A DNA stretch of 64,000 bases from Amphibalanus amphitrite (lineage: Eukaryota > Arthropoda > Thecostraca > Balanomorpha > Balanidae), in the NCBI RefSeq assembly GCF_019059575.1, contig NW_024883412.1, positions 1 to 64,000 on the forward strand. Direction: 5' to 3'. The position numbers and the translations under genes are program-made. Positions 1 to 64,000 of the stretch are shown in pieces. Every line of letters begins with the position of its first letter. Within the stretch, counting starts at the first letter, position 1. The notes below the pieces were generated by a model that did not search any database, had not been told where the DNA came from, and saw only the letters and a list, made by a program, of their open reading frames with translations.

Positions 1-215
1 AAGGAACACAAGCCGGGGTGTCCCCCTTCGACGATCGTGTCTGTGTGGTGACCCTCTCGACAAGATCTCGCAACTGTTAGAGAAGATTTTAAGCCAGCTT
101 CTCCAGTTCGTCCCGGCCCACCTCCGAAGCACTGACGAGTACCTACAACGCCTCTCGACGCCTACCCCGGGTATAAGCTACCTGCGGGGAGTATTGCCTT
201 CAGCATGGACGTCAC
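1..215 (+). pseudogene. Penelope-like element RT, 5' fragment (left of the gypsy insertion)
   Basis: This is the upstream part of a Penelope-like reverse transcriptase, cut by the window edge and by the gypsy LTR. In frame 2 it reads an open stretch with PLDKISQLLEKIL and VPAHLRSTDEYL, which resembles the conserved N-terminal RT region of Penelope-like elements. The last bases (205-215) read MDV plus the first two bases of a Thr codon in frame 1 and continue in phase into the RT sequence that resumes at 4907. The change from frame 2 to frame 1 inside this fragment, and a TGA at 49-51 in frame 1, mean the copy is frameshifted. What is seen: frames and junction. Family assignment rests mainly on the much clearer downstream half. 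Confidence 0.7.
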
Positions 216-360
216 TGTAGTAGATTGCCCCACCCTGGCTGCGCCAGTGGCTCATGTGCCGCTGTACCTGGCGCCGCCCCTGACTCGGCCCGCGGCGCAC
301 GGCCTGAGCCGAGGCCGCGGTTCAATAAACCAGTACAGAACGGACCGCCGTGGTGTAACA
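216..360 (+). repeat. 5' LTR of the gypsy element
   Basis: Begins TGTAGTAGATTGCCCC and ends GGTGTAACA. It matches 4761-4906 except for one C missing from a CCCC run. AATAAA in TTCAATAAACC (331-341) is a plausible polyadenylation signal. At 145 bp it is a short LTR for the superfamily. Confidence 0.95.
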
Positions 361-361
361 T

Positions 362-379
362 TGGCGACGAGGACGCGCG
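362..379 (+). other. Primer binding site, complementary to tRNA-Ser 3' end
   Basis: One base after the LTR, TGGCGACGAGGA is the exact complement of the 3' end of animal tRNA-Ser(GCU) including CCA; the following bases diverge. Priming by tRNA-Ser is known in the mag-like lineage of Ty3/gypsy elements. The tRNA match is from memory, not a search. Confidence 0.7.
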
Positions 380-401
380 GCTCGCGTGGAACTAGCCAAG
401 G

Positions 402-3400
402 ATGGCTGGTGTGGGGAGAATGGCGGAGTTCGACCCACAGGCCGAAAGTTTTGGGACCTATTCACGGCGCATGGAACAATTTTTCATCGCTAATGGTGTA
501 AAGGAAGAGGAAGAAGTGCGTCGACGAGCAATCTTCTTGAGTGTGGTGGGCAGTGACGTGTTTAGCCTACTCGAGGACCTGATCGCGCCGGCCACGGTGA
601 GCTCACTTAGCTACAAGGAGATCATCAAACTCCTGCTGGGACATTTTGAGCCGGCATCCTCAGCAATCGTGGCACGGTTCAGCTTTAATCGCGCCGTGAG
701 AGAAGACGGAGAGTCTGTCTCGGCATTTGTGGCTCGTTTGCGTCGGTTGGCCAAGCCCTGTCATTTTCTGAGTGAAACACTGGAGGAAATGCTGAGGGAC
801 AGGTTCGTGTGCGGCCTTCAAAATGCACATATTCAAGCCAAGCTGCTGAAGGAGCAACATCTCTCTCTGGCGTCGGCTATTGACATCGCCCAACTCAGCG
901 AGGCGGCGGACGCAGACGCTTCGCTGTTGAGCGGAGCGGTCGCGGCGGATGACGTCATCCACGCGGTCAGCTGGCACGGTGCCAGGAGGGGCGGCGCTGG
1001 AGGTCGAGGCGGCGGCCGCGGCCGCGGTCGCGGTGGCTGGATCAGCAGCGGCCAGCAGCGGAATCTGCAGCAGCCCAGTCCCAGGACGGGTGGCGAGGCT
1101 GCAATCTTCACTGGATCTTCACCAGGACGGGTACGAGGCGGTGGCGACAGCGGACGGCGTCGGGGTGTCGCGCTCCGCCAGCCGCAGTGCCCGTACTGTC
1201 TGCGACAGCAGCACGCGGAGACGGAGGACTGTCCGGCGCGGCGGCTGCGCTGCTATCGGTGCCACGCTGTGGGGCACGTGCGAGCCGCCTGTCGTGCCGG
1301 CTGGTCTCCGCGGGTGTATCATCTCGACGACGATGGTCTGGAGGCATTCCGAGACGGCGGCGGGCCCGGACCGTGGACTGAGAACCACGGCTCCGGGATG
1401 ATGGACACGCGCCAGTCGTCGGGAGCGGCCGCTGCCGGGGAGTGCCGCGCAGCTGCAGAGGAATCGGGTCCTGCTTACTTGGAAGGTACGGTCTCAGGTG
1501 ACGTGTCTGGTGGTGAGCCTGGGGAAGTAAGGCAGGGGCCGGACGATGATGTGTATTTTCTGTTCAAATCTCGTGAGATTGGTGGGACCGAGCGAAAACC
1601 ACCATTGTGTGTTGATGTGTTTGTGGATGGGAAACCGGTACGAATGGAGGTAGACACTGGGGCAGCGCTATCGGTTTGTTCAGAGCAGGGGTACCGAAAG
1701 ATTTGGCCTAAAGGGGGACCGGTGATTCAGCCATGTACCAAAGTGCTGAAAACGTACAGTGGCGAGATATTGCCGAGCGTGGGACAGGTGCAGGTACAGG
1801 TCAGATATGAGGGTCAGGCTGCTGATTTGTCTCTGATTATCCTGGAGGGTTCAGGTCCGTTTTTGTTGGGAAGGGACTGGCTGGCCAAGCTCCGACTAGA
1901 CTGGCCAGCTATTTGTCGGCTGTCTACCGAAGCGTCGATTGAGGGTCTCGTGGCTGAGTTTGATGATGTTTTCAGCCCACAACTAGGACGCTACGCGGGC
2001 GATCCGGTGAGCATTGAGGTGGATGCCGGAGTTCAGCCGCGCTTTTTCAAGGCTCGCCCGGTGCCCCTGGCGTACCGGGAGCAGGTGGAGCACCAGTTGC
2101 AGGCCGAGATCGATCGGGGCTTGTGGGAGCCCGTGAAATCGAGTAAGTGGGCGGCACCGCTAGTGCTAGTGCCGAAATCTGACGGGTCAGTGAGGATTTG
2201 TGGGGACTACCGCCTGACCATTAATAAAGCGGCTCCGGTGGAGCAGTATCCTTTACCGCGTTTTGAAGAGCTCTCAGCAAAGCTCCAGGGGAGTACGGTG
2301 TACTCAAAGGTTGATCTCAAATCGGCCTATAATCAGCTCCCTCTAGACGAAAAATCGCGAGAATATCTTACCGTCAACACTCTAAAAGGCTTACTGAAGC
2401 CCACAAGACTCGGGTTTGGGTATTCATCCGCACCAGCACTTTTCCAAAGAACGATGGAGGTGCTCTTAGCGGGCATCCCAGGGACATGCGTCTTTCTGGA
2501 TGATGTCGTAGTCTCGGGTAAGACGCTGCAGGAGCATAATGTCGCACTGCGAGCGGTGTTGACGCGTATCCGTGAGGCCGGACTGCGGCTTAACAAGGAC
2601 AAGTGCGTTTTCGGAGCTCACAGGGTGGTGTACCTGGGTCATCAGATCAGTGGTGAGGGTGTCGAACCGACAGATGACAAAGTGGAGGCGATCACAGCGG
2701 CCCCGGAGCCGGAAAATGTGTCCCAGCTGCGCTGCTGGCTGGGACTGGTTAACTTCTACGGGAAGTTTCTGCGTGGTCTGGCCACTACGCTGTCACCACT
2801 GTACGCTCTTTTGCGAAAGGATGCTGTTTGGAAATGGGCGGACGCGGAAAAGGAGGCATTTCAGGATGCCAAGCGCCTGTTACGGAACCCTCCCGTTCTG
2901 GCACACTTTGATCCTCAGTTACCGATCACGCTGGCATGTGACGCCAGTCCGGTGGGGATCGGTTGTGTCCTCAGTCAAAAGACGCCGTCCGGCGAGCGCC
3001 CAGTAGCGTATTATTCGCGCACGCTCAATGAGACGGAGCGGCGTTACTCGCAAACTGACAGAGAGGGCTTAGCGGTGGTGGCAGGGGTCAAACATTTTCA
3101 CTTTTATTTAGCTGGCAAGACGTTCGTTATCCAAACGGATCATAAGCCCCTGCTGGGTTTAATTGGCGAGATGAAACCCCTCCCGCTTATGGCTTCGCCG
3201 AGAGTGATCCGTTGGGCGATTATGTTAGGGTCATATGACTATCATCTGGAGTATATACCGGGCGCGAGACAGGTTCATTGTGACGCTCTGAGCCGTTTGC
3301 CGGTGCCGGGGGACGTGACGTCAGTGAGTCCCGTGCCGGCGGAGACCATTCATTTGCTGGAATTTCTGGATGATTCGCCGGTTTCTGTGGCTCAGATCCG

Positions 3401-4688
3401 CAGTTGGACAGAGCGAGACCCAGTGCTCTCGGCGGTTTTACACTTTGTTAGAGATGGGTGGCCACAGCAGTCGGCGCCGCTGGGCCCCGAGTTCCAGCCG
3501 TTCAAAAGTCGGGCGGCAGAGCTCAGTGTGCAGGATGGGTGCATCTTGTGGGGCTCCCGAGTCATCGTTCCGACTCAGGGGAGGAAACGGGTATTAGCCA
3601 TGTTACATGAGGGGCATCACGGTGAGTCACGCACAAAAGCTTTTGCGCGCATGTACGTATGGTGGCCCAATTTGGATGAACATATTGTCGCGATGACGAA
3701 CCAGTGTGACACATGTCAGATGTATCGTGCCAATGTGCCGGACACGCCTGTTCATCCCTGGGCGTGGCCGTCTCGTCCGTGGGAGCGCATACACTTGGAT
3801 TACTGTGGACCGATGTCGGGCTGGATGTTTTTAGTCATTGTGGATGCGCACTCAAAGTGGGTTGACGTGTACCCGTCGCGCAGCACGAGCACATCCGCAA
3901 CATTGGAGCACCTACGCCAGTCATTTGCTTGTTGGGGGATGCCACACACGATAGTGACGGACAACGCACAGTGTTTCCTGTCGGAGGAATTCAAAGCGTT
4001 CTGTAAGCGGAACGGCGTGGTACATTTAACGACGCCTGCGAGGTCGCCTAAATCGAATGGCTTAGCTGAAAAGTGTGTGGGAACTTTTAAACTCAGTTTC
4101 AAGAAGCAGCAGTCAGGATCTGTGCACACAAAAGTTTCGAGATTTTTGTTTCATTACCGAGCTACTCCCCATACCACGACTCGCGCTACACCGGCGGAGT
4201 TGTTTTTGGGGCGGCGTATGCGAACACCGCTGAACGCTCTAGTGCCTGATTTAGGTGCGACAGTGCGGCAGACTCAAGCGAAACAGAAATTGTATCGCGA
4301 TCGGCACACGGTTGGTCGTCAGGTGGCCGTGGGCGATGCTGTTTTTGTGTCTGCAGTGGACCAGCTCAGCGGTGGCGGGGGGAGGACGTGGCTGCCCGGT
4401 GTCCTGGTGGGGAGAGAGGGTGTGAAACTGTCAGTGCGACTCAGAGATGGGCGTGTGATCCATAGACACCTCGACCGTGTGCGGACGTCTGGCCAAAATG
4501 TTTGCAATGCTGCCCATCGCAATGTCAGCATTCCCAGTGTTGGATATCCTCCCTCATGTGTGCGTGAGCCGTCCTCACGGGCCGCTGAGACGTCGCCCTC
4601 GGCGACGGAGGCCGAGGGAGACGGCCCGGGGGACGGGGGACGTTACGCTTTGCAGTTTGCGAGACCGTGCGCGGCTCCGTCCGCCTGA
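402..4688 (+). CDS. gag-pol: Gag-Pol polyprotein, Ty3/gypsy
   Basis: A single 1428-residue frame encodes all functions for copying the element by reverse transcription and integration. Domains in order: Gag-like region (about residues 1-170), Arg/Gly-rich tract (about 195-215), two zinc knuckles (CPYCLRQQHAETEDC near 263 and CYRCHAVGHVRAAC near 284), aspartic protease with DTGA near 416, reverse transcriptase with FLDD near 696 (most relatives have YLDD or YVDD), RNase H with ACDAS near 845, HHCC zinc region near 1070-1110, and integrase core with LDYCGP, TDNAQCF and NGLAEK supplying D, D and E near 1132, 1185 and 1221. Gag and Pol share one frame with no stop or shift between them. The ATG at 402 is the first in frame after the primer site. 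The C-terminal 80 residues look like a post-integrase tail with no chromodomain that I recognise. Confidence 0.95.
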   Translation: MAGVGRMAEFDPQAESFGTYSRRMEQFFIANGVKEEEEVRRRAIFLSVVGSDVFSLLEDLIAPATVSSLSYKEIIKLLLGHFEPASSAIVARFSFNRAVREDGESVSAFVARLRRLAKPCHFLSETLEEMLRDRFVCGLQNAHIQAKLLKEQHLSLASAIDIAQLSEAADADASLLSGAVAADDVIHAVSWHGARRGGAGGRGGGRGRGRGGWISSGQQRNLQQPSPRTGGEAAIFTGSSPGRVRGGGDSGRRRGVALRQPQCPYCLRQQHAETEDCPARRLRCYRCHAVGHVRAACRAGWSPRVYHLDDDGLEAFRDGGGPGPWTENHGSGMMDTRQSSGAAAAGECRAAAEESGPAYLEGTVSGDVSGGEPGEVRQGPDDDVYFLFKSREIGGTERKPPLCVDVFVDGKPVRMEVDTGAALSVCSEQGYRKIWPKGGPVIQPCTKVLKTYSGEILPSVGQVQVQVRYEGQAADLSLIILEGSGPFLLGRDWLAKLRLDWPAICRLSTEASIEGLVAEFDDVFSPQLGRYAGDPVSIEVDAGVQPRFFKARPVPLAYREQVEHQLQAEIDRGLWEPVKSSKWAAPLVLVPKSDGSVRICGDYRLTINKAAPVEQYPLPRFEELSAKLQGSTVYSKVDLKSAYNQLPLDEKSREYLTVNTLKGLLKPTRLGFGYSSAPALFQRTMEVLLAGIPGTCVFLDDVVVSGKTLQEHNVALRAVLTRIREAGLRLNKDKCVFGAHRVVYLGHQISGEGVEPTDDKVEAITAAPEPENVSQLRCWLGLVNFYGKFLRGLATTLSPLYALLRKDAVWKWADAEKEAFQDAKRLLRNPPVLAHFDPQLPITLACDASPVGIGCVLSQKTPSGERPVAYYSRTLNETERRYSQTDREGLAVVAGVKHFHFYLAGKTFVIQTDHKPLLGLIGEMKPLPLMASPRVIRWAIMLGSYDYHLEYIPGARQVHCDALSRLPVPGDVTSVSPVPAETIHLLEFLDDSPVSVAQIRSWTERDPVLSAVLHFVRDGWPQQSAPLGPEFQPFKSRAAELSVQDGCILWGSRVIVPTQGRKRVLAMLHEGHHGESRTKAFARMYVWWPNLDEHIVAMTNQCDTCQMYRANVPDTPVHPWAWPSRPWERIHLDYCGPMSGWMFLVIVDAHSKWVDVYPSRSTSTSATLEHLRQSFACWGMPHTIVTDNAQCFLSEEFKAFCKRNGVVHLTTPARSPKSNGLAEKCVGTFKLSFKKQQSGSVHTKVSRFLFHYRATPHTTTRATPAELFLGRRMRTPLNALVPDLGATVRQTQAKQKLYRDRHTVGRQVAVGDAVFVSAVDQLSGGGGRTWLPGVLVGREGVKLSVRLRDGRVIHRHLDRVRTSGQNVCNAAHRNVSIPSVGYPPSCVREPSSRAAETSPSATEAEGDGPGDGGRYALQFARPCAAPSA

Positions 4689-4746
4689 GAGACTGTCATA
4701 TGTGTAAAGTGTTAGTGGCGACTGTTCAAAAGTGTCATGTTTTGTC

Positions 4747-4760
4747 CTGAGGTGGAGGGA
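4747..4760 (+). other. Polypurine tract of the gypsy element
   Basis: GAGGTGGAGGGA directly abuts the TG of the 3' LTR, the expected site for plus-strand priming. Confidence 0.75.
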
Positions 4761-4906
4761 TGTAGTAGATTGCCCCACCCCTGGCTGCGCCAGTGGCTCA
4801 TGTGCCGCTGTACCTGGCGCCGCCCCTGACTCGGCCCGCGGCGCACGGCCTGAGCCGAGGCCGCGGTTCAATAAACCAGTACAGAACGGACCGCCGTGGT
4901 GTAACA
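4761..4906 (+). repeat. 3' LTR of the gypsy element
   Basis: It is a 146-bp copy of the 5' LTR with one extra C. It is followed directly by GCCAC, the duplicated target, and by resumption of the Penelope-like RT frame. Confidence 0.95.
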
Positions 4907-6166
4907 GCCACCAATCTCTATGGAAACATCCCTTATCAGGAAGCCATCGAGAGCGCCAAGAAACTGCTGGACTTGCATCATACAAGAATCAACATGTTCG
5001 GTCTCAACACATCCGACGTCACCCATCTCCTACGCCACTGCCTGTCCAACAACTATTTAAGATTTGGTGACAAATACTTCCGCCAGACGACTGGTATCGC
5101 CATGGGAAGCCACGTAGCCCCACCACTAGCCATCATCTTCATGGGACACCTTGAGGATACCTTCAACGATAGCGCACTTCTCAAACCGGACATCTACATG
5201 AGATACATCGATGACATTTTTGGAGTGTGGACTCACGGACCAACTAGTCTCAAAGAATACTTATCCCACATCAACGAAGCACATCCTTCAATGAAATTTA
5301 CCATCGAGTCGACGGAAGACAATACACCAATCCCCTTTCTAGATACCAAGATCACAGTTTACCCTTCGGGAAAGTATACAACGGAACTTTACATCAAACC
5401 AACATCAGCCGGGATTATACTTCACGCAGAGTCGGCTCAACCATGGAAGACCAAAAGGGCAGTGCTTCACTCACAAATACGACGAGCCATCAAGCTATCA
5501 AGTGACGATAACGCCCGACACCGAAGCATCAACTAAACAAGAGAGCTCTTCGCCAACAACGGGTACAACGTGAAGACCATCAACAAGGCGGTGGACCAGT
5601 GCATGAAGACGACCAGAGCAAGAACAAGAAGACCGAATGCTTCCGCAGTCAGAATGGTGCTACCATTTGTCGACGACGAGCTCGCCAACGCGGTCCAGTC
5701 AGTCGTCCGGAGGAGTAGCCAACCTGACCTGGGGTTGGCCTGGACTAATAAGAACACCATCAGGCACCAACTGGTCCGGTCAGCCCTCCAGCCTCCACCC
5801 TGTCCCGGTGGCTCTCGATGCCACTCGTGCGCCGCCGGACTGAAAGGAAGATGCCACAGCTCAGGTGTGGTGTACCAGCTCACGTGTGAACTGTGTAACC
5901 AGAGTTATGTTGGTGAGACGGGACGTTCGGTGCGCCTCCGCTACAACGAACACTTGCGAGATGCTAAAAACAAGCGGAATGACTCCCCGTGGGGCGAGCA
6001 TTTCCGAACACAGCATCCCCAGTGTCGGCCGGGACCCCATAATGTAAGGGCAAAGATTCTGCAGGCATGCGATGAAAGTAGAGGCAGGAAAATAGCGGAG
6101 TCTCTTTGGATCAAACAGATTCGCCCAGCTCTAAACAGCAACATAGCGGCCTGGGCCATCATTTAA
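4907..6166 (+). pseudogene. Penelope-like element: RT C-terminal part and GIY-YIG endonuclease, one in-frame stop
   Basis: The frame resumes after the 3' LTR with NLYGNIP and continues through RT motifs TGIAMGS and YIDDIFGVW (the catalytic YxDD box) and PFLDTKI. A single TAA at 5534-5536 interrupts it; the same frame then reads on (TRELFANNGY) to 6166. The downstream part has a Cys-rich stretch (CPGGSRCHSCAAG), the GIY-YIG core VVYQLTCELCNQSYVGETGR and a later Glu (AESLWIKQIRPALN), the layout of Penelope-like endonucleases. An RT fused to a C-terminal GIY-YIG nuclease is diagnostic of this class. The stop, the upstream frameshift and the gypsy insertion make this copy inactive, though the decay is slight, so it was probably active not long before. 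Confidence 0.9.
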
Positions 6167-6358
6167 AGGGTAACGAGTCATAGACCAAGGGAAAGAAATG
6201 AGGAACTGATCCTGTCCTGTAGTACTCTAGCATTTACAACTTCGCTATTGTAACGTCTTCTGTTCTGATGCCTTTGCCACTGATTCACTGATCATGTGTG
6301 TATTACTGAGTGACAAGTGGCTTTTATATTCAACCATATTGATGAATGATATGTGAGA
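6167..6358 (+). other. Probable 3' untranslated part of the Penelope-like element
   Basis: Noncoding AT-rich sequence between the endonuclease stop and the TGAA repeats. I see no further motif, and the 3' boundary of the element is not identifiable from one copy. Confidence 0.4.
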
Positions 6359-6462
6359 AAATGAATGAATGAATGAAGGACTGAATAATTGGATGATTGT
6401 ATGAATGAATGAATGAATGAATGAATGAATGAATGAATGTATGTATGAATGTATGGATGAAC
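6359..6462 (+). repeat. (TGAA)n microsatellite
   Basis: Imperfect ATGAATGAATGAATGA runs with TGTA variants. It may be the 3' tail of the Penelope-like element, but tandem tetranucleotides also occur on their own. Confidence 0.85.
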
Positions 6463-7044
6463 ATGAATGATTGAACGATTGAGTATTGTTTCGAGGTTTG
6501 AATGAATGGTTTAATGGTAAAGTACTTATGCTCTTTGATGTAAGATGGTGGCCTTTGATGACTTGATTGTCTAATTATCTATAGCTGAGTGATGTGTGCG
6601 TACATGGATGGTTGGATGTTTGACTGATTGCATGGCTCGATGGTTGAATAGACGACTAGATGCTTGTGGTCTAGTGATTGATAGATGATAGGGATGGATT
6701 AATGTGTAAATTGTGGACACACATGTATTATATTTATATGAAAGGGTACCTTGTGAACATTTCAACTGTAAGATGGTTGTCTATTTTGCGCGAGAATTTA
6801 CCAATGTGAGACTTCCTAACTTAGCTGTTATCGACATATTCTGGCGCTGTTGTGACTAAATGATTTAATTTGCAATTCTGAACTGAAGAAGGACAGTGTC
6901 CGAAATATATTCATTTTGTAATTAATTTTGGAACCATTTGCATTTCGCAATCATTGAACATAAGGTTATATTTGAAAACATATATATGTCATAATGCTGT
7001 TCATACAAGTACTTCGCCATTTACTCGCGTAGTTTTATGACAAA
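6463..7044. other. AT-rich sequence with no recognised feature
   Basis: No open frame of note, no terminal repeats and no RNA gene seen. Several degenerate GATG and TTGAT runs suggest old simple-sequence slippage. Confidence 0.4.
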
Positions 7045-7990
7045 TTAACCCTCGCACGACCAGGCCATTTCTCATAACACGAACGACCAGGGGGGGGGTT
7101 GTTACGACCCCCCCCCTGGCGTTTCGAAACGGAAGGTCGTAGAGCTTAGCGGAAAAGACCAACGGATTGCTCTCGCCGAGATCTCGCGATTGGTGGTATA
7201 TTTTTTGGTCCTAGGTCAACATTTGACCTACTTTTGACCGGTCAAAGGTCAAATTTTCGGAAAAATAGACTTTTTTCAACTTTCGGCGGCGATTGCGGCA
7301 AAACGGTGGGAGATATCGACTTGAAACCTTCACTATCGTGTTCCTTGATCAATTCTCTATCGTTTGGTATGTATTTCGTTTCCCTAGCTCTAAAAATGGC
7401 GCGTTGGGAGCGCCGGAAGTCGGCAAGTTCACAGTCGGCGGCAGAAATTCGAAAAATCAAAATTTAAATTTTTGAAATCTGATTGTATTTTTGGATTTGG
7501 GAGGTCCATTTGCTCCCTGTAGAAGCTAATATTGCTGCATATTCCCATTGAGGTGACAAGAATTAGCAAAATAGTGGTTCGGGCGCTTTTCAAAAATAGT
7601 ACCGGACGCTGTTCCTCTTGTGACGTCATAGCTCCGTGACCTGACCTGACCCGGTCAAATTTCTTATACCATATGATAGCCAATACTTGCCCCAACATGC
7701 ATGGGAAGTTTCATCACGATCCATCAACCGATGTCCGTACCACCGGCAGGAAACCTCGGGCATTGGCACTCAGTTTGTGAAAATCCGGCCGGAGGCTGTA
7801 CCTCTTATGACGTCATAACTCCGTGACCTGACATGACCCGATCAATTTTTTTTCGGCAAAAGATGCGCAAAGGTTGCCCCATAAGGTACCCAAAATTTGG
7901 CGGCGCTGCGCGCCGCCGTTTTTGCACTATTTCCGAAAAACCTCAGGGGGGGGGTTGATACAACCCCCCCCCTAGGCGTTCTAGGGTTAA
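7045..7990. mobile_element. TTAA/AGGTCA element, copy A (non-autonomous, piggyBac-like ends)
   Basis: Flanked by TTAA at 7045-7048 and 7987-7990. The left end is CCCTCGCACG followed by a G-run, GTTGTTACGAC and a C-run. The right end, read inward, is CCCTAGAACG followed by the same type of G-run/C-run hairpin. TTAA duplication with CCCTAGAA termini matches the piggyBac superfamily. No transposase is present. Inside are many AGGTCA/TGACCT words and the GC hairpin GGCGGCGCTGCGCGCCGCC, both shared with the other copies in this window. Confidence 0.8.
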
Positions 7991-8331
7991 AGGCGTAGAT
8001 AATTTTCACTAAAAATCACTTTGCAGAGGTTTAAAACATTTATATTTTTAAGAATACTGTTGCTTGTCATGCAAACGTGATGATTGGATCTTGGAGAGAA
8101 TTGAATGCTCTTTCTAATGATAGCATTTTCAATTGTCAAGCGTATCAGGTTAAGCAGCAAATCCCGTGTAACTTTTTAGTGGCACATTTTGGACAAATAC
8201 CATTTAATTCAGCGATTTTTTCCACATTGTTTTTGATCAATTAGCTTTTCACAATTTTTCCATGAGAGACGGTACATTTTTATTGCTAATAGGCGCTGTT
8301 TCAACTCATTCCGTCTGACGATCACCTGAAA
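7991..8331. other. Unique AT-rich sequence, no feature seen
   Basis: Lies between the TTAA element and the BEL element. No coding potential or repeat ends recognised. Confidence 0.4.
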
Positions 8332-8336
8332 TTAAT

Positions 8337-8701
8337 TGTTGGCGCCATCGTCTTTTCCCTTTCTTTTCTTTGGTTTAACTTGATTATGTGAATGCCTCAG
8401 AGGGTACCCTTTTCGGCCCGCGCTGGAGCAGCTGACGGGCCGGGGCGGTAGCGCTCGGCCGGCCGGGCGCCTGGGGCGGTGACCGGCCGTCTGGGTCAGC
8501 GGTCGCGGCCGGTCGCTGGATCAGTCGCGTGGAGCGAGCGGCCGCACGCGCGCGCATAGGCACCGCTGGCTGTTTGGTGATATTTTTGAGAACGGCATCG
8601 AAGAGTAAACTTTGTTTGTTTGAACGTGGTCTTGAATGCCAAATACAAGACATTGGATAAAAGGTCGTTAACTCTACACTTAAGCAGCAGCGGCGCCTAC
8701 A
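8337..8701 (+). repeat. 5' LTR of the BEL element
   Basis: Begins TGTTGGCGCCATCG and ends GCGGCGCCTACA, with a pyrimidine-rich start and a very GC-rich centre. Its partner is 16841-17205. No obvious TGG-type primer site follows at once, so the priming tRNA is unresolved. Confidence 0.95.
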
Positions 8702-8775
8702 GTTCTCAAAATTTACCAAGTTGATCGAAGAAGCGCTGAATTCGCCAGCTCTGAAGTCTACCACCTCGACTGCTA

Positions 8776-8790
8776 TAGAAGGTGAGAAGC
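8776..8790 (+). other. Probable 5' splice donor in the BEL leader
   Basis: TAGAAG|GTGAGAAG (cut after 8781) is close to the consensus donor. It sits after the LTR and before the gag-pol ATG at 9016, the position used by retroviruses to make a spliced message for a downstream ORF. The matching acceptor would be at 15585-15586. Confidence 0.5.
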
Positions 8791-9015
8791 TGATTTTGTC
8801 TTCCCTTTTTCTGCAATATTTTATCGTTATCTTCGTTCGTCATTGAGTGTATACTGAATAGTATTCGTCACCCGACTTCGGTCAAATTTCAGTGTTTATC
8901 GTCACGTATATCGTCACATTACACCTCGCCATTTATATCGTACATCGGTAAAGCTGCTTGTAACTGATATCGCTTCAATGCTTATCCAGTAAGATATAAA
9001 CTTCAAACCAATTGA

Positions 9016-12000
9016 ATGATGGAAAGGTTTACCATTCCCGTGCTCAAATATGAACTGGGTAAACGAGACCTAGATACGAGGGGGTTAAAGGCGGCTCTCA
9101 TGGACAGACTGATGCATGCAGTTACGAGGGAAGGATTGGATCCGAGAACATACGTTTCTGATTTTTATCAGTCCCCTGCGGCTACTACTCGCGGAACCGT
9201 TCGCACAGATGAAACAAGCGACCGTAACGAACGTCAGTTCAACGCGCAGCGCGAGTATTTAGAGTGCGTCGATGGCTCGAATCGCGTTAATTTATTCGGT
9301 GTTGCTGGAGGCGTTGCTGGAGGCGTTGCTGGAGGCGTTGCTGGAGGCGCTGCTGGAGGCGCTGCTGGAGGCGCTGCTGGAGGCGTCACTGCGGGAGCTG
9401 TTGACGGTGTTGCTGGTGCTGCTGATGGAGGCGAAGCTGGAGATGAGGCTGGAGATGATGTTGCTTCGGTAGCTTCCCGTTCATCTGTCAGCACAAGAGC
9501 CACTTCTTCGTCTAGACGCTCGGTGACATCCATGAGAGCTCAGGAGGCAGCTAAACAAGCAGAACTTCGCGCGAAAGCTTCATTTCTGGAGGAGAGAAGA
9601 AAGGTGGAAGAAGAAGAACTTCTGCTGCGGCTCGAAGTGCAGAAGCGCAAGCTGCAGCAAGAAATGGAGCTGAAGGAGATGGAGCTTCGTCAGAGGTTGA
9701 TGTCTCGGCAGAAGAAAGAAGAACTGCACATCCGTCAGCAGATGGCTGAAGTTGATGCCAGAGAGAACGCTGTAAGAACTATCGAAGAAGAGCTGATAAG
9801 ATCAGAAGAAGCTGACAGAGTACCTCGTCTGGCCTCATTGAACGCTGAAGCGCCCATCTTCCAGCCTACTCAGCGGTTCCAATCAGATGTCAACGTGTCC
9901 ACGACTCTTCCAACCAAGAAAATGACTTCCCCAGGATCTATAGTGAACAGGTGTGCGGACGTACCTGTGGGATACCTTGATGTACAACGACAAGAGATAC
10001 AACATGCCAACGCACTGCAAAGACGAGAAACCCAGGACTTCACTGGAGCCGTTGAAGCTGGAGCGCTGGGAACAACTGAAGCTGGAGTGCCGAAATCTGA
10101 AGCATCCAGGCTGAGCCAAAGTGCACCACATCCGGGTGCATCATGCCCAGCCACGCAGACACCGCCTGACTGTCTTCTCGGCTCGGAAGTTCTGCAAGGC
10201 ACACCGCATTATCCTGGCAGCCAGAAAATGCACACTAACGAAGGGTCTCCTGAATATTCACAAGAGAAGAGCTCGATAGAAGAGCTAGTAACCCGACAGA
10301 ATCTCGTCATGGAGTCTCTGATGAATCAGCAAATGAGGAGTCTTCTCCCGAAGTTGGAGACGGTGAAGTTCGCTGGAAACGTCACCGAATATACTCAGTT
10401 CACCAAGACCTTCGACAGCAACATCGGATCCAAACTGGCCAACGATGAAGAGCGCCTCGCTTACTTGGACCAATACCTGGTGGGAGAACCCAAGGAGCTG
10501 ATAAGAAGTTGTCTGCTGATGTCACCATCTGAAGGGTACAGCGAGGCCAGGAACCGGCTTCATCAGCGGTATGGAGATCCATACAGAACTGTGGCTATCC
10601 TGATCAACAAGATCATGAAGTGGCCCTCGGTCAAACCTGAAGACGCGCATGGCTTGGATAAACTCTCTCTGTTCCTGTCGAGCTGCTACTCTTCGGTAAC
10701 AAGTGAAGCGTCATCTCTACAGCTAGACCAGCCAAGTGTTCTGAGGAGTGTCCTGGACAAGCTGCCTCCTGGTATGCAGGATAGATGGAGAAGGAAAGCT
10801 GTGAGAATCCGGGACTCGCAAGGAGACGTGAAGTTCAAGGACTTGGTCTCCTACGTCGCAGAGGAAGCCAGAGTACTGTCTGACCCTCTCTTCGGAAGAC
10901 AAACCCCCGACAAGTCAGTCAGAGAAGCACAGAGGACCGAAGGATATGGTCATGGAAGATCTGGACGCGTGATGGCCACGAACATCAACAGCAGAGATCA
11001 GCAAAGAAAATGTTGGTTCTGTGGAGAGGAACACTTGTTAGAAGACTGTACGACGCTGAGGTCGAAGTCAATGCAGGAGAGGAGGGAGTTCATTCTGAAA
11101 AACGCCCTGTGCTACGGCTGCTTGCGGAAGTGGCATCGCGTGTCTGTCTGCTCGGCTCGGAAGTTCTGCAAACTCTGCAAAGGCCGCCACCCAACACTCC
11201 TTCATGAGGACAGAGGCTCAGCACCAGCATTGCAACCGTCTGAGAAGAACAGTGACGAATCTGAAACGCCAGTCAAAAATGGGTCTGTCGGTATGACGCA
11301 GACTGGAGCGAATCTGCAGTCGAACATGCCGGTCATTCCAGTCAAGGTAGGCGACGGTAAAACAGTATCTACATACGCCTTCCTGGACAGTGGCAGTTCC
11401 GCCTGCTTCTGCACTGAGTCCTTGCTGACAGCTCTGCAGGCGGGTATCCACTGCACTCCAACGCGATTGACTTTGGAAACCGTGAACCCGGAAGTGACCA
11501 GGATGAAGAGTCTCATCATCAACGGCATCCAAGTGTCTGATCTTGAAGAAAGTTCCTTCATATCACTTCCAGCAACGTACACCCTGGACAAGATTCCAGT
11601 TTCTCGCGACGACATTCCCACAGCGCGGGATATAGAAGTCTGGCCTCACCTGAGAGAATTGGAACTTCAGGACATCAATTCGGAGGTCAGCCTGATGATT
11701 GGCAACAATGTGCCAGAAGCAATGGAGCCATGGGACGTCATCCACGGGATGCCAGGCGAGCCGTTCGCGGTGAAAACCAAGCTGGGGTGGGTCGTTAACG
11801 GCCCCATGAAGCCAGAAACTGGCCAAAACATCCGCTTCAACAGGGTCAGCGTCAAAGAGGACGTTCACGAGATGTTTATAAGGATGTACAACGATGAATT
11901 CAGAGACGAAAACATGGAGGGAAAAGGAATGTCTCAAGAAGATCTGGTGTGGCTGAACAAGGTCGAGTCAGCATGTGAACTTACGAGTGACAACCACTAC

Positions 12001-15000
12001 CAGATACCACTTCCTTTCAGAGATGAAAATGTGCGGCTTCCAAACAACATTACAATGGCCACCAGAAGACTGGAGTCGCTGAAGCGGAAGCTCTCTGGAG
12101 ACGAACGTCTTCTCCAGGATTACACTATCTTCATGGAGGAAATGTTGAAGAAAGGCTACGCCGAAGAGGTTCCAGAAGAAAAGACGAATGAGGGCAAGGT
12201 CTGGTACCTTCCTCATCATGGTGTCCGTCATCCCCAGAAGCCAGAAAAACTGAGAGTGGTTTTTGATTGCGCAGCGAAGTTTCACGACACCTCTCTGAAT
12301 GACAGGCTGCTTCAGGGTCCAGACCTCACCAACGACCTGCTGGATGTTTTGCTGAGGTTCAGGGAGGGAGCTGTAGCATTTACGGCAGATGTCGAAGCCA
12401 TGTTCTACCAGGTGAAGGTACCGTCGGGGGATCGAGACTTCCTCAGATTCCTCTGGTGGCCAGAGGGCAACTTGAAGATGCGCCCAAAGGCGTATCGTAT
12501 GACGGTTCATCTGTTCGGGGCCTGCAGCTCACCCAGCTGTGCGAGCTACGCATTGAAGAAAACGGCCAAGGACCATGGAGTGCTGTTCGAAGACGGTGCT
12601 GCCCAAACTGTTTCCAACAACTTCTACGTCGATGACTGCCTGAAGTCTGGACAAGACCAAGAGAAAGTGACAGCGCTGGCGCATGGTGTGAAGCAGCTCT
12701 GCGCCTTGGGGGGATTCAATCTCACCAAGCTCATGAGCAACAGCCGTCAACTGCTGAACTCATTCCCCTCCGAAGAACGTGGAAAGAAGGTCAAGACCAT
12801 CGATCTCAGTCATGGTGAGCTTCCTGAGACAAAGGCTCTAGGCGTGGTTTGGATTCCGGAGGATGACGCGCTGGTGGTGAAAACTGAAGTGACAACGAAA
12901 GAACCAACCAGAAGGGGGATACTCGCGACGGTCAGCTCCGTCTATGACCCGCTGGGCATAGTCGCTCCCTTCACCCTGTCAGGGAGAATGATCCTTCAAG
13001 AGCTGTGCAGACTGGAACTGGGATGGGACCAGCCCTTGCCTCCCCACTTAGAGGATATGTGGAAGAAGTGGATAGAAGCCCTGCCAAAGCTTGCAGACTA
13101 TCACATTGACAGATGTGTGATGCCCAGACATTTGGGTGAGTGTGTGGACGCTCAGGTCCACCATTTCTCGGACGCCAGCGAGAAAGGGTTTGGGTCTGTA
13201 GCATATCTGCGACTGACTGACGCAGAGGGCAGAATATGGTGTTCATTTCTGTGCGGAAAGGCTCGAGTTGCCCCTCTGAAGACGATCACTATTCCAAGAC
13301 TCGAGCTGGTTGCGGCTGTCATGGCAGTGAGGATCAACAAGAGGATCGAAAGGGCCATGGACCTCTCTGCGAACTCTACATATTTCTGGAGTGACAGCAT
13401 GACTGTTATCAACTACATCAGGAACACAAAAACGAGGTTCCATGTCTTCGTGGCGAACCGGCTTAAAATTATTCATGACAGTTCTTCTACTTCACAGTGG
13501 AGGTACATCCCAGGACCTATGAATCCTGCAGACGAAGCATCCAGGGGACACCAGACAGAACGATGGCTGAGAGGCCCAGACTTTCTCTGGAATCCTGAGT
13601 CGGAGTGGCCACAGTTGCCATTCGATGACGCAGAATTGTCACCCTCTGATCCTGAAGTCAAAGCAAGCAGTCTTGTCGTGATGGAAAGGTCCAGCACAGA
13701 AGCTGGTGACCAGATTGGTGATGATGTTTCCAACCCTGCTGGTCTTGAACATGCTGCGGATCCTGTACAACAGCTGGCAGAACACTATTCTAGCTGGTAC
13801 AAACTGAAGAAAGCAGTAGCATGGCTGATGCGTGCGAGAAGTGCTCTTCGAGCCAAGGCGAAGAACAAGACGAGGTCGTGTGCAACCGACTTCACCGGAC
13901 AGTTGACAGTTGACGAGCTGGAAGCAGCCGTCAAGGTCATCATCAGATCAACGCAGAAGCAAGCGTATGGAGAAGAGATGGCTGCTCTTGGGGAAGAACA
14001 CTTCAGAAATGACGAGAAAGCGAAAGGACGTCACTTGAAGAAACCCAGTCCGCTCCGAAACTTGGATCCAGTACTGGAAGACGGCCTCCTCAGAGTAGGA
14101 GGACGTCTGAGAGCATCCACTTTAGAGCATGGAAGAAAACATCCTTTGATTCTGCCTGGGAACAGTCATGTAGCCCGTCTCATCATCGAAGACACGCATC
14201 GCCAGGCAGGACACCAGGGAAGAGAGCATGTTCTCGCCGCCCTACGTGAGCGTTTCTGGGTGACTAAGGGGAACACAGCAGTGCGTCGTGTTCTGAGAGC
14301 ATGCGTAAGATGCAGACGTCTCCAAGCACCAGTGTGCTCCCAGAAAATGTCTGATTTACCAGAGGAACGCATGGAGCCTGGACTGCCCCCCTTCACAAAT
14401 TCTGGAGTGGACCTCTTCGGCCCATTCTATGTGAGACGCGGAAGAGGTCAAACAAAGGTCTACGGGGTAATATTCACCTGCTTAGCATCACGGGCCATCC
14501 ATCTGGAGATCGCAGATTCACTATCAACGGATTCCTTCATCAACGCCTTGAGACGCTTCATCGCCCGCCGAGGAGAAGTGAGATCCATGAGGTCTGACCG
14601 AGAAACCAACCTTGTTGGTGCAGAACGCGAGCTCAGAGAATGCATCGACAACTGGAACGAGGAACACCTTGTTGAAGCAATGCGCCAGAGAAACATCCAA
14701 TGGAGTTTCAATCCACCGAGTGCGTCCCACTTCGGAGGCATATGGGAGAGACAGATCAGAACAGTGCGGAAGGTCCTGACAGCTGTACTTTGTGAGCAGA
14801 CAATGACTGAAGACAGCCTGAGAACACTGCTCTGTGAGGTAGAAGCCATCGTCAACAGTCGGCCCTTGACCACCGTTTCTGACGATCCATCGGACCTCTC
14901 TCCTCTCACACCAAACCATCTGCTTCTGCAGCGCAGCGGTACTCCGCTGCCGCCAGGAGTCTTCGAGCCAGATGACTTGATCTGTCGAAAGCGTTGGAAG

Positions 15001-15282
15001 CAAGTTCAGTACCTGGCGGATCTCTTCTGGCAGCGATGGACGAAGGAGTATCTGGCACTTCTACAGAGCAGAGTGAAATGGCAGCGACCTGTTCGAAATC
15101 TGCAAGACGGTGATGTTGTAGTGGTGGTTGAAAACGGCTTGCCCCGGTCACAGTGGCGACTGGGTAGAGTCGAACGGGCTGTGGCCAGTGCCGACGGACT
15201 GGTGCGAAGGGCACTTGTTCGCACGGGTCATAGCGTGATAGAGAGACCTGTGTCCAAGCTTGTCCTGCTCTTGGAGGAATGA
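9016..15282 (+). CDS. gag-pol: Gag-Pol polyprotein, BEL/Pao
   Basis: One open frame of 2088 residues. N-terminus: a SAP-like helix-turn-helix (about 5-37, with LKYELGKRDLDTRGLKAALM), then a Gly/Val/Ala repeat, a charged coiled coil (about 175-265), a DUF1759-type Gag core (about 455-610), Cys/His zinc fingers (CWFCGEEHLLEDC near 665; CYGCLRKWH and CKLCKGRH after it), a BEL-type aspartic protease (FLDSGSSACFC near 790), RT with YVDD near 1204, RNase H with HFSDAS near 1382, an H2C2 zinc region (about 1725-1775), integrase core (GVDLFGPF, SDRETNLVG and FGGIWERQ giving D, D, E) and a DUF5641-type C-terminal domain (about 1980-2085). This order is diagnostic of BEL/Pao. The SAP-like start is, to my knowledge, not standard for the family. 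All catalytic residues I can identify are present, so the copy looks competent. Confidence 0.95.
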   Translation: MMERFTIPVLKYELGKRDLDTRGLKAALMDRLMHAVTREGLDPRTYVSDFYQSPAATTRGTVRTDETSDRNERQFNAQREYLECVDGSNRVNLFGVAGGVAGGVAGGVAGGAAGGAAGGAAGGVTAGAVDGVAGAADGGEAGDEAGDDVASVASRSSVSTRATSSSRRSVTSMRAQEAAKQAELRAKASFLEERRKVEEEELLLRLEVQKRKLQQEMELKEMELRQRLMSRQKKEELHIRQQMAEVDARENAVRTIEEELIRSEEADRVPRLASLNAEAPIFQPTQRFQSDVNVSTTLPTKKMTSPGSIVNRCADVPVGYLDVQRQEIQHANALQRRETQDFTGAVEAGALGTTEAGVPKSEASRLSQSAPHPGASCPATQTPPDCLLGSEVLQGTPHYPGSQKMHTNEGSPEYSQEKSSIEELVTRQNLVMESLMNQQMRSLLPKLETVKFAGNVTEYTQFTKTFDSNIGSKLANDEERLAYLDQYLVGEPKELIRSCLLMSPSEGYSEARNRLHQRYGDPYRTVAILINKIMKWPSVKPEDAHGLDKLSLFLSSCYSSVTSEASSLQLDQPSVLRSVLDKLPPGMQDRWRRKAVRIRDSQGDVKFKDLVSYVAEEARVLSDPLFGRQTPDKSVREAQRTEGYGHGRSGRVMATNINSRDQQRKCWFCGEEHLLEDCTTLRSKSMQERREFILKNALCYGCLRKWHRVSVCSARKFCKLCKGRHPTLLHEDRGSAPALQPSEKNSDESETPVKNGSVGMTQTGANLQSNMPVIPVKVGDGKTVSTYAFLDSGSSACFCTESLLTALQAGIHCTPTRLTLETVNPEVTRMKSLIINGIQVSDLEESSFISLPATYTLDKIPVSRDDIPTARDIEVWPHLRELELQDINSEVSLMIGNNVPEAMEPWDVIHGMPGEPFAVKTKLGWVVNGPMKPETGQNIRFNRVSVKEDVHEMFIRMYNDEFRDENMEGKGMSQEDLVWLNKVESACELTSDNHYQIPLPFRDENVRLPNNITMATRRLESLKRKLSGDERLLQDYTIFMEEMLKKGYAEEVPEEKTNEGKVWYLPHHGVRHPQKPEKLRVVFDCAAKFHDTSLNDRLLQGPDLTNDLLDVLLRFREGAVAFTADVEAMFYQVKVPSGDRDFLRFLWWPEGNLKMRPKAYRMTVHLFGACSSPSCASYALKKTAKDHGVLFEDGAAQTVSNNFYVDDCLKSGQDQEKVTALAHGVKQLCALGGFNLTKLMSNSRQLLNSFPSEERGKKVKTIDLSHGELPETKALGVVWIPEDDALVVKTEVTTKEPTRRGILATVSSVYDPLGIVAPFTLSGRMILQELCRLELGWDQPLPPHLEDMWKKWIEALPKLADYHIDRCVMPRHLGECVDAQVHHFSDASEKGFGSVAYLRLTDAEGRIWCSFLCGKARVAPLKTITIPRLELVAAVMAVRINKRIERAMDLSANSTYFWSDSMTVINYIRNTKTRFHVFVANRLKIIHDSSSTSQWRYIPGPMNPADEASRGHQTERWLRGPDFLWNPESEWPQLPFDDAELSPSDPEVKASSLVVMERSSTEAGDQIGDDVSNPAGLEHAADPVQQLAEHYSSWYKLKKAVAWLMRARSALRAKAKNKTRSCATDFTGQLTVDELEAAVKVIIRSTQKQAYGEEMAALGEEHFRNDEKAKGRHLKKPSPLRNLDPVLEDGLLRVGGRLRASTLEHGRKHPLILPGNSHVARLIIEDTHRQAGHQGREHVLAALRERFWVTKGNTAVRRVLRACVRCRRLQAPVCSQKMSDLPEERMEPGLPPFTNSGVDLFGPFYVRRGRGQTKVYGVIFTCLASRAIHLEIADSLSTDSFINALRRFIARRGEVRSMRSDRETNLVGAERELRECIDNWNEEHLVEAMRQRNIQWSFNPPSASHFGGIWERQIRTVRKVLTAVLCEQTMTEDSLRTLLCEVEAIVNSRPLTTVSDDPSDLSPLTPNHLLLQRSGTPLPPGVFEPDDLICRKRWKQVQYLADLFWQRWTKEYLALLQSRVKWQRPVRNLQDGDVVVVVENGLPRSQWRLGRVERAVASADGLVRRALVRTGHSVIERPVSKLVLLLEE
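9299..9400 (+). repeat. Coding 12-bp tandem repeat (GGCGTTGCTGGA)n in BEL gag
   Basis: About seven or eight 12-bp units encode GGVA/GGAA repeats. The unit is a multiple of three, so length changes keep the gag frame. The repeat gives spurious open frames on both strands. Confidence 0.9.
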
Positions 15283-15569
15283 GGGATGAGTGGCTGCGTG
15301 ATGTGACTCACACCCATATATGCTCCCCAGCTGATTAAGCCTCAACTGCGTGTATGATCGTGACTACAGCGACCTGTCTAGTCGTCGTGTATATGCATTG
15401 AATTCCTTTTAAATCTAGCTATGCACTCAAACCACGTTTAAGTATGTCGTCATTGCTTCGTTGTTCGTCATAAGTAATATCGTCATTAATTGATCGTCAG
15501 TTTCTTCACTTCATACAATCAGGCAACGTTAAGCCATAAATCGCATATATGAGAACGTGTTGCTGCTCG
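15283..15569 (+). other. Spacer between BEL pol and the TatD ORF
   Basis: AT-rich and noncoding; multiple stops in all forward frames. It leads into the pyrimidine-rich acceptor region. No internal LTR or primer site seen. Confidence 0.5.
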
Positions 15570-15587
15570 ATTTTCCCTGGTTCCAGG
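15570..15587 (+). other. Probable 3' splice acceptor before the TatD ORF
   Basis: ATTTTCCCTGGTTCCAG|G gives a pyrimidine-rich tract and CAG ending at 15586. The first in-frame ATG of the TatD ORF lies three bases further (15590). This arrangement suggests that the nuclease is translated from a spliced subgenomic RNA whose leader ends at the donor near 8781. Confidence 0.55.
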
Positions 15588-15589
15588 TG

Positions 15590-16564
15590 ATGGCGTACCT
15601 AGAGACCAGGAGGGTCTTCTGGTCAGATGGCGCAGGCCGAACGACGTCACCGGTCAGACGAGTCTTCTGGAGGACATCGGCAGGGGTTGAAGACCACCAC
15701 ACTCTGGCGGAGGCGAGTTCGGCGACGTCCTCCGTCGGGAACCAGTTCTTCGACAGCCACTGTCACCTCGACCTACTGTTGGAGAGAGAGGGAGGATCAG
15801 CGAGCCTCACCGAGTATATGAGGCGAGCCAGGGTGGGCTTTCCTACCGACTTCGGTGGATGCCTGACAGTCTTCTGTCGCCCTAACCACTGGTCGCGCTC
15901 GTCACGGTGGATGAACCTGCTGGAGGACTCCAGAGTCTACGGGGCGTTTGGCTGCCACCCCCACCGCGCCACGGAGTGGAACGGACACACAGAAGCCGTC
16001 CTGATCGAGATCCTTCGGTCTCACCCACGTGTAGTAGCCGTGGGTGAGATGGGCTTAGACTTCTCTCGAAATAACCACGTCCCGAGTGACGTGCAGCGAA
16101 AGGCGTTCCAGCGGCAGCTTCAGATCGCAATCAACGAGGAGATGCCCGCCGTTCTCCACCTGAGAGAAGCAGAGAGGGAAGGGCTGGAGATGATGCAGAG
16201 GATGGTGCCACGAGGGCATCCCATGCACTGGCACTGCGTTACCGGCCAGTGGCCTCTGATCAGAATGTGCCAGGAGCAGTTCGACAACAGCTACTTCGGG
16301 TTTACCCCACTCATCTACAACGTCAACGCCTCCAACGCCAGAATGGTAGCTAAAGCGCTGCCTCTGGACAGAATACTCATAGAGTCCGATGCCCCCCACT
16401 TCTTGCCCCAGGAACACAGAGGCCGCACAAGATGGTCCCACCCTGGGATGTCAGAGTACGTGACACGCGCTCTCGCCGACCTACACGATACCAACAGAGA
16501 CTGCGTGAAGCGGCAAACTCGCGAAAACGCCAAGCGGCTGTACGGCATTGATATGCGGTGGTAG
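15590..16564 (+). CDS. TatD-family (TATDN2-like) metal-dependent nuclease carried by the BEL element
   Basis: A 324-residue protein from the first in-frame ATG. TatD proteins are TIM-barrel metal-dependent hydrolases acting on DNA. Expected metal and catalytic motifs are all visible: DSHCHLD (H57, H59), GAFGCHPH, GEMGLDFS (metal Glu), LHLREA, MHWHCVTG, and ESDAPHFLP (catalytic Asp). The motif wording GAFGCHPH and the HPGMSEYV region are closest to the animal TATDN2 branch. The N-terminal 50 residues precede the barrel and match nothing I know. It lies wholly between pol and the 3' LTR on the same strand, 307 bp after the pol stop, and is undamaged, so it belongs to the element rather than being a host gene that was landed on. 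The likely role (integration, copy clearance, or degrading competitor or host DNA) is unknown. A host gene captured by readthrough is the simplest origin. Confidence 0.9.
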   Translation: MAYLETRRVFWSDGAGRTTSPVRRVFWRTSAGVEDHHTLAEASSATSSVGNQFFDSHCHLDLLLEREGGSASLTEYMRRARVGFPTDFGGCLTVFCRPNHWSRSSRWMNLLEDSRVYGAFGCHPHRATEWNGHTEAVLIEILRSHPRVVAVGEMGLDFSRNNHVPSDVQRKAFQRQLQIAINEEMPAVLHLREAEREGLEMMQRMVPRGHPMHWHCVTGQWPLIRMCQEQFDNSYFGFTPLIYNVNASNARMVAKALPLDRILIESDAPHFLPQEHRGRTRWSHPGMSEYVTRALADLHDTNRDCVKRQTRENAKRLYGIDMRW

Positions 16565-16840
16565 GAGGAGAAGGAGAAGGAGAAGGAACAGTGAGGTGGA
16601 GCAGCGTCCTCGGGGGCGATCTGAGATCTAGCGGAGGAGGCGCCCGCTTCGGCAAGGCGCTTTCGGCATAAGTGCTTTCGGCATAAGTGCTTTCGACATA
16701 AGTGCTTCAGTTGAAATCATTTAGTATGCTTGCGATTATGTTCAGTCCTCGGGATGGACTTTATGTTGTGTGTTATGTGTCCTCGAGATGGCTCAGTCAT
16801 ATTCAGGTGTTTGAACCCCGGGAGTGTTCAAGGCGGGGGG
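16565..16840 (+). other. BEL 3' noncoding region, 18-bp triplet and polypurine tract
   Basis: Contains an AGGAGAAGG-rich purine stretch (16565-16590), three tandem near-identical units of TTTCGGCATAAGTGC (about 16660-16706), and a terminal GGCGGGGGG (16832-16840) abutting the 3' LTR that fits a polypurine tract. Confidence 0.7.
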
Positions 16841-17205
16841 TGTTGGCGCCATCGTCTTTTCCCTTTCTTTTCTTTGGTTTAACTTGATTATGTGAATGCC
16901 TCAGAGGGTACCCTTTTCGGCCCGCGCTGGAGCAGCTGACGGGCCGGGGCGGTAGCGCTCGGCCGGCCGGGCGCCTGGGGCGGTGACCGGCCGTCTGGGT
17001 CAGCGGTCGCGGCCGGTCGCTGGATCAGTCGCGTGGAGCGAGCGGCCGCACGCGCGCGCATAGGCACCGCTGGCTGTTTGGTGATATTTTTGAGAACGGC
17101 ATCGAAGAGTAAACTTTGTTTGTTTGAACGTGGTCTTGAACGCCAAATACAAGACATTGGATAAAAGGTCGTTAACTCTACACTTAAGCAGCAGCGGCGC
17201 CTACA
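16841..17205 (+). repeat. 3' LTR of the BEL element
   Basis: 365 bp, identical to the 5' LTR except for C instead of T at internal position 301. It is followed by the TTAAT duplication. Confidence 0.95.
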
Positions 17206-17210
17206 TTAAT

Positions 17211-17858
17211 ATAAATTCCAAAATCCGTTTAAAATGGCACTTTTTGAAATGAAATTGCCCTCACACTTGCACGTGGCGCGTGCCACCCCTGCACCGCACA
17301 CTATTCGATTGCCCGTTCGATTCTCTACACGATGCTGTTTTCCCCGTGCCGATCGGGCGCACGGCTACCGAGATATTGCACGGGGAACGGACCCGTGTCG
17401 GGCAAATTTAGCCATTTTCGCCCGTTTTTGCCAGCCGATTTATACATGTAAAGTCTATGACGCGAATTTGCACTTTTTGGGCACGCGCCACGCGCTCGCT
17501 ATCGATCCGATCGAGCCGAGACCGCTCAAAGGCACGTTGTCCATCCTTGTTCTATAACTTGCGCAAATTTCAGCGCGGTAGGTGCAACGGTGTGATCTGT
17601 AACCCGCGCTACGTAGCACCATGTCGCGACCTTCGTAATAGACAGAAACTACGCCCTCCTCAAATAGTAATATAGATCTTTGCCTAGGGTGATCGTTGGG
17701 CTGTAAAAGCTCCTGATTTATGCTCGTCTCAGCCCAAGCTACGGAACTGCTATTCCAGTTCAAAACCCATGTTAAAAAGTGAACTATTTCCTTTAACTTT
17801 GCGAATCTCTCGGAGAAACACTAAGACTAAGACGACATTGGCAGACATAAATTGTGCT
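17211..17858. other. Unique sequence, no feature recognised
   Basis: Mixed-composition sequence with a short open frame (17234-17557, plus strand) that has no family signature and no splice context. I do not call a gene here. Confidence 0.4.
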
Positions 17859-19039
17859 TTAACCTTCGCCCCAGTGGGGGGGGGGGGCATATGTTACCAC
17901 CCTGTTGCGTTTTTTGCGTGTGAATAAAAAACCGCGGCGCGTAGCGCCGCGCCGCTTGGGGTAGCTTTTGGTACATCGATTTTGGACAATGTGTGAAATT
18001 TTTGACCCCAGGTCATGTCAGGTCAGGTCACCAGGTCAAGTTAACTGACCAAGCCTAAAAAAGTTTGCAATCATGTCCAGCCTGCAGTGTTTGTCAGAAA
18101 GGTTTCAAACTTGGTGGATTGCATGCTGTTATGGGCGCCTACAATTTGTATATCTCGGATTTTTTATATCCGTGACCTAAGGTCAGGTCAGTGGCGAAAC
18201 CTTTCCATTACAAGTCAATGGAGAAAAATGAAAATGCCTCTAGATCCGTGTGTACGCATCGGAACAGTCCAAATATTTCAGAATCACAATGATTTAGTCC
18301 ACTCGTGATGACCAAGGTGTCATTTTTGCTGATAGCCTCTAGACAGGTCATCCGAGGTCACTTGAGGCTACAAACAGTTTTTTGCCAATAACTCGCGATT
18401 GGAAAGAGATAGAACGCTGGGGTTGGTCTCATTGTGTTTGCCTTGTTAAGACGCATCGACTGATATGCAACATGATCTTTTCCGGTAAGGTCATAACCTT
18501 GACCTGAGGTCAAATTTTCAACTTGACCTTTCAAGGTCAAATTATAGTTCATTCGACGCGTCTCGGCGAGAGGAACACGATTCTGGCAATAGAAATGTCG
18601 TGGATTTTTGTAGTCGAAAGTTATTGTCGAAAAACACTTTTCGTAAAAACAGTTATTTTTGGACTCTGCCCTCTGGAGGCCAAACCGTTGACCTGAGGTC
18701 AATATTGATAATGACCTTTTCAAAAGAAGAGTTCAAACGCTATCGATTGCTTTTTCCTGCGTTATTCTAGCTACCATAGTTCCTGAGATAGCGGCATGTT
18801 TTCTGAAAAATATAATGACAATTGGCAAATTTTGACCTTTGATGACCTCTGGTGACCCCAATATTGCTCTAAGGTGAAAAATGACTGAAATACTTTCAAA
18901 CGTACGCATTGAGAGCTATCGACTGCTTTTTACCGCGTCTTTCTAGCCCTCTTAGTTTTTGAGTTAGAGGTGGGTGGTAACATATGCCCCCCCTCACTAG
19001 GGCGAAGTTGGCTGAGACCGCCACTGGGGCGCGGGTTAA
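17859..19039. mobile_element. TTAA/AGGTCA element, copy B
   Basis: TTAA at 17859-17862 and 19036-19039. The left end CCTTCGCCCCAGTGGGG and the right end CACTGGGGCGCGGG form imperfect inverted repeats. The inner block GGGGCATATGTTACCACC at the left pairs with GGTGGTAACATATGCCCC at the right. Inside are numerous AGGTCA/TGACCT words and a GC hairpin around 17934-17956. No coding capacity. Confidence 0.85.
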
Positions 19040-19976
19040 TACAAATGTTGCACAATGCTGAGAATGAAAATATATGGAAGCCTCTATGTTCCGACAAGTA
19101 GTTTTTGCACTCTTAGTGGCAGTTGCTTGACAAAAAATATCCTTTAGAATGATTGGCATATCACTTATAGCTAAACACGCAAGGCGGGAGGGGAACTGGC
19201 TAGCCCATTCATCTTTTCGCTAAGGTAATTTTACAACCGTCGGCACTCTTCACGCTCCACCTGTGCCTATATTATCAGCGGCTTTCGATGTGAAAAGCCA
19301 CACGAAACATTCATATGTCACCCGTGAAATGCTGTGGGTGTGTGCGGTATAAAGAGCGATCTGTTAAAGCGTGTCTCCTTTGGAGCGTGCCGGCCTGTTG
19401 TCAAATGATGGCGATGTATGGGGAAGGGACAGCTGTGAGGACTTTCACAGACCAATCCGTCTTAGAAAAGTAATATTTGCTGTGACACTATGCTGGAGCG
19501 TGGGCGATGTGCTCTATCTAGTATGCATCCTATGGGCGATAAATAAATGTCTTGCTGTGTAGACGAGTTATTTATCAGTTGAATGCAAGCATTCAGCAAA
19601 TATTATGCATCATGCCTTCGCTGATTGCTTCAATAAGGGAGCTCAAATTGTGTGGATTTCTGTTTTTATCACTATGTGACAAACAATACTCTGTGACAAA
19701 CAATGAGATATTCCAAAATTGATTAACAGGCACGAAATTGGTGACCACCTAGTGATGCTTCGCCCTCGTAGGTCGTAGAACTACGAGGGCGAAGTTTATG
19801 TTATGTTATATTATGCTCGTTTATGTTAGTTTTCATCACAGATATTATCTTCATGCATTTAAGCCAGGTCGGGTCAGGTCAACCAGTAGGCATCTTGCCG
19901 GCTCTCCATCGCAGGTGGTATCTCCACTGGCAGCTTCGTAAAAGTTACGTAGGCTCCAAAAGTACTTCCTGTAATC
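19040..19976. other. Mostly unique sequence with one perfect hairpin
   Basis: No coding region recognised. A 14-bp perfect inverted repeat CTTCGCCCTCGTAG with a 9-base loop lies at 19758-19794. A short AGGTCA-like run follows near 19865-19880. Confidence 0.5.
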
Positions 19977-21017
19977 CACGCCGTGCTGGAGGGGGGGGGG
20001 CGATGTCATGTCCTACTCAGTTTTTCGCAAATATCTGAAAAAAAACGGCGGCTCTGTGTACCACCATTTTCGGGAAACCTATTTATGCATCTTCCCCGCA
20101 CATGATGTGAAACTTTCAAACCTGGGTCTTTCAATGTCAGATTACCCTAGGCAGGGCTGCGGAGTCGGAGTCGGGAGTCGGAGCTGGAGTCGGTCGGAGT
20201 CGACAGTTCTGGCCGGAGTCGGAGTCGGAGTCGGAGTCGCCAAAATCTTACCGACTCCGACTCCGAAGTCGGAGTTAACGCTGCATAGCTCAACGTCATG
20301 CACTGCACCTGTTGGATTGACAATGCTGCGCTCGAATTTATATTTTGTCGAAAAAAGGCCGTGTTGCTGTTTTGGACGAACGTTTTCACTTTCAGCGAAA
20401 GAAGTAAGAATGTGAATTCCCCAGAATCTGCTTTTTAATTCTGCTTGCTATTTTTATTGCATTTTTGCATCTAAAAGCTTTGGAACGCACAAAGGATCGT
20501 TTCAGGCAAGATAAAAACATCCGTTATGAGCTTCAATATCATTATATGGATTTTAATAGAACCATCCGGAGTCGGAGTCGGAGTCGGAGACGATTTTTGA
20601 AGCCGGAGTCGGAGTCGGAGTCGGAGTCACCCTAAAATCCATCGGCTCCGCAGTCCTGACCCTAGGTCACGTCACGTCAAGTGACATTGCCTTAGAAAAA
20701 TATCCAGTGCTCGCTGTAGCTAGCTACACCGACTAACTAAACGATCGCTTTGATATTTTCGGAGACTCCCGCACTGTAGTTCTATTGGTTTCCGAGTTAA
20801 GCGTCAGTATTTCGAAAATTGTTGAAAAAAAATGCAAAAGTTGAACTTTGATGACCTCTGGTGACCTGACCTTTGACCTGATCTAAAAAATGACCGAAGT
20901 ATTTCCTCCATTATTTTTGACGTTTTCTAGTGCCGCTTACTGCGTGTCGCTACGTGGCCTAAGTGCCGAGTTAGACAGGAAGGGGGACAGGTAAAACCCC
21001 CATCCCAGCACACCACG
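19977..21017. mobile_element. TTAA/AGGTCA element, copy C (ends decayed), with nested hAT MITE
   Basis: The left end reads CCACGCCGTGCTGGAGGGG, the right end CCCATCCCAGCACACCACGG; these are inverted relatives of each other. TTAA is no longer visible at either side. Internal blocks (TTTTTCGCAAATATCTGAAAA, repeated TGACCT) match the other copies. A hAT MITE at 20152-20658 interrupts it. Confidence 0.65.
20152..20658. mobile_element. hAT MITE rich in GGAGTC hexanucleotides
   Basis: Perfect 8-bp target duplication ACCCTAGG at 20144-20151 and 20659-20666. Inverted ends start CAGGGCTGCGGAGTCGG and, from the right, CAGGACTGCGGAGCCGATGG. Two (GGAGTC)n tracts lie near the ends. 8-bp duplication and CAG-type ends fit hAT. 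Confidence 0.9.
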
Positions 21018-21090
21018 GAAAACTGATCATTACCACGGTTCGGGATAAATGTTCCAATGGGTGTTAAATTCGAACTCAGCGAGAAAAAAA

Positions 21091-21215
21091 TCAGGGCTTC
21101 GGAGTCGAAGTCTGGGCCGGATTTGGAGGTGGTCGAATTCGACATTTTTGTCCGGAGTCGAAGTCTGAGTTGGAGTCGCCAACTACTGACTTCGACTCCG
21201 GAGTCGGAGTTATGA
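21091..21215. mobile_element. Fragment of a second GGAGTC hAT MITE
   Basis: Begins CAGGGCTTCGGAGTCGAAGTC and contains GGAGTC/GACTCC runs related to the copy at 20152. No right end is found, so it is truncated or internally deleted. Confidence 0.6.
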
Positions 21216-21534
21216 TTTTGATACTTTCGTCCGACACCACAGAACGAAAGCAACATGTAACTTGCAGTCCAACTAAAATGTACGAAATGAGTGCCATTTT
21301 TCGTTTATATTTTTCTAGCACTGCACTTCGCACAACAAAAGAGTGTGTGCCAACTGTAGGTACAGGTGTCAAACAGGCATCGTGAGGGACACATATATCA
21401 TCTACCACTATGCGTGTTTCATGCGTGCTTCTCTTGCAGATAAATGACCCACCAACAACTCAGCAAAATACACCCCTACAACTCAAAAACACATTTTAAC
21501 TCATTCCGAAATGTCACGCAATGACAGTGGAAAT

Positions 21535-21581
21535 ATGGGGTATAAAAGTGGCTCTTGCTTGGTCTACTCCACACTTCAGCC
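21535..21581 (+). promoter_or_regulatory. TATA-box core promoter of the astacin gene
   Basis: GGGGTATAAAAGTGG (TATAAAAG at 21541-21548) lies 34 bp before the ATG. Transcription would start close to ACTTCAGCC, leaving a very short leader. The ATG context GCCATGG is favourable. Confidence 0.7.
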
Positions 21582-24500
21582 ATGGCGCGTCTCCAGCTTG
21601 CAGTTCTGCTGTCGGCAGCAACGGTAGCGTTGCAGAGGACAGGCTCCACTCCAGTCAGGATTGCCGAGGCGGAGGATATCACGACGCCCCCGCCTCCTCC
21701 GATACCTCCATTCATGATGGACCCGCCTCTGAACGTCACTCTACTGGATGGATCCGTTGAAGAGCTTTTCGAAGGGGACATCGTCCTCACCAAAGATCAG
21801 CGTCTCAACCGTAAGGGTGCCCTGGCATCGACCTGGCCGAATGCAGTTGTGCCGTATATAATCACCAAATCCTCTAGAGGTGACGAGACCATCATTCTAG
21901 AAGCAATTGCTCATTGGGAGAATGCAACGTGCCTCAGTTTCGAGAGGAAACGAGGACAATACAGGAAAGGGCCGCACATTCGCTTCGAAAAGTTGTCAGG
22001 ATGCTGGTCCTACGTTGGTATGAGAAAGTCGAAGGAAGGTCAGACAATTAGGCTGGGGGGATCCAGAGCGTCGTAAGCCTCGTCGCAGCTGCGACGTGTC
22101 GCAAGTTGTGTAGTAAGTCGTTTTTGGAGGGATCAATTGATGAGTAGCGTTACTTAAGAAGTAAAGTCTATCGCAAAGTGCCTGATTTACGACACAACTT
22201 ACGAATTTGAAATAGCAGTCGTAAGTTGTGTCGCAAGTTGATATGGCCTTGAGGGAGAGGTCACAGGTCACAGGTCATTGGGATCATGGTCACGAAATTT
22301 GCATGGTACGTGGAAAATTGTTGAAACTTGAGATCCTGAAAATTTCGTTGCAATCCGTTTCCGCTAACGCGAGTTATAAAGCAAGAACCAACGGTTCGTC
22401 TATGAGGCCTCAATCCGCGCCAGCGAGAGTGTTGAACATGGTGCATAATATGTTATATTCACATTTATTGGGGTATTCATGGATATGAAGTAGCCTAACA
22501 CCATTCCAGTAACTACTGGCGAATCCAGAAAGGCGGTCTTGGACGTTGCGAGGGGCATCCCCCAAAAGATTCTCCAAATTCTAAAAACGATGTGTCCCAG
22601 ATGACCCCCATGACCTCGAATTGATCTCTGTGATGACCCCAAGTTGACCTCTGTGACCTGACGTGTCCCAGATGACCTCCAATTGAGCTTTGTGATGACC
22701 CCAAGTTGACCTCTGTAACCTGACGTGTCCCAGATGACCTCCGTGAACTCCAATAGAGCTCTGTGATGACCCCAAGTTGACCTCTGTGACCTGACGTGTC
22801 CCTTGATGACCCCCATGACCTCCAATAGAGCTCTGTGATGACCCCAAGTTGACCTCTGTTACCTGAAGTGTCCCAGATGACCTCCGTACCTCCAATTGAG
22901 CTCTCTGATGACTCCAAGCTGACCTCTGTGACCTGATGTGTCCCAGATGACCTCCAATTGAGCTCTGTGATGACCCCCAAGTTGACCTCTGTAGCCTGAC
23001 GTGTCACAGATGACCTGCGTGATCTCCAATAGAGCTCTGTGGTGGCCCCAAGTTGACCTCTGTGACCTGACGTGTCCCAGATGACCTCCAATTGAGCTCT
23101 GTGATGACCCCAAGTTGACCTCTGTAACCTGATGTGTCCCAGATGACCTCCGTGACCTCCAATTGAGCTCTGTGATGATCTCAAGTTGACCTCTGTGACC
23201 TGACGTGTCCCATATGACCTCTGTAACCTCTAAGTGACCCCTCTGATGACTCCAAGCTGACTTATCTGACCTGGTGTGCCCCAGATAACCGTCATGACCT
23301 TCAATTGAGCTCTGTGATGACCCCAAGTTGACCTCCGTGACTTGACGTGTCCCAGATGACCTTCGTGACCTCCAATTGAGCTCTTTGATGACCTCAAGCT
23401 GACCTGTGTGACCTGGCGTGTCCCATATGACCCCCAATTGAGCTCTGTGATGGCCCCGAGTTGACCTCTGTAACCTGACGTGCCCCCAAGTTGCCTTCTG
23501 TGACCTGACGTGTCTCAGATTACTTCCGTGGTCTCCAATTGAGCTCTGTGATGACCCCAAATTGACCTCCGTGACCTGAAGTGTCCCAGATGACCTCTGT
23601 AACTTCCAATTGTGACCTCAATCTCCAACTCTACTAACTCTCTGTGACCTCATACTCTCTTAACTCATTTCTTCTAAAGCATCGCTTCTAGATGCCCTAT
23701 AGCGCCACGAATCTCCTGTGATCGATCCCAAAATTCATGGCAACTCACGTGAGCGTTAGCAACCACAAGTCACCCAGTTGAGACAAAGCTTCAGAATCAG
23801 AGAACATGCTTGAACTGGCTGTCTCATAAGCTCGCAAACCAGAAGGGCGAATGTTCCTTTATGCTTGATAGAGTTTTCGACCTTACTGACGCTTACTACG
23901 GGATCAGCTGATCGTGTAGCCTTTTAAATTCTCGAGTAAAGCGGGTATTTAAACCTTGTCGCAGCTACGTTCTGTCGTATCCTCCGACAAACCCCTCTTT
24001 CCTCAACATCCCTCCTTTTCCGCTACGACACAACTTGCGACGGGACATGTGTCGTAACTTGCGACGTGTCGTAGATGGACTTGCGACGCCCTGGATCCCC
24101 CCGGCCTTAGCATTGGGAATAATTGCGAATATCTCGGTATTGTGGTACACGAGATTGGCCATGCTATCGGATTCTGGCACGAACAGTCCCGTACAGATCG
24201 AGACTCGTACGTCACGGTCATTTCGGAGAACATCCAAACTGACCGAGGAGGTAATTTCAACATAGCGTTCACCGAACAGTCACTGGGAGTTCCGTACGAC
24301 TTGAACTCCTTGATGCACTACGGTGGATTTGCTTTCACCAATAATGGTTTTCCGACACTCGTCACCAACGACATCGCTCAGGCGGGACTAATTGGGAATC
24401 GCGACGTTCTCTCACACCGCGACAAGCACCTGGCCAACCTGATGTACCTCTGCGACGCCAGCTGCTCATCCCCGCCCACCTGCGCCAACGGAGGCTACGT

Positions 24501-24942
24501 GGACAGCAGCTGCACGTGCGTGTGTCCTCCGGGAACCAGCGGCACCACGTGCCAAACCGTCACCGGCACCTACTACGAGGCGCCGTGCGGCGACCAGGAC
24601 ATCACAACGGAGAGCAACATCACCTCGCCCGACTACCCCAGCATATACGCGCCCGGACTGCACTGTGTCTGGATCGTCACCGCGCCAGAAGGAATGCAGG
24701 TCCTCATCGAGTTCGGCGCGTTCAAGATGTTCGGTCGCTCTGGTGTCAGGTGTCCCTTTGACTGGGTGACCGTGCACACCGATAGCGACTCGATTCCAGA
24801 CTACGTCAACTGCGACGAGGAGCTGCAGGATAAGAACATCACGTCGTCGGGCGGTCGTCTGGCTCTGGAGTTTCACAGCTATGGTGGTGGCAGCTTCCCT
24901 GCTAATCAGACGGGATTTACGGCAACGGTGACGTTCGTCTAG
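21582..24942 (+). CDS. Astacin-family metalloprotease with EGF and CUB domains; exons 21582-22072 and 24111-24942
   Basis: A secreted zinc endopeptidase of the astacin/tolloid family. Signal peptide at residues 1-17; Pro-rich propeptide with the aspartate-switch motif FEGD (63-66); catalytic domain from about A81 (WPNAVVPY); zinc site HEIGHAIGFWH (H177, H181, H187; catalytic E178); Met-turn SLMHY (230-234); an EGF-like module (about 280-312) and a CUB domain (about 322-439). With the proposed splice the product is 440 residues. The start ATG at 21582 has a TATA box upstream. The intron is not ordinary: its span coincides with an inverted-repeat element flanked by TTA. Splicing from GTAAGC at 22073 to TTAG at 24107-24110 keeps the frame but inserts 7 extra residues (RLGGSRAS for one S) just before the conserved ISIGNNC region. 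If not spliced, the protein would stop at 22076 without its active site. The gene call is firm; the exact junctions need transcripts. Confidence 0.88.
22066..22080 (+). other. Proposed splice donor within the left terminal repeat
   Basis: GAGCGTC|GTAAGCC, cut after 22072. The right terminal repeat has GTCGCAAGT at the equivalent place, so the donor T looks like a C-to-T change of the repeat, or the older form was a GC-AG type donor. Confidence 0.65.
22600..23610. repeat. About 62-bp TGACCT-rich minisatellite inside the introner-like element
   Basis: Roughly sixteen diverged units share blocks such as TGACGTGTCCCAGATGACC, TCCAATTGAGCTCTGTGATG and CCCCAAGTTGACCTCTGT. Each unit holds three or four TGACC words. 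The minus strand of the array is open for long stretches, which creates spurious SSQSSIGGH-type frames. Confidence 0.9.
24090..24111 (+). other. Proposed splice acceptor at the right edge of the element
   Basis: CTGGATCCCCCCGGCCTTAG|C, cut after 24110. The pyrimidine run comes from the terminal repeat, while TTA is the target duplication and the final G is host exon sequence, so the acceptor was created by the insertion itself. Confidence 0.6.
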
Positions 24943-25179
24943 GAGATCGACGAGAGGCCCTTCCTCGGGCCACACTTGACAACGGGAATCAGTTCCTTAT
25001 TTTTCGGGCATCTTACTGGAATTGTCTGTAGCTGGTTTGATATGAAGTTTTTGAATGGAAATGATGTGATGGTTATGGTGACAATTTGTGCGTATGTAGA
25101 TGCAAAGCAATCCCAATTAATTTGTTTGCCCCATGATAGAGTTAGAACTTGCTTGATGTTTTTCACATCCTGGGGGTTT

Positions 25180-25195
25180 GGATCAATAAATAAAG
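25180..25195 (+). terminator. Polyadenylation signal of the astacin gene
   Basis: AATAAATAAA at 25185-25194, about 245 bp after the stop codon. No other AATAAA is seen closer to the stop. Confidence 0.55.
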
Positions 25196-25926
25196 AAGCA
25201 AACCGGTTCTCTGTATTAGCTTCATTATCTGGCCTGGGAGGAAAGTTGCCTTTTTTCCTTATTTTAAAAGGCCTGATGTTTTTTTCAATTCACTTGTTTG
25301 GTGTGTGGTCTGACCACTGGCGTCGTTTTTTTGTTTTCTTCAATAAGCCGACATTAACATCACGGCACTATCTTAGTACTTGGCAATAATCTTGTTCCAT
25401 CTTTGGGTGGTACCATTAGGGTGACGAGTCGGTTCAAATAACTTTAGCACTAATCAACATGTCAATACATGCTACATTTTGCAACTAAAATAATTATGTA
25501 AAACGAGACACATCACAAAACGGCATGTCAAAGAGTCAACAAGAATATTCACCTTCTGAACAAGTCCGTAATCGCCACGCTGTATGTGTAAAGCTTGTGA
25601 TGTCAATACATGCACGCATGCATACAATACTTCTACAAATGCCTCGGCAGTTTATGAGAGAAAGCTTGCGCGTAACGATTGTATGCGACATCACCTATTT
25701 AGCGAGGATTGTACAAAGTACGCACTGCGCGTATACGGCATTATATCGCATTCCGTTCAGTACCTACTACCTATCTAAGGAGTATAGACTAACCGCTAAC
25801 AGTGTGACAAAACCAACTCCACCCTCCTCGCCAGCCCTCCCCCAGTGGTCACGCTCCATACCTTCGCTATCGATCGAGAATGACCTGGTTTGGACACCGC
25901 TCCACTAAAGGCGAATTCGCTGACGG
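25195..25926. other. Unique sequence downstream of the astacin gene
   Basis: T-rich then mixed sequence. Short open frames have no domain signature. No repeat ends seen. Confidence 0.4.
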
Positions 25927-26423
25927 TTAAAGGGACACTCCCACCTTAACATTAGTTTTGAGTTGAGATAGCCAAATTGATGGCCATGGCCTGCAAATAC
26001 CGGTTTGGGCACTCACAACATCGAAAAATGCTTTAATTCGAAGATATGGAATTTCAAACTTGCAGTTTTCGGATTCTAAGGGGCTAATGCATTGGAATGC
26101 CCCCTTAGAATTTGTGACGTCAGCGGAGATCTAACGATTTTTAAATCTTAGGCTAAAACCATCGTTAACACGTGGTGGTATACGCTGCTTTGCGCGCAAC
26201 GTCTGCCGCACTTTAAGGCTGCCAAATTATTGCTTCCAAATAAAGTCGCTAGTAACAGGGGAGATCCCAAAAAGTAAACAAAAGTAAAAGCCTAATATCT
26301 TGAAAACCAGTGAATATTTTTCGATGAAATTTGGTAGATATTCGTTTTCGCTCTTTCTGAACCAAGGGACATCACTTTCATGCAAATTCATTAACTTTTT
26401 TGAAGGTGGGAGGGTCCCTTTAA
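25927..26423. mobile_element. TTAA MITE with AGGGAC ends, copy 1
   Basis: TTAA at 25927-25930 and 26420-26423. Inverted ends AGGGACACTCCCACCTT and AAGGTGGGAGGGTCCCT. About 490 bp with no coding capacity. The subterminal TTTGAGTTGAGATAGCCAA is shared with the copy at 28635. Confidence 0.88.
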
Positions 26424-28634
26424 AATGTGGAGCACACGCGACAGCTGGTTAGACTGTGGACAGCCGGAGAAAGGCACTGCAACAGCGAACGTCGTTTGCC
26501 GGTGCTTTTAGGTGTTATGATACTGATGGTTGTCGGTGATGGGAAATATTTAGATGCGCGAGCTGTTGAGTATTGATGATGTCGTAAAACCGAAGGATCA
26601 GAGGTATTCTAGAGGTAGAGGTAGTAGAGGTATTCTAGAGGTAGAGATTTTCCAGAGGTACTCTAGACTCGTGGCTAGCCTACTTCAGCACGGGTAGCTT
26701 ATCATAGACAGTCAACACATTGGTAAATATGGAAAATAATCACAATACATTTCTTATTATGATTGAAATTTCAATCATTTTGATAAAAAAAAATGCATAA
26801 GCTGGGGAGGGGGGAAGGGAAGGCGAATCCAGACCCCACTTCTAATATGGAGCTATAAATGGAGCACGTAACACTACGCAGGAACCCACACACAATTTTT
26901 GCACCCATGTCAGTACTAGGTACGCCAGCGTTGAAGACGCGTTTTGTTCCAAAACACAAACATAAATGTTCCCTCAAACACCTCAGTCGCATGGATCACG
27001 GCGTCAACGCTGGACAGATTGAGTGAGTCAAAGTCCCGCTTTGATACTTATGTCTCGCTCACTGTCGCAAAAATCAATGGGGATGTTCGCGCTAAGAGTT
27101 CCGAAAAGTCTCGCCAGGTGGCAGCACGGTATGCTTTGGACACAACGCGCCGGCCGGGTGCCGGCCGGGCCGGGGATAACACTGCGGGCGGCGACGGCGG
27201 CCGCCGCGCCGCGAACGGAAACTGCGTTCCATGTCTTTTTCAGGTTCATCATTTTGCTAAAATGAGCAGCTACAGTTGATTTCGATATTAGGAAGACAAT
27301 GACGCGTGTGAAAGGCAAACTACTACATCGTCATTGAGCGGAAGGAAAGGGAGCTGGTCGAATGGTCACCAAAAGCTACAGAGTACGAAAGATACGATGT
27401 TATCACATATTTTAACTTACACAGTTGAAATAAAAAACCTTGTTACATTCAGACATATATTCACACGCATGAAACAATCGATTTACAACACACATTCCAT
27501 GACAAGAACGCATACCTACGGTCTTAAGTTGACCTCTAGCGCTCGTCACTGTCAGATAAGTCAAACACATCCCTGTAGTTTGTACAGACTATTGACTTAA
27601 CCCTTCATCCGGCATGCGTTCATTCTGTAATGATGGGCAACGAATGACCGGCGATTTCTGCGTGGCTCTATATGACATCCTCGTCCGTTCCCCAAGTCAA
27701 TTGGTTCGGTGACTTTCAAATTATAGCAGGCCCTTCCTCGGTCAGGCTTGATGGATCCACCGTCACTTTGCGCGGTACTTTTAAGACAGACTGTACCTTC
27801 TACCAAACCACTGACTGATTAAAATCTGATGCGAAAGGGACAATATCTCGTCGGTCTATCAGTTAAAGTTTAATATTCAGCGACACAAGTGTGAGGGGCT
27901 GAGGGCTGCCTGGAAAACTTGCAACAAACTAAGTAAAATAAGCTTGGCTTGTAATGGGCACAAACTTGTAATAAAGAGGTACTTAATTAACAAATCCACA
28001 ATGTTCCGTTCAGGCAAGTAGCCTTCACATGTGAAGCATTGCTATGACTACTCTTCTAGAGCTGATTGATAACTTTTGAAGGAAGGAGCTGAGTGGCTGA
28101 GCCCTACCATTCACCACTTATCACCTTCAACAATTGCTTAAGGCATGCAGTTCTCTATCACTAGAAAATGTCTGACAATTTGCTGGCTCTCATTTGTGTA
28201 TGATGCAACACGCTTTGCATCAGTGATACTATGACACGAAATGTTGAACACTAGCATAGGTTGCAATGTAGATCCAAGGTGTCCCAGAAGCCAGAGCAAA
28301 AATTGACACCTTAATCAACTTCATGATTGTGGCAAAACTCCACTGCTTGACTACACAGAGCACCAACTGTTTGCTCCTCTAAACTTTCACCAAAGAAAGT
28401 GCTGCTGATGTCATTTGTAGCAGCAGTGACACTGGTAACTTCAAATCACAGGATCTGGTAGCATCCATGCTCTTGAATCTGGATCTTATCAATGCAGCAT
28501 TGCACCTGTGAATAAATGAAAAATGGCATAAGACAGTAGGGAAAGATCTTGGCAAGTCATAATGAGATACATATGTTTAACATGCATGGATAAAAGGACA
28601 TTATATACTGAAGCAATTAGCAAAACATCGCAGT
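26424..28634. other. Mostly unique sequence with a short tandem repeat
   Basis: Contains an imperfect GAGGTATTCTAGAGGTAGAG tandem run (26598-26668) and a GC-rich stretch (27140-27220). A segment at 27108-27145 (CAGGTGGCAGCACGGTATGC) is similar in inverted orientation to 30338-30372. Several short frames lack any domain signature. Confidence 0.45.
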
Positions 28635-29139
28635 TTAAAGGGACTATCCCACCTTTAACATGGGGTTTGAGTTGAGATAGCCAAGTTTGCGGCGAGGTTC
28701 AGAAACCACTATCTATCTAGGTTGCAACCCCCGCGGCCTCTTGGTGTTGAAGAAATTCGTTCCCTTCATTTGAAAATGGGCCTTGTACAAGGCCCTATCT
28801 TCAACATGGAGCGACCGTTAGTGTGACGTCACCTCGTTTAGTCATTCTGATTTAAATGGGGTTGTTCGTTGAAAAATCGCTTAAAACTTGGTCTGAACTT
28901 TGTTGTGGTGCCTACAGAGTAAAAAGAATCAGCTTTATGACAGTAATGTGGCCTGGGGAAGGAGGTAATTTTGGGCTGTGACGTCACATATTTGAAAGTT
29001 TGTGTTTGGAATATGGGAAGCCTAAGATGTTTAATGAAAAATAAATGCCAGAACCGTGTTCCTGGTCATCCAATCTATAAAGTCGGGCACAATTTAACTG
29101 GTTTTAACAACATTTTAGAAGGTGGGATAGTCCCTTTAA
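28635..29139. mobile_element. TTAA MITE with AGGGAC ends, copy 2
   Basis: TTAA at 28635-28638 and 29136-29139. Ends AGGGACTATCCCACCTTT and AAGGTGGGATAGTCCCT. The same family as 25927-26423, at similar length, with diverged interior. Confidence 0.88.
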
Positions 29140-29510
29140 GCACAGTTGAAATCTGATATGATGAACTGGATACAGTGACATCATCAAGACCCATGAACTT
29201 TACACAAAGTATTTGCAATTTTGAAATGCACTTTTATTGCAGTTGCCTATACAAATATTCTAGAAGGTGAAAATTTATTTTAAAAAACAACAAAAAACTT
29301 GCCCGTATTTAGTTGCTAAAAACGCTGAGTGAATATTCTAAAATAGTGTTCACTTCAGTGTGAATCAAAACTTAGAGTAAACAATTATTTACCTGATGAA
29401 TGAAGATATTATATCAATAATGAGTAGCTTTAGGTGGTGATGAGTTGAAAAAAGAACATTTTGCAAGAAAGGCCATCAGTGCAGTGCACAAGCTGTTCAC
29501 CAACTCCTAC

Positions 29511-29655
29511 CTGGTCTTTCAGTGGGATCCCTCTGTATGCACCTCCGAACTTCATCCGCAGGGCTGGTTCCTTCATACGCAGGTCCTCTGCCTTCCTTGA
29601 TTCCTCGGACTCCATCCTGACAACTCCGCACCAGAAGCATGATTGCACTGGGCAC
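29511..29655 (-). CDS. Candidate internal exon of an unrecognised minus-strand gene
   Basis: On the minus strand an open segment is bounded by a good acceptor (GTTACAG, just above 29655) and a good donor (GACCAG|GTAGGA, just below 29511). One frame reads CPVQSCFWCGVVRMES and then RMKFGGAYRGIPLKDQ, with clustered Cys that could bind a metal. Another frame is also open, so the frame is not proven. I do not recognise the family. It may belong with the possible exon at about 30089-30199. Confidence 0.3.
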
Positions 29656-30088
29656 CTGTAACACCATGTAGGATGATCAATACTTGTAACAATTCATAAA
29701 TAGTAGGTAGCTTAGTGTTCTATTACATATACCTCCTGGTTGCTGGTGTCAAAATAGATCCTATTTGTCTTTTTCCATCATAACCTTTATCTGCATGCAA
29801 TATCTTTGGTACCAGACAAAGTAGAACACTGCTAAAATGCTTGCAATGAATCTTATAAAAATGCATTGAATTTATATAATCATTCTCGGCAGCATGTATC
29901 ATCTTTTAATGCCTTTCTCAAAGGGCAGGTCAATTTCCTATATTGATATGCCCATAAACTTATACAGGTAAATTACCTCATATGGGCAATACAAGATCCA
30001 GCTATGAGTTAAGTTAGACTATTTTATACTCTTAGTTATGCTCGCCATAAAAAAATGTCGGGAAACGTGTTACATCGATGGAATTACC
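29656..30088. other. AT-rich sequence between candidate exons
   Basis: No feature recognised; it would be intron if the two minus-strand exons are real. Confidence 0.3.
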
Positions 30089-30199
30089 GTTTGGAGTCGG
30101 TCTATCTTCGGCTTCTCGCCTCTCTTCGGCTACGTCAATTGAAGCCTTTCTAAGTCTCCTGTCCTTTGTAAACTTGCCTTTCCATGTTTGTGACACTTG
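30089..30199 (-). CDS. Candidate upstream exon of the same minus-strand gene
   Basis: On the minus strand, after acceptor TTATATTCAG, an open frame reads WKGKFTKDRRLRKASIDVAE and ends near a possible GGTAATT donor. The charged composition looks coding, but the phase match to the exon at 29511-29655 is not clean. Speculative. Confidence 0.22.
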
Positions 30200-30550
30200 C
30201 TGAATATAAATTCACAACCCATCTGAGCAAAATTCAAATCAATTGCTATCAAATTCACCGAAATTCAGCCCCTCGGACCGACACCGCACGGACTCCACAC
30301 AGTGCAAAACACAGTGGCGCATTCGCCGCCACAGTTTCTGTGTCCAAAGAAGGCAGTGCTGCCACCTGGTGAGGAAATAAGCCGAACATCCCCATTCCTC
30401 AGTGGTCCGGAGTCCACTTAACCACCAACGCCTCAGGGGCGGATCCAGGAATTTTCGGGAGGGGGGGGCGGCAAGTCGAAATAGGGGCGACCTGGCAATC
30501 CGGGGGCGCTCCATACAAAGGGGGCGCCAAACCGTCAAAATCGGGAGCTA

Positions 30551-31755
30551 AAAGCCCGCGCCGTGCTAAGGGGCGTTATCGCGCTCCCCCTCAGGTTTTT
30601 CGCAAATATCTGAAAAACGGCTGCGCGCAGCGCCGCCATTTTCAGCATACCTTATGATGCATCTTTTTTGCACATGTAAAAATGTCTGACGCGGGTGATG
30701 GAAGGTCAGGTCACCAGGTTATGCCAAAAGACCTAGCCTAAGAAAAAGTTCAAATGCTTACCATTGCTATACCGACTGAACGATTGCTTTGAACCTTTCA
30801 GCGATTGATGAAAGCAACACTATTCATGAAATGTATATCTCGGAATTTCGATATCTGTGACCTAAGGTCAGGTCAGTTGTGCGACGTCTCCATTAGGTAG
30901 GTAGGTATAATTAAGTCTTTGGGAGAAAACTGAAAGGCATCTCTTTTGGACGAGCGCCATTCTAGACAATATCAAGCATTGGGATACATATAAAATTAAC
31001 ACACTGAATAAGAACATTGCACCTAGTGTGACCACTCATTATGTCCCAGAGGTCATCCCATGTCATGAAAGGTCCGCAGCAGTTTTTTTTAAAATAACTT
31101 TTGATAGATTCAAGCTAGAGCGATAAAAACACCTCAGCTGTGTTCAGCTCGACGATACGCATCGACTGCTATGCAGCATGACCTTTCCCGGTCAGGTCAT
31201 GACCTTGACCTGATGTCAAATTCTCAAAATAACCCTTCATAAGGTCAACCTTTAGTTTGTTCGACGTGTCTCGACGACAGAAACGCAATGCTGGCAAACG
31301 TAATGTCGAGACTCTCTTGAGTCAAAAGTTATTGCAGGAAAACATTGTTCGTAAAAAGGCTATTTTTAGAGTCTTTTGCCCTCTGAAGGCTAAACCGTTG
31401 ACCTGAGGTCAAATCTGAGCGCAGCTTGCAGAAACACCTTTAAAAGGGCTATCTAATGCGCTTTTCTGCGGCGCTATAGCTCTATTGGTTTCCGAGTTAT
31501 GTGCCGCTGCTTCGAAAACGGAAAAATGTTGAAACAGGCAACATTTTACCTTTGATGACCTCTGGTGACCTGACATTCGACCTGACCTAAAAAAATGACC
31601 GTTTTGTTTTCGTTCTGTTTTTTGACGATCTTTCGAATGCCGCTTATCGCGTGTCACTACGCGGCCCAGGAGCCGAGTTAGACGAGGGAGTGTGGCCCCC
31701 CCCCCCTCCCCAGCAGGACACGGAAAACTCAGACCACCAGCACGGCACGGGTTAA
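30551..31755. mobile_element. TTAA/AGGTCA element, copy D
   Basis: The left end CCCGCGCCGTGCTAAGG follows a decayed TTAA (CTAAAAG). The right end reads CCAGCACGGCACGGG then TTAA (31752-31755), with the usual second copy of the tag (CCCCAGCAGGACACGG) further in. Carries the conserved TTTTTCGCAAATATCTG and GC-hairpin blocks and many AGGTCA words. Confidence 0.8.
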
Positions 31756-31829
31756 AAGTCGTAGATGGGCACCGCTACCCTAGCAAAAGATATTAGCAAA
31801 AAGGTGACCTCCATTTACTGGTGCAGTCC

Positions 31830-33170
31830 TCCTTCTCTTGGTGATGCCCCCTCTTTTTTTCTGGAAGCGTCTCACTTATGCTGGTACCTATGTCTCACTT
31901 CCCGGGGGCGCCCAACCTCTGCTTGGATCGCCTAATCCATTATGGAGAGACCCACTTTGCTTAAGTCGCCTCATTTCTTCCTTCTAAGAACGACCAATTT
32001 GCTGTAGGCGGCCCACTTATCTGGGACGCCCATCTTCTGCTAGAAGTGCCCCTCTTCTTCCTGATGCGTCCCACTTCTACTACGAGTGCACCTTTTCTGT
32101 TAGGGCGCCCCTTTGCTGCTGAGGAGTCTTTTCTACTGTGAATAGGGCGGCCCTCTCCTGTTTGGCGACCCCAAATTCTGCTGGAGGCGCCCCACTTCTG
32201 CCCAACTTTTGGTGGGGTGCCCCTCTCTTGCAGGGGGCACTTCTCTTTTGCTGGAGACGCCACTCTTGTGGGGGCGCCCTTCCACTGCGGGGAACGTCTC
32301 TCTTCTGCCAGAGGCACCCCTTTTCTTCTTATGGGGCTCCTGTTTTTTTTTTTCTGGGGCGAGGCGACCCTCTGCTGCTCGGAACGGGGCACACCTCTCC
32401 TTTTACTGGGGCAGCGCCCCTCTGCTGGGGTTGCCCCTCCGCTGTCGTCAGGGGCGCCCCTCTTGGTAGAATATACTCCTTTTCTTTTTGTAATGGGGCG
32501 CCCCTCTTCTACCGGGGGCGCCCATCTGCTGCTGGGGCGTCTGTCTTCTGCCGGATATTGTCAATGGGGCGCCCATATCCTGTTTGGCGGGCCCAACCTC
32601 TGCTGGAGGCTGCCTATTTCTGATTAACTTTTGCTGTGGCGCCTCTCTTCTGCTGGGGCGCCCCTCTTCTGCTTGGGGCGCCCGTCTCCTACTGGAGACC
32701 CCTCTCTTCTGCTGGGGCGCCCCTCTTCTGCCAGTGGCACCCATTTTCTTATTATGGGGCTCCTTTTTTGCTGGGGCGCCCAGCTGCTGTCAGGGCGCCC
32801 CTCTTCTCGGAATGGGGGCGCCTCTCTCCTTTTGCTGGGGCGTCGCTCCTCTTCAGGGGGACACGTCTCCTGCTAAGGGTGCCCTTCCGCTGCCAGGGGC
32901 GCCCCTCTTGAACAGAAGGTATTTTATATTCTTGTAACAAGACGCCCTCTTCTGCTGGGGGCGCCCATCTGCTGCTGGGGCGACTCTCATCTGCTGGGAA
33001 TAGGCAATTGGGCGTCACTCTCCTGCTTGGTGAGCCCAACTTTTGGCTGGGGGCGCCCTATTTCTGCTGAACCTTTGCTGTGTCGCCGCTCTTCTGCTCG
33101 GGGCGCCCTCTCTGCCGCGGGATATGGGCGCCTTTTTCGGATGGCGGGGGGGGGGGGGCGGCCGCCCCCG
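31830..33170. repeat. GGGGCGCCCCTCTTCTGCT-type minisatellite of the hAT element
   Basis: Dozens of degenerate units of about 20-30 bp centred on GGGGCGCCCC and CTCTTCTGCT. GGCGCC palindromes recur throughout. All three plus-strand frames are largely open, giving repetitive Leu/Ser/Pro/Gly frames that are not genes. Confidence 0.85.
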
Positions 33171-33969
33171 TCGCCCCCCCCCCCTGGATCCGCGCCTGCA
33201 ACGCCTTACGTTTATCCAGTCTCGAAGCCAATGAAAGCTACTTACTCGCTACTTTTCATGGCCGCACTAAGGCGCTGCCTGGTATTAGAGAAGCTCAAAG
33301 TCGTTATGTTCACAATTATTCGGTGCTTGCCTCATGTCACCCACAATCAGGCTGGTAAAACAGAATTTAACATCCAATTACAGGGCCCCATAGCTTGTGA
33401 TGACGTGTCAAATGTGCTGGTTTCCGTGGACTTTGGTCCTCGTATTGACGTGAGAGATAATGACGTCATAGTTCGCTCGCTTATTTTTATAGCGATTCTT
33501 GAATGCCAAGTACCAACCCCTCTCCAGAGGCCTGCTTTTTTCTTTTTTTCTTTTTAGTTGACCTGTCAACGTGTGTAGCGGACTGCGGAGTGTTAGTGCT
33601 ACACAAATCCCGCGCACCGACGGGGGGATATCCGCCCCCCCCCCTGAGGTTTTTCGCGGATAGCGGGAAAACCGCGGCGCGTAGCGCCGCGAAATTTGGT
33701 ACGACTATTCTCTCATCAATTTTACACATGGTGTGCAAGTTTGAACCTCCTAACTTTTAAGGTCAGGTCACCAGGTCACTTTGAATGACCCAACCTCAAG
33801 TCACTTTTTTGCAACTTTGTCACCGTCCCAGAGCTACAGTAGATGTCGGAGGCCTTTGAAAGTCGCAGGATGTTATTAGGTCATTAGTAGCTACCCCTAG
33901 TGAAAAAATCTTACAGGGTAGCCCTGTATGGTTGACCCTACAGGATTTTTGACGAAATTGTTACCAGGG

Positions 33970-34365
33970 TTCCTACAGGGTATCGTACAGGGTACCGTGC
34001 ACGGTGTCGTACAGGGTACCGTACACGGCGTCGTACACGGTGTCGTACAGGGTGCCGTGCACGGTTTCGTACAGGGTGCCGTGCACGGTATCGTGCAGGG
34101 TGTCGTGCACGGTGTCGTACAGGGTGCCGTGCACGGTGTCGTACAGGGTACCGTGTACGGTGTCGTACAGGGTACCGTGCACGGTGTCGTACAGGGTGCC
34201 GTGCACGGTGTCGTACATGATACTGTGCACGGTGTCGTACAGGATGCCGTGCACGGTGTCGTACAGGGTACCGTGCACGGTGTCGTACAGGGTACCGTGC
34301 ACGGTGTGGTACAGGGTGCCGTGCACGGTGCCGTACAGGGTATTGTAAAGGATCTCGTACAGGGC
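33970..34365. repeat. 24-bp minisatellite, about 16 units
   Basis: Unit GTGTCGTACAGGGTGCCGTGCACG with small variants. The unit is a multiple of three and stop-free, so five or six frames stay open and give PCTTPCTVP-type or QGTVHGVV-type artefacts. Confidence 0.95.
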
Positions 34366-34379
34366 ACCACACTCGCCAT

Positions 34380-36060
34380 TCTATAAGTATTCCGCATCTT
34401 GTTATTTTGCTGTTGAGCCGATTGACCAGGAATGCTAAAAAGACCCACGAGTTTCCGCGTTACCGACAAAGTCAATATTCGGAATAAATGTATTTCTGGG
34501 ATAAATACACAGCCATTTCCGGGTCACATCCCGTCACCTTACGACACACGTCATCGCGTCGCGGCTGCCGCTCCGTCCATCGATCTACGAATCTCGAGTG
34601 GTGGTGTCGCCCGACGATCCTCGCATCCTGCGTTCCTGTAACAAGGTGGATATTCACATGTTACAATGATAATATATTGATTGAAGGGACCCCTGCCGTC
34701 GAAAGTAACTAATCGGCACATAAGTGATACATACAACGCGATACAAAGTGATCTGCATACAACATTATTTTGATGTTGTATCACACTATTGCATACCTAT
34801 CAATCTCCTATCAACCAAATACAACGCAAATTCAACGTGAAATAAATGCTGGATCGATGTCGAAAAACGGTTGATCCTCAATGTTGACAATCAACCTGGA
34901 TATAACCAATTTTTAATATTGAATTAATGTTGTGTGCTACTATGTAGTAGCGTCGACGCTACTAATGCGCTCTGGTATCTGATAGTAGACATCTAAATGT
35001 CTATTTTTTTCAGCTATCTTTTTCGATCAGCTATTTTTGAGTGAACGTTTCGGCGCCATTTTTTTTTTTTTTTTTTGTCTGTAATGCTGCCAATATTGAG
35101 AACAATTTTCGTATTGTTACACAGCAATACAGCATGGCAGAAACTTACCTTCAGGTCGGAAGAGGAGACGGCAGATGACACCGCACGGCACACACGCGAC
35201 ACTTCCGTCGGCTCTCCGCACACCGCGAGCGAGCAGTGAATGGGACGGACGGAATGCGGCGGAGGGGGACGCGCGCTCCCCTCTCCGCCCCAGGCGAGGA
35301 TCGGGACGCCCGCCGCCGACCGTACGGTCTCTAAAACGGACAGTGGGCGCTAAATTCCAGTCGGTACAGTCTCTGAAAGATCACCACAGCGCACAAATGC
35401 ACACTAGTTAGTCCCCGAATAATACAGTACAGCAACGCGTCAAATTAAGTTGATAATGTTATGAAGGGATTAGGGAGTTATGAAGTGAATCGGTTCTTTT
35501 ATAGGGATCAATTCACAATTCGTAATTCCCTTTATATCGGGACAATGTTGACAACAACATTCGAATGCTTATGTCCCCGCCAGTTCTAATAATGAGCAGT
35601 ACCGTCCTGAGGAGATGAATAAATCCCGGTAGGTTGCAGATTGTCCATTGTCCATTGTGTCCATTGTCCAACATATCAACGCACCGGGGCGAGGCATTTC
35701 TCCCTAGGTAGGTACTCCTCATACTTTACTTGACATGTGCATCGTTTATAACTGTTCTCCACGTAGTCCGTGTGGAGCAAATGATCACATTTGCTTGAGA
35801 GTTAAGCGAGCTCTTTAATTATGATTTGTGCGAAAAACGATTAGCGGGAGTAGCCTTCCATGGGATCAGCACATTCTTGTAAGATTCTTCAATCTTACCA
35901 GAATCAGCATTCTCGCAAGAATCTGCCTATGCCAGGCAGATTCTTATAAGATCTGTATGATGTTGGCCAATCTTGTACAAGCTCTGCTAGGCCTTGCAAG
36001 ACTGTCTTCAAAATCTTATAAGATCATGCAAGATAGTGAAGATTCTGGTAAAATCGTATA
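34380..36060. other. Interior of the nested element, including a poly-T tract and a GC-rich island
   Basis: A 17-18-base T run at 35059-35076. A GC-rich stretch at 35150-35330 has a good minus-strand donor (CCTGAAG|GTAAG at about 35148). A run of AAGATTCTT/CTTGTAAGAT motifs at 35870-36060. No convincing protein. Confidence 0.4.
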
Positions 36061-36073
36061 AGACTTTTTCACA

Positions 36074-36300
36074 TGGGTGCGTACATGGCTCCCTGTATGA
36101 CTGCGTACAGGGCTCCCTGTATGACTGCGTACAGGGCTCCCTGTATGACTGCGTACAGGGCTCCCTGTATGACTGCGCACAGGGCTCCCTGTATGACTGC
36201 GCACAGGGCTCCCTGTATCATTGCATACAGGGCTCCCTGAAGGATTCCCTACAGGGCCCTGTAGGATTCCCTATAGGGCTCCCTATCAGATGCCGTACAG
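36074..36300. repeat. 24-bp minisatellite (GACTGCGTACAGGGCTCCCTGTAT)n
   Basis: Seven or more units, with AGGGCTCCCT palindromic cores. It is related in the GTACAGGG word to the array at 33970. Confidence 0.9.
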
Positions 36301-36476
36301 GGGCCGTATTCACGTCGATCATTTTCGTAAGAATTTTCTTAAGTTTGACCTACTTCTTAAGTAAATTTTTTTAATCATGTGAACTCCGTTGATAAAAACT
36401 TAAGAAGTGTCGACGTGAATACCAAATTATACTTACGAAAGAAAATCGACTTACGAAGTCGACGTGAATACGGCCC
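36301..36476. mobile_element. 176-bp MITE with GGGCCGTATTCACGTCGA ends
   Basis: Inverted ends GGGCCGTATTCACGTCGA and TCGACGTGAATACGG..C with TTCGTAAG/CTTACGAA next to them. CAG repeats on both sides (36298-36300, 36477-36479), a 3-bp duplication. Nested inside the CAGGGCTCC tandem array. Confidence 0.85.
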
Positions 36477-37375
36477 CAGGGCTCCTTGTAGGATTCAGTA
36501 CAGGGTCCCCTGTTGGAGGTCGTGCAGGGCACCCTGTAGGATTCCATGTACAGCCATATTTGCCTGCATGAAATCCTGTACGGCTACTCCAGCAACCCTG
36601 CACGACCCTGTAGGGACGTACAGGATTTTGGTACAAATCCTGTAGAATTTTTTCACTAGGGACAATTTGTTTATCTTGGAATTTTGATGTCGGTGACCTA
36701 AGGTCAGGTCAATTTCGGGACCTCCCCATTATAAGTCAACGGGGGAAAATCAACTCCCTGTTTTTACCACTAAAACGGGTCGGAATGGCCCCATATACCA
36801 TATATGATTTCATATACGATCAACCTTCACTACCTTGAGGTCTGTTTTGCTGTTGGGCAGCTGGGTCATGGGACGTCATCAAAGGTCACCAGCGGTTTTT
36901 TGCCAATAACTCCGTACAGGAACAAGATGCAGCCGCGCGGATGGTCTCATTGTGTTCAGCTCGTCAAGACGCATCGAATGATATACATGATGACCTCGAG
37001 GTCACGTGACCTGAGGTCAACCTTTGACCTTGACCTTTCGAGGTCAACATATATATCATTCGATGCGGATTTACGGGAGGATCACGATGATGCCCTTAGT
37101 TTGTTCCTATCTTGACTAATTCGAAAGTTATTCGAGAAAAACTCTCTCCATGTCTAGCGCCGCCATTTTGACTTTTTCGACCCCTGTGACGTCATCTTTG
37201 ACCTGACCTGAAAATGACCTTAGTAAAAATTGTAGACCTTGTCCGTGCGTATCCGATGCCGTTTACCGCTTGTCGCTATCTTGCTTCGTTCTCGAGATCT
37301 CAGGGGGAGCGGTCATCCGCCCCCCCCCCCCGTCGGTGCGAAGTTGGCGCGGACCCCCGTCGGTGCGCGGGTTAA

Positions 37376-39386
37376 CTTGAGTTCAACAATAACATTTAGC
37401 GACGTAAAAACAACGATTCGTCTCTTTAGATGTATGTATCTTGGCGTCAGAAAATGCCAAGAGATATTGAAAGGACATCTGGAATTCGGGTTTAACCTAC
37501 TAGTTACCACAAATAAAAATAGTATCGCTTTGAAGATCAGACTTAATCAACCCCATAGTATCACCGAATGAAATTCAAATGGCCCGGAAGTGTCGACATA
37601 GTGCGGTTGTTCTGGAAAATTCGTCACGTTCCTATCCACGTTGCTCGTTTCAGTGTTTGACTGGACAACAAATCCGACGCGGCGTCGGGTCACGATATTT
37701 GAAACAAGGGCCGCGCGATCGATGGGGTGTCGTTAAACGCCGTGCAGCGCTGGCCTTTGGAGGTGGACAGCCAGTGGAAATAAACTATAGGGGTGGGGGA
37801 AGAGGTGGCATTGGTCAAACATTCCACATTTTACTTTTTATTTCTAGGACGTCGATGTGGAATACAACTGCAGTCGGTATTTTAAAATATATAACAGTCC
37901 CTGATAGATAAACATCTGTATATCTTATATAGCGGCCTCTATGCCAGTTTGGATTTCCTTTTGCTAAATAGGCAATGAATCTTAGAGCAGCCCGCGTCCC
38001 TCATTCTTTGAACCGTAAGCATTCAAGGTTTATTCAGCATTTCCTTGCGTCATGTTTTATGTTCTTGTTCAATGCGCGCTTACGTTTCGTTTCCACTTCC
38101 CGTAAACACTAAACACTTAACAGGAAACTGTGACATATCTGATCGACCTGATGGACTTGCCTATAAGGTATGCTTTACACCTACATAGAAAGAAAACATA
38201 TTCGTACAATGTTTTACGCAAAAATGTGTGAATGCTTTTGAAATTTTCACTTAGTTTCCTGCGAATTGGACCTTCCGTCGGCGCTTCCTTTTCGGCGGTA
38301 AAAATATCTCCACGAAGTACTCGCTACGGAATGTGCTATCAGCTGCATACCATCGTCTGCGACCTACTTTCCAACAATGACGCTAGTGTGCTCCATAGTG
38401 CGCCAAGGAACGGAGGTGAATAGAAGTAGGTGCCGTGATACCAGACTGCTGTTCATATAAATGATGGTCATATAGCAACCAGAATATGGCATATGGAGAC
38501 CATCGGTGGGTGGAGTGGCATCGTACCTACCTACATATCAAATTGACCTGAAATCAAACTAAGTATATATGAACTCAATATCAAATCATACCTACCTATT
38601 ACCTAAGCATGATGCTGTAAAATAAAGTGTAATCCAGTTTCATTGCAGTGAGGAAACTTTTTTTCTTCAAAATCCTTATTTTCGGAAAACAGTGGCTTGA
38701 TGTTCTTCTTTTCGATGCGGTAAAATATTATGACTATCACAAAACAAAAACAGGTTTATCTGTAAATTGTCTAATAGAATACGGCATTTTAAACGTTGAA
38801 TTTGTTTCAATCTTGACCTGAGGCAGCATACATACACGGATACACATTTCCTGGAACCACCATGCCGACATTGTACTCCATCACACCACCAAGACGTCAT
38901 CAATGAAGTCACAAAACACCACTGGTCGCTACCCATTCCACAAAGCCGGGCTCAATTCAGCGCGCCGCTCGGCCTGCCACCTGGCGGCCGGACGGCGAAC
39001 CAGTTGCCAAGTTACGCTGGCCATCACAAATGGCCCGCGGCTATTCGGGGTCGTCGCCGCCGGCCGGTCAGCAGTCTGTCGTCGGAGTGAAGAGGATCGA
39101 CGCGTCGACAGCCAGCCACAGGTAGGTCGTCGGAACCGGGGAGTGAGCTATCGCGCTGTCAAAGCTATATGACGGGAGCTGACGCGAAATATTAGTAGTC
39201 TAAATTGTGCTACAAATTAGCCGTTTGATTGCAGCACATGTGTGAATGATGTTCAAGATATTTACAAGAGAAAGACACAGAAGTGCCTATTGATTATGAA
39301 ATTGTAAAATTAGCTTCCAATACTGCATACCGCGATGTAATTGCTTGGTTCATCAAGCAAAAATGGTTTTGAAAGATTATCGCAAA
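37376..39386. other. Unique sequence; possible noncoding first exon near 38935-39125
   Basis: Mostly AT-rich. A local GC-rich segment ends in CCACAG|GTAGGTCG at about 39119-39126, a good donor, and could be a promoter-proximal exon. No protein family recognised in the short frames. Confidence 0.3.
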
Positions 39387-39551
39387 CAGTAGCGGCGGAG
39401 CACCTTCAATTAAGGGGGGGGCCGGGGGGGGGGGGGCACTGCCGACTTTTGGTTCCATTCTTTCCATGCAACGCCCATAGGGCTAATGTTAAAATGGCAA
39501 AAGCAAAGGGAGGCACGGTGACCCGGTGCCCTCTCCGTTCCGCCGCCCATG
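39387..39551. mobile_element. Short hAT-like MITE (CAGTAGCGGCGG ends), copy 1
   Basis: Ends CAGTAGCGGCGGAGCACC and, from the right, CATGGGCGGCGGAACGG. Flanks ATCGCAAA and ACCGCAAG agree at 6 of 8 positions. The same family lies inverted at 56925-57085 with a perfect duplication. Confidence 0.75.
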
Positions 39552-39640
39552 ACCGCAAGCGGCTGGCACTCTTTGATAGGTACTGTACCTAGATAAAATG
39601 TATGTTATTTGCAGTTATGTGGCATCGCTACACTTCTTTC

Positions 39641-40810
39641 TTAACCGGCGCCCTGCTGGAGGTTCTGGATTTCCACGCCCTGCTGGGGGGGGGGGGGTGT
39701 TTGAACACCCCCCTTCTAACTCGGCTCCTGGGCCACGTAGCGATACGCGGAAGGTGGTGTTCGAAAGAGCGTCAAAAATAATGACGAAATCACTTCCGTC
39801 AATTTTTTGGTCAGGTCAAAAATAAGGTCACCAGAGGTCATTGAAGGCAAAATTTCGCCGATTTCCAGGTCGAATGACGAAAATTTCCAAGAAGCCAACG
39901 CATAACTCGGGAACCAATAGAGCTACAGCGCCGCGGAAAAGTGCATTCGATGGCCCTATTAACGCCCTTTCTGAATAATTCTCTCAGATTTGACCTAACG
40001 TCAACGGTTTTGCCTGCAGGGGGCAAAAACTGCAAAAATAACCGATTTTTTCGGAAACAGTTTTTCTGCAATAACTTTTGACCCAAGCCTTGTACGAGCT
40101 TACTTTCACCGGCATCGTGTTCCTCTCGTCAAGACGCATCGAATGAACTATAACTTGACCTTGAAAGGTCAACTTGAAAATTTGACCTCAGGTCAAGGTG
40201 CAACCTGACCGGGAAGGGTCATGTTGCATATCAGTCGATCCGTATCGTCGAGCTGAACACATATAAGGCATTTTCATCGCTCTAGCATGTCTCTATCAAA
40301 AGTTATTTGCGAAAAACTGTTAGATACCATTCGTGACCTAAGATGACCTCAGGGCATAAACAAGGGTCACGGACACCATTTTCATGTTCAGTGTGTCTAA
40401 ACCACTTGTAATTCGGTGTTTGGGAGTGTTTATAATGTCTTTCGTCCAAAAGAGACGCATTTCATTTTTCTCCCATTACTTATAATGGGGAGGTCGCAAA
40501 ATTGACCTGACCCTAGGTCATCGATATCAAAATTCTGAGATATACATTTTGTACATGCTATTACTCTTAGCAATCGCTGAAAGTTTCAAAGCGATCGGTT
40601 CTCTCGGTGTAGCTATGACAGACATTGAAACTTTTTATGAGGTGAGGTCACTTCAAGTGACCTGGTGACCTGACCTTGAATGATCTTGGTCTGAAATTTT
40701 CACAACATGTGTAGAATTGATTTATGATAAGGTGTACCAAAAACGGCGGCGCTCCGCGCCGCCGTTTTTGAGATATTCGCGAAAAACCACAAGGGGGGGT
40801 GTTCAAACGG
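39641..40810. mobile_element. TTAA/AGGTCA element, copy G (right end interrupted)
   Basis: TTAA at 39641-39644, then CCGGCGCCCTGCTGGAGG and a second CCACGCCCTGCTGGGGG tag. The body is nearly collinear with copies J and Q. At the right, the GGGGGGGTGTTCAAAC half of the terminal hairpin runs directly into a TACAAAAT-rich element and the true end is missing. Confidence 0.85.
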
Positions 40811-41130
40811 CTCCATATCAAAGCATACAAAATCTTATCATACAATCATCAAAACATACAAAATCGTAACATACAACGCGCAAAACCTACAAAACAGGCC
40901 GGGTAGGGGACAGTCAAAACATACAAAAGCGCAGCATACAAAATTGTGTCATACAAAATCGCAAGGTACAAAATCGTTTCACACAAAAAGGCAGTGGAAA
41001 ATTAATGGCATTAATCAAAGTACGCATCATACAAAACCATTTCATATAAATTTACATCATTTCGTCGTCCTTGAGATGTCAATTTTCAGTTGGATCAAAA
41101 CCTACAATCTCAACCGCGCCTCAAGCGACA
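40811..41130. repeat. CATACAAAATC-rich element, copy 1
   Basis: Begins GGCTCCATATCAAAGCATAC and continues with imperfect CATACAAAATCGTA units. The inverted copy at 58285-58618 shares specific stretches such as CAAAACCTACAAAACAGGCC, so this is a defined element, not just simple repeat. Confidence 0.75.
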
Positions 41131-41500
41131 TCTTTGTTAGAAGTTTGTGTAGTTACGAAATATTCCACTAGATGCCTCCTCTGTCAAAGCACAGCCAAGC
41201 TTTGCACGGCCAGCGTTTTTTGCTTGTTTATACAGTGAGCGCCGGTCTCGGAGCGACGGGGCGTCCCGGTGGCGCCGTCGTCCCCCTCCCTCAGACTGGG
41301 CAAGGTCTCCCCTCCCTCGGCAGACGGCGCGGCCCCAGAGGAAACGGCCAAGGCCGTGCCTGACTTACATCCCCGCTCTCTGCGGGCCGGAGAACGAAGT
41401 TGCGCTTGGTACATTGAGCAGCATTCTGCTCATTTTGACTATAGCTGCCGGAACATAATTCGTAAATTAAATTGAAAACTGCGAAATAAATTTAACTGAC
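41131..41500. other. Unique GC-rich sequence, no feature seen
   Basis: Two overlapping short frames on opposite strands in GC-rich sequence, with no domain signature. The last 100 bp are AT-rich. Confidence 0.35.
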
Positions 41501-42054
41501 TTAACCCTCGCCCGTATAGGGGGGGGGTCGAACGGACCCCCACCCCCATGGTTTTTCGCGAATAACTCGCGTAAAAAGTGGTTGATCGCGATGAAACTTT
41601 CAGTTATGTCGAGTCAATCAATTGTACACTTACCCTTAAAAGTTCATGACCCTGTCCCAAATGAACCTTGACCTGTGGCCTATTTTTCGAGACCATGTTT
41701 GGCCGGAATCGCGATTCGGCGTATGTCGGCTCGTATTAGCCGCGCGTTTGCAGTATTTTTGCGGTTTCAAACGTTCAAACATGTGATATGATGTTGGTCC
41801 CATGCATTATGGTGGGTGTCAAGGTCACCTGAAGGTCAGGTCAGATCATTAACCTTTGATGACCTAGGTTCACTTCTTCGAGTTCTAGGCTACTTTTTGG
41901 AGCTGATTTCGAATTAAGCAACCATTTGAGCATTTACGAAGTTGTTTTGGTGTCTTCGTAACATGTTACGAAGCTGTCAGTAACGGCTGACACGTACTAT
42001 GAATACCTGGCAGGACGTCTACTGATTGGCCTGACCTGACCTGGCCTAAATGCA

Positions 42055-42932
42055 TTAACCCTATTAGTGGCAGGCTCCTGGCTACCCCCTATTAGTGGCA
42101 GGGGGGCTGTTTACGACCCCCCCTTGATATCTCGAGATCTAACGGGCCGATTTTCAAAATTCAAACGGCATTCGATTTCGCTCAACGTGATCTACATTTC
42201 TAAAAAATAGAAATTAAAAAATGTCAATAGGGGGGGGGGGGGGGGTAGAGGGGGGTAAAAACGGGCAAATTGCAGATACATTTTAGACTGTTTATCACGG
42301 CCAGGTTTCTGAACCAATCTTAACGCAACTTTTGCCGATCGATAGAGAATGAATCAGGAATTCCCATGGATCCTAAAAATATGCATTTTCAAAAATCATA
42401 GGCGGATACAGATCATTGAGATTGGGGGTACACAAAAAGTATAGTAAAAAAGGTTTTTGTTGGTACTGTTTCTAAAAAGGGTGGTAATGGTCTTGTTATG
42501 TTATAATTTTCTTATGAGAGAACGACTAAAATTGTATTGGTAATGCATAGGCGGTGTCAGGGCACCTATGTTAGGAGGTAAAACATAACCCCCCTTTTTG
42601 GACGCCTGGATCCGCCTATTATAGCAAAAACGTGTCAAAAGAGGATGCACAATAACTGTATATGTTATCACATGATACCTTTCATTCACTGTTCGTAAAA
42701 CTGGTGCAGCATCGTGATCTTCGCCCAAATGACTCGCTTCACGAATAGGACCCCCCAATTCCCAGTGCTCTGGAGCCGCCCCTGGTAAAGGTATGACCTT
42801 GAAATTTTTAGGGAATGTGCCCAATTTAGTTTTAGGAAAAGTCAGAAAATTTCAGCATCGTAGCTTCAGCGGTTTCGGAGATATTCCCGAAAAACCTGAG
42901 GGGTGGATAAAAACAACCCCCCCCCCTGCCAC
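42055..42932. mobile_element. TTAA/AGGTCA-type element, copy I (right end lost at the Harbinger junction)
   Basis: TTAA (42055-42058), then CCCTATTAGTGGCAGG twice, 30 bp apart, and the G-run. At the right only CCCCCCCCCTGCCAC remains; the predicted TAATAGGGTTAA is replaced by the Harbinger end. The interior has a long G run at 42230-42245. Confidence 0.75.
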
Positions 42933-43861
42933 GGCCGCCGTCCACTGGTTAGGCGCGCACATTTACGCGCTGAATTTAACATTGGAGTCTATGGGTTGCG
43001 CGCCGAATGCAGTTTCAGCGCCTAAAGCACGATGAAGCGTTGTCAGCTGATTATTCATCGGCTGGTCGGCGCTGAATTACTCGCGTATTCGACGCTCACG
43101 AGTTGAAATATTCCAACTTTTCAGCGCGTCCTTGACGCGCATACGCCGCGGCGTTTTTATCATCAATCGGGTGTTTTGTTGATATTTAAAACATTTGAAA
43201 AGCATTTATGAGATGAGGTTAGTGTTGCTAATATTTTGAGTGTGGCAGTGTGTGTGTTCTGTGTTTCATCATCTTCCTACATCTCCAGAATAGCATTAAA
43301 TGAGCTGGTAAGGTAGGTCAGGTGCAATGAAATCCAATCTTCCTCTTTTCCTAAGCATAAATATGCATTAATTACAAATAAAACTTTGCCATATATTAGG
43401 TGAGTTTCGTGATAATAGTTTTTCTTCCTTGAAAATATATGTTTATAAGGCATTTCAAGCCTGATATGTTTAATATGTTTGGTTTTGTGGATGCTTGACC
43501 TACGTACTTTTTCTAAAGTGAGATCAAGATATTTTGAATGCTGCATATATGTAGCTAGCATTTTCCATCTCCTTTTGAAGTTTGTTTCATATAAGGGTAC
43601 TGGTGCAGGGGGAAGCGGGAGTCTAGATCCTTAAGTAACTTTGTTTCCGCAACGCAGCAACTCAAACTGCTGCACATGCTACAAAATGACCATTTTTTGC
43701 TACACGATTAAATGTAAGCCATGCAAATCTGTGCATTTTTGGTTGAAATGAACCCTCAGTCCCAAAACCATAGCAAAGTTTTTTTTAGGGACAGGTGTTT
43801 TCCATAATTTTGGTTAGGATGTAGCTTGGTTTCAGGGTTGTAGTTTTTTTTTTTGGTAATA

Positions 43862-44049
43862 GTAAAGCAGATGTTACACTTGTTTTTTTTGCAACCAAGG
43901 AGTGTCGCTCTAGGTTAGGTTGTAGATCGTAGGTAAGGTTAGGTCAGGTTTGGTTAGGTTTGGTTTGGTTTGATAAGGAAGCATCTCTGGGTACGGCGCC
44001 TCTCCTTGGTTGCAAAATGAAAAAAAAACAAGTGTGATGCCTGCTTTAC
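43862..44049. mobile_element. Short inverted-repeat element with telomere-like GGTTA words
   Basis: Ends GTAAAGCAGATGTTACACTTG and CAAGTGTGATGCCTGCTTTAC fold into a long hairpin. Between them lies a degenerate GGTTAGGTT/GGTTTGGTT run (43914-43973). Lies in the 5' part of the Harbinger element. Confidence 0.7.
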
Positions 44050-44585
44050 GACTGCCGTTTTTTATATTTGTGCCTGGTGTACCTTCATTGTCCTGTTTTG
44101 TGCCAGACTGAAAAAAATCCATACACTGTGCCGAATGTCTCGGGCTTTCATGAGCCGATATTGTGTGGCTTTGGATGAACATTTGGATGAACACCCATCA
44201 TCGACATGGTTTATGATTCAAAAGCGTAGGGAGTGAAGTTAGCCAAGGTTACCTAGGTCTTGTGTCTTGTGCCAAAATTTCTTTGTCCATCCGTATGGCA
44301 GAATTTTTGGGCGCACAGAGTTACGCTGGATACTGCACCGAAATTTCAGCTCAATCCGCCCGTTACGCCAGACATGTCGATGATACCATGAATTTTTTTC
44401 AGTCTGAGTTCAGTGTCTGCCTTGTGCCTTCTGTGTCCTGCCCTCAGCCCTGTATCCTGCTATGTACCATAATACTCCCGAGCTTTCTGCAATCGGTCTG
44501 TTTGATGTTCCCTGATTCAGGCAGTGTATCGCGGATGTACAGGGGCCTCTGTTAGCAATGTGACATGATCAATCCCATTTTTCAG

Positions 44586-47222
44586 CTCTACAAGTGACAC
44601 CACCTTAGTTGAAGCCGTGAGACGTCATGACGTGCTCTGGCGTCCTCAGGACAGCAACTACTTTAACAGAAATAAGAAGAAGCTAGCATGGGAGGAGGTG
44701 GCAAAGACCACTGGGAGATCAGGTAAAACTTACGCATCATATTTTGCTTGTACGTGTTGTAAATGGTGCCAACAGCCACAGGCTCTGCCACGTTTTTAGA
44801 ATTGGGTTCTAAGCTTTAAAATGCGAACCCTTACACAACCGTGGTGCTTGTATAATTGTGATGTCTCTCAGGTAACAAACACATGTCGCTTGACAAAATA
44901 AATTTTCAAGGCTCTCACCAATTTTATTCCCTGCTTTTCAGTTCAGGATGCAAAATCGAAATGGAAAAGTCTGCGTGACTACCACCTACGCAAACGCAGG
45001 CAATTGCCAAGTGGCTCTGGCTGCCCGCCACGAGAGAACTCCTCCTGGCAAAAGGAAATGTCATTTTTGGATGATGCCATCAAGCCTAAACCGTAAGTTA
45101 ACTGCAGTAGGATGTATGTCCAGGGTTTTAGTGCACGTCCTGGATCTTTGCATTAGGACATAGAGATGAAAAGTCTTTTTTCAAAAATGTTGTATTCCAG
45201 TAGCACAGATCTTGCACATTGCCCAGTAGTGCTCCATTACTGGAGCAATAAGCATAAGCAATAAGCTTCACTGTCGTATTAATTAGTTGCTGTGCTGACT
45301 TCTGAGTTTTTTTTTTACCCCTCCCAGTCCATATCACTTTTCCATTAGAAAACCTGTTGTATTCCTGTCATGTATCAAATGCTACGTTCCTTCCTTTCCT
45401 ATGCAGGGTAACGACAAACTTGACGCAGCCTGGAACAGGATCGCAATCCTTATTCTACTACACAAACCAATACTCCAATGAGGTGTGTAAAGTGATTTCT
45501 GGGTCACTCTAAATGATGATCCATATCCGATCTTGGGCGTTTCATGACTCCTTTCAATGCAGTGATTTCGTTGGAAATTAATAAAGCAATGCCGTGACAT
45601 GCAACAGGCCTGTTCTAGCTGTTTACATTGATTGTTTTTTTCTTGTTTGTTTGTTCATTTGTTTTTAACGAACAGTGTTGCCAAGTTTCATTTAAAACCT
45701 TTTGGTCATCATGCACCTTAACAATCGCCTCCTCAGGCCCATTGTTATTCCCAGACTCCGCCCTGTAGAGGAGCTAGTAAGAGGGTCTCTGCCCTGTTAT
45801 TTACGAGACTACTGGACCAGTTTTCAAAGCCGGTCGAAATTCGAAATGCCCAAATGTATTCCTGATTGGAATTCAGCTCCCAAATAAAGGTTTTTGTAAG
45901 TTTTATAAAAGTAACCGAGATACGTTTTTGATATACTCGCAAAAAACCAGCAGCAGGGCGCAGATTAATCACTAAGATTTGAAAAGGAACTTACGTGACC
46001 TGGGGTCAAAATTTTCAAAAACGATGCGAAATTGATGTATCATATGCTATACCATGTTTCGCGGCGCTGCGCGCCGCGGTTTTCTTGAAGCGCGCAAACA
46101 AAACTGGCAAGTGTGGCCAAAACACGGGCACTCGGGCGAAGGTTAAGTACAGGGGTCAAAAGAGATCCAATGCTAATTAGTGTTATTGCGGCTGTTTAAT
46201 CGTGATTTTCGGGGCGTTTTTCAAAAATGTTAAATTCGGAAGAATTCGGTCTAGGGTGTTCGGAAGAATTCGGTCGTAGTCAACATCCAAACGAACCTTG
46301 CAATTGGCCGAATTTCATTTTCTAACCATTTTTGGTGACCTATCAAATATCTCGCATCAATCTTCACTCACGTAATCATCATGTGTTTCAGCTTTGTGTG
46401 TCTGATGAGGACAGCAGCGAGACTCAACTACCAGACGACAGTGCTGGTGAGTTTGTTCAAATGGTATGCAGCCATCATAGCATAATACGAAACTGCCACT
46501 GGTGGTTGACACCTGTAACTACGGATAGCCGACATGGCGCCATCTGGTTAAACTGACCTGACTTGACCTACCCCAAACGCATAAAGACATAATCTTAAAT
46601 CAAAACTTACATGAAATTCGTCATTAGGACTCCGAAAAGCATAACCTCGTCATTTGACAACAACGTAACAAACGAGGACTCTAGTGTCTATCAGTGCCTG
46701 TAAGCCAGTCATACATCGATCTGAGCCTAGGACGGCGTGTATTTTAACTGCTCGTCTGTAAGCCACGATGATCTAACTGTGGTGTCCTGGTTGCCACCAG
46801 CAGCGAGCTGTGCCTCAGGAGTCCTCCCAGTTGCGACGCTCCTCGGAGGGCCTCGGATGTCCGCGGTGCCACCAGCAGCGAGCTGTGCAGTCAGTTCAGG
46901 AGTCCTCCCAGCTGCGACGCTCCTCGGAACGCCTCGGGTGTCCGCGGTGCCACCAGCAGCGAGCTGTGTCGCCGGCCCGAGCCATCCGCGCTCTTCTGGC
47001 ACCAACGGCCAAGTCAAGCAGGTCAGGGGGCCGGGTGCTCGTGGCGCCGAGAAGCTTGACGCCGCCATAGCGTCCATAGAACGCGCGGTGAGCGACCTCC
47101 GTAACCCGGACCTACTATTTGGTCAGCTGGTGGGGTTGGAGATGGAGCGTGTGAGGGACGACAAGAAAGCGGATGCGAGACTGGAGATTCTTACAGTCTT
47201 GAAAAGGGCGCAGTCCGATTAA
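44586..47222 (+). CDS. MADF-domain DNA-binding protein of the Harbinger element (exons 44586-44722, 44942-45092, 45407-45482, 46392-46446, 46801-47222; 5' exon not found)
   Basis: This is the accessory gene of the transposon; MADF/Myb-type partners of Harbinger transposases bind DNA and help bring in the transposase. The MADF fold is spread over the first two exons: LVEAVRRHDVLW, NYFNRNKKKLAWEEVAKTTG, then after an intron VQDAKSKWKSLRDYH. All five exons have GT-AG borders (donors GTAAAA, GTAAGT, GTGTGT, GTGAGT) and join in phase. The third and fourth carry Ser/Asp-rich linker (SDEDSSETQLPDD). The last encodes a duplicated SGVLP-ATLLG-P repeat of about 35 residues and a helical tail LDAAIASIERAVSDLRNPD that resembles the C-terminal dimer region of MADF proteins. 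A start codon must lie in an upstream exon that I could not place. Intron 45483-46391 holds fragments of TTAA/AGGTCA elements. Confidence 0.75.
45900..46146. mobile_element. TTAA/AGGTCA right-end fragments in a MADF intron
   Basis: One end at CCAGCAGCAGGGCGCAGATTAA (45949-45968 region) and another at CACTCGGGCGAAGG then TTAA (46143-46146), with the GGCGGCGCTGCGCGCCGCGG hairpin block between them. No complete element. Confidence 0.55.
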
Positions 47223-47317
47223 AAGCAGGTGATAACCTTCGCACGGGTGGGGGAGGGGGGACGTTTTTCACACATTTGATAAAAAATGACCAGAATGATT
47301 CAAAACGATCTTATAGC

Positions 47318-47552
47318 CAGACATGTGCATGGATCCGAGAGGTGGATCTATGATCTGAGCGGATCTCTCGAGCTTATGGGTAAGATCTATGATCTGAGTG
47401 GATCTCTCGACACAGTTGAGGGGTTGGATCTATGATCTGAGTGGATCTCTCGACAAAGTTGAGGGGTTGGATCTATGATCCGGGTGGATCCCAGATCTAG
47501 ATTCATGGGATCGAATTTCAGATCCATTTTCCCGGATCCATGCACATGTCTG
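47318..47552. mobile_element. hAT MITE with GGATCC/GATCTATGATC repeats, copy 1
   Basis: Perfect 8-bp duplication CTTATAGC (47310-47317, 47553-47560). Ends CAGACATGTGCATGGATCC and the inverse. The interior is tandem GGATCTATGATCTGAGTGGA units. Nested in the Harbinger element between its two genes. Confidence 0.92.
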
Positions 47553-48090
47553 CTTATAGCGAGCTATATAATGCCTGTTCGGCGTCTTTCCAGCTTCCTT
47601 TGATTCTGAGATAATGTGATGCGGCCAAATGCGTCCCCTCTCCATGCAACCTCCACCATGGCGAACTTTGCTGAGCCTGAGTCATATTCTGCGTAGTGTG
47701 TATTTCCGCTGTCTGATCGCTATAGCGACCCTTTTTCAAGTTTTGATTTAGGAGTGAATTCGTTTACCTGGTGTTTAAATGTTTGAGCTCCTTTGCTGTG
47801 AAGTTGAAGTTGGACGTTACGTGGTTATCTGACTTTGGTTGTTGGAAAGGGCGACAGTTAATGTTATTTATTTCCACTACTTTCGCGTGCAATAAACGAC
47901 AAAGGCCGGAAATGCTTGTATTTATATGACAGGTTTTTGAGCGTGACAAATGAAACAGCATTATCACACGGAGCAACACCAGTGGCGTCAAAGACGACTC
48001 AATTCCCGCCTCTCGCACCTCTCACTTGCCGACAGAAGCAGCCTGCTGCGGAACGGCTCCCCAGCCACGAAGTGACAGGCTTACACGCCC

Positions 48091-49311
48091 TCACTGCCCG
48101 ACAGCAGCATCCTGCCAGGGGACGGCTCCCTCGGCCATGAAGTACCGGGCGAACTGGTCGCGGATGCGCTCGGCCTCCCGAGTGAAGTTGTTGGCGCCCA
48201 GCCTGCCCAGCTCGCAGAGTCCGCCCACCTGCTCGCCGCTGGCGTCGGCCTGCTGCGGCTGCTGGCTGTCCGCCTGTCCTTGGTCGCGCACGTAGTTGTG
48301 CAGGATGCACGCCGTCCTGACAATAGTGCAGGCGTGCTCAGGATTGACGTTCAGCGGACGCCGGAAGATGCGCCACGTCTGGGAGAGAATCCCGAACGCG
48401 TTCTCCACTACCCGTCGGGCGCGCGACAGCCGGTAGTTGAAGATGGTGGCCGGAGCTCCCAGCCGGCTCTCGGTACGTCCGGGATAGGGCCGCATCATGT
48501 GCACCGTCAGCGGGAAAGCTTCATCGGCGACGATGACGCTTGGTAGGGTCGTGCCTCTCTGATCGATCGCCTTGGGAGGGGGCAGGTCGAGAGTGCCGTC
48601 TTGCAGTTTGGCGGCTAGGTCACTCCTCCTAAAAATGCCCCCGTCCGACTCTCTTCCGGCGCTTCCCACTGACGTGTACACGAATCGATAGGCACCGTCC
48701 ACGGCTGCCAGGAGGACGATGCTGAAGGACTTTTTGTAGTTATAGTACTCGCTGCCAGAGTTGGAAGGGGCTTGGAGTACCACATGCTTCCCGTCCAACG
48801 CGGCCACGCAGTACGGGAAATTCCACTGGGTGCGGAAGATCTCCTCGCTTCGCTCCCACGTCGCCCTGGTGGGAGCTGGAAGCACCTCCGGTCCCAGTAT
48901 GGCGATGATGGCCGCGCATGTGTCGTACACGATGGCACGCACGGTTTTCTCGCCGAGGCGATAGCAGGGTGCCAGCGCAGAAAACTCCATGCCGGAGGCC
49001 AGGTACCGCAGCGTCACGGCCAGGCGCTGAGCGGGGTCGATAGGTTCGCGGAAGTTGGTGCGCTGGCGCGTGATGCTGGGCCCGATCTTGGCGAGAAGCA
49101 GGTCGAAGGTCTCCCGACTCATGCGGAAGTAGGCATGGTGCCGGTCGGGATCCACGGCACGCAGCTCCTGCACCAAGTTAAAAAACTCGCCTCGGGCTTG
49201 TCGCCTCTGCAGCACTTCGGCAACCCAGTACCTGCGTCGGGCTCGACGGCGCTCCTGCTCCACCCGGATTCGAGTCGTGCTTAGTGCGATTCGTGCGATG
49301 TTTAGCTCCAT
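48091..49311 (-). CDS. PIF/Harbinger DDE transposase
   Basis: A 406-residue DDE_Tnp_4/HARBI1-type nuclease that cuts and rejoins the transposon ends. The catalytic triad is visible: D173 in AALDGKHV, D263 in VIVADEAFPL and E303 in RRVVENAFG, with the family block SGSEYYNYKKSFSIVLLAAVD after the first Asp and SDGGIF at 222-227. The N-terminal 110 residues are basic and helical (RRRARRRYWV). No stop or frameshift, so it is probably functional. Its ATG at 49311 gives the usual family length. It faces the MADF gene tail to tail, about 870 bp apart, with a hAT MITE between. Confidence 0.93.
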   Translation of the reverse strand: MELNIARIALSTTRIRVEQERRRARRRYWVAEVLQRRQARGEFFNLVQELRAVDPDRHHAYFRMSRETFDLLLAKIGPSITRQRTNFREPIDPAQRLAVTLRYLASGMEFSALAPCYRLGEKTVRAIVYDTCAAIIAILGPEVLPAPTRATWERSEEIFRTQWNFPYCVAALDGKHVVLQAPSNSGSEYYNYKKSFSIVLLAAVDGAYRFVYTSVGSAGRESDGGIFRRSDLAAKLQDGTLDLPPPKAIDQRGTTLPSVIVADEAFPLTVHMMRPYPGRTESRLGAPATIFNYRLSRARRVVENAFGILSQTWRIFRRPLNVNPEHACTIVRTACILHNYVRDQGQADSQQPQQADASGEQVGGLCELGRLGANNFTREAERIRDQFARYFMAEGAVPWQDAAVGQ

Positions 49312-49683
49312 GTCGTGAATAGTTAATTGAATAATGACGGACTTTTAGCTGATGTGAGAACAATAACAAACGTTGTTTACATTTCCGTCCCTGCTAAGAG
49401 ATTGTATTGTCTTCAAGAACAATTTAATGAACCTTTTACGGTTCATATAAGAAACTGACACAAATTAAACCACGGTCAAAGGCGCAATTAATTATATAAA
49501 TAATTATTATTTATCTGTCAGTGATGTGCATTACCACAAATTATATTACATTTTCATGCATTTTTTATCGAATTGTCCTTGAGCTATCATGGCGGATCCC
49601 GATGAAATCAAATTCATCGCATAGTCATCGTTAAATTAGGCGCCGAAAATGGTATTCAGCGCCTAAACGATTAGGCGCTGAAA
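49312..49683. other. Harbinger subterminal region upstream of the transposase
   Basis: AT-rich in the middle (TAATTATTATTTATC) and would hold the transposase promoter. Near the end TTAGGCGCTGAA words repeat those next to the left terminal repeat. Confidence 0.5.
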
Positions 49684-49706
49684 GCGCGCCTAACCAGTGG
49701 ACGGCG

Positions 49707-49988
49707 ACCTGACATCATCTGTGATCAAAACTAACACGATATTCGTGATCAGCACCCCGAAAAACCCTCATCAACCTCACTTTACGATGTTCTAATAGGT
49801 CCCGATTTTCCAGACTTGTGGGTCATTGACCTGACCTGGAAAGTCAACCAATGACCTAGGACCTTAAATTTTTCTCGAAGCTCTAGCTCGATCAGGGGCC
49901 AAACGGCAAGGGGGCGGTCCAACGGACCCGCCCCCCCCCCCCCTATACCTTCGAGGCTGGCAAAACACCAATACGGGCGAGGGTTAAC
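49707..49988. promoter_or_regulatory. Right end of copy H with an IR1 nuclear-receptor palindrome
   Basis: GGGTCATTGACCT at 49820-49832 is an inverted AGGTCA-type repeat with one-base spacing, the form preferred by the ecdysone receptor/USP pair. It lies inside transposon DNA; function is inferred only from the motif. Confidence 0.35.
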
Positions 49989-50221
49989 CCGGCAGTTGCT
50001 GGAGTATTTCGCCACACACCACTTGCTGGGAGGGGGTGGGAGAGGGGGGTAAACTTTCCCAGTCCATAGCTCGAGAACCCATAGCCCATAGCCCATAGCT
50101 CGAGGCGCAGCGAAACGGGCGAGGCAGCAAACAAAATAACGCTACGAGAGGCTTCTGATGAGTACCTTCAAGTGGAGTTCCGAGGTCACAGGTCGGTTCA
50201 AGATTATTTTGAATACCTGAA

Positions 50222-51414
50222 ATTAGGCGCCCGGCTGGGGGTCCTGGATTTCCACGCCCTGCTGGGGGGGGGGTGTTTGAACACCCCCCCCCTTGTAACT
50301 CGGCTCCTGGGCCACGTAGCGATACGCAGAAGGCGGCGTTCGAAAGAGCTTCAAAAATAATGACGAAATCGCTTCAGTCAATTTTTTGGTCAGGTCAAAG
50401 GTCAGGTCACCAGAGGTCATTGAAGGCAAAATTTCGCCGATTTCCAGGTCGAATGTCGAAAATTTCCAAGAAGCCAACGCATAACTCGGGAACCAATAGA
50501 GCTACAGCGCCGCGGAAAAGCGCATTCGATAGGCCTATTAACGCCCTTTCTGAGTAATCCTCTCAGATTTGACCTAACGTTAATGGTTTTGCCTGCAGGG
50601 GGCAAAAAGTGCAAAAATAGCCGATTTTTTTTGAAACAGTTTTTCTGCAATAACTTTTGACCCAAACCCTGTACGAGCTTACTTTTACCGGCATCGTGTT
50701 CCTCTCGTCAAGACGCATCGAATGAACTATAACTTGACCTTGAAAGGTCAACTTGAAAATTTGACCTCAGGTCAAGGTCATGACCTGACCGGAAAGGGTC
50801 ATGTTGCATATTAGTCGATCCGTATCGTCGAGCTGAACACATCTAAGGCGTTTTCATCGCTCTAGCATGCCTCTATCAAAAGTTATTTGCGAAAAACTGT
50901 TAGATACCATTCGTGACCTAAGATGACCTCGGGGCATAAACAAGGGTCACAGACACCATTTTCATGTTCAGTGTGTCTAACCCACTTGTAATTCGGTGTT
51001 TGGGAGCGTTTATAATGTCTTTCGTCCAAAAGAGGCGCATTTCAATTTTCTCCCATTGACTTATAATGGGGAGGTCGCAAAATTGACCTGACCTTAGGTC
51101 ATCGATATCAAAATTCTGAGATATACATTTTGTGCATGCTATTGCTCTTAGCAATCGCTGAAAGTTTCAAAGCGATCGGTCACTCGGTGTAGCTATGACA
51201 GACATTGAAACTTTTTATGAGGTGAGGTCACTTCAAGTGACCTGGTGACCTGACCTTGAATGACCTTGGTCTGAAATTTTCACAACATGTGTAGAATTGA
51301 TTTATGATAAGGTGTACTAAAAACGGCGGCGCTCCGCGCCGCCGTTTGTGAGATATTCGCGAAAAACCACAAGGGGGGGTGTTCAAACCCCCCCCCCAGC
51401 AGGGCGCGGGTTAA
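50222..51414. mobile_element. TTAA/AGGTCA element, copy J (near complete)
   Basis: The left end is TTAGGCGCCCGGCTGGGGG, with the second tag CCACGCCCTGCTGGGG after it. The right end is CCCCAGCAGGGCGCGGG plus TTAA (51411-51414). About 1.19 kb, very similar to copies G and Q, which makes this the largest recent subfamily here. Confidence 0.88.
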
Positions 51415-51712
51415 TAGCATGGACTTTAAACCTCGAACTGGGCGTCTCTCGTAACAAACTATGTCTCCAACGGACCCCCCCCCCCATATACGTTCGCGGC
51501 TGGCAAAACACCAGTACGGGCGAGGATTAAGGGCTTATGTGTTTGTATGCTCTTTGAAATCCCTTCCGTGACCGCGTTTTCAGCCGCTAGCATATAATTG
51601 GGGGGGGGGGGGATTCTGTTGGATCCCCCATCGTTCAGTCCCTAACCGAACTATAGCTTCGCGAAAACATGAACGTCCTACCGTAACTAAAGGAAGCCGA
51701 TGGTACCCGATT
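51415..51712. other. Fragments of TTAA/AGGTCA ends in unique sequence
   Basis: A right-end piece ACGGACCCCCCCCCC..ACGGGCGAGGATTAA at 51471-51529 and a G-run/C-run hairpin at 51600-51630 (GGGGGGGGGATTCTGTTGGATCC). Not complete elements. Confidence 0.5.
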
Positions 51713-51808
51713 TTAACCCTCGCCCGCACATGGGGGGGGGGGGGGGGTGGTTGCCACCCCCCCCCCCCAGGCAGTCTTTCTGCTCTGCACTCAACATTTT
51801 TAGAGCTA

Positions 51809-53601
51809 CAGGGTGTTTCATAATGAGTGTTCGTTTTAAATGTACCATGGGAGGATCTTAAATAAAACCATGATCGATAATTTTATATGAGCATTGTTCC
51901 AAAAAGATTGGCCTTTTTATCTGTGCAAAAATTATCCCAAAGCATTCAGTCACATGGCCGCCATCTGCCGCGATGTCAGCAGCACAGATACGATGCACTG
52001 CGCCGTTCACACAAGAAGAGGCAGTTTGGGCAGTCGCAGAATATGGTAGGCTGAGAAACGTAACTGCGGTCCGCCGTAGGTATGGGTACCATTTTAACCC
52101 GCGCGGGGCTGGGGGGGGGGGTAAATTTTACCCCCCCTCGCGAATTTTTGCGATATCTCAAAAACGGCGGCGCGCAGCGCCGCCAAACTTTCAGTACCTT
52201 TTCTTACATCAATTTGACACGTTCCCTGAAAATTTGAGCGAAATCCGTCGGAAAATTTTTGAGAAATTGACGTTTTAGTGACGTCATGTTCGCCATTTTC
52301 GCATCAAAAACGGCAAAAGTTCAAACGCCGCTAACATCTCCATTTTTAAAGGAATCAAGACGTAACAAAAAAGGTTATACGTAATTTTACTTTGTCTATC
52401 AAATGGCTATCTCGGTTTTTTGAAAATTTTGGATTTTGGCCTAAATTTTTTCAAAAAACTGACTTTTTTGGGAAAATCATTATAAAATCCAAAATTTTGA
52501 GTCTATCGAAAAAACCGGAATATATGTCAGAGAAGTGGTCTATGTGCATCTACATACCAAATTTTAGAAGAATCGGCTCAGAAATGTGGGAGTTATTCAA
52601 AATTTTATGACGTCACGACACACAAAATTTTTGAAAAATGAATTTTTTGGAAGTTCTACCCCTGGTACGGAAACAAAAATAGCACCATTCGATTCGCCGT
52701 GAAAAACTGCATCAGATAGACACCTTTTTAGGCCTTAACAACCAACTTCAAAATTTGACCTCACTTGACCTGACCTTGACCTGACCTCGACCTGAAATTC
52801 ATCCAGTGGTGGTCCATATCACTTATTGAGTGTGCCTATTGAATTCTATGAGTAAAATGACCCATAAAACATGTGTCGCACATGCCCTTTTCTATATTTT
52901 GTTTTTTGGTGACCTGACCTGACCTGACCTGACCTTGACCTTGACCTCTGAATGATATTGTATGCAACGAATATTGTCTTGGTAGCCTAAGAACACGTTT
53001 TGGGCGATCAGTCTCAGTCCATGACTCCATTCTTCGGCAACTACGGTGCAAGGCCGATACTGTAGAAACTTGCAATTTGTACCCTTGACCTGACCTTGAA
53101 CTTGACCTCAAACTTGAAATTAAGTACATATTTTTAGTAGTTCGTGATGAGAGCTTTCGATTGGCGTTGGAATTTTCCAAATCGGACCATTAGTTCGGGA
53201 GATAACAGGGGGGGTAAAATTTACCCCCCCAGCCCCGCGCGTTCGGCTGGAGACCCCAGCCCCGCGCGGGTTAAGGAAAAGCATAATGTACCATTACGGA
53301 ATTACGGCGCAACCCTCCCACTACACTTCTGGAACTGCAAAACACTGTGGATGCATTTGCTCGCGGGCTGAAGCCAGAGGACGTCAGGCAGGCGGTTCGG
53401 CATGTCTGCAGGAGGGCCGAAATCTGCCTCCGCAGAAACGGCGTCAGTGCCGAAAACTGAAAGCATGCAAGTGTCTGAAGCCATTACGACAGAAAATGCC
53501 ATTCTTTCGCCAATACAATGGTATATCGCTCTATGTGTTATGAATACAATTACTCAGATTTTGAGCCTATTTAAAATGCACATTCATTATGGAACACCCT
53601 G
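51809..53601. mobile_element. Mariner-like element relic with its own nested insertion
   Basis: Ends CAGGGTGTTTCATAATGAGTG and, from the right, CAGGGTGTTCCATAATGAATG, flanked by TA on both sides (51807-51808, 53602-53603). Plus-strand remains of a transposase: an HTH-like start FTQEEAVWAVAEYGRLRNV (from 51973) and a C-terminal stretch LKPEDVRQAVRHVCRRAEIC (about 53365-53430). The catalytic middle is absent. TA target and HTH fit Tc1/mariner. Confidence 0.8.
52094..53274. mobile_element. TTAA/AGGTCA element, copy L (innermost)
   Basis: TTAA on both sides (52094-52097, 53271-53274). Left CCCGCGCGGGGCTGGGGG with hairpin core GTAAATTTTAC; right core GTAAAATTTAC, inner tag CAGCCCCGCGCG and outer tag CAGCCCCGCGCGGG. 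Contains strings of TGACCTGACCTGACC near 52913 and the hairpin GGCGGCGCGCAGCGCCGCC. Confidence 0.9.
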
Positions 53602-54424
53602 TAGAAGGCTGATTTTTCGTATAGCTGCTTGTCTATCCTTTCTTGATGTCTACTGAAAATTTCAAGTTTCTGTGATTTTTGGTTTCGGAGATATGACCTT
53701 GTTTTTCAGGTCATGTCATGACCCAAATGGCCAATTCTCAACATCTTGCGTTTGCCATGGGCCTTGTGAGCTTTTGACACCCTGATTTCGGCCTTTTTTG
53801 CCAGTCTTACCTCCCACCTATCATGGAACATGTTGTTCGACGATGTACAGGGGTCAAGGTCAGGGTCAAGGTCAACCTAGGTCATCTAAGATAATTGCGT
53901 TTTAGGCAAGCTGAATTTACTTTTTGTGAAGTTTTTTGACTGCATTTTTGGTAAAAGCTTCTCAGATCATGATTTCATGTGATATGGACCCAAAAACAAT
54001 CGGTGCACACATCAGTATACACACAGACACACACAGACATACAAACACATATAATTGACCTTGACCTAACTTGACCTGAAATGACCTCAGCAGCAAAATT
54101 CTGGTCGGATAGTGTGACAAAGAGGTTCTAGCTGGCTTGGCACCAGAAAACAGCATCGTCATCGGTATTTGATAAGCAGCGCACTTGATATCCAACGGTG
54201 ACCCAAAACAGCAATGTTTTTTAGTTTGACCTGACCTGGAAGGTCAATGACTGACCTGAGAAGGTAAAACTGGGTATCATTGGATTCGTCTCTTCCCAAA
54301 TAATCTTTTTGGTCTTTACTGCTAAGCTCTATCTCCAACAGGAACGAAATGGCGCGGGGGGTGGCAACCCCCCCCCCCCCCCATGTGCGTTCTAGGATGG
54401 GAAAATGGCATGTCCGGGCGAGGG

Positions 54425-54929
54425 CGGATCGCCGGTCATTAGTTGGCATTTCAATTCGGGTAAATGACTTAAAAGTCAGGGAAATCGTGGCCATTTTAAC
54501 TTTTTAAAATGAGGTTGTTAGTGAGTTTTTTTTCGGGGTTCTGATTTCCAATTTCGTGCTAGTTTTGATCAAAGACGATGTATCCGTGCATTTTGGGTAG
54601 GTGGGGCCAGGTCAGCTCAACCATTAGGCGTCACCGCCGACATCCAAATGGGTGTTTACCGCCACCAACAGCTTAGTTACACATAAAGATATGATGTGGA
54701 CTGTGGAGTTTGTTAATGCAATAAGTGAATGAGAGCTTCACTCCACAAGAAATCGTTCGGGTCGGAGCTTTCAAATTGTATTTACAAAACTTCGTCAGCG
54801 AGTCGTAATCGGGTTCAGGGGGTATCGGTCGCAAAATATGTAGCATAGACACTAAAACTATTTCTTACAATGCACAATGGGACCGGAGCGAGAATTAGCG
54901 CGACATCGGTACTTTTTTTATAAGGTGTG
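54425..54929. other. Unique sequence, no feature recognised
   Basis: AT-rich with one AGGTCA-like run near 54610. No coding potential seen. Confidence 0.4.
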
Positions 54930-55125
54930 CCAAAAACGGCGGCGCTCCGCGCTGCCGTTTTTGAGATATTTGTGAAAAAACACAGGGGGGTGTGGTGTGT
55001 TCGCGCTGCCGTTTTTGAGATATTTGTGAAAAAACCGCTGCCGTTTTTGAGATATTTGTGAAAAAACACAGGGGGGTGTGGTGTGTTCAAACACCCCCCC
55101 CCCCCCAGCAGGGCGCGGGTTAAAC
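54930..55125. mobile_element. TTAA/AGGTCA right-end fragment with internal tandem duplication
   Basis: Starts with GGTGTGCCAAAAACGGCGG and repeats CTGCCGTTTTTGAGATATT three times before CAGCAGGGCGCGGGTTAA (to 55122). No left part. Confidence 0.75.
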
Positions 55126-56268
55126 ACCGATGATGTACCGTTATGTTAAACGCCATGCGATTGACTAACCGGCGCCGGGCCGGTGCTCGGCGCCACCTGC
55201 ACTGGGGGGAGGGGGTGTTTGAACACCCCCCCCCCCCTTCTCACTCGGCTCCTGGGCCACGTAGCGACACGCCGTAGACGGCGTTCGAAAGAGCGGCAGA
55301 AGTAATGAAGAAATTATATCGGCCACATTTTAGGTCAGCTCAAAGGTCAGGTCAACAGAGGTCACAAAAGGTAAAATTTCGCCACTTTCCAGGTCGAACT
55401 TCGATAATTTCGACAAACCGGCGCATAGATTAGGAACGGTTTAGCGTGCAGGGGCCAAAAACTGCCAGAATAGGTAGATGGTTTTTGCGGGAACTGTTTT
55501 TCTGCAATACCTTTTGACTCAAAACATGCACGAGCTTACTTTCAGCAGCATCATGTTCCTCTCGTCAAGGTGACGCATCGAAAGAACTATAAGTTGACCT
55601 CAAAAGTTCAACTTGAAAAATTTACTTTAGGTCAAGGTCATGACCTCATGACAAGGTCATGACCTCAGGTCAATGTCATGACCTGACCAGAAAAGGTCAT
55701 GCTGCATCAGTCGATCCGTATTGTCGAGCCAAACACATACATATAAGGTTTTTTCATCGCTCTAGCACAGGGGTCGGCAAATGGTGGGGCATGCCCCCTT
55801 TGGGGGTAATGGAGCCCTTTCGGTATGGGTAATTAGGGATTCTGAGAAAGCCTATCTTTTTAGAGTTTGTAGCTCCAGTGATGGAGCCATCGTGACTGTT
55901 GCATCCCAGGGTTCAAAGATTAGCCCAGGCCAAAGGCACAGCACACATTGATTAGATACCAATTTTCATGTACAGTCCACAGCAGAAGTAATGTGGGGTT
56001 TCAGTCATGGGTATGTTCTGCTTCTGAAGCTTAGGAACGATTAGCCAGACTACAATGAAACTTTGAATGTAGCTTATATGCATCGTCACCCTTGCAGCTG
56101 CAACTTTAGCTATTGACATCTTCTTTTCGATCACTCCGCATTAAACAATCGCCAGTCAAAGCCAACCGTTGAGATTGGTAAAACCCTACATTACTTTAGC
56201 TGTGGGCTGTACCTGCTCGCCTCACCATCTCACCCCTCCGTACAGTCGTACAAAAGCAGCTGCAACTT

Positions 56269-56913
56269 TTAACCGTCGCCCGTCTGTTGGCGTTTCAACA
56301 GCCGCTAACGTAAGGGGGAGGAGTCGATCGGACCCCCGCGGCCTCTCGGACTCTGAGATGGAGCTGTGCATAAAAAAGACGAGCGTGCTACCCGTGACAA
56401 TATAGGAAGCCGCTGCTGCCCATTTTTAAGGTCCTTGGTCATTCCGTCTCATTCAAGAGGGCAATGACAAGTGTCGAGAAAATCAGAACCCGCTATAACT
56501 TCTTGAAGTGAGAATTTATGGCTCAAGATGATCTCCAGAAAAAGCTCATAAGCCAACGGTCATTATGGGTCCAGAGGCCAGTTTCACCAACAGAAAAATA
56601 GCCGCCTGCCGGAATTTTTTGCCTAAAGATCGTTTCACATATGGAGCGTAAACGGTAAAGCCCTATCCGCTTACGAGCCCATCGCGTTTACGCTCCATAT
56701 GTGAATTTTTGTCTTGAGGCAAAAATCAAGGCAAAAATTCCGGCAGGCGGTTATTTTTCTTTTGGTAAAACTGGTCTCAGGTCATGATATTTTCCGGGCT
56801 GGTAAAAAAAAAAAAATGATGGGCTCGAGGGTACAATTTGGTCGTGATCCAATGCCTTTTACGTGAGCTTTTAACGAAAAACCATCCGCCGCCCCTATAC
56901 GTACAAGGGTTAA
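56269..56913. mobile_element. Decayed CCGTCGCCCGT-type TTAA element, copy O
   Basis: TTAA at 56269-56272 and 56910-56913; ends CCGTCGCCCGTCTG and CTATACGTACAAGGG. Poor in AGGTCA compared with other copies. Contains the hairpin repeat at 56578. Confidence 0.55.
56578..56774. mobile_element. 197-bp foldback MITE
   Basis: The outer arms CCAGTTTCACCAA and TTGGTAAAACTGG, then GCCGCCTGCCGGAATTTTT against its inverse, then CACATATGGAGCGTAAAC against its inverse: almost the whole unit folds back on itself. Confidence 0.85.
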
Positions 56914-56924
56914 ATGGGATATAG

Positions 56925-57085
56925 CATAGGCGGCGGAACGGGGAGGGCACCGGGGCACCGTGTCCCCTTTGATTTTTGCATTTTAACATTAGCCCTATGG
57001 CGTTGCATGGAAAGAATGGGACCAAAAGTCGGCAGTGCCCCCCCCCCCCTCCTCCCCCTTAATTGAAGGTGTTCCGCCGCTACTG
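56925..57085. mobile_element. Short hAT-like MITE (CAGTAGCGGCGG ends), copy 2
   Basis: Perfect 8-bp duplication GGATATAG (56917-56924, 57086-57093). It is the inverted relative of 39387-39551, sharing CTATGGCGTTGCATGGAAAG. Confidence 0.9.
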
Positions 57086-57884
57086 GGATATAGGTATTAA
57101 ATGTTTTGTGGAGGAAGTGTCATGTTTTAAATTTGATGCATTGGAAATGCACAAATACCTAAAGAGTTCCAGGACGGTATGGAATTTCAGTAAACTTGGT
57201 TGTGTCAGCAATGGGGTCTGGTAGGTGGGGTAATGGCCCTGCCTGGCGCCCAAAAAGGGGGCACGACCCCGAATAACCTGCCGACCACTGCTCTAGCATG
57301 TCTCTGTCAAAAGTTATTTGCGAAAAAACTGTAGGATACCATTCGTGACCTGAGATGACCTCAGGGACATAAAGAGGGGTCACGGGTACCATTTTCCGGT
57401 TCAGTTTGTCATGTCTACTTGTAATTCGATATTTGAAAGTGATTAGAATGACGTTCGGCCAAAAGAGGCGCCTTTCAATTTTCTCCCATTGACTTATAAT
57501 GGAGAGGTCGCAAAATTGAACTGACCTTAGGTCACCGATATCGAAATTCCGAGAGATACATTTTGTGTATCATTATTATAATTATTGTATACATTATGTG
57601 TATTGTGTATACTGTTGTTTTATCAGTTGCTCAAAGTTTCAAAGTGATCAGTCACTCGGTGTAGCTGTGACAGGCATTGAAACTTTTCATGTAGTAAGGT
57701 CACTTGACGTGATATGGTGACCTGACCTTGGATGACTTTGGTCTGAAGTTTTCACAGAAGGTGTAGAAAAGATGTATGATAAGATGTGCAAAACACGGCG
57801 GCACTCTGAGCCGCCGTTTTTTTAGATATTCGCGAGAAACCGGAGGGGTTGTTCAAACAGTTCCCCCCCCGCAGTGCGTGGGTA

Positions 57885-58284
57885 GGGCTATGTGACCAAG
57901 GATGAAGGTGTTACATACCTATGCACGTTTGCCTCATTTACCTACATATGCACACCCGCCAATATAATAGATTTCTCACGGTCTTGATGCCCGCTTCTCC
58001 TCGTCGCCTGCTCGGCACCGGTCCCCGCGGCACCCGCAGCGTCGATAGTCGGCCGGTGCAGCGTTCAGAGGTATCGTGTTCCCGCCTGCTCGGAACCATT
58101 CCCCTCGGCACCCTCCGACCGCCCGCAGCGTCGATAGCCGGCCGGTGCAGCGTCCAGAGGTATCGTGTTTCTAAGGGACTTAGTGGCATTCCACTCTATT
58201 TCCTGGTGGCTTCCAAAAAACCACTGCCACAGCACCATTACCCCATCTGGTGGCTGACTTGTTAAATATCAATTCACCCGGCGT
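57885..58284. repeat. Unique sequence with a tandem duplication of about 85 bp (58003-58172)
   Basis: Two copies share GCCTGCTCGG at the start and GGCCGGTGCAGCGTYCAGAG towards the end. The rest of the stretch has no recognised feature. Confidence 0.7.
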
Positions 58285-58618
58285 CAACCAGAGGCATTTT
58301 GTACCTTCCGATTTTAGACGATGCGATTTTGTATGATACGATCATCTCGTTTTGTAGGTTGCAATTTTGTATGATACGCGTTTGTTTGATCTGCCATTGT
58401 ACGTTCCAATTTTGTACGTTCTGATCATTGTTTGATTTGCCATTGTACGCTTTACCCATTGGACGGTAAACTTTTGTACGTTGGGATTTTGTACGCTGCG
58501 CTTTTGTACGTTTGGGCTGTCCCCTACCTGGCCTGTTTTGTAGGTTTTGCTCGTTGTATGTTGCGATTTTGTATGTTTTGAGGATTGTACGCTGCGCTTT
58601 TGTATGCTTTGATAGCCA
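58285..58618. repeat. CATACAAAATC-rich element, copy 2 (inverted)
   Basis: The inverse complement of the repeat at 40811, sharing GGCCTGTTTTGTAGGTTTTG. It stops exactly where a TTAA/AGGTCA terminal hairpin (CGTTCAAACACCC) begins. Confidence 0.75.
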
Positions 58619-58658
58619 CCCGTTCAAACACCCTCCCCCCAGCAGGGCGCGGGTTAAA
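58619..58658. mobile_element. TTAA/AGGTCA right-end remnant
   Basis: CGTTCAAACACCC, CCCCAGCAGGGCGCGGG and TTAA (58655-58658 region). Everything to its left is replaced by the CATACAAAATC repeat. Confidence 0.8.
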
Positions 58659-58736
58659 TGTGTTCAAAAATTATAATGAAATCACTAAAAACATGATGAG
58701 CCTTATGCCAAGGATCACGTTAGCCATACCGTAGGT

Positions 58737-60439
58737 CAGACATGTGCATGGATCCGAGAAAATGGATCTGGGATCTGATCCCACGGATCCTGATCTCAGA
58801 TCCGTCGGGATCATAGATCCAGCTTTGTAATTTATCGAGAGATCCATAGGGATCACAGATCCGAGTCTCATTTTTGCTTGAAATCCAGTGAGATCATAGA
58901 TCCTCACTTATTTTTTGTTAACACATATATCCCAAAAAAAAAACACTTGTTTCAACTCACAAACGTTCTGTTTTAGTGATTTTATGTGATCGCACGTCAT
59001 AATCCATAGTTTTGTGTCACTTATTGGCATAGAAACCCTTTAAAACATGGTTTCAAATGTGGTGCATAGTGGGATCCACTCAGATCATAGATCCATGTTC
59101 TTAATTTATCGTGAGATCATATCCCGCGCCCTGCTGGGGGGTGTTTGAACACCCCCCCTTGTGGTTTTTCGCGAATATCTCAAAAACGGCGGCGCGGAGC
59201 GCCGTCGTTTTTGGTACACCTTATCATACATCAATTCTACACATGTTGTGAAAATTTCAGACCAAGGTTATTCAAGGTCAGGTCACCAGGTCACTTGAAA
59301 AGGCCTCACCTCATAAAAAGTTTCAATGTCTGTCATAGCTACACCGAGTGACCGATCGCTTTGAAACTTTCAGCGATTGCTAAGAGCAATAGCATGTACA
59401 AAATGTTTATCTCAGAATTTTGATATCGATGACCTAAGGTCAGGTCAATTTTGCGACCTCCCCATTATAAGTCAATGGGAGAAAATTGAAATGCGCCTCT
59501 TTTGGACGAAAGGCATTATAAACACTCCCAAACACTGAATTACAAGTGTTTTAGACACACTGAACATGAAAATGGTGTCCGTGACCCCTGTTTATGCCCT
59601 GAGGTCATCTTAGGTCACGAATGGTATCTAATAGTTTTTCGCAAATAACTTTTGACAGAGGCATGCTAGAGCGATGAAAACGCCTTAGATGTGTTCAGCT
59701 CGACGATACGGATCGACTGATATGCAACATGACCCTTTCCGGTCAGGTCGTGACCTTGACCTGAGGTCAAATTTTCAAGTTGACCTTTCAAGGTCAAGTT
59801 ATAGTTCATTCGATGCGTCTTGACGAGAGGAACACGATGCCGGTAAAAGTAAGCTCGCACAAGGCTTGGGTCAAAAGTTATTGCAGAAAAACTGTTTCCG
59901 AAAAAATCGGCTATTTTTGTAGTTTTTGCCCCCTGCAGGCAAAACCGTTGAAGTTAGGTCAAATCTGAGAGAATTACTCAGAAAGGGCGCTAATAGGGCT
60001 ATCGAATGCGCTTTTCCGCGGCGCTGTAGCTCTATTGGTTCCCGAGTTATGCGTTGGCTTCTTGGAAATTTTCGACATTTGACCTGGAAATCAGCGAAAT
60101 TTTGCCTTCAATGACCTCTGGTGACCTGACCTTTGACCTGACCAAAAAATTGACTGAGGTGATTTCCTCATTATTTTTGACGCTCTTTCGAACGCCGCCT
60201 TCCGCGTATCGCTACGTGGCCCAGGAGCCGAGTTAGAAGGGGGGGGGGGGTGTTCAAACACCCCCCCCCCCCCCAGCAGGGCGTGGAAATCCAGGACCCC
60301 CAGCAGGGCGCGGGATATGAGATAGATCCAAGATGTATTTTTCACGCCGGATCCGGTGGGATCATAGATCCCAGCCTGTTCTTTGCTTCGAGATCCACTG
60401 AGTTCATAGATCCGTCACTCGGATCCATGCACATGTCTG
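58737..60439. mobile_element. hAT MITE with GGATCC/ATCATAGATCC repeats, copy 2, hosting a TTAA/AGGTCA element
   Basis: Perfect 8-bp duplication CCGTAGGT (58729-58736, 60440-60447). Ends CAGACATGTGCATGGATCC and inverse, as in copy 1 at 47318. The body of about 510 bp is split by copy Q. Confidence 0.93.
59119..60318. mobile_element. TTAA/AGGTCA element, copy Q, with an ATAT duplication
   Basis: ATAT flanks both sides (59119-59122, 60315-60318). Ends CCCGCGCCCTGCTGGGG and CAGCAGGGCGCGGG, inner tag CAGCAGGGCGTGG. It is 1192 bp, in inverse orientation relative to copy J and very similar to it. Confidence 0.9.
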
Positions 60440-60447
60440 CCGTAGGT

Positions 60448-60787
60448 ATAGGAACAGTTATATTTTTCGCAAACATCGTCACGCAATTCTAGACGTTTCG
60501 GCGAAGGTGTGCTTACCGAAAGTGGAATTAAGTCGCAATATATTCTTGAAACTCTTACGTAACTTTCCCCGTCTAAAAATGAAAGTTCAACTTCATTTTG
60601 CGCTAAGTCAATGCCGAACTATCAAGTGTAACAGCCATGAATCTGTTGAATCAATTGTCGGCCTAAACTCAAACATTTGAATGCATTTCAACACATATTC
60701 ATCATGAAATGACTGCAACGCCAATGAGCCTACAACAGAGAGTCAATACGCCGCATGGTCAAGATCCAAACAACAGCCTAAGCCTAC
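60448..60787. other. Unique sequence, no feature recognised
   Basis: AT-rich, no coding potential seen. Confidence 0.4.
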
Positions 60788-61127
60788 TAGAGTTGCAAAG
60801 TTTCCCTACCGCATTACCGGCATGCCGGTAATTTTTCACTACCGCAGGTTTTTTTGTGGTATCTGGCATGTCTTGCCGGTAGCATGCCGGTATTTTTGGT
60901 TTTGCACAAAAAAAAATTATTAGCATATGATTCAAACTTTGGACACTAAGAGGAAAATGTGGCATCTCTTGTAGGGGTAAACTGGAATCAACAATGCAGG
61001 TTTTTTAGTATGTCGGTAATTTGATGGTGTTTTTGCTTTGGGCGTGGTAGCATGCCGGTATCCCCCAAAAAAATTGTGGGGCGGGGCGGTGCCGGTAGCA
61101 GCCTTTGGGGGAAACTTTGCAACTCTA
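60788..61127. mobile_element. 340-bp hAT MITE (TAGAGTTGCAAAGTTTCCC ends)
   Basis: Perfect 19-bp inverted ends and perfect 8-bp duplication AAGCCTAC (60780-60787, 61128-61135). Interior has several GCATGCCGGTA palindromes. Confidence 0.95.
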
Positions 61128-61135
61128 AAGCCTAC

Positions 61136-61430
61136 TCATCAGAACAGCAAGTACCGTTAAAGTTGCAAGCAGACGACTCTAGTGTGATATTGCCCTGCAA
61201 TGATTGGTCTCTTTATTTGAGCAGTCCCTACATGCCCCATGAATAAAACAAGAAATGCCCACTACCCAGTAAATAAAAGAATAAGCGCGAGGACAAACAA
61301 CTTTATGACGTTGTGCTAGACTACGAAGGACCAACACACCTGGACAGGGGATTGATGCATCTCCCCTGGATTTAGCGGATGGCGTAAACACGGTGTGCGT
61401 AGTGCCTCAGAATTTGGCATAGCCCAAGTA
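61136..61430. other. Unique sequence, no feature recognised
   Basis: No coding potential or repeat ends seen. Confidence 0.4.
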
Positions 61431-63638
61431 TTAACCCGCGCACCGACGGGGGGGGGGGGCGGATATCCGCCCCCCCCCCCCTGAGGTTTTTCGCAAATAG
61501 CGGGAAAACCGCGCCGCGAAATTTGGTATGACTATTCCCTCATCATTTTCACACATGGTGTGCAAGTTTAAACCTCCTACCTTTTAAGGTCAGGTCACCA
61601 GGTCACTTTGAATGACCCAACCTCAAGTCACTTTTTTGCAACTTTGTCACCGTGCCAGAGCTACAGTAGATGTCGGAGGCCTTTGAAAGTCGCAGGATGT
61701 TATTAGGTCATTAGTAGCTACAATTTGTATATCTCGGAATTTTGATATCGGTGACCTAAGGTCAGGTCAATTTCGCGACCTCCCCATTATCCCGCGCCCT
61801 GATGGGGGGGGGGCCATTTTGGCCCCCCCTGTGGTTTTTCTTAAATAGCGAGAACACGGCGGCGCGCAGCGCCGCCAAATTTTGTGTACCTTACCGGGCA
61901 TCAATTTGACACCTTCACACAAAATTTCAAGTCACAGGTCACCTCAGGTCAGGAGTTATTGAGGTCAAACTGAGGTCATGTTCGAGCAAAAATGAGCAAA
62001 AAACATGACATCTTGAAACGCTCACCAATTCTACAGTTAACAAGCAATTTTAAAGTTCTTTATGTGGTTGTGTTACAAGACGGCGCTACAAAACTGCTAT
62101 CTCGGATTTTCGAAATTTTGGGATTTTGACCCCCAAAAATCAAAAAAATTGATTTTTTTTAGAAAAACTCAAAAAATTTCCAAAACATTTTCGAATTTCG
62201 AAAAAAACCGGAATATATGTGACAGTCCCTGCGCTCTTCGATATACATACCAAATTTTAGATCGATACCTCTTTTTTTTGGCCAAGTTATAGCGAAAAAA
62301 CTGTTACAAATTGATGACGTCAAATTTTTTAACTCAATTTTTAGCAATTCTAGACCTCGTAGCGCAAAACAGAGACCACCGTTGAACTCCCCGTGACGAG
62401 CTGCATCGAATCGATACCCATTTTATGCAAAAATATCAACTTTGAAATTTGACCTAATTTGACCTGACCTTGACCTGACCTTGACCTGACCTTGACCAAA
62501 ACGTGACATAAGCTGGCCCTAAAGTCTGTCTGACCCACATAATCGCATTTGTCATGCAAAATGGACCATAAAACATGTATCACACTACACTTTCATATTG
62601 TGACCCCCCCCCCCCCCCCCAGTGACCTGACCTCTGTGACCTGACCTGGTATCAGTGACCTCAAATAGCAAAATATGTGTTTGAAGCACATTTCTCCATC
62701 GATGATTTTCAATGAAATGCATTTTACTCGATTTTACAACGCATTTCTTGAAATGCCTGTAAACGGTGAAAATTCGACCTTTGACCTGACCTGTGACGTC
62801 ATCGGTTTGACCGAGGTCAATGAAATTTGGTCACAAGGAAGTTCCCCGCTGGGGCTATCCAACACCGTTTATCGCTTGTCGCTATGTTGCGTGGTTCTCG
62901 AGATCTGAGGGGGGGCCAAAATGGCCCCCCCATCAGACCGCGTTGCTCGGCAGACCCCATCTGGGCGCGGGTTAGTTATAAGTCAATGGGGGGAAAATCA
63001 ACTCCCTGTTTTTACCACTAAAACGGGTCGGAGTGGCCACATATACCATACATGACTTCATATACGATCAACCGACACTACCTTGAGGTCTGTTTTGCTG
63101 TTGGTCAGCTGTGAGGTCATGTGACGTCATCAAAGGTCAACAAAGGTTTTTGGCCAATTACTCCGTACAGGAACAAGATACAGCCGTGTGGATGGTCTCA
63201 TTGTGTTCAGCTCGTCAAGACGCATCGAATGATATACATGATGACCTCGAGGTCACGTGACCTCGAGGTCACGTGACCTGAGGTCAACCTTTGACCTTGA
63301 CCTTTCGAGGTCAACATATATATCATTCGATGCGGATTGACGAGAGGATCACGATGATGCCCTTAGTTTGTTCCTATCTTGACTAATTCGAAAGTTATTC
63401 GAGAAAAACTCTCTCCATATCTGGCGCCGCCATTTAGACTTTTTCGACCCCTGTGACGTCATCTTTGACCTGACCTGAAAATGACCTCAGTAAAAATTGT
63501 AGATCTTGACCGTGCGTATCCGATGCCGTTTACCGCTTGTCGCTATCTTGCTTCGTTCTCGAGATCTCAGGGGGGGCGGTCATCCGCCCCCCCCGTCGGT
63601 GCGAAGTTGGCGCAGACCCCCGTCGGTGCGCGGGTTAA
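61431..63638. mobile_element. TTAA/AGGTCA element, copy R, with copy S nested
   Basis: TTAA at 61431-61434 and 63635-63638. Left CCCGCGCACCGACGGGG, right CCCCGTCGGTGCGCGGG with inner tag CGTCGGTGCGAAG. It is the same subfamily as copy F; it shows what the uninterrupted left half of F looked like. Near 63240 two tandem GACCTCGAGGTCACGTGACC palindromes occur. Confidence 0.9.
61791..62971. mobile_element. TTAA/AGGTCA element, copy S (nested in R)
   Basis: Left CCCGCGCCCTGATGGGG with hairpin core GGCCATTTTGGCC; right core GGCCAAAATGGCC and tags CATCAGACCGCG and CATCTGGGCGCGGG. Flanks are TTAT and TTAG, not a clean TTAA. Contains ACCTTGACCTGACCTTGACC strings near 62467 and an 18-base C run near 62605. 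Confidence 0.85.
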
Positions 63639-64000
63639 GTCCCCCCCCCCCCCTCCCTCTGGTCGGCTGCGTTATGAAAAAAGGGTACAAGCGAGCGAGG
63701 GCTAGTGCACGCTATTTGGAAACGTTGAACGCCTTTTCATCAATAGATAGAGATAAAATTGTTGATTTTTTACCACATATAGGGATATGGACAAATAAAT
63801 GCGCAAGAAAAGAGCCGTTCTGTATTGAGCATTGACACTTATAGCCTTTTTTCTAATGTGTGTCTACTTCACTTATATATTTGAGGTACTCAAATGTTGA
63901 TATAGGAGGGTACTGACTACTGAGAGGTGCTTTGGTAATGGTCAGTCGTCAGCAAGCATCGAAAATAACTGTACGTAACGTAAAGTAGACACATGCACCG
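63639..64000. other. C-rich run then unique AT-rich sequence to the window edge
   Basis: A CCCCCCCCCCCCC run at 63641-63653 may be another decayed hairpin. No coding region recognised. Confidence 0.4.

Follow-up and report, generated by a model that had tools for sequence, protein, structure and literature searches.

The origin of an intron is normally reconstructed well after it has taken place, and a case in which filled and empty copies of one gene stand side by side in a single assembly is well placed to ask what happens at the start. The locus described here raises that question: does a DNA transposon that has landed in the catalytic-domain exon of an astacin protease gene break the gene, or is it taken out of the transcript as an intron would be? 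One of two copies of the gene is filled and the other is untouched, so the case tests gene breakage against intron-like removal. The earlier note on this DNA had favored removal and described the element as an introner, a class of transposons reportedly treated by Huff et al. in 2016. Exact GC-AG splicing, splicing that adds seven residues, and retention with a stop codon predict different cDNAs, which would distinguish intron gain from ordinary loss-of-function. Caution is needed in reading such data, as an intron can be mimicked when empty-allele transcripts are mapped to a filled reference or a protein is aligned to it. The stretch analyzed, called here the window, comprises positions 1-64000 of contig C1915 in an Amphibalanus amphitrite assembly (G000; 807.55 Mb, 2644 contigs). 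The transposon insertion that it carries in a coding exon is real, young and polymorphic; an empty counterpart is present elsewhere in the assembly, and the element belongs to a family of roughly a hundred copies.

The astacin gene is a single exon that extends from 21582 to 24942 on the plus strand. A TATAAA at 21541-21546, upstream of the ATG, was read by eye. The first part of the coding sequence (21582..22047) is open from the ATG, reaches into the catalytic domain and ends just before the target TTA; it matches positions 1-73 of the Pfam Astacin profile. The second part (24110..24942) includes the zinc-binding HEIGHAIGFWHE, the remaining catalytic domain, a CUB domain recognized by Pfam, and the stop codon; it matches the consecutive portion of the same profile (70-188 of 189 positions). 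Between the two parts lies the 2056-bp inverted-repeat element with TTA on both sides that the earlier note had described, and its limits were confirmed at 22051..24106. The left copy of the target duplication occupies 22048..22050 and the right copy 24107..24109. Deletion of the element together with one TTA restored, as had been claimed, the catalytic-domain sequence: the resulting open frame encodes an astacin-CUB protein of 433 residues that contains GQTISIGNNCEYLG. The best protein match of the gene, the NCBI protein P0001, is 100% identical, and the matching proteins are named as coming from Amphibalanus amphitrite. The structure predicted for the protein has a mean pLDDT of 88.4, and the first 25 Foldseek matches listed were all astacin-family proteases. 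A collection of viral contigs, from which the genome records of the window itself were possibly excluded, contained neither a relative of P0001 nor a match to the ends of the element.

The terminal inverted repeats of the element are located at 22051..22077 and 24080..24106, and the inverted arms, measured from 22050-22077 and 24080-24107, are 89% complementary. A 23-base pattern derived from the ends, with up to three mismatches allowed, matched twice in the window and never in 100 shuffles, and no further copies of the ends were present within the 64 kb. The motif TCGYAAG occurs eight times in the element, four per strand, versus 11 times in the other 62 kb. The four longest reverse-strand frames of the element fell below every Pfam cut-off, and no transposase was recognized in them. 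Its interior includes a minisatellite (22592..23486) with a unit of about 71 bp, the reverse strand of which is open over long stretches. When this reverse frame was used to search for other copies of the element, the only matches were four unnamed proteins from contigs of at most 2.7 kb; arrays related to the minisatellite thus exist in other datasets.

The exact terminal-repeat pattern was found 227 times in the assembly (110 forward and 117 reverse matches) and its reversed control not once, so the same terminal inverted repeats are common to many copies, roughly 110 if most copies carry both ends. The best 40 of 196 candidates scored, the window copy included, were 99-100% identical over the left 153 bases. 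Seven other left ends, compared outside the minisatellite, showed 98.7-99.3% identity to that of the window copy; for six right ends the range was 98.6-99.4%. The target triplets at these 40 top-scored left flanks were TAA (20), TTA (9), TGA (4), CTA (2), CAA (2), TCA (1), TTG (1) and TTT (1), a tally in which TTA is favored because the query carried it. The flanks of L008 and L048 are one and the same, which leaves 39 distinct left flanks. The 3-bp TWA/TNA target duplication of PIF/Harbinger elements was recognized in the window (TTA/TTA), and 34 of the 40 left triplets have the form T-N-A. The family, whose target and end structure we take to be of PIF/Harbinger type, is therefore most likely a PIF/Harbinger-like, non-autonomous one, an assignment that rests on these two features. 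Both ends were read in six other copies, and the left and right triplets agreed in four of them; the two copies with mismatched triplets, L002/L069 and L006/L067, perhaps reflect later change or recombination between copies.

Two longer copies and one transposase gene were considered as autonomous partners and rejected. L072 (C89:579500-585650) is a 6013-bp family member flanked by TAA at either end; about 4 kb of its interior is unrelated sequence, and none of ten frames matched a Pfam family at the curated cut-off. Its best pieces are 92% and 88% identical, and this higher divergence indicates that the family is not uniformly young. L073 (C38:1516060-1522750), where the bases at the two sides do not match, is a copy of the element inside which, judged by eye, a gag/pol retroelement is apparently nested. 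The window itself contains, at 48094-49344 on the minus strand, an open gene of 417 residues resembling DDE_Tnp_4 transposases of the Harbinger type; no ends matching those of the element were found near it, and a transposase with matching ends was found neither there nor among the frames of L072.

An empty site, which the earlier note had proposed to look for as a record of the ancestral state, was found on contig C2149. A protein search of the assembly identified there an uninterrupted copy of the gene that matches P0001 along its full 389 residues at 94% identity, and the empty site is exact, with a single TTA at 31931. The flanks of the insertion are 92.5% and 92.4% identical to C2149 and meet at the target. 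Hence, an exon insertion with an intact empty counterpart, one of the features looked for in an introner, is present at this locus. The filled and empty coding sequences show 48 differences in 1302 bases (27 residue changes, dN 0.030, dS 0.065) and no frameshift; they are identical for 128 bases to the left and 138 bases to the right of the junction. The same comparison was carried out for one other copy of the element, on C694, the flanks of which match C646 at 92% and 88% and overlap by exactly three bases, TTA. We infer that C2149 is the other haplotype and that the insertion is polymorphic. The two contigs also differ by several more unshared stretches, and the aligned DNA near the gene differs by about 7.5%; these differences suggest that haplotypes are held apart in the assembly on contigs of their own. 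The youth of the insertion, claimed earlier, is supported by the identity of the compared copy ends (98.6-99.4%) and by the presence of the empty site. Since copies of the element differ by about 1% and the haplotypes by about 7.5%, the insertion probably postdates the haplotype split.

It is very unlikely that C2149 instead holds a recent paralogue that never carried the element, with the filled gene being a degenerating duplicate. In most animals, alleles are more alike than the 92.5% identity seen in the flanks, which speaks for two genes. Against this stands the distribution of matches in the assembly: besides C1915, C2149 alone reaches 94%, and the next place is at 74%. Several more distant astacins likewise resemble contig pairs, and the unrelated locus on C694 and C646 also has no more than two places in the assembly, one with 100% identity and the other with 92% on the left or 88% on the right. 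Moreover, the window and C2149 share collinear blocks between window positions 19038 and 42922, interrupted by unshared stretches. Finally, alleles are far apart in a related barnacle too, with a median difference of 5.3% and a range of 2-11% across 66 genes (PMC8270832).

The explanation that we consider probable for the filled copy, judged from the DNA sequence, is an unspliced and probably null polymorphic transposon insertion in the astacin exon. In this reading, a young multicopy cut-and-paste transposon of the PIF/Harbinger type, with a 3-bp TNA duplication and a repeat that starts GGCYGGGGGG, inserted itself on one haplotype into the exon for the catalytic domain of an astacin gene that lacks introns, and the other haplotype has kept the empty site. 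With the element retained, the frame reads RLGGSRAS followed by an in-frame TAA (22074..22076, plus strand) before the zinc-binding motif. The filled allele, which we infer to be mostly unspliced, would then produce a transcript that meets this stop eight codons into the element, and it may persist as a tolerated, probably null, polymorphism. Two observations count against parts of this explanation. No further disabling change is present in the filled allele, and P0001 reads as though the element had been taken for an intron. This protein, which we take to derive from the filled contig C1915, begins at residue 45 of the full astacin frame, and has the sequence expected after exact removal of the element, with no RLGGSRA. 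Such a sequence would result from a weak GC-AG intron or from the empty allele, and the annotation could have been built from empty-allele transcripts, from an aligned protein, or from real splicing. No gene model cut short within the element was found; the one match among 83 candidates was a coral protein.

Splicing could remove the element in more than one way. Both the first base of the element and the host base that follows the target TTA are G, so a shift of one base turns the exact element into a GC...AG intron of 2059 nt (22052-24110, tag|GC...TTAG|c) that would restore the parental protein and leave an mRNA identical to that of the empty allele. The donor GC lies at 22052..22053 on the plus strand, and the right TTA with G24110 forms the acceptor-like TTAG. 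The splice proposed in the earlier note uses the same acceptor and a GTAAGC donor within the left repeat (22073..22078, plus strand). Its frame is indeed kept, giving 440 instead of 433 residues by the addition of RLGGSRA. However, 25 GT/GC-AG pairs, this one among them, leave an open frame when donors are taken from 21951 up to the first in-frame stop and acceptors from about 23951-24200. Frame preservation is therefore cheap. On a simple matrix, the GC at 22052 scored -0.72 and the GT at 22073 scored -0.27, both weak, and 11% of the plus-strand GT dinucleotides in the window score as high as the latter or higher. Weak GC-AG and GT-AG candidate pairs at the element are expected from the ends of the family.

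Removal as an exact GC-AG intron is improbable, though the likeliest of the alternatives; in its full form, the GGC ends of the family, the TTA target and the next host G would together create an exact GC-AG introner that segregates in the population with the protein unchanged. This is the sole pair among the 25 that yields the parental protein, and P0001, although it comes from the filled contig, has precisely that sequence. Moreover, the 128 and 138 identical bases beside the junction mean that short reads of empty-allele origin would align to the uninterrupted C2149 site at least as well; why an annotation pipeline should then have opened a gap in C1915 on such reads would be less obvious. 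Families in which up to 50% of donors are GC have been reported (Gozashti et al., PMC9860276). Nonetheless, GCTGGG is a poor match to the donor consensus. Any family copy that lands at TTAG produces the same coincidence, as three of the five copies with both triplets matching do, and one of these is the C694 copy, where the empty haplotype is not open. The same gene model could also have been reached by the pipeline through protein alignments or empty-allele transcripts. The GTAAGC splice is far less probable still. Although its frame is open and its donor somewhat better than the GC site, its seven residues are absent from P0001. Its GTAAG belongs to the recurring TCGYAAG motif, so its occurrence there needs no splice function, and GT sites that score as well are common in the window. 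In an alignment of P0001 with 22 of 120 listed homologues, all 23 sequences have exactly two residues between the invariant Q110 and S113. The junction 112|113 falls inside a predicted strand (110-114), within blocks of the model that have pLDDT values of 91 and 89, and the seven extra residues would split that strand. An unspliced, probably null insertion is preferred over both forms of splicing.

The element may work like an introner, and its family was examined for signs of intron making. The main text of Gozashti et al. (PMC9860276) takes as a criterion at least four similar introns in unrelated genes, with the similarity reaching the splice boundaries. A search for the element ends in other exons, which the earlier note had suggested, was carried out on the left side through open frames and Pfam matches in about 500 bases (1500 for seven copies), a test that could miss short or novel exons. 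Among the 39 distinct left flanks, that of the astacin gene was the only one recognized as coding. In the other 38, 23 open frames of at least 45 codons abut the element, and none reached a Pfam cut-off. On the right side the flanking sequence was read in six copies, and the coding test covers 39 left flanks of a family estimated at about 110 copies. The copy L005, on C694, was considered as a second coding insertion and rejected, since its match to INT1_R3 (E 0.074) is below the cut-off and the empty haplotype is not open there. The flanks covered gave no sign of an intron-making family. No report of introners in barnacles was present among the literature matches listed, and the words 'barnacle', 'crustacea' and 'arthropod' are absent from the main text of PMC9860276.

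Three known systems come close to this case. Non-autonomous PIF/Harbinger elements have 3-bp TWA/TNA duplications, repeats starting with GG, subterminal repeats and many near-identical copies in which no transposase gene is recognized. The astacin element shares all of these features but differs in carrying a minisatellite, and no end-matched transposase was found for it. In plant Ds/dSpm alleles, transposons inserted in exons are partly spliced, as shown by RNA. The likeness lies in a single exon insertion with cryptic splice sites near the ends; in those alleles, however, splicing has been demonstrated by RNA, whereas for the astacin element it is a prediction. With introners, as they appear in the main text of Gozashti et al. 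2022 (PMC9860276), the element shares an exon location, terminal repeats and a target duplication that together offer splice-like bases, an aquatic host and an empty counterpart site. It differs from them in its length, 2056 bp compared with reported family medians of 30-654 nt. Unlike in introners, splicing at the astacin element is predicted only, no group of four or more similar introns accompanies it, and no other copy was found in a recognized exon among the 39 distinct left flanks.

The left flank of L038 (C1587:88106-88665) encodes on its minus strand a peptide that is also encoded at the right end of the window element, which suggests that a second copy or fragment lies close by. In the window, long open frames of LTR retrotransposons are found on the plus strand at 399-4688 and 9016-15279, the second with a Pao peptidase.
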